Below the pieces are notes generated by a model that ran no database searches, had not been told where the DNA came from, and saw only the letters and a program-made list of their open reading frames with translations. Made by a program: the position numbers and the translations under genes. 16,124 bases of DNA. It comes from Nitrospinae bacterium RIFCSPLOWO2_12_FULL_45_22 (GTDB lineage: Bacteria; 2-12-FULL-45-22). Positions 1 to 16,124 of this stretch are shown piece after piece; the stretch's first letter is position 1, and each line of letters opens with the position of its first letter. The stretch lies in contig MHDQ01000014.1 in the NCBI GenBank assembly GCA_001803565.1, positions 1-16,124 on the forward strand, written 5' to 3'.

Positions 1-136
1 CTTTTATCTTTACTAAGGCATCCAGTACCGTAGAACTCTGATCCATAGACAGGCGATATTCCTGAAAAAATGGACTCTCACTTCCCTCCGGATCAAAGCG
101 CCAAACCCGAATTGAAAATTCTTGCTCTCCTTTCAT
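1..136 (-). CDS. sdhB: Succinate dehydrogenase/fumarate reductase iron-sulfur subunit, N-terminal part
   Basis: The reverse strand from an ATG at 136 reads MKGEQEFSIRVWRFDP and continues open for 45 codons to the window edge. The pattern I-R-V-W-R-F-D-P-E, then a phenylalanine-rich turn and an STVLDAL segment, is the start of the plant-type ferredoxin domain of SdhB/FrdB. The cysteine ligands of the three FeS clusters lie beyond the edge. The protein would carry electrons between the flavin of SdhA and the quinone site. An AAAGG lies 5 bases upstream of the ATG, and a stop (TGA) in frame lies just above it, so this start is the only good one. It follows sdhA on the same strand after a 178-base gap that holds a repeat. 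Identification is from the N-terminus only, supported by the neighbour. Confidence 0.8.
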   Translation of the reverse strand, partial: MKGEQEFSIRVWRFDPEGSESPFFQEYRLSMDQSSTVLDALVKIK

Positions 137-233
137 CGAAGCCTTTCACCAAGTACAATTTTCCTAAACCTTCAAGCATCCTTCATTTCTCCTAAAAAGT
201 AGTTAACATTTTTAGGCAATGAAATTATTTTTT

Positions 234-298
234 ACCGCAGAGACGCAGAGAATAACCCTAAACCGGACCACCAATAGTCTTCTCTGCGCCTCTGCGGT
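234..298. repeat. Inverted repeat with 8-base words between sdhA and sdhB
   Basis: The left arm 234-252 (ACCGCAGAGACGCAGAGAA) and the right arm 280-298 are reverse complements at 18 of 19 positions, around a 27-base loop. Each arm is itself two copies of an 8-base word (CGCAGAGA, or CTCTGCGS on the other strand). Related half-copies lie at 7500-7528 and 11674-11706. As RNA it would form a strong hairpin between sdhA and sdhB and could tune the ratio of the two subunits; that is inference. Arms of this type are, to my knowledge, scattered in many environmental bacterial genomes, but I know no family name. Confidence 0.85.
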
Positions 299-314
299 GA
301 ACGCTTGTCTTTCA

Positions 315-1985
315 TCAATATCCCCGCTTTTCTGGCCTGTAGCGCGTAAGGGAGACCCCTTGCAATTCTTGACGTATTCCGTCCCGTGTTTTGTAGGCCA
401 GGATATGTTTCAAGAAATTGGTATCATCCCGCTGAGGATAATCGCTCCGATCATGGGCCCCTCTACTCTCCTTCCGTAGCAAGGCACCCCTGGCAATGGT
501 CTCCGCTAGCTCCAATAAATACCCTAGCTCTATAGCTGCCAAAAAATTGCAATTATAAACTTTTCTTCTATCGTGAATATTAATCGCCTTATACCTTTCC
601 TGTAGTTCCTTTATAGTCTCTAAGGCCGCTTGCATCTCTGGGCCATGGCGAAATACCCCGACCTTCTCGGTCATAGTCTTTCCCAGGGTCTTTTTCAGCT
701 CATAAAGGTTCTCTTTGCCTTCTCGCCCCCATATCTCCTTTGTAGATGCTATCCTGGTCTTTATCAGGCTTGTTGGTAACGACCTATCAGGGGACTGTAA
801 GGCATATTCCCGGGCCTTCAGCCCAGCTCGACGGCCAAAGACAATGGTCTCCATTAAAGAGTTTCCACCCAGGCGATTAGCGCCATGGATACTCACACAT
901 GCGCACTCGCCCGCAGCAAAGAGTCCTGCAATATTAGTCTCTCCCCAGATATTTGTCCTGATGCCACCCATAGAGTAGTGTTGGGCGGGCTGAACGGGCA
1001 TGGGCTCCCGGGAAATATCCACCCCGGCAAATCTCTGTGCTAACTCTTTTACCTGGGGTATCTTCTCCTCGATCTTTTTCGGGCCAAAATGGCTAACATC
1101 CAGATGGACATATTCATCCTGAAATCCCCGGCCTTCCTTTATTTCCAGTTGGATGCAGCGGGACACAATGTCTCTAGGCGCCAACTCCATCTTCCCTGGG
1201 ACATAGCGTTCCATAAAGCGCTCCCCTTGATTATTAAACAGATACCCCCCTTCGCCTCTGACCGCTTCCGAGACCAGGATATTGGTCCCGAAAAGGGTAG
1301 TAGGATGGAACTGGACACATTCCATATCAGATAGGGGTACGCCTTCCCTCAAGGCCAGAGCCATGCCATCACCAGTATTTATCAGGGCATTAGTTGTCCG
1401 GGCATAGGTACGCCCATAGCCACCAGTAGCCAGGATAACACTCTGCGCCTTTATGACTTCTAGCATTCCCCGGGTAAGGTCGTATGCGATTATGCCCAGA
1501 CAAATTCCATCATTAACTAATAAACCAACCACGCTCCATTCGTTATATACCCGTACCGGGCTTTTGAGGAGCTGCTCGTAGAGCAGGTGAAGGAGCTTAT
1601 GTCCGGTCAGGTCAGCGGCATAACAGGCCCGAGGGAAGCTAGCGCCGGCCAGCTCCCGCTGGGCCAGCCGTCCTTCAGAGGTACGGGAGAAATTAACCCC
1701 CATATGTTCCAACTGATAGATGTCCTGGGGGGCTTCCTGGCAGAAAATCTCGATCGCTTCTTGATCGCCTAAATAATCGCCTCCCTTAATAGTATCATAA
1801 ATGTGGGATTCAATGGAGTCTTCAGGGTTCAGTACTGCATTAATTCCCCCCTGGGCAGCGCCAGAGTGGGAGCGCGTGGGATAAACTCTGGTTATTATTG
1901 CTACATCGGCTTGCCTGGTAGCCTCAACAGCAGCCCGCATGCCCGCTAGCCCCGCACCTATCACGACCACATCATGATAAAGCAT
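315..1985 (-). CDS. sdhA: Succinate dehydrogenase/fumarate reductase flavoprotein subunit
   Basis: A 556-residue FAD protein that interconverts succinate and fumarate. The N-terminus has the dinucleotide motif [10 protein letters not shown] (residues 7-16). The [10 protein letters not shown] segment carries His40, the expected site of covalent 8-alpha-histidyl FAD. Active-site motifs are all present: QFHPTTL (His227), APRDIVSR (Arg271), QHYSMGG (His336) and [10 protein letters not shown] (Arg371). The C-terminal domain has the typical [20 protein letters not shown] lies just before the ATG (about 1992-1996), with suitable spacing. sdhB follows; no cytochrome b anchor gene is seen upstream, where 1.1 kb is non-coding, so the anchor must lie beyond sdhB or elsewhere. 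The sequence cannot tell whether the enzyme works as dehydrogenase or fumarate reductase in vivo. Slightly shorter than mitochondrial-type SdhA; no key residue is missing. Confidence 0.95.
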
Positions 1986-2002
1986 AATCCACTCCTATTT
2001 AC

Positions 2003-2136
2003 CTTAACATTGTCACATACTACGAAACTATTTGATAATGCTACCTTAAATTGTGGCACAAATATTATTCGTGCTTTTTAATGAACGGATAAATCCATGC
2101 CTACAAAAAAGGAATTTTAAATGTGACAATGTTGAG
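2003..2136. repeat. 134-bp inverted-repeat unit upstream of sdhA, with a third arm copy at 2171
   Basis: CTTAACATTGTCACAT at 2003-2018 is matched at 15 of 16 positions by the reverse complement of ATGTGACAATGTTGAG at 2121-2136. The core ATGTGACAA appears again at 2171-2179, preceded by the same run of Ts and As as the 2121 copy. The interior is AT-rich and shows no coding sense. The left arm lies only 18 bases above the sdhA start codon, so the arms could be either ends of a small defunct element or paired operator sites (the TGTGA core is the half-site of CRP/FNR-family regulators). I cannot decide between these. Confidence 0.6.
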
Positions 2137-2180
2137 TTAGATAATATACCTCAATTTCATAATTTTTTAAATGTGACAAA

Positions 2181-2320
2181 GTCAAGCTAACAGGGCCACG
2201 TCGAAGTCATCTTAGAAGTCGATTGGGTAACTCAAGGCTTTAGCCTTGACAGATCAACCCTGAAGGGTTGAGTTACAGGGGCTGCTCAGGATCACTTTGA
2301 CGTTACCGTGGTCAAGCTAA
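2181..2320. mobile_element. MITE-like element: 120 bp with imperfect terminal inverted repeats and 10-bp flanking direct repeat
   Basis: GTCAAGCTAA occurs at 2181-2190 and again at 2311-2320. The 120 bases between them (2191-2310) start and end with 21-base imperfect inverted repeats matching at about 16 of 21 positions (2191-2211 against 2290-2310; the best block is ACGTCGAAGTCATC against GATCACTTTGACGT). Terminal inverted repeats that end exactly at a direct repeat are the layout of a non-autonomous transposon with target-site duplication. The element has no ORF and its centre folds into a three-way junction (next entry). Some IS families make duplications of 9-13 bp, but I cannot assign this one. 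Confidence 0.55.
2227..2276. other. Perfect three-way-junction fold in the centre of the MITE-like element
   Basis: The closing stem GTAACT (2227-2232) pairs with AGTTAC (2271-2276). Directly inside it is a hairpin CAAGGC-TTTA-GCCTTG (2233-2248), then a 6-base linker ACAGAT, then a hairpin CAACCC-TGAA-GGGTTG (2255-2270). All three helices are free of mismatches and abut without spare bases except the linker. It resembles a clipped cloverleaf but has no tRNA features. It may fold as single-stranded DNA or as RNA. Confidence 0.65.
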
Positions 2321-2338
2321 ATTACGGTCTTCTAATTA

Positions 2339-2393
2339 GTGCCCATCCAGAAATGAAATTGGGGCACTAGGTAGTTTCCAATCCAGAAATGAA
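2339..2393. repeat. Direct repeat ATCCAGAAATGAA with short inverted flank
   Basis: The 13-base word ATCCAGAAATGAA is present at 2345-2357 and 2381-2393, 36 bases apart, each preceded by a C/A-rich stretch. GTGCCC (2339-2344) and GGGCAC (2362-2367) bracket the first copy as a short inverted repeat. The arrangement looks like the end region of an insertion sequence whose transposase has been lost. This is inference; no coding remnant was recognised nearby apart from the small ORF at 2643. Confidence 0.45.
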
Positions 2394-2642
2394 GAATTTT
2401 CCGCAAGGTTAAGGAAATCAATGGATTATGCGGAGGCGTACTTTAGTAGGTCGCACAAATAATCCCGCAGATTGAAGCAGATATTGTGGAAAAGAGCCAT
2501 TTATGGATGGAAACTAATTATGACTTTACCGGAAGTCACTATTCTTAAATGCCCAGGCTTATCACGTCGCCCTCCAAAGACCTGAATACTGTGGTGCCGC
2601 TCCCAGGAAATGATACCTGTTAGAAAAAGGAGGGAGAAAAAG

Positions 2643-2717
2643 ATGCCAAAACCAGGTGATAAGCCTGTAGTGAGCGTAGCGAATCTATCTGTAGAAGAAC
2701 ATGGAAAAAATAGTTGA
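2643..2717 (+). CDS. Possible 24-residue ORF with a strong ribosome binding site
   Basis: The reading frame from ATG 2643 gives MPKPGDKPVVSVANLSVEEH and four more residues before TGA at 2715-2717. AAGGAGGG at 2628-2634 lies 8 bases before the ATG, one of the best Shine-Dalgarno sites in the window. The peptide is hydrophilic, with no membrane segment or cysteine. I do not recognise it. It could be a true small protein or, more likely given the repeat-rich surroundings, the surviving N-terminus of a decayed transposase. There is no gene downstream in the same frame. Confidence 0.3.
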   Translation: MPKPGDKPVVSVANLSVEEHGKNS

Positions 2718-2801
2718 CCTTTTGTAGTATTTTGTTTTAATATTTATACCGGTTTAAAAAGCGATTTCCTATTAACCAACCGATGACTCGGATATTACCG
2801 T

Positions 2802-2891
2802 TGCTGTTAGCAGTTTTTTGCACGCAACTCATTCAAGGAGGAAGGCTTAAAGCCGCGTGCAGACCCGGGATAAACCGATATATTCGCGGTT
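2802..2891 (+). other. Candidate structured RNA/DNA segment in the long intergenic region
   Basis: Several helices follow each other. TGCT-GTT-AGCA (2802-2812) is followed by six Ts (2814-2819), a weak terminator-like hairpin. TGCACGC (2819-2825) pairs with GCGTGCA (2855-2861) and encloses GGCTTAAAGCC (2844-2854). AACCG (2873-2877) pairs with CGGTT (2887-2891). The layout recalls a riboswitch or small RNA, but I could not match it to a known class. It lies about 210 bases before the histidine kinase gene and on the right strand to be a leader, if transcription starts that far upstream. Confidence 0.25.
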
Positions 2892-2947
2892 GAGCTAGAT
2901 TAGCGATTCTGGACTCTAAAGGTCTAAGGGCAGGTGAGGGAATGAAT

Positions 2948-3005
2948 AAAGGGCACCGAAACCGCTTTGTGAAACGTTCGTAAATGGCGGTGTCTGGTAC
3001 CCTTT
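2948..3005. repeat. Foldback repeat ending in GGTGTCTGGTACCCTTT
   Basis: AAAGGGCACCGAAACCGC (2948-2965) is nearly the reverse complement of GCGGTGTCTGGTACCCTTT (2987-3005), with one base of offset and a few mismatches; the 21-base loop contains GAAACGTTCG. Palindromes around GGTGTCTGGTACC are, from general experience, dispersed repeats in many bacterial genomes. A TATACT at 3015-3020 could be the -10 box of the kinase gene, which would place this repeat over its -35 region, but no convincing -35 is visible. Confidence 0.6.
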
Positions 3006-3091
3006 AAATTAGTTTATACTTAGAGAAAACATATAAAACGAAGATTCTATAAAGAACAAGATAGCACTTCTACTTCCAAGAATCTGCGGCT

Positions 3092-3100
3092 GGAGGTGAT
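3092..3100 (+). promoter_or_regulatory. Shine-Dalgarno site that sets the kinase start at 3105
   Basis: GGAGGTGAT is a complete anti-16S match. It sits 4 bases before the ATG at 3105 (8 bases from GGAGG to the start) and overlaps the GTG at 3096. The longer frame starting at that GTG would therefore begin inside the ribosome binding site and can be dismissed. Confidence 0.85.
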
Positions 3101-3104
3101 AAGG

Positions 3105-6100
3105 ATGGCAGGCGATAATAGGAAATCTGGAATTGATATTAGAGGCGATGTCCCCGGGGGTACGCACTTCTGCCAGTTCTATGAAACACCTAAAGACTTG
3201 ACTGACATACTGGTTCCTTACTTCAAGGCTGGTCTGGAGGGTAACGAGTTCTGCATGTGGGTCACTGCCGAGCCGCTGGTGGAAGAGCACGCCAGAGAAG
3301 CGATGAGAAAAGCCATGCCTGATTTTGACCGCTATTTAGAGAAGGGACAGATAGAGATTGTTCCCCACGACCAGTGGTACCTCAAAGGCGGCGTTTTTGA
3401 CCTGCAAAAGGTGCTTAACGGCTGGATTGACAAGCTTGACCATGCCCTGAAACAGGGCTACGACGGCCTCAGAGTGACCGGCAATACCGCCTGGCTGGAG
3501 AAGAACGATTGGAAGAGCTTCACTGAATATGAGGAAAAGCTAAACAGTGTCATCGCTAGTTATCGCATGATAACCATCTGCACTTATTCCCTTGACCGCT
3601 GCGGTGCTGCAGAAATCATCGATGTGGTCAGCAACCACCAGTTTGCCCTCATCAGACGGCAGGATCAATGGCAACTGATGGAAAGCACCGAGCACAATCA
3701 GGCGGAGGAAGCACTGCGTAGAACTAAGGAGAACTTCCGCCGTTCCCTGGATGATTCCCCGCTGGGGATTCGTATTGTCACTGCCGACGGAGAACTTCTT
3801 TATGCCAATAAGGCTATCCTGGATATTTACGGCTATAGCAGCATCGAGGAACTCAAAACCGCACCTGTGAAAGAGCGTTATACTCCTGAAAGCTACGCCG
3901 AACACCAGTTGAGAAAAGAGAAGAGACGGCGGGGCGAGTATGTTCCATCCGATTATGAAATAAGCATTGTGCGCAATAATGGCGAAATCCACCACCTTGA
4001 GGTCTTCCGCAAGGAAGTGCTGTGGAACGGAGAGACACAGTTTCAGGTGCTCTATCATGACATCACAGAACGCAAGCAGACAGAGCAGAAATTACGAGAA
4101 TCAGAAGAGAAATACCGCTCTCTTTTTGAGAACATGCTCAATGGTTTTGCTTACTGTAAGATGCTGGTTGATGAGGAGAATAAGCCAGTAGATTTTATCT
4201 ATTTGGACGTCAACGATGCTTTTGAAAAACTAACTGGATTGAGAAAAGAGGATGTTATTGGCAAAAGAGTCACCGAAGCTATACCGAGCATTAAAGATTT
4301 AAACTCTGAAATAATCCCTATCTACGGGGAAGTTGCTTCCACTGGTAAACCCACTGCTTTTGAGGTATTTTTTAAACCCCTGGATATATGGTTGACTATC
4401 TTCGTATACAGCCCGCGGAAAGACTATTTTGTGGTTGTCTTTGATAACATCACCGAGCGCAAGCGACTTGAGGGAGAACGCGAAAGGAAAGAGCGAGAAT
4501 ACCAGACGATTATCCAGACGGCCATGGATGGCTTCTGGCTCGTGGATATGCAGGGGCGGTTATTAGACGTGAATGACGCCTACTGTCAACTCGTAGGTTA
4601 CAGCCGCGATGAATTACTAGAGATAAGAATTCTTGACATCGAGGCGATTGAGAAACCCGAAGAAACGGTAGCGCACGTCACCAAGATAAGTAAGGTTGGC
4701 GGAGACCGCTTTGAAACCCGCCACAGGTGTAAAGATGGCAGAATTGTTGATGTTGAGGTCAGTGGTAACTATCTTGAGATTGGTGGCGAGAGGATGTTTG
4801 TATTTATACACGACATCACCGAGCGCAAGCAGAAAGAAAAAGTGCGTGAATTTACCCGGAGACTGCTGGAGATTTCCAACCTTGGCCGACAGCTTAGTCC
4901 TACCCTCAAGGAATTCGTACGGGTAATACGAGACTATGCTGGCTGTGATGCCGTGGGCATTCGTGTCCTGGACAGTGAAGGTAACATTCCTTATCAGGCC
5001 TACGAGGGCTTCAGCCGTGAATTCTACGAATCGGAGAGCCCTCTTTCCATAAAGTCGGACCACTGCATGTGCATCAATGTTATCAAGGGGGACACTGACC
5101 CCTGCCTGCCATATTACACCGAAGACGGCTCGTTCTACATGAACGGTACTACGGCCTTTCTAGCTACAGTCTCAGAAGAAGAAAAGGGTTCCACGAGGAA
5201 TGTATGTAACGAGCATGGCTATGAATCCGTGGCGCTGGTGCCGATCCGGCTGGGAGATAAAATACTGGGGCTGATTCATATAGCTGATAAAAGGACGGAT
5301 ATGGTGCCTCTTGATCTGGTCAACGCGCTGGAAGACGTGGCTCCTCAGATTGGTCTGTCTATCCGGCGGCTGTGGACAGAGCATGAACTGGCCGAGGAAA
5401 AAGAACGCCTTGATGTGACCATGCGCAGCACCGGAGACGGCATAATCGCCACCGATTTGGCAGGAAAAGTGGTGCTGCTCAGCAGAGTCGCGGAGGCACT
5501 AACCGGGTGGACGCAAAAGGAAGCGCTGGGTCGGTCTATCAGGGAGGTCTTCTATATAATCGATGAAAGAAACCGCCAGCCGATTCCCGATCCTATCGAA
5601 AACGTGGTCAAGACGGGTAGAGTTATCGGTCTGGTTAACCATGCACTGCTGATATCGAGAGACGGCACGGAGAGGGTGATTGCCGACAGTGGCGCCCCCA
5701 TTCATGACGAACTGGGCAGGATGCTCGGCGTGGTGCTGGTCTTCCGCGATATTACCGAATTACGGAGACTGCAGGAGGAGCAGTTAAAGGTTGCCAAGCT
5801 GGAATCAATAGGCATCCTGGCCGGCGGCATTGCCCACGATTTCAATAACTTTCTCACCGCAATTATGGGTAATATCGGACTGGCCAAGAGGTACGTGGAG
5901 CCCCAGGGCAAGGCTTTCGAAAGGCTGGACGAAGCGGAAAAAGCATCGGTAAGAGCCAAGGATTTAACCCAGCAACTATTGACCTTCTCCAAAGGCGGGG
6001 CACCGATTAAAAAAACTGGTGCCATCTCCAAACTGATCAAGGAAACAGCCGTCTTCGCCCTGAGTGGTTCGAATGTGAAGCTTGAGTTATCCCTGCCGGA

Positions 6101-6911
6101 AGACCTGTGGGCGGTAGAGGTTGACGAGGGGCAGATGAGCCAGGTCCTCCAGAATATAGTTATCAATGCCGATGAAGCCATGCCCGTCGGAGGAACACTG
6201 AATATCAGGGCCAGGAACACGGCAATCCAGAGAATGGGAGCCCTGCCACTGCCCAAAGACAACTACGTGCAGATAGACCTAAAAGATGAAGGGATTGGCA
6301 TGTCCAAAGCGCAGCTCGAAAGGCTGTTCGAGCCATATTATACCACCAAACAGAAAGGCAGCGGCCTGGGCTTAGCCACAGCCTATTCTATTATCAACAA
6401 TCACGGTGGCTATATCACTGCCGAGTCCACTCAGAACGTGGGCACAACCTTCCATATCTATCTTCCAGCTTCCCGCAAACCGGCACCGGTACAAAAGAAA
6501 CCGGCGCAAGAAAAACCTATACGCGGTAAAGGCAGGATTCTGGTGATGGATGATGAAGAGATTATCCGGTTGCTTCTCAGCGGGATACTGACCGGTGCTG
6601 GATATGAGGTCGATCTCACCAAAGATGGTGCCGAAGCAGTTGAACTGTACCGGAAAGTCAGGGAGTCGGGACAGCCGTTTGATGCCGTTATTCTGGACCT
6701 GACCGTGCCCGGGGGGATGGGAGGTGCGGAAACCGTTAAAAAGCTGCTCGAAATAGACCCCGAAGCTAAGGTGATTGTTTCCAGCGGTTATGCCACCGAC
6801 CCCATCATGTCTGAATACAAGAAATATGGCTTCAGCGCTGTTGTCGCCAAGCCATATAACGTTGGCCAGATGGAAAAGACGTTGCATGACGTTTTGGCAG
6901 GTAAGAAATAG
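3105..6911 (+). CDS. MEDS/PAS/GAF hybrid sensor histidine kinase with C-terminal receiver
   Basis: A soluble 1268-residue sensor with no membrane segment. Domains in order (approximate): MEDS (DcmR-type sensory, 19-185; opens GTHFCQFYE); PAS (205-325); PAS (332-450); PAS (466-575); GAF (580-755) with Cys654, Cys656, Cys667 and Cys701; PAS (768-885); HisKA (895-965) with phospho-acceptor His911 in GGIAHDFNN; HATPase (1005-1125) with Asn1021 in the N box and DEGIGMS and GSGLGLA motifs; receiver (1144-1265) with Asp1198 in ILDLTVPGG and the AKPYN lysine. Three PAS domains end in DITERK/NITERK, typical of tandem PAS duplication. It probably autophosphorylates His911 and passes phosphate to its own receiver and then to a separate partner. 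MEDS was named from a dichloromethane regulator, but the ligand here is unknown. It lies alone on the plus strand, flanked by mobile-element debris, with only a broken response regulator downstream. Confidence 0.93.
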   Translation: MAGDNRKSGIDIRGDVPGGTHFCQFYETPKDLTDILVPYFKAGLEGNEFCMWVTAEPLVEEHAREAMRKAMPDFDRYLEKGQIEIVPHDQWYLKGGVFDLQKVLNGWIDKLDHALKQGYDGLRVTGNTAWLEKNDWKSFTEYEEKLNSVIASYRMITICTYSLDRCGAAEIIDVVSNHQFALIRRQDQWQLMESTEHNQAEEALRRTKENFRRSLDDSPLGIRIVTADGELLYANKAILDIYGYSSIEELKTAPVKERYTPESYAEHQLRKEKRRRGEYVPSDYEISIVRNNGEIHHLEVFRKEVLWNGETQFQVLYHDITERKQTEQKLRESEEKYRSLFENMLNGFAYCKMLVDEENKPVDFIYLDVNDAFEKLTGLRKEDVIGKRVTEAIPSIKDLNSEIIPIYGEVASTGKPTAFEVFFKPLDIWLTIFVYSPRKDYFVVVFDNITERKRLEGERERKEREYQTIIQTAMDGFWLVDMQGRLLDVNDAYCQLVGYSRDELLEIRILDIEAIEKPEETVAHVTKISKVGGDRFETRHRCKDGRIVDVEVSGNYLEIGGERMFVFIHDITERKQKEKVREFTRRLLEISNLGRQLSPTLKEFVRVIRDYAGCDAVGIRVLDSEGNIPYQAYEGFSREFYESESPLSIKSDHCMCINVIKGDTDPCLPYYTEDGSFYMNGTTAFLATVSEEEKGSTRNVCNEHGYESVALVPIRLGDKILGLIHIADKRTDMVPLDLVNALEDVAPQIGLSIRRLWTEHELAEEKERLDVTMRSTGDGIIATDLAGKVVLLSRVAEALTGWTQKEALGRSIREVFYIIDERNRQPIPDPIENVVKTGRVIGLVNHALLISRDGTERVIADSGAPIHDELGRMLGVVLVFRDITELRRLQEEQLKVAKLESIGILAGGIAHDFNNFLTAIMGNIGLAKRYVEPQGKAFERLDEAEKASVRAKDLTQQLLTFSKGGAPIKKTGAISKLIKETAVFALSGSNVKLELSLPEDLWAVEVDEGQMSQVLQNIVINADEAMPVGGTLNIRARNTAIQRMGALPLPKDNYVQIDLKDEGIGMSKAQLERLFEPYYTTKQKGSGLGLATAYSIINNHGGYITAESTQNVGTTFHIYLPASRKPAPVQKKPAQEKPIRGKGRILVMDDEEIIRLLLSGILTGAGYEVDLTKDGAEAVELYRKVRESGQPFDAVILDLTVPGGMGGAETVKKLLEIDPEAKVIVSSGYATDPIMSEYKKYGFSAVVAKPYNVGQMEKTLHDVLAGKK

Positions 6912-6937
6912 GCGAGGGGATCAGAAGGAAATCAGAG

Positions 6938-7057
6938 ATGAAAAGGGAAACGCTAGCGAAAAAGGAGCCGGACCTGGCTCTCTTAGATATCAGGATGCCA
7001 GGACTCGATGGCTATCAGGTTCTCGAACGTATTCGGGAGAATTCTAATGTGCCAGTT
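6938..7057 (+). pseudogene. Response-regulator receiver fragment
   Basis: From ATG 6938 the first 40 residues hold the centre of a receiver domain: EPDLALLDIRMPGLDGYQVL, with the phospho-acceptor Asp17, then ERIRENSNVPV. The acidic N-terminal pocket is missing and the homology stops at 7057, exactly where the conserved lysine half should start. The frame stays open to 7228, but the rest belongs to other debris. The motif is of the OmpR-like type and is not a copy of the kinase's own receiver (which reads ILDLTVPGG). It starts 26 bases after the kinase stop, with AAGGA ahead of the ATG. It probably marks the former partner of the kinase, destroyed by deletion and insertion. Confidence 0.7.
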
Positions 7058-7105
7058 CAATGCTACATTTGTTATAAACAGTATATGAAGGATATTTATT
7101 TGAAT

Positions 7106-7476
7106 CCTCTTGAGGAGATATTCCGTGCGAGCCTATTCAAGATGCTTAAAGATGAGAGGAATGGCGTGAGTATATCAAAAAGATCTATAAGGCTTCGCCC
7201 CTTCCTTTCACTCAGGGCAAGCTCTTGAGGGCCTGCCCTGAGCTTGCCGAAGGGGCTCGATCCCGAAGGGTTGACCCCTTATGTTGTCCCCGTTGCGGCG
7301 GAGAAATGAAAATCATCAGTTTCATTACAGACCCTCTGGTTATACAGCAGATTCTTGAACACCTCGGCCTCTGGGCAAAGAAACCTTCAAGAGACCCACC
7401 TAATCAAGAATCCTTTAGTGAACTAGTCTATGAGACTTATATGTCCGGGACCGTTAGCAATAATAACGGCATCTAA
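7106..7476 (+). pseudogene. Remnant of an IS91-like (Y2-type) transposase, C-terminal end
   Basis: Two pieces in different frames. PLEEIFRASLFKMLKDE (7106-7156) resembles the segment before the long C-terminal part of IS91-like putative transposases. The next frame, from 7156, reads EEWREYIKKIYK and, after an inserted palindrome, VDPLCCPRCGGEMKIISFIT followed by DPLVIQQILEHLGLW, the conserved CxxC C-terminal signature of that family. The bulk of the catalytic region between the two pieces is deleted, with a frame change at about 7156. The tail after LGLWAKKPSRDPPNQ ends at TAA 7474-7476. It is not functional. The family name rests on recognised motifs, not on a database match. Confidence 0.65.
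7192..7269 (+). repeat. 78-base palindromic element inserted in frame
   Basis: It lies between the codons for KKIYK and VDPL of the transposase remnant, is 26 codons long and has no stop. It folds strongly: GCCCCTTC (7197-7204) pairs with GAAGGGGC (7249-7256), GGCAAGCTC (7216-7224) with GAGCTTGCC (7240-7248), and AGGGC (7228-7232) with GCCCT (7235-7239) around a 2-base loop. It contains the word CCCTGAGCTTGCCGAAGGG, a dispersed bacterial repeat that often encodes PELAEG or similar. In-frame palindromes are known in Rickettsia (RPE); whether this one belongs to such a class is inference. Confidence 0.7.
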
Positions 7477-7499
7477 CAACGGACACACGCTTACATTCT

Positions 7500-7528
7500 T
7501 TTGCGTCCTTTGCGCCTCTGCGGTAAAA
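7500..7528. repeat. Half-copy of the CGCAGAG/CGCAAAG repeat
   Basis: TTTGCGTCCTTTGCGCCTC and the following TGCGGTAAAA match one arm of the inverted repeat at 234-298, with CGCAAAG variants of the word. There is no opposite arm nearby. It sits in the convergent gap between the transposase remnant and the 3' end of etfA. Confidence 0.55.
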
Positions 7529-7545
7529 GAGCTGGCAAGGCCACC

Positions 7546-8538
7546 TCAGCCGCTAAGTTTTTCTTTAAATTCCTTGGTGAGTACAGGAACAACCTTAAAT
7601 AGATCACCCACAATGCTATAGTTCGCTATATTAAAGATCGGGGCTTCTGTATCTTTATTGATAGCCACAATGACCTTGGAAGTCCTCATCCCTGCCAGGT
7701 GCTGGATGGCACCAGAGATACCACAGGCAATATACAATTTAGGTGAGACAACCCGGCCGGTTTGCCCTACCTGGAAGCGCTGGTCTCGCCAGCCAGAATC
7801 TACCGCCGCCCTGGATGCCCCTACCGCTGCCTTCAGGAGGACAGCCAGCTCTTCTAATATGGCAAAATTTTCTGCGCCTTTCATCCCCCGGCCACCAGAG
7901 ATAATTGTATCCGCTTCAGTAAGGTCCACCATGCCCGAGACATCTTTAACTATCTCTTTTATTTGTACCCCAATGGCCATATCTGCTACCTGTGGAGTAA
8001 TGTTTATAACTTCAGCTTTATGGGCTTCATCTGGGGCATTCAAGGGCATGACATTGGGCCGGATAGTGGCCATCTGGGGCCGTGCTTCCGGACATACCAC
8101 ATCTACATAGGCCTTGCCCGCATATACCGGGCGATTTATTTGCAACAGCCCCTGGTCGTTAATACAGAGAGTGGTACAATCCCCCGCTAAGCCAGTCTTT
8201 ACCCGGGCAGCTACCCGAGGGGCCAGGTCCCGACCATTTATATTAGCCCCTAAGAGAAAGATAGAGGGCTGATTTTGTGAGATAAGGTCTGCTATAACTT
8301 TAGAATAAGGCTCAACACGGTAGTCCTTGAGGATATCATGTTCGGCCAGATAGACTTTATCCGCTCCATAATAGCCCAGGGTTTGGGCCAATCCAGCAAC
8401 ACCACTGCCTAGAAGCACAGCCGCAACTTCTTCCCCTGCCTTATCAGCTAGTCTCCTGGCTTCACTCAAGATCTCTAAGCTTACTTTCCTCAGCTTCCCT
8501 TCCGCATGATCAGCATAGATCCAGATACCTTTAGCCAT
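7546..8538 (-). CDS. etfA: Electron transfer flavoprotein alpha subunit
   Basis: A 330-residue FAD-binding ETF subunit. It opens MAKGIWIYADHAEGKLRKVS, typical of the N-terminal ETF domain. The C-terminal FAD domain has SGGRG (214-218), GASRAAVDSGW (240-250), GQTGRVVSP (258-266), ACGISGAIQH (271-280) and INKDTEAPIF followed by A-x-YSIVGD, all characteristic of EtfA. With EtfB it accepts electrons from acyl-CoA dehydrogenases and hands them to a quinone oxidoreductase. GAGAGG lies about 9 bases ahead of the ATG. It is the last gene of the operon, separated from etfB by 151 bases that contain a heptad foldback. Whether this ETF bifurcates cannot be read off safely; the neighbouring membrane FeS protein favours electron exchange with quinone. 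Confidence 0.95.
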   Translation of the reverse strand: MAKGIWIYADHAEGKLRKVSLEILSEARRLADKAGEEVAAVLLGSGVAGLAQTLGYYGADKVYLAEHDILKDYRVEPYSKVIADLISQNQPSIFLLGANINGRDLAPRVAARVKTGLAGDCTTLCINDQGLLQINRPVYAGKAYVDVVCPEARPQMATIRPNVMPLNAPDEAHKAEVINITPQVADMAIGVQIKEIVKDVSGMVDLTEADTIISGGRGMKGAENFAILEELAVLLKAAVGASRAAVDSGWRDQRFQVGQTGRVVSPKLYIACGISGAIQHLAGMRTSKVIVAINKDTEAPIFNIANYSIVGDLFKVVPVLTKEFKEKLSG

Positions 8539-8562
8539 TTTCCCGATCCTCTCCTTATTAAG

Positions 8563-8691
8563 TTTTCAGCTATCAGAAGTCAGCCTTCAGTTTATTTCGT
8601 GAGAGCGTAAGGGGGTAAGGCGTTAGGGGAAAATCTCCTTACGCCTCACGCCTTACTCCTTACGGAAAATGCTGACCGCTGGCTACTAACT
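8563..8691. repeat. Nested foldback built of 7-base words between etfB and etfA
   Basis: The outer left arm is four TCAGNNN heptads (from 8566, in strict 7-base register to 8593). The outer right arm is GCTGACC GCTGGCT from 8671. The inner right arm is CCTTACG, CCTCACG, CCTTACT and CCTTACG at 8637-8664, exact 7-base steps. The inner left arm carries GTAAGGG, GTAAGGC and GTTAGGG at 8607-8628. TAAGGCGT (8616-8623) and ACGCCTTA (8648-8655) pair perfectly. It ends within the etfB stop codon region and fills almost the whole gap, so it must be transcribed with the operon. Confidence 0.8.
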
Positions 8692-9484
8692 ATATAACTT
8701 TATCCTGTTCCATCAAGGACTTGACCAATTCCTTAGAAATCTCCTCTGGCTCCCCTTCCATTTTGCGCCCCCCTTGCCTGGTGGGAGGGAGGGATAGCTT
8801 AACCATCCTGGCAAGAGAGCCGGCCTCACCAAAACTGCCCGGGGCTTCTCCCAGATCAGCCGGGGTAAAGAACTTGATCTCTTTCTTTTTTGCCCCCATG
8901 ATCCCCTTAAGGGAAGGGTAGCGGGCTTCATTGAGTCCCTTTTGGCAAGTGAATAGGGCCGGTAATTTTACCTCTACCACCTCGGTAGCGCCTTCTACCT
9001 GGCGATGGGCAATAGCGGTTTTTTTATCCGTGGAGATCTCTAATTTGATTATTAGGGGTACGCCAGGTATTCCCAGCAGCTCTGCTATTTGCGCTCCAAC
9101 CTGACAACCATCTCCATCAACGGCCTGCTTACCGCAGAGTATTAAATCAAAACCGGTCTTTTCAATGGCCTTAGCCAGGGCTTTAGCCGTGGCATAGGTG
9201 TCGGACTTTTCGAAAGCAGGGTCACAGAGATGGACTGCCCGGTCAACTCCCATGGCCAGACATTTCCTGATAGCCTCAGTAGCCCGGGTTGGCCCCATAC
9301 AAACCGCTATGACCTCGCCCTCGCCAAACTTCTCTTTAATCCGTAAGCATTCTTCCACCGCATACTCATCATAAGGATTCACAATAAATTCTACCCCATC
9401 TTTAATAATCTCAGTACCTGCTGGGTTGATCTTGATCTGGGTAGCAGTATCAGGAACTTCCTTTATACAGGCTATAAGCTTCAT
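8690..9484 (-). CDS. etfB: Electron transfer flavoprotein beta subunit
   Basis: A 264-residue partner of EtfA. MKLIACIKEVPDT is the usual EtfB start; NPYDEYAVEE (36-45) and CGKQAVDGDGCQVGAQIAEL (117-136) form the nucleotide-binding region; KGLNEARYPSLKGIMGAKKK (182-201) is the EtfB signature. I chose ATG 9484 because AGGAGGTG lies 7 bases upstream; the frame extends to a TTG at 9502, but those codons are the ribosome binding site itself. It starts 14 bases after the stop of the EMO-like gene, so the two are surely co-transcribed. All expected parts are present and there are no odd residues. Confidence 0.95.
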   Translation of the reverse strand: MKLIACIKEVPDTATQIKINPAGTEIIKDGVEFIVNPYDEYAVEECLRIKEKFGEGEVIAVCMGPTRATEAIRKCLAMGVDRAVHLCDPAFEKSDTYATAKALAKAIEKTGFDLILCGKQAVDGDGCQVGAQIAELLGIPGVPLIIKLEISTDKKTAIAHRQVEGATEVVEVKLPALFTCQKGLNEARYPSLKGIMGAKKKEIKFFTPADLGEAPGSFGEAGSLARMVKLSLPPTRQGGRKMEGEPEEISKELVKSLMEQDKVI

Positions 9485-9498
9485 CAGTCCACACCTCC

Positions 9499-11523
9499 TC
9501 AAAGGGCATTGTTTAAAAGCTCTGCTAAATCCATAGTCTTAACCGCCTCTTCCATATCTTTAGCCTTCAGACCATCTTCGAGCATAGTCAAGCAATAGGG
9601 GCAAGCGGTACCGATAGTATTGGGGTTGACTTTCAGGGCTTCTTCGGTACGCATCACATTAATCCTCTTGCCCAGGTGTTCTTCCATCCACATCCTACCT
9701 CCCCCGGCACCACAACAGATGCTCCTGGCCTTATTCCTTTCCATCTCTACTAACTTAACACCGGGGATAGCGCTCAGTATCCTTCTCTGGGCATCGTAGA
9801 TATCATTATATCGGCCTAGATAACAGGAGTCATGATAGGTGATAGTCATATCAAAACTCCGGGCTGGTTTGAGCATACCTTTATCCAGGAGATCAATCAA
9901 GAATTCGCTATGGTGGACAACCTGGAAGTTACCACCAAACTGGGGATATTCATTCTTTAAGGTATTGTAGCAATGGGGACAGGCCGTCAGGATCTTTTTA
10001 AATTTATAATTTTTCAAGACCTCGATATTTTCCTGGGCCAACGTTTGAAACAGATACTCATTCCCTATGCGCCTGGCGGCATCTCCACAGCACTTCTCTT
10101 CTATCCCCAGGATAGCAAAATCTATCCCCAACGACTTTAAAATATTAACCAAAGATAAGGTTACTTTTTTATTCCGGTCATCATAAGAACCAGCACAGCC
10201 TACATAATATAGGATATCTGCCTCGCCTACTTCAGGCATTAGTTTTATATTCAGCCCTTCAGCCCAATCAGCCCGATTAGTATAACCCAAACCCCACGGA
10301 TTACTCTGGTTTTCCATATTTTTGAAGGTAGCGGTTAACTCAGCCGGGAACCTGCTCTCCATTAATACCAGGTAACGCCGCATATCTACAATACGTTGCA
10401 CATACTCAATGAACACCGGGCATTGTTCTTCGCAATTCCTGCAAGTAGTGCAAGCCCAGAGCTCATCATCCCCAACTACCGCACCTACCATAGCTGCCCC
10501 ATTCCATTCCTGGCCATTACCGCTATCCGTGACAGCCGTATTGCTATTCTTACTGAGCAAGAAAGGAGCTTTATCTAATAAATGGTGCCTCAGGTTAACG
10601 GTCATCATCTTGGGATGTAAAGGCTTATCGCTACGGTAAGCCGGACAATTATCTGAACAACGGCCACATTCGGTACAGGTATAAAAATCGAAACACTGTT
10701 TCCAGGTAAACTCCTCGACCTTACAGACACCGAAAGTTTCCGCTGACTCGTCTTCCAGATTTAGTTTGGTGAGGGCGCCGCGGGGGCCCAAATACCTAAG
10801 GAATACATTAGGGATAGCAGTAATAACATGGAAATGCTTGGACAGGGGCAGATAGATCAGAAAACTTAAGAGGAACAAGACATGGCCCCACCAGCCCACC
10901 TGGTATAGAGTGCGGAAGCCAGCCTCTGTAGCCCCTGATCCTGCTATTATCTGAGAGATAGTCAGGGCAGCGGGGGTCCATAAGCCGGAGCTTTCTGTAC
11001 CCAGGCCAATCCGGCCAGCTACAATAGACAGATCAGTTACCATCAGAAAAAAGATAAAGAGCAAGCATAGGGCAGCATCCAGAGAGGGCTCCAGGCGGGC
11101 AGGCCGGACAATCCAGCGGCGATAAGCAGCCAGTACTATAGCAATAATTACCAATAAGGCAAAGCTATCTTTGACCAAAAGATAAATATTTCCCAGGGGG
11201 CTATCCATAAAGGGCAGTGAAAAACCTGGATACCACCCCTCTCCGATTATGGTAATAGTGCCTAACGAGAAGGCTATAAACCCATAAAAGATCAGCAGGT
11301 GAATCACCCCAGGGAAGGGTTCATTAAGTAGCCTCCGCTGGCCAAAGACAAATACCAGGATGGATTTTATTCTCTCGCCGATCTGACTTAAACGGTCTTC
11401 TTTCTGGGTAAAAAGCAAGAGCCTTATCCGGGTATAGATCAGGTAACTAAATACACCCAGACCACCCAAGAATATCAGGTAGAATATGATATTACCGGGA
11501 AAATGCGCTGTCGGAACCATCAT
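9499..11523 (-). CDS. EMO-type membrane FeS oxidoreductase (ETF:(mena)quinone oxidoreductase, HdrDE/DUF224-like)
   Basis: A 674-residue fusion of a cytochrome-b-like membrane part and an HdrD-like part. About five hydrophobic helices (near 10-30, 73-93, 112-133, 150-170, 211-230) carry His75, His214, His230 and His232 as possible heme b ligands, as in NarI/HdrE proteins. Two 4Fe-4S motifs follow (Cys283/286/289/293 and Cys358/361/364/368). Then come two CCG domains: Cys443, Cys478-479, Cys515, Cys518; and Cys567, Cys603-604, Cys641, Cys644. This layout matches the membrane ETF:(methyl)menaquinone oxidoreductase of fatty-acid-degrading anaerobes, and etfB-etfA follow directly, which supports that role. 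Start: GGAG precedes two ATGs, 4 bases from the first (11523) and 7 from the second (11520); the second may be used. Other DUF224 proteins have different partners, so the function is strong inference. Confidence 0.88.
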   Translation of the reverse strand: MMVPTAHFPGNIIFYLIFLGGLGVFSYLIYTRIRLLLFTQKEDRLSQIGERIKSILVFVFGQRRLLNEPFPGVIHLLIFYGFIAFSLGTITIIGEGWYPGFSLPFMDSPLGNIYLLVKDSFALLVIIAIVLAAYRRWIVRPARLEPSLDAALCLLFIFFLMVTDLSIVAGRIGLGTESSGLWTPAALTISQIIAGSGATEAGFRTLYQVGWWGHVLFLLSFLIYLPLSKHFHVITAIPNVFLRYLGPRGALTKLNLEDESAETFGVCKVEEFTWKQCFDFYTCTECGRCSDNCPAYRSDKPLHPKMMTVNLRHHLLDKAPFLLSKNSNTAVTDSGNGQEWNGAAMVGAVVGDDELWACTTCRNCEEQCPVFIEYVQRIVDMRRYLVLMESRFPAELTATFKNMENQSNPWGLGYTNRADWAEGLNIKLMPEVGEADILYYVGCAGSYDDRNKKVTLSLVNILKSLGIDFAILGIEEKCCGDAARRIGNEYLFQTLAQENIEVLKNYKFKKILTACPHCYNTLKNEYPQFGGNFQVVHHSEFLIDLLDKGMLKPARSFDMTITYHDSCYLGRYNDIYDAQRRILSAIPGVKLVEMERNKARSICCGAGGGRMWMEEHLGKRINVMRTEEALKVNPNTIGTACPYCLTMLEDGLKAKDMEEAVKTMDLAELLNNAL

Positions 11524-11574
11524 CTCTCTCCTTCTTCAAGACCAGCTAACCTTTTTAAGGTGAAGATAAATTAA

Positions 11575-11602
11575 ATTATCATTCTAACCCAGGGCATGTC
11601 AA
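11575..11602 (-). promoter_or_regulatory. Sigma70-type promoter for the EMO-etfBA operon
   Basis: On the minus strand, a perfect TTGACA (11602-11597) is followed after 16 bases by GATAAT (11580-11575), 5 of 6 against consensus. The start codon at 11523 lies about 50 bases downstream, leaving a normal leader. No other hexamer pair of this quality was seen in the gap. Confidence 0.7.
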
Positions 11603-11673
11603 GAGCAAATTTAGGCGTACTTATAACATTTTTCTTGACAGTTTAGCCACCAACTAAAGTCTTCTAAAATATA

Positions 11674-11706
11674 GCCGCAAAGGAGCGTAAAAAGCGCAAA
11701 GAAGGA
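11674..11706. repeat. Degenerate CGCAAAG-word repeat
   Basis: CGCAAAGGAG, CGTAAAAAG and CGCAAAGAAG follow each other, three degenerate copies of the word also seen at 7500-7528 and (as CGCAGAGA) at 234-298. There is no opposite arm. It lies in the 325-base gap between the yibQ-type gene and the EMO gene. Confidence 0.5.
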
Positions 11707-11708
11707 TA

Positions 11709-11756
11709 CAGTGAGGAGTGAGCCGTGAGCCGTAATCAGTAAACCGCTCCTCACTG
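11709..11756. repeat. Heptad array with closing inverted repeat
   Basis: From 11711 five 7-base words follow in exact register: GTGAGGA, GTGAGCC, GTGAGCC, GTAATCA, GTAAACC. CAGTGAGGAG (11709-11718) is the perfect complement of CTCCTCACTG (11747-11756), so the array folds back on itself. It is non-coding and lies between a terminator-like hairpin and the EMO promoter. Confidence 0.75.
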
Positions 11757-11811
11757 CATTACCCGTAAAGACCCTCAATGCGAGGTATGCAGCTATAAAC
11801 GACGCTAACCA

Positions 11812-11832
11812 AAAGGCCTCTACTTTTAGAGG
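11812..11832 (-). terminator. Probable terminator after the yibQ-type gene
   Basis: On the minus strand CCTCTA-AAAG-TAGAGG (11832-11817) is followed by CC and TTTT. The 6-bp stem is perfect and starts 17 bases after the stop codon at 11849. The T run is short, so efficiency is uncertain, but the position at the end of the ftsX-envC-ctpA-yibQ group fits. Confidence 0.5.
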
Positions 11833-11848
11833 TCATGCTGGATTCAAG

Positions 11849-12757
11849 TTAATCGAGCAGGTATGAGACGGGGACAATTTCGATCCCAGAGGTCTTGAGT
11901 TTGGGCAGGGTCTTGCTTAAGGCCGAAATAGTACTGGGATGCGGGTGGGCAATGGCTATCACCCCCTTCCTTCCATTTGTGCTTTTGGCAAGTCTTCCCA
12001 GCGCCATGATCTGTTTAATTATGGCTTCTTCGGTCTGATTATTATCAAGAAAGATCTGCCGCTGGTTGGCTCTCAATCCCATCGCCTTAGCTAGCCTATA
12101 AGCTACCGAATCTTTACTGGTACGGCTATCAATAAAAAAGAGTCCTTGCTCTTTTAAGACTTTTAGTACCGGCCTCATCTTGTCCGGGTATTCGGTAAAT
12201 TTGGAACCCATATGATTATTAACCCCTATAATATCGGGAATCTGCTCTAGACAAGCCCTGGTCTTCTTTAATAAGGTTTGTTCGTCCATATCTGTTAACA
12301 GGATGTCCGGATACAGTTTATTTCTGGAATAGCCGTGAGGTTCCATAGGGAGATGGAGCAGGACTTCACGGTGATGCTTCTTAGCCAATCGGGCAATGGT
12401 AAGCGAATGAGGCAGAGATGGGAGTATGGATAAGGTTAAGGGAAAATCCATTTGTAGAAGGGATTGGGCAGCAGCTTCATCTATACCAAGATCATCAATT
12501 AATATAGCTATTCGGGCAGGGGCCGTTTTTGGTAATGGTGGAGGCAAAGGGGGTAACTCTTTTTTTGGTGGAGTTATCTTGGTCGGCGAAAGGGTTGCTG
12601 GTGGTTTGGCCTGGTAGTAGGGTTTAATATGTTCTCCGGGTTTAGGAAGAACCTTGAGGAGAGCTATCCCCCCTATTAGTAAAGTTATCCCGATAAAGAT
12701 TATCCCCCGGGGAGTCCGGCCTTTGCTGCCAGCCCTCTTTCGCTTTTTCTTTGCCAT
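11849..12757 (-). CDS. Divergent polysaccharide deacetylase family protein (YibQ type)
   Basis: A 302-residue envelope protein. A basic N-terminus is followed by one membrane segment (18-36), a proline-rich linker (38-80) and the divergent deacetylase fold. Conserved motifs: ILIDDLG (85-91), LLHLPMEP (133-140), NNHMGSKFT (180-188), FFIDSRT (207-213) and IAHPHP (269-274). These place the aspartates and histidines expected of a metal site. The substrate of this family is not established; it is usually found next to envC and ctpA, as here, pointing to a role in septal peptidoglycan or envelope upkeep. Only 30 bases separate it from the ctpA stop. Its ribosome binding site is weak (an AGG abutting the ATG), so it may depend on coupling to ctpA. 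Confidence 0.88.
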   Translation of the reverse strand: MAKKKRKRAGSKGRTPRGIIFIGITLLIGGIALLKVLPKPGEHIKPYYQAKPPATLSPTKITPPKKELPPLPPPLPKTAPARIAILIDDLGIDEAAAQSLLQMDFPLTLSILPSLPHSLTIARLAKKHHREVLLHLPMEPHGYSRNKLYPDILLTDMDEQTLLKKTRACLEQIPDIIGVNNHMGSKFTEYPDKMRPVLKVLKEQGLFFIDSRTSKDSVAYRLAKAMGLRANQRQIFLDNNQTEEAIIKQIMALGRLAKSTNGRKGVIAIAHPHPSTISALSKTLPKLKTSGIEIVPVSYLLD

Positions 12758-12787
12758 CCTATCTTAATTTGTGACTTGCCTTAATTC

Positions 12788-14125
12788 CTATGCTCCCTTG
12801 ATCCGTTGGGCGATGGGGTTAGATTTTTTGAAGGTATCCCAGTTCTTGAGGATATCAAGGGCCTTATGGAGCTGGATATCTTTACTCTCCTCAGGGATCT
12901 CATGGCCGATTGTGGCTGGTTCCTCTTCTCCTTCACCCCCCTCTATTATCTTGCCCTCCATATGTTCCTTTAATTCTTTCTCCCGCATGACCCGGGCCTT
13001 GGCGGATTCTTTCCCACCCGGGGGGAGGCTATCTATCACAATGTCTGGTTCAATGCCTTTTTCCTGGATGGAACGGCCTTTCGGGGTATAGTATTTAGCA
13101 GTAGTGAGCCGTAGTCCAGAACCATCACTCAGGGGAATAATCGTCTGCACCGAACCTTTACCAAAGGTCTTAGCGCCTACGAGTATAGCCCGTCCTATAT
13201 CCTGTAAGGCACCGGCTACTATCTCCGAGGCACTGGCACTGCCAGCATTTACTAAAATAACCATAGGAGACTCCAGGTGAGGTTTTCTGCCCTTGGAAGA
13301 AAAGCGCAGGTTTTGGTTCTCCGTACGGCCTTTGGTATAGACAATCAGTTCCCCTTTTTCTAAAAAGAAATCAGTGACCGTTACCGCCTGATCGAGCAAT
13401 CCCCCTGGATTGTTTCGTAAATCCAGAATAAACCCTTTCAATTTTTTCTCCTTTAATTCCTTAAGGGCCTTCTCTAATTCACTATCAGTAGTTTTGTTGA
13501 AGTTAGTAATACGTATATAGCCGATATTATCTTTCTTCATCTGCCACTTTACACTCTTTATCTTGATTATTGCCCGGGTAATAGCAAAATCTTTTGGCTC
13601 AGTAAATCCCTCCCGCATTATAGTTATAGTCACTTTGGTCCCGCTGGGGCCCCTCATCTTATGCACGGCATCTATTAGACTCATTCCTTTGGTCGGCTCG
13701 CCATTGACCTTCATTATCCTATCACCCGCTTTAATACCAGCCTGTTGAGCCGGTGTCTCCTCTATGGGTGAGACGACCGTCAATTGGTCATCCTTCATGG
13801 TAATCTCTATACCGATGCCGCCAAAGCTCCCTTCGGTCTCTACCTGCATCTCTTTATACATCTCTGGGGGCATAAAAGCCGAATGGGGGTCTAGAGTCCG
13901 GAGCATACCCACAATGGCCCCTCGTACTAATTCTTCCGGCTTAACTTCTTCGACATAATGGCTCTGGACTAAGGATAGTACCTCAGAAAAGGTCTTCAGG
14001 TCTTGATAAGCCTCTCCTTTGGCCAGGACTTTATTAATAATCAGGATATTGCTTACCAGGAAAAACAGTACGGCTGCTACCAACCCCCAGCACAAAAACC
14101 TTAATTCTTTTGTCCTCTTATTCAT
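12788..14125 (-). CDS. ctpA: S41-family C-terminal processing protease
   Basis: A 445-residue periplasmic serine protease. An N-terminal membrane anchor (8-31) is followed by a helical region with LDPHSAFMPP (78-87), a PDZ domain (about 98-180; GIGIEI, then QQAGIKAGDRIMKVNG) and the S41 catalytic domain with GFILDLRNNPGG (231-242). The Ser-Lys dyad is visible: Ser298 in GSASASE and Lys323 in FGKGSVQ, 25 residues apart as in E. coli Prc. It cleaves substrates near their C-termini and in related clusters acts on peptidoglycan-hydrolase regulators. GGAGGAG lies 8 bases before the ATG. It sits downstream of envC in the usual order, but 446 bases of repeat elements separate the two. Confidence 0.95.
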   Translation of the reverse strand: MNKRTKELRFLCWGLVAAVLFFLVSNILIINKVLAKGEAYQDLKTFSEVLSLVQSHYVEEVKPEELVRGAIVGMLRTLDPHSAFMPPEMYKEMQVETEGSFGGIGIEITMKDDQLTVVSPIEETPAQQAGIKAGDRIMKVNGEPTKGMSLIDAVHKMRGPSGTKVTITIMREGFTEPKDFAITRAIIKIKSVKWQMKKDNIGYIRITNFNKTTDSELEKALKELKEKKLKGFILDLRNNPGGLLDQAVTVTDFFLEKGELIVYTKGRTENQNLRFSSKGRKPHLESPMVILVNAGSASASEIVAGALQDIGRAILVGAKTFGKGSVQTIIPLSDGSGLRLTTAKYYTPKGRSIQEKGIEPDIVIDSLPPGGKESAKARVMREKELKEHMEGKIIEGGEGEEEPATIGHEIPEESKDIQLHKALDILKNWDTFKKSNPIAQRIKGA

Positions 14126-14190
14126 CTTTATCTCTCCTCCGCTAGATCATTGATACTTATCCTAACTTGATTGCATAGGAATTTCATTTT

Positions 14191-14398
14191 GGACACAGAT
14201 GAACACAGATTATACTGCTTAGGGAATACAGTAGTCAGAAGCCAGTATGAACGGAACAATCACCTTTATAGAACAAAGAACTAAGAACCAAGAGCTAAGA
14301 TAAGGAGCCGGGGGTCTTTGCTCTTTGCTCTGTGTTCTTTGCTCTGAATTCTGACTCCTGAATTCTAGTCATCTGTGCGAATCTGCGGAAATCTGCGT
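14191..14398. repeat. Three-shell nested foldback of 10-, 7- and 7-base words between ctpA and envC
   Basis: Outer shell: ACACAGATGA-type 10-base words (14191-14212) face ATCTGTGCGA and ATCTGCGGAA words (14370-14398). Middle shell: CAGTAGT, CAGAAGC, CAGTATG (14229-14249) face CTCTGAA, TTCTGAC, TCCTGAA, TTCTAGT (14342-14369). Inner shell: AGAACAA, AGAACTA, AGAACCA, AGAGCTA (from 14270) face TCTTTGC, TCTTTGC, TCTGTGT, TCTTTGC (from 14315); these arms (14270-14300, 14315-14345) match at 25 of 31 positions around a 14-base loop. It is non-coding and lies inside the ftsX-envC-ctpA-yibQ cluster. Confidence 0.85.
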
Positions 14399-14400
14399 AC

Positions 14401-14563
14401 TAATTAATTTGGGTGTGGCTATTTTCTGTCAAAATTCAATTAACCCTGTAGTGGCAGAGCCGGGTACCCTTTGGGTGCTGCGAGGAATGTCGAGCAAGCT
14501 CGACCACTACAAATTGTATTATATAGGCGTTATGACAAAGAATAGCCACACTTAATTAATTTC
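14401..14563. repeat. Composite inverted-repeat element, MITE-like, between ctpA and envC
   Basis: GTGTGGCTATTTTCTGTCA (14413-14431) and its complement at 14533-14551 match at 17 of 19 positions and are bordered by AATTAATT on both outer sides (14402-14409, 14554-14561). Nested inside is a second element, 14447-14511, closed by TGTAGTGG/CCACTACA, with a perfect hairpin GTCGAGC-AA-GCTCGAC (14489-14495, 14498-14504) and a GGGTACCC palindrome. This looks like one small element inserted in another. No ORF is present. The outer right arm ends 8 bases before the envC stop region. Confidence 0.75.
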
Positions 14564-14571
14564 ACCTATTA

Positions 14572-15753
14572 TCACGGTTTTTTAGCGAGCCAGTGCAGAG
14601 GGTTTTCGGGATTCCCATGATGCCTGATCTCAAAATATAATGACGCACCAATCAGTGAACCACTATCTCCCAGGGCAGCTACTGGTTGACCCTTTTTAAT
14701 AAGCTCCCTTACTTTCACATATATATTGGATAGATGGGCATAAAGCGAATAGTAACCCTCCCCATGGTCAATGATGAGCAGGTTCCCATAACCCCTGACC
14801 CAATCGGCAAAGAGTACCTTACCGGAGTCAATAGACAGTATAGAGCTACCTAACTGGGCTCTAATATCAATCCCTTTATTAAATATATAATAATTGAATC
14901 GAGGATGCTTTACTCGACCAAAAAAAGTAATTATTTCCCCTTTAACCGGCCAGGATAAATTTCCTTTCTTTGCCCGGAAGTCTCTAGTGACAAATTCGTT
15001 TTTATCCTGGCTTTGTAAGCCTTTTACCAGGGCAGAGAGCTTCTTAGAGGCTTCTTTGAATTCCTTTTGGGTCTCTTCATAAATTTTCCTCTCATCCTTT
15101 ATAGTGGCTAAGAGTTGTTCTTTAGCGGTTTTTTCTTGCTCAATAGCCCCTTTTTGCCTTAAGACCCTCTCTTTATAAAGCCTAATCCGTTCCTGTTTTT
15201 TTTGCAAGGCTATTTGGTTTTTCAAGGCTACTGCCTGTGTCTTCTCATCCTGAGTAATGGAGCCAATATCAGATAATATTGATTCCTGTAAATATTTCCT
15301 TAACAGAAATGAGCTGTTGTCGGGGGATGAGATGGGGTTAGAATATCGGCTTATTTTATAGAGTGCCCGGAGTTTCTTTCTTAGCAAAGATTTTTTCATT
15401 TTGAGTTTACCGCTATTCTGCGTAGTTAATCCCTCTAGCTCTTTCTCCTTTATCTCAGCGACCTTGAGGTTCCAATCATATATCTCCAACTCTTTTCCCA
15501 TTATTTCTAGCCGCCGGTCTATTCTTTCTAGACGGGTTAAGATAGAGTGCTCCTTCTCTTTGTTCTGGGGCATATTTTCTTCCCAGCGGCCAATCTTGTC
15601 TTTTAATACAGCAAGTTTAGCCTCCTCCTGCCTTATCTTCTTTTCCATATCTGCCTGGGAAAAGGCGGCCAAAGCGGCAGGATAAAAAATTAACCCTGCT
15701 ATTAACCAGAAACCCTTTGATCTCCTGAGTTTATTTGTATAGCTACCCATCAT
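14572..15753 (-). CDS. envC: EnvC-like murein hydrolase activator with degenerate LytM (M23) domain
   Basis: A 393-residue periplasmic protein: signal peptide (KLRRSKGFW basic part, hydrophobic IAGLIFYPAALAA), long coiled coil (about 33-265) and a C-terminal LytM domain (about 275-390). The zinc site of active M23 peptidases is lost: HxGxD reads NKGID (Asn292 for His) and the final HxH reads SLYFEIR. One histidine (YAHLS, His340) remains. This matches EnvC proteins, which do not cut peptidoglycan but activate amidases under control of FtsEX. ftsX lies just upstream. The frame can extend to a TTG at 15777, without a ribosome binding site; ATG 15753 or 15750 gives a normal signal peptide, but neither has a good site either, so the exact start is open. 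Confidence 0.9.
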   Translation of the reverse strand: MMGSYTNKLRRSKGFWLIAGLIFYPAALAAFSQADMEKKIRQEEAKLAVLKDKIGRWEENMPQNKEKEHSILTRLERIDRRLEIMGKELEIYDWNLKVAEIKEKELEGLTTQNSGKLKMKKSLLRKKLRALYKISRYSNPISSPDNSSFLLRKYLQESILSDIGSITQDEKTQAVALKNQIALQKKQERIRLYKERVLRQKGAIEQEKTAKEQLLATIKDERKIYEETQKEFKEASKKLSALVKGLQSQDKNEFVTRDFRAKKGNLSWPVKGEIITFFGRVKHPRFNYYIFNKGIDIRAQLGSSILSIDSGKVLFADWVRGYGNLLIIDHGEGYYSLYAHLSNIYVKVRELIKKGQPVAALGDSGSLIGASLYFEIRHHGNPENPLHWLAKKP

Positions 15754-15850
15754 CTCTTTTTGTAACCATTTAGCCAAATTAAGATCATAATAACCGTTTA
15801 GCTACAAAAAGGCCCATAAGGCGCAAGAGAATTTCTGGTACCTTTGTAAC

Positions 15851-15947
15851 CACAAAGACACAAAGATCACAAAGAATTGTATCTCGTGACCGTGCCCATT
15901 GCTCGTGTCTGTTGTAACCACTACGGTCACGGATCACGGACACGTCC
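15851..15947. repeat. CACAAAG word array and CGTGACC foldback between envC and ftsX
   Basis: CACAAAG occurs three times at 15851-15874 (steps of 8 and 9 bases). It is followed by CGTGACCGT (15885-15893), the perfect complement of ACGGTCACG (15923-15931). The right arm contains TCACGGA twice in exact 7-base register (15927-15940) and ends GACACG, complementary to CGTGTC in the loop side. The element fills most of the 179-203-base gap between envC and ftsX. Confidence 0.65.
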
Positions 15948-15956
15948 TACGTTCTT

Positions 15957-16124
15957 TCACATTTTTTGCAGAGCTAGCCAGCTACTCCAGCTTCCCAATA
16001 ACGTACCTCCGGCTATCAAGCCATAACTCATACCAGGGGAGAGAAATGTGATAGGGATGGAAGCTAAAAACTGGTAGGAGTCTTTCTCGCAATAAAAAAA
16101 ATATAAGAGGAACGATTTATAGAG
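15957..16124 (-). CDS. ftsX: Cell division ABC transporter permease FtsX, C-terminal end
   Basis: The minus-strand frame entering at 16124 runs 55 codons to TGA at 15957-15959. It reads ...QFLASIPITFLSPGMSYGLI and then AGGTLLGSWSSWLALQKM. The IPxTFL-P-x3-GLIAGGxLLGxxxSWLAL pattern is the last membrane helix and tail of FtsX. FtsX sits with FtsE in the inner membrane and controls EnvC-type activators through its periplasmic loop; here envC is the next gene. The rest of the gene lies outside the window. Too little is present to judge whether it is intact. Confidence 0.75.
   Translation of the reverse strand, partial: LYKSFLLYFFYCEKDSYQFLASIPITFLSPGMSYGLIAGGTLLGSWSSWLALQKM

Follow-up and report, generated by a model that had tools for sequence, protein, structure and literature searches.

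The described systems closest to the repeat family reported here, the TCAGC family, are the IS66 family and the IS-derived MITEs. The family shares GTAA[GC]CGTTCA ends and an 8-bp target duplication with complete IS66 elements to which it was compared, and such end sequences also occur in relatives of ISPa75 (PMC12888890), the IS66 repeats of the ISPa75 paper being GTAAGCGTCCGG... and GTAACCGTCCGGGCA (PMC12888890). As in IS-derived MITEs, its copies are small, non-coding, and dispersed, and they have terminal inverted repeats. Unlike these systems, the family has arms made of an iterated 7-base word and often a second foldback at the centre; moreover, no autonomous IS66 element with exactly the ends of the family was found, and its arrays are not associated with IS66 genes. 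A MITE that inserted in an operon and exists in dozens of size-variable copies with conserved ends and direct repeats is the Chunjie MITE from Geobacter uraniireducens (reviewed in PMC10969869). The TCAGC family resembles it in the operon insertion, in the many copies of variable size, and in the conserved ends and direct repeats, with the review's description as the basis for comparison.

Intergenic 7-base direct repeats are common to distant bacteria, as illustrated by the TAACTGA heptamers of Beggiatoaceae and the STRRs of cyanobacteria (PMC4679880). The TAACTGA heptamers consist of one fixed word which is inverted in 1 of 170 sets (PMC4679880), whereas the TCAGC family has a 5-base core followed by two free letters, inverted arms, and transposon ends. 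An earlier reading of the locus, made from the sequence only, had already held that it is not a simple STRR, and the TCAGC core with free NN letters in inverted arms bears this out. For Nostoc, Elhai reportedly described in 2008 small dispersed repeats embedded in tandem heptamers, and this likeness (small repeats tied to heptamer arrays) is one by description. Each REP unit is one palindrome, associated with a RAYT enzyme. REPINs are inverted pairs of short extragenic units which spread as small mobile elements (PMC3116915). The TCAGC family differs from REPINs and REP-BIME elements by its 8-bp duplications and its heptad arms, and the 8-bp duplication argues for an enzyme class other than the RAYT type.

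A literature search, which reached only a minority of the subscription papers, revealed no description of heptad-armed IS66-type MITEs, and searching the literature by literal sequence returned unrelated matches only, apparently primers. Heptad repeats and small palindromes, usually separate curiosities, are joined here in one family, a transposon whose arms are made up of the heptads. The end sequence of this family and its 8-bp footprint are testable, and its centre carries other foldbacks.

The composite foldback between etfB and etfA

The window (the whole stretch of 16,124 nucleotides that was analysed) carries the genes for the beta and alpha subunits of electron transfer flavoprotein on the minus strand: etfB (8690–9484, start taken at MKLIACIKEV; Pfam ETF) and etfA (7546–8538; Pfam ETF and ETF_alpha). 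A concentric foldback of 133 bp (8558–8690) fills the space between the two genes, reaching from the stop codon of etfB to the ribosome-binding site of etfA; both signals are intact. The last base of the element lies within the TAG stop codon of etfB. At the other side, the left flank TCTCCTTA (8550–8557, minus strand), which is the etfA Shine-Dalgarno sequence TAAGGAGA, directly abuts the element. The right flank is TATATAAC (8691–8698). The sequence-only reading had placed a foldback at 8563–8691; the foldback is there, with 8558–8690 as the better limits.

The outer arms are built from TCAGCNN/GCTGANN words and the inner arms from NGTRAGG/CCTYACK words (CGTRAGG/CCTYACG type), which enclose the central loop AAAATCT (8630–8636). 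The outer left arm (8558–8593, plus strand) reads TTAAGTT TTCAGCT ATCAGAA GTCAGCC TTCAGTT and has TCAG at positions 8566, 8573, 8580, and 8587. The inner right arm (8637–8665, plus strand; CCTTACG CCTCACG CCTTACT CCTTACG G) is detected by TRF with period 7 and 4 copies and has CCTYACK at positions 8637, 8644, 8651, and 8658. Counting positions thus confirmed the earlier statement that TCAGNNN and CCTYACK are each repeated four times in exact 7-base steps, and each run of four is unique in the window. The opposing arms also proved to be complements of the same words, as had been claimed: the words CGTAAGG/GGTAAGG/CGTTAGG of the inner left arm (8598–8629, plus strand; CGTGAGA-GCGTAAG-G-GGGTAAG-GCGTTAG-GGG) lie opposite the CCTYACK run, and the words GCTGACC/GCTGGCT of the outer right arm (8670–8690, plus strand; T GCTGACC GCTGGCT ACTAAC) lie opposite the TCAG run. 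That all arms are strict 7-base arrays applies to the TCAG and CCTYACK runs but not to the inner left arm, which contains one 8-base step (CGTAAGG at 8606 to GGTAAGG at 8614), nor to the outer right arm, which is decayed and retains two clear words only. According to other family copies, the "NNN" of TCAGNNN is a mostly fixed C followed by two free letters (TCAGC-NN).

The lag-7 self-identity of the element is 0.48, compared to 0.245 +/− 0.039 for 2000 dinucleotide shuffles, none of which is as high at any lag from 4 to 14. The element folds with −58.5 kcal/mol (z −6.5 vs. shuffles); for the minus (coding) strand with flanks, the z value is −4.0. An Rfam search of the window resulted in 0 covariance-model matches, in agreement with the earlier view that this is not a normal RNA gene.

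BLAST analysis of the window element resulted in 67 matches, the closest copy (L002) being 86% identical over 115 bp. The ends TTAAGTTTTCAGC and GCTGGCTACTAAC have drifted from the family ends GTAAGCGTTCAGC / GCTGAACGCTTAC, both flanks fall in gene signals, and no target duplication is left in the window copy, the two flanks matching in 2 of 8 positions. With drifted ends and no duplication, it is by homology that we assign the window element to the family, of which it would be an old, decayed member.

The gap between etfB and etfA is 155 bp in the window vs. 3–97 bp in 46 of 59 distant orthologues, most of these gaps being too short for the element; this comparison is with remote orthologues, one genome only having the same gene order, with a distant etfA. 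No heptad foldback occurs in the distant orthologous spacers among those displayed. When nine family copies were sorted by their neighbouring genes, none was located within an ORF and five were in tandem spacers, near to both neighbours. In the transcript, the etf element would form a strong hairpin between two cistrons, with translation signals untouched, and may alter the ratio of etfB to etfA mRNA. Filling of an operon spacer in this way is a natural experiment on an inserted hairpin and the output of adjacent genes. Elsewhere in the window (1996–2190), three TTTAAATGTGACAATGTTGAGTTA-like copies, one of them inverted, are found downstream of a gene for a FAD-binding flavoprotein.

Target duplications and an empty target site

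Intact family copies in this genome have the ends GTAAGCGTTCAGC...GCTGAACGCTTAC. Copies are 113–228 bp long and non-coding, with inverted GTAA...TTAC ends, and of the termini in the genome, 23 are exact and about 80 are near-exact. For the 16 copies with recognisable ends, the 8-bp flanks are 74% identical vs. 31% for shuffled pairings (z 8.9), with a perfect match in 8 of the 16 and no duplication signal at 3–7 or 9–11 bp. This test uses recognised ends; a scan of the same genome from word boundaries, which are not the true ends, gave noisy optima. A scan of 374 kb for paired GTAA[CG]CGTTCA-like ends retrieved 54 pairs, 11 of which have perfect 8-bp duplications (0.27 expected). Few duplications were found in a blind search around all foldbacks, because arm boundaries are imprecise.

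One copy (L262) is an insertion with the duplication TGACAAAG into a repeat, and joining its flanks restores a 75-base alignment at 88%. The uninterrupted form of this target, identified by the flank alignment, is the arm of another repeat in the window (TTATGACAAAGAATAGCCACAC...; 14530–14562, plus strand). The family has thus been moved by transposition with 8-bp target duplication: given the shared ends, the 8-bp duplications, and the one empty target, copies spread as sequence. In the sequence-only reading, length and pairing rather than any fixed sequence had been suggested to be what is copied; this is not supported, as the copies in this genome share their sequence and ends and have 8-bp duplications, and one empty target exists. 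We envisage the outer shell as non-autonomous and bounded by terminal repeats of the IS66 type (GTAAGCGTTCAGC); a transposase acting in trans would have inserted it and duplicated 8 bp of target.

The dispersed repeat at 14402–14562 of the window has 33-bp arms (GTGTGGCTATT ... AATAGCCACAC) around a TAGTGGCAGAGC core; it also occurs in L022 and L262, with a TCAGC MITE inserted.

Heptad arms and variable cores

Cores within the one TCAGC shell vary: some are of a common type of ~80 bases, others are the CGTRAGG foldback or foldbacks with the words GCAATAG, GGGATCAG, GAGACT, TTAATTGG, or AATAACC/AATGACC. Other shells, which end in GTAACCGTTCA or GTAACAGTTCA and are flanked by perfect duplications, contain CACTAAG, GGGTTCA, or CATTTCGAG arms, and the CGTRAGG foldback is also found within CGCAGAG arms (L006, L021, L280). 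In two copies (L250 and L016), the TCAGC and CGTRAGG layers occur together and are associated with perfect duplications, so that the composite must have moved as a unit. In general, the second foldback with the word CGTRAGG would sit at the centre and move with the shell, as it did in these two copies.

The terminal word GTAAGCG shares its 7-base frame with the repeated NTCAGCN, which makes the arms look like repetitions of the inner portion of the terminal repeat. They may be tandem degenerate iterations of its inner half (GTTCAGC, NNTCAGC, ...), in which heptads would be gained or lost by 7-nt slippage, independently in each arm. The one clean case from which we generalise is site D of genus g215, where one arm of the same insertion, but not the other, differs between two species by exactly two heptads, and other species have an empty site. 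This difference is a slippage signature and is incompatible with the proposal that length is copied. Pairing is not copied either, as NN matches between opposing arms do not exceed those of shuffled pairings and are, if anything, fewer: matches in register number 1 vs. 4.2 expected in this genome (G000) and 2 vs. 4.6 in g215. The idea that one arm was copied from the other was rejected, the free NN letters not being paired above chance. In G000 and G290, NN letters shared between arms are rarer than in shuffled pairings by about 1 to 3.5 sd, depending on the definition, a weak to moderate effect for which we claim no avoidance; low sharing could reflect an instability of perfect palindromes.

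The 7-base period in intergenic regions

A sample of 273 kb, taken from 20 contigs of the genome and chosen regardless of repeats, was subjected to autocorrelation analysis. Intergenic DNA has peaks at lag 7 (z 9) and lag 14 (z 10) and a weaker one at lag 8 (z 7), which are found neither in coding DNA nor in shuffles. Near-perfect lag-7 windows amount to 3.4 per 10 kb of intergenic DNA, compared to 0.38 for coding DNA and 0.11 for shuffles. The period-7 signal for which the sequence-only reading proposed a genome-wide search is thus present in this sample and far above that of shuffles. The 3.67 Mb draft contains 130 occurrences of TCAGCNNTCAGC and none of its reversed control. Foldbacks with other words are also present, among them CGCAGAG and CACAAAG (period 8–9), AATCCTA, GTCATTR, AATTAGC, TTCTGAM, and more. 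That the step of 7 recurs with different words and in nested foldbacks had been noted before, and many such word families were found. Of the strong foldbacks in the sample, 9/32 have GTAA-type ends, compared to 3% of random windows; among those with a clear period, it is lag 7 for 14/20. An IS66-type MITE accounts for the window element and its family but not for the general 7-base preference, since about three quarters of the sampled strong foldbacks are devoid of such ends.

Several other arrays were observed. Heptad foldbacks with the words AATCCTA, GTCATTR, and AATTAGC (L140 4801, L143 241, L144 11361, L150 16001, L140 6081, L142 5921, L143 1281) have no GTAA-type ends or visible duplication. 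The window contains another concentric foldback at 14180–14400, with ACACAGATGA (period 10) outermost, followed by TTCTGAC words and, innermost, AAGAACY / TCTTTGC heptads. A foldback with CGCAGAG words and period 8 (TTTACCGCAGAGACGCAGAG / CTCTGCGCCTCTGCGGTGAA) is located at 231–301, and further copies with this word have GTAACCGTTCA-like ends (L155 11416–11583). More word arrays are found in the window at 11690–11770 and 15850–15945 (GTGAGCC heptads; CACAAAGA, period 8–9, and CACGGAT words).

Occurrence in other genomes

TCAGCNN triplets were detected in 42 of 290 genomes from many families, some of these (G245, part of G230) being plain tandem runs, and in all 15 genomes of one genus. A genome from another bacterial family (G289) has two copies with identical ends, heptads, and perfect 8-bp duplications. 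Because ends, words, and footprint are the same in such a distant family, the element either crosses wide distances or is often re-made. The copies from g215 and G290 show no target-duplication signal, and many copies from g215 have a T-run at their end; for these two reasons, the g215 copies may be old or reused as terminators. At site A (L203 9868–9957 and orthologues), five species carry a TCAGC foldback, three a GTCTATTG-word foldback, and one a CATTGCGAG-type element, while others are empty.

Plasmid and phage collections gave no match by BLAST. Viral contigs are devoid of the GTAAGC-TCAGC pattern, and 7 have CGTAAGG arrays. In three phage-like contigs (L289 7145, L292 1271, L294 3462), a CGTRAGG heptad foldback fits precisely into the space from the stop codon of one gene to the ribosome-binding site of the gene that follows.

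The transposase and alternative explanations

Complete IS66 elements from other genomes (L296, L300, L303, L308) have GTAA ends and 8-bp duplications; the ends of such complete elements are GTAAGCGCT, GTAAC[TC]ATTCAGGGGG, GTAAATATTCGG, and GTATCCGTTCG/GTAAGCGTTCG. Another IS66 element (L311) has a perfect 24-base terminal repeat which starts with the 12 bases GTAAGCGTTCAG, and L299 is also counted as support for IS66. End sequence and duplication length therefore point to IS66, and from these two properties the outer shell would best be read as a non-autonomous IS66-type MITE. The genome under study, a draft that is 85% complete, contains an IS66 transposase fragment (PF03050, PF13005) beside an assembly gap, with GTAACCGTTCACC 133 bp upstream. 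No full or autonomous copy with kb-spaced GTAAGCGTTCAGC ends was found in this 85% complete draft. PF03050 is absent from 15/15 genomes of genus g215, though these are array-rich, and PF13005 from 16 other array-rich genomes. Over 290 genomes, arrays and IS66 are not associated (6/42 vs. 27/248, p 0.6), and IS66 presence was rejected as a correlate of array distribution. Array-rich genomes without a linked transposase raise the question which enzyme moves the family.

We consider it likely that the feature in the etfB-etfA spacer is an old composite MITE copy with an IS66-type outer shell, slippage-built heptad arms, and an inner CGTRAGG foldback. Elements of the same type might instead be moved by a non-IS66 transposase which also recognises GTAAGCGTTCAGC and duplicates 8 bp. 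This is conceivable, if somewhat unlikely: arrays and IS66 domains do not co-occur, G289 has perfect duplications but no IS66 hit, and the autonomous partner was not found in this genome, but the perfect IS66 terminal repeat of L311 opens with the same 12 bases and this genome has an IS66 fragment with a GTAACCGTTCA end. Furthermore, draft assemblies often drop multi-copy IS elements. Quite unlikely, in our view, is a more far-reaching version, in which unrelated bacteria have a vocabulary of 7-base words in concentric foldbacks in common because an undescribed system other than IS66 both builds heptad-armed foldbacks and mobilises them. Its enzyme would read the iterated word and not the tip alone, and would put new foldbacks into older loops.

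Heptad foldbacks might also arise by general intergenic mutation (7-nt slippage and hairpin-templated repair), with transposon ends on only some of them. The lag-7 signal throughout spacers, the majority of strong foldbacks without GTAA-type ends, the different words carried by sister species at site A, and the slippage by two heptads at site D are all compatible with this. We nevertheless regard it as improbable, as homology, fixed ends, and 8-bp duplications unite the copies, the non-complementary NN letters imply that the arms were not templated on each other, and local mutation would not be expected to yield one word combined with all kinds of NN in distant families. Equally little credence is given to a foldback that is retained in operon spacers because it functions as a hairpin in RNA or DNA, be it a terminator, a stabiliser of mRNA, or a protein-binding array, with a sequence that is free beyond pairing. 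Such a hairpin is missing from the orthologous etf spacers displayed, sister species commonly have empty sites, and NN pairing is not maintained; this is set against a strong fold, a location that runs from stop codon to ribosome-binding site, copies in tandem spacers near to both neighbours, T-runs which often end g215 copies, and intergenic CGTRAGG foldbacks in phage-like contigs. An STRR of the cyanobacterial type would share the period of 7, but shuffle tests, nested inverted arms, target duplications, and independent copies in other genomes make this, or a chance or assembly artefact, extremely improbable.

Two minor observations concern other contigs. In L288 (1021–2709), an IS66 transposase frame continues through a short gap of Ns into a gene unrelated to it, and one IS66 end is missing; this is probably a scaffolding chimera. 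In genus g215 (L201 11568–11956, L212 5768–6139), foldbacks of differing vocabularies are located between successive tRNA genes.
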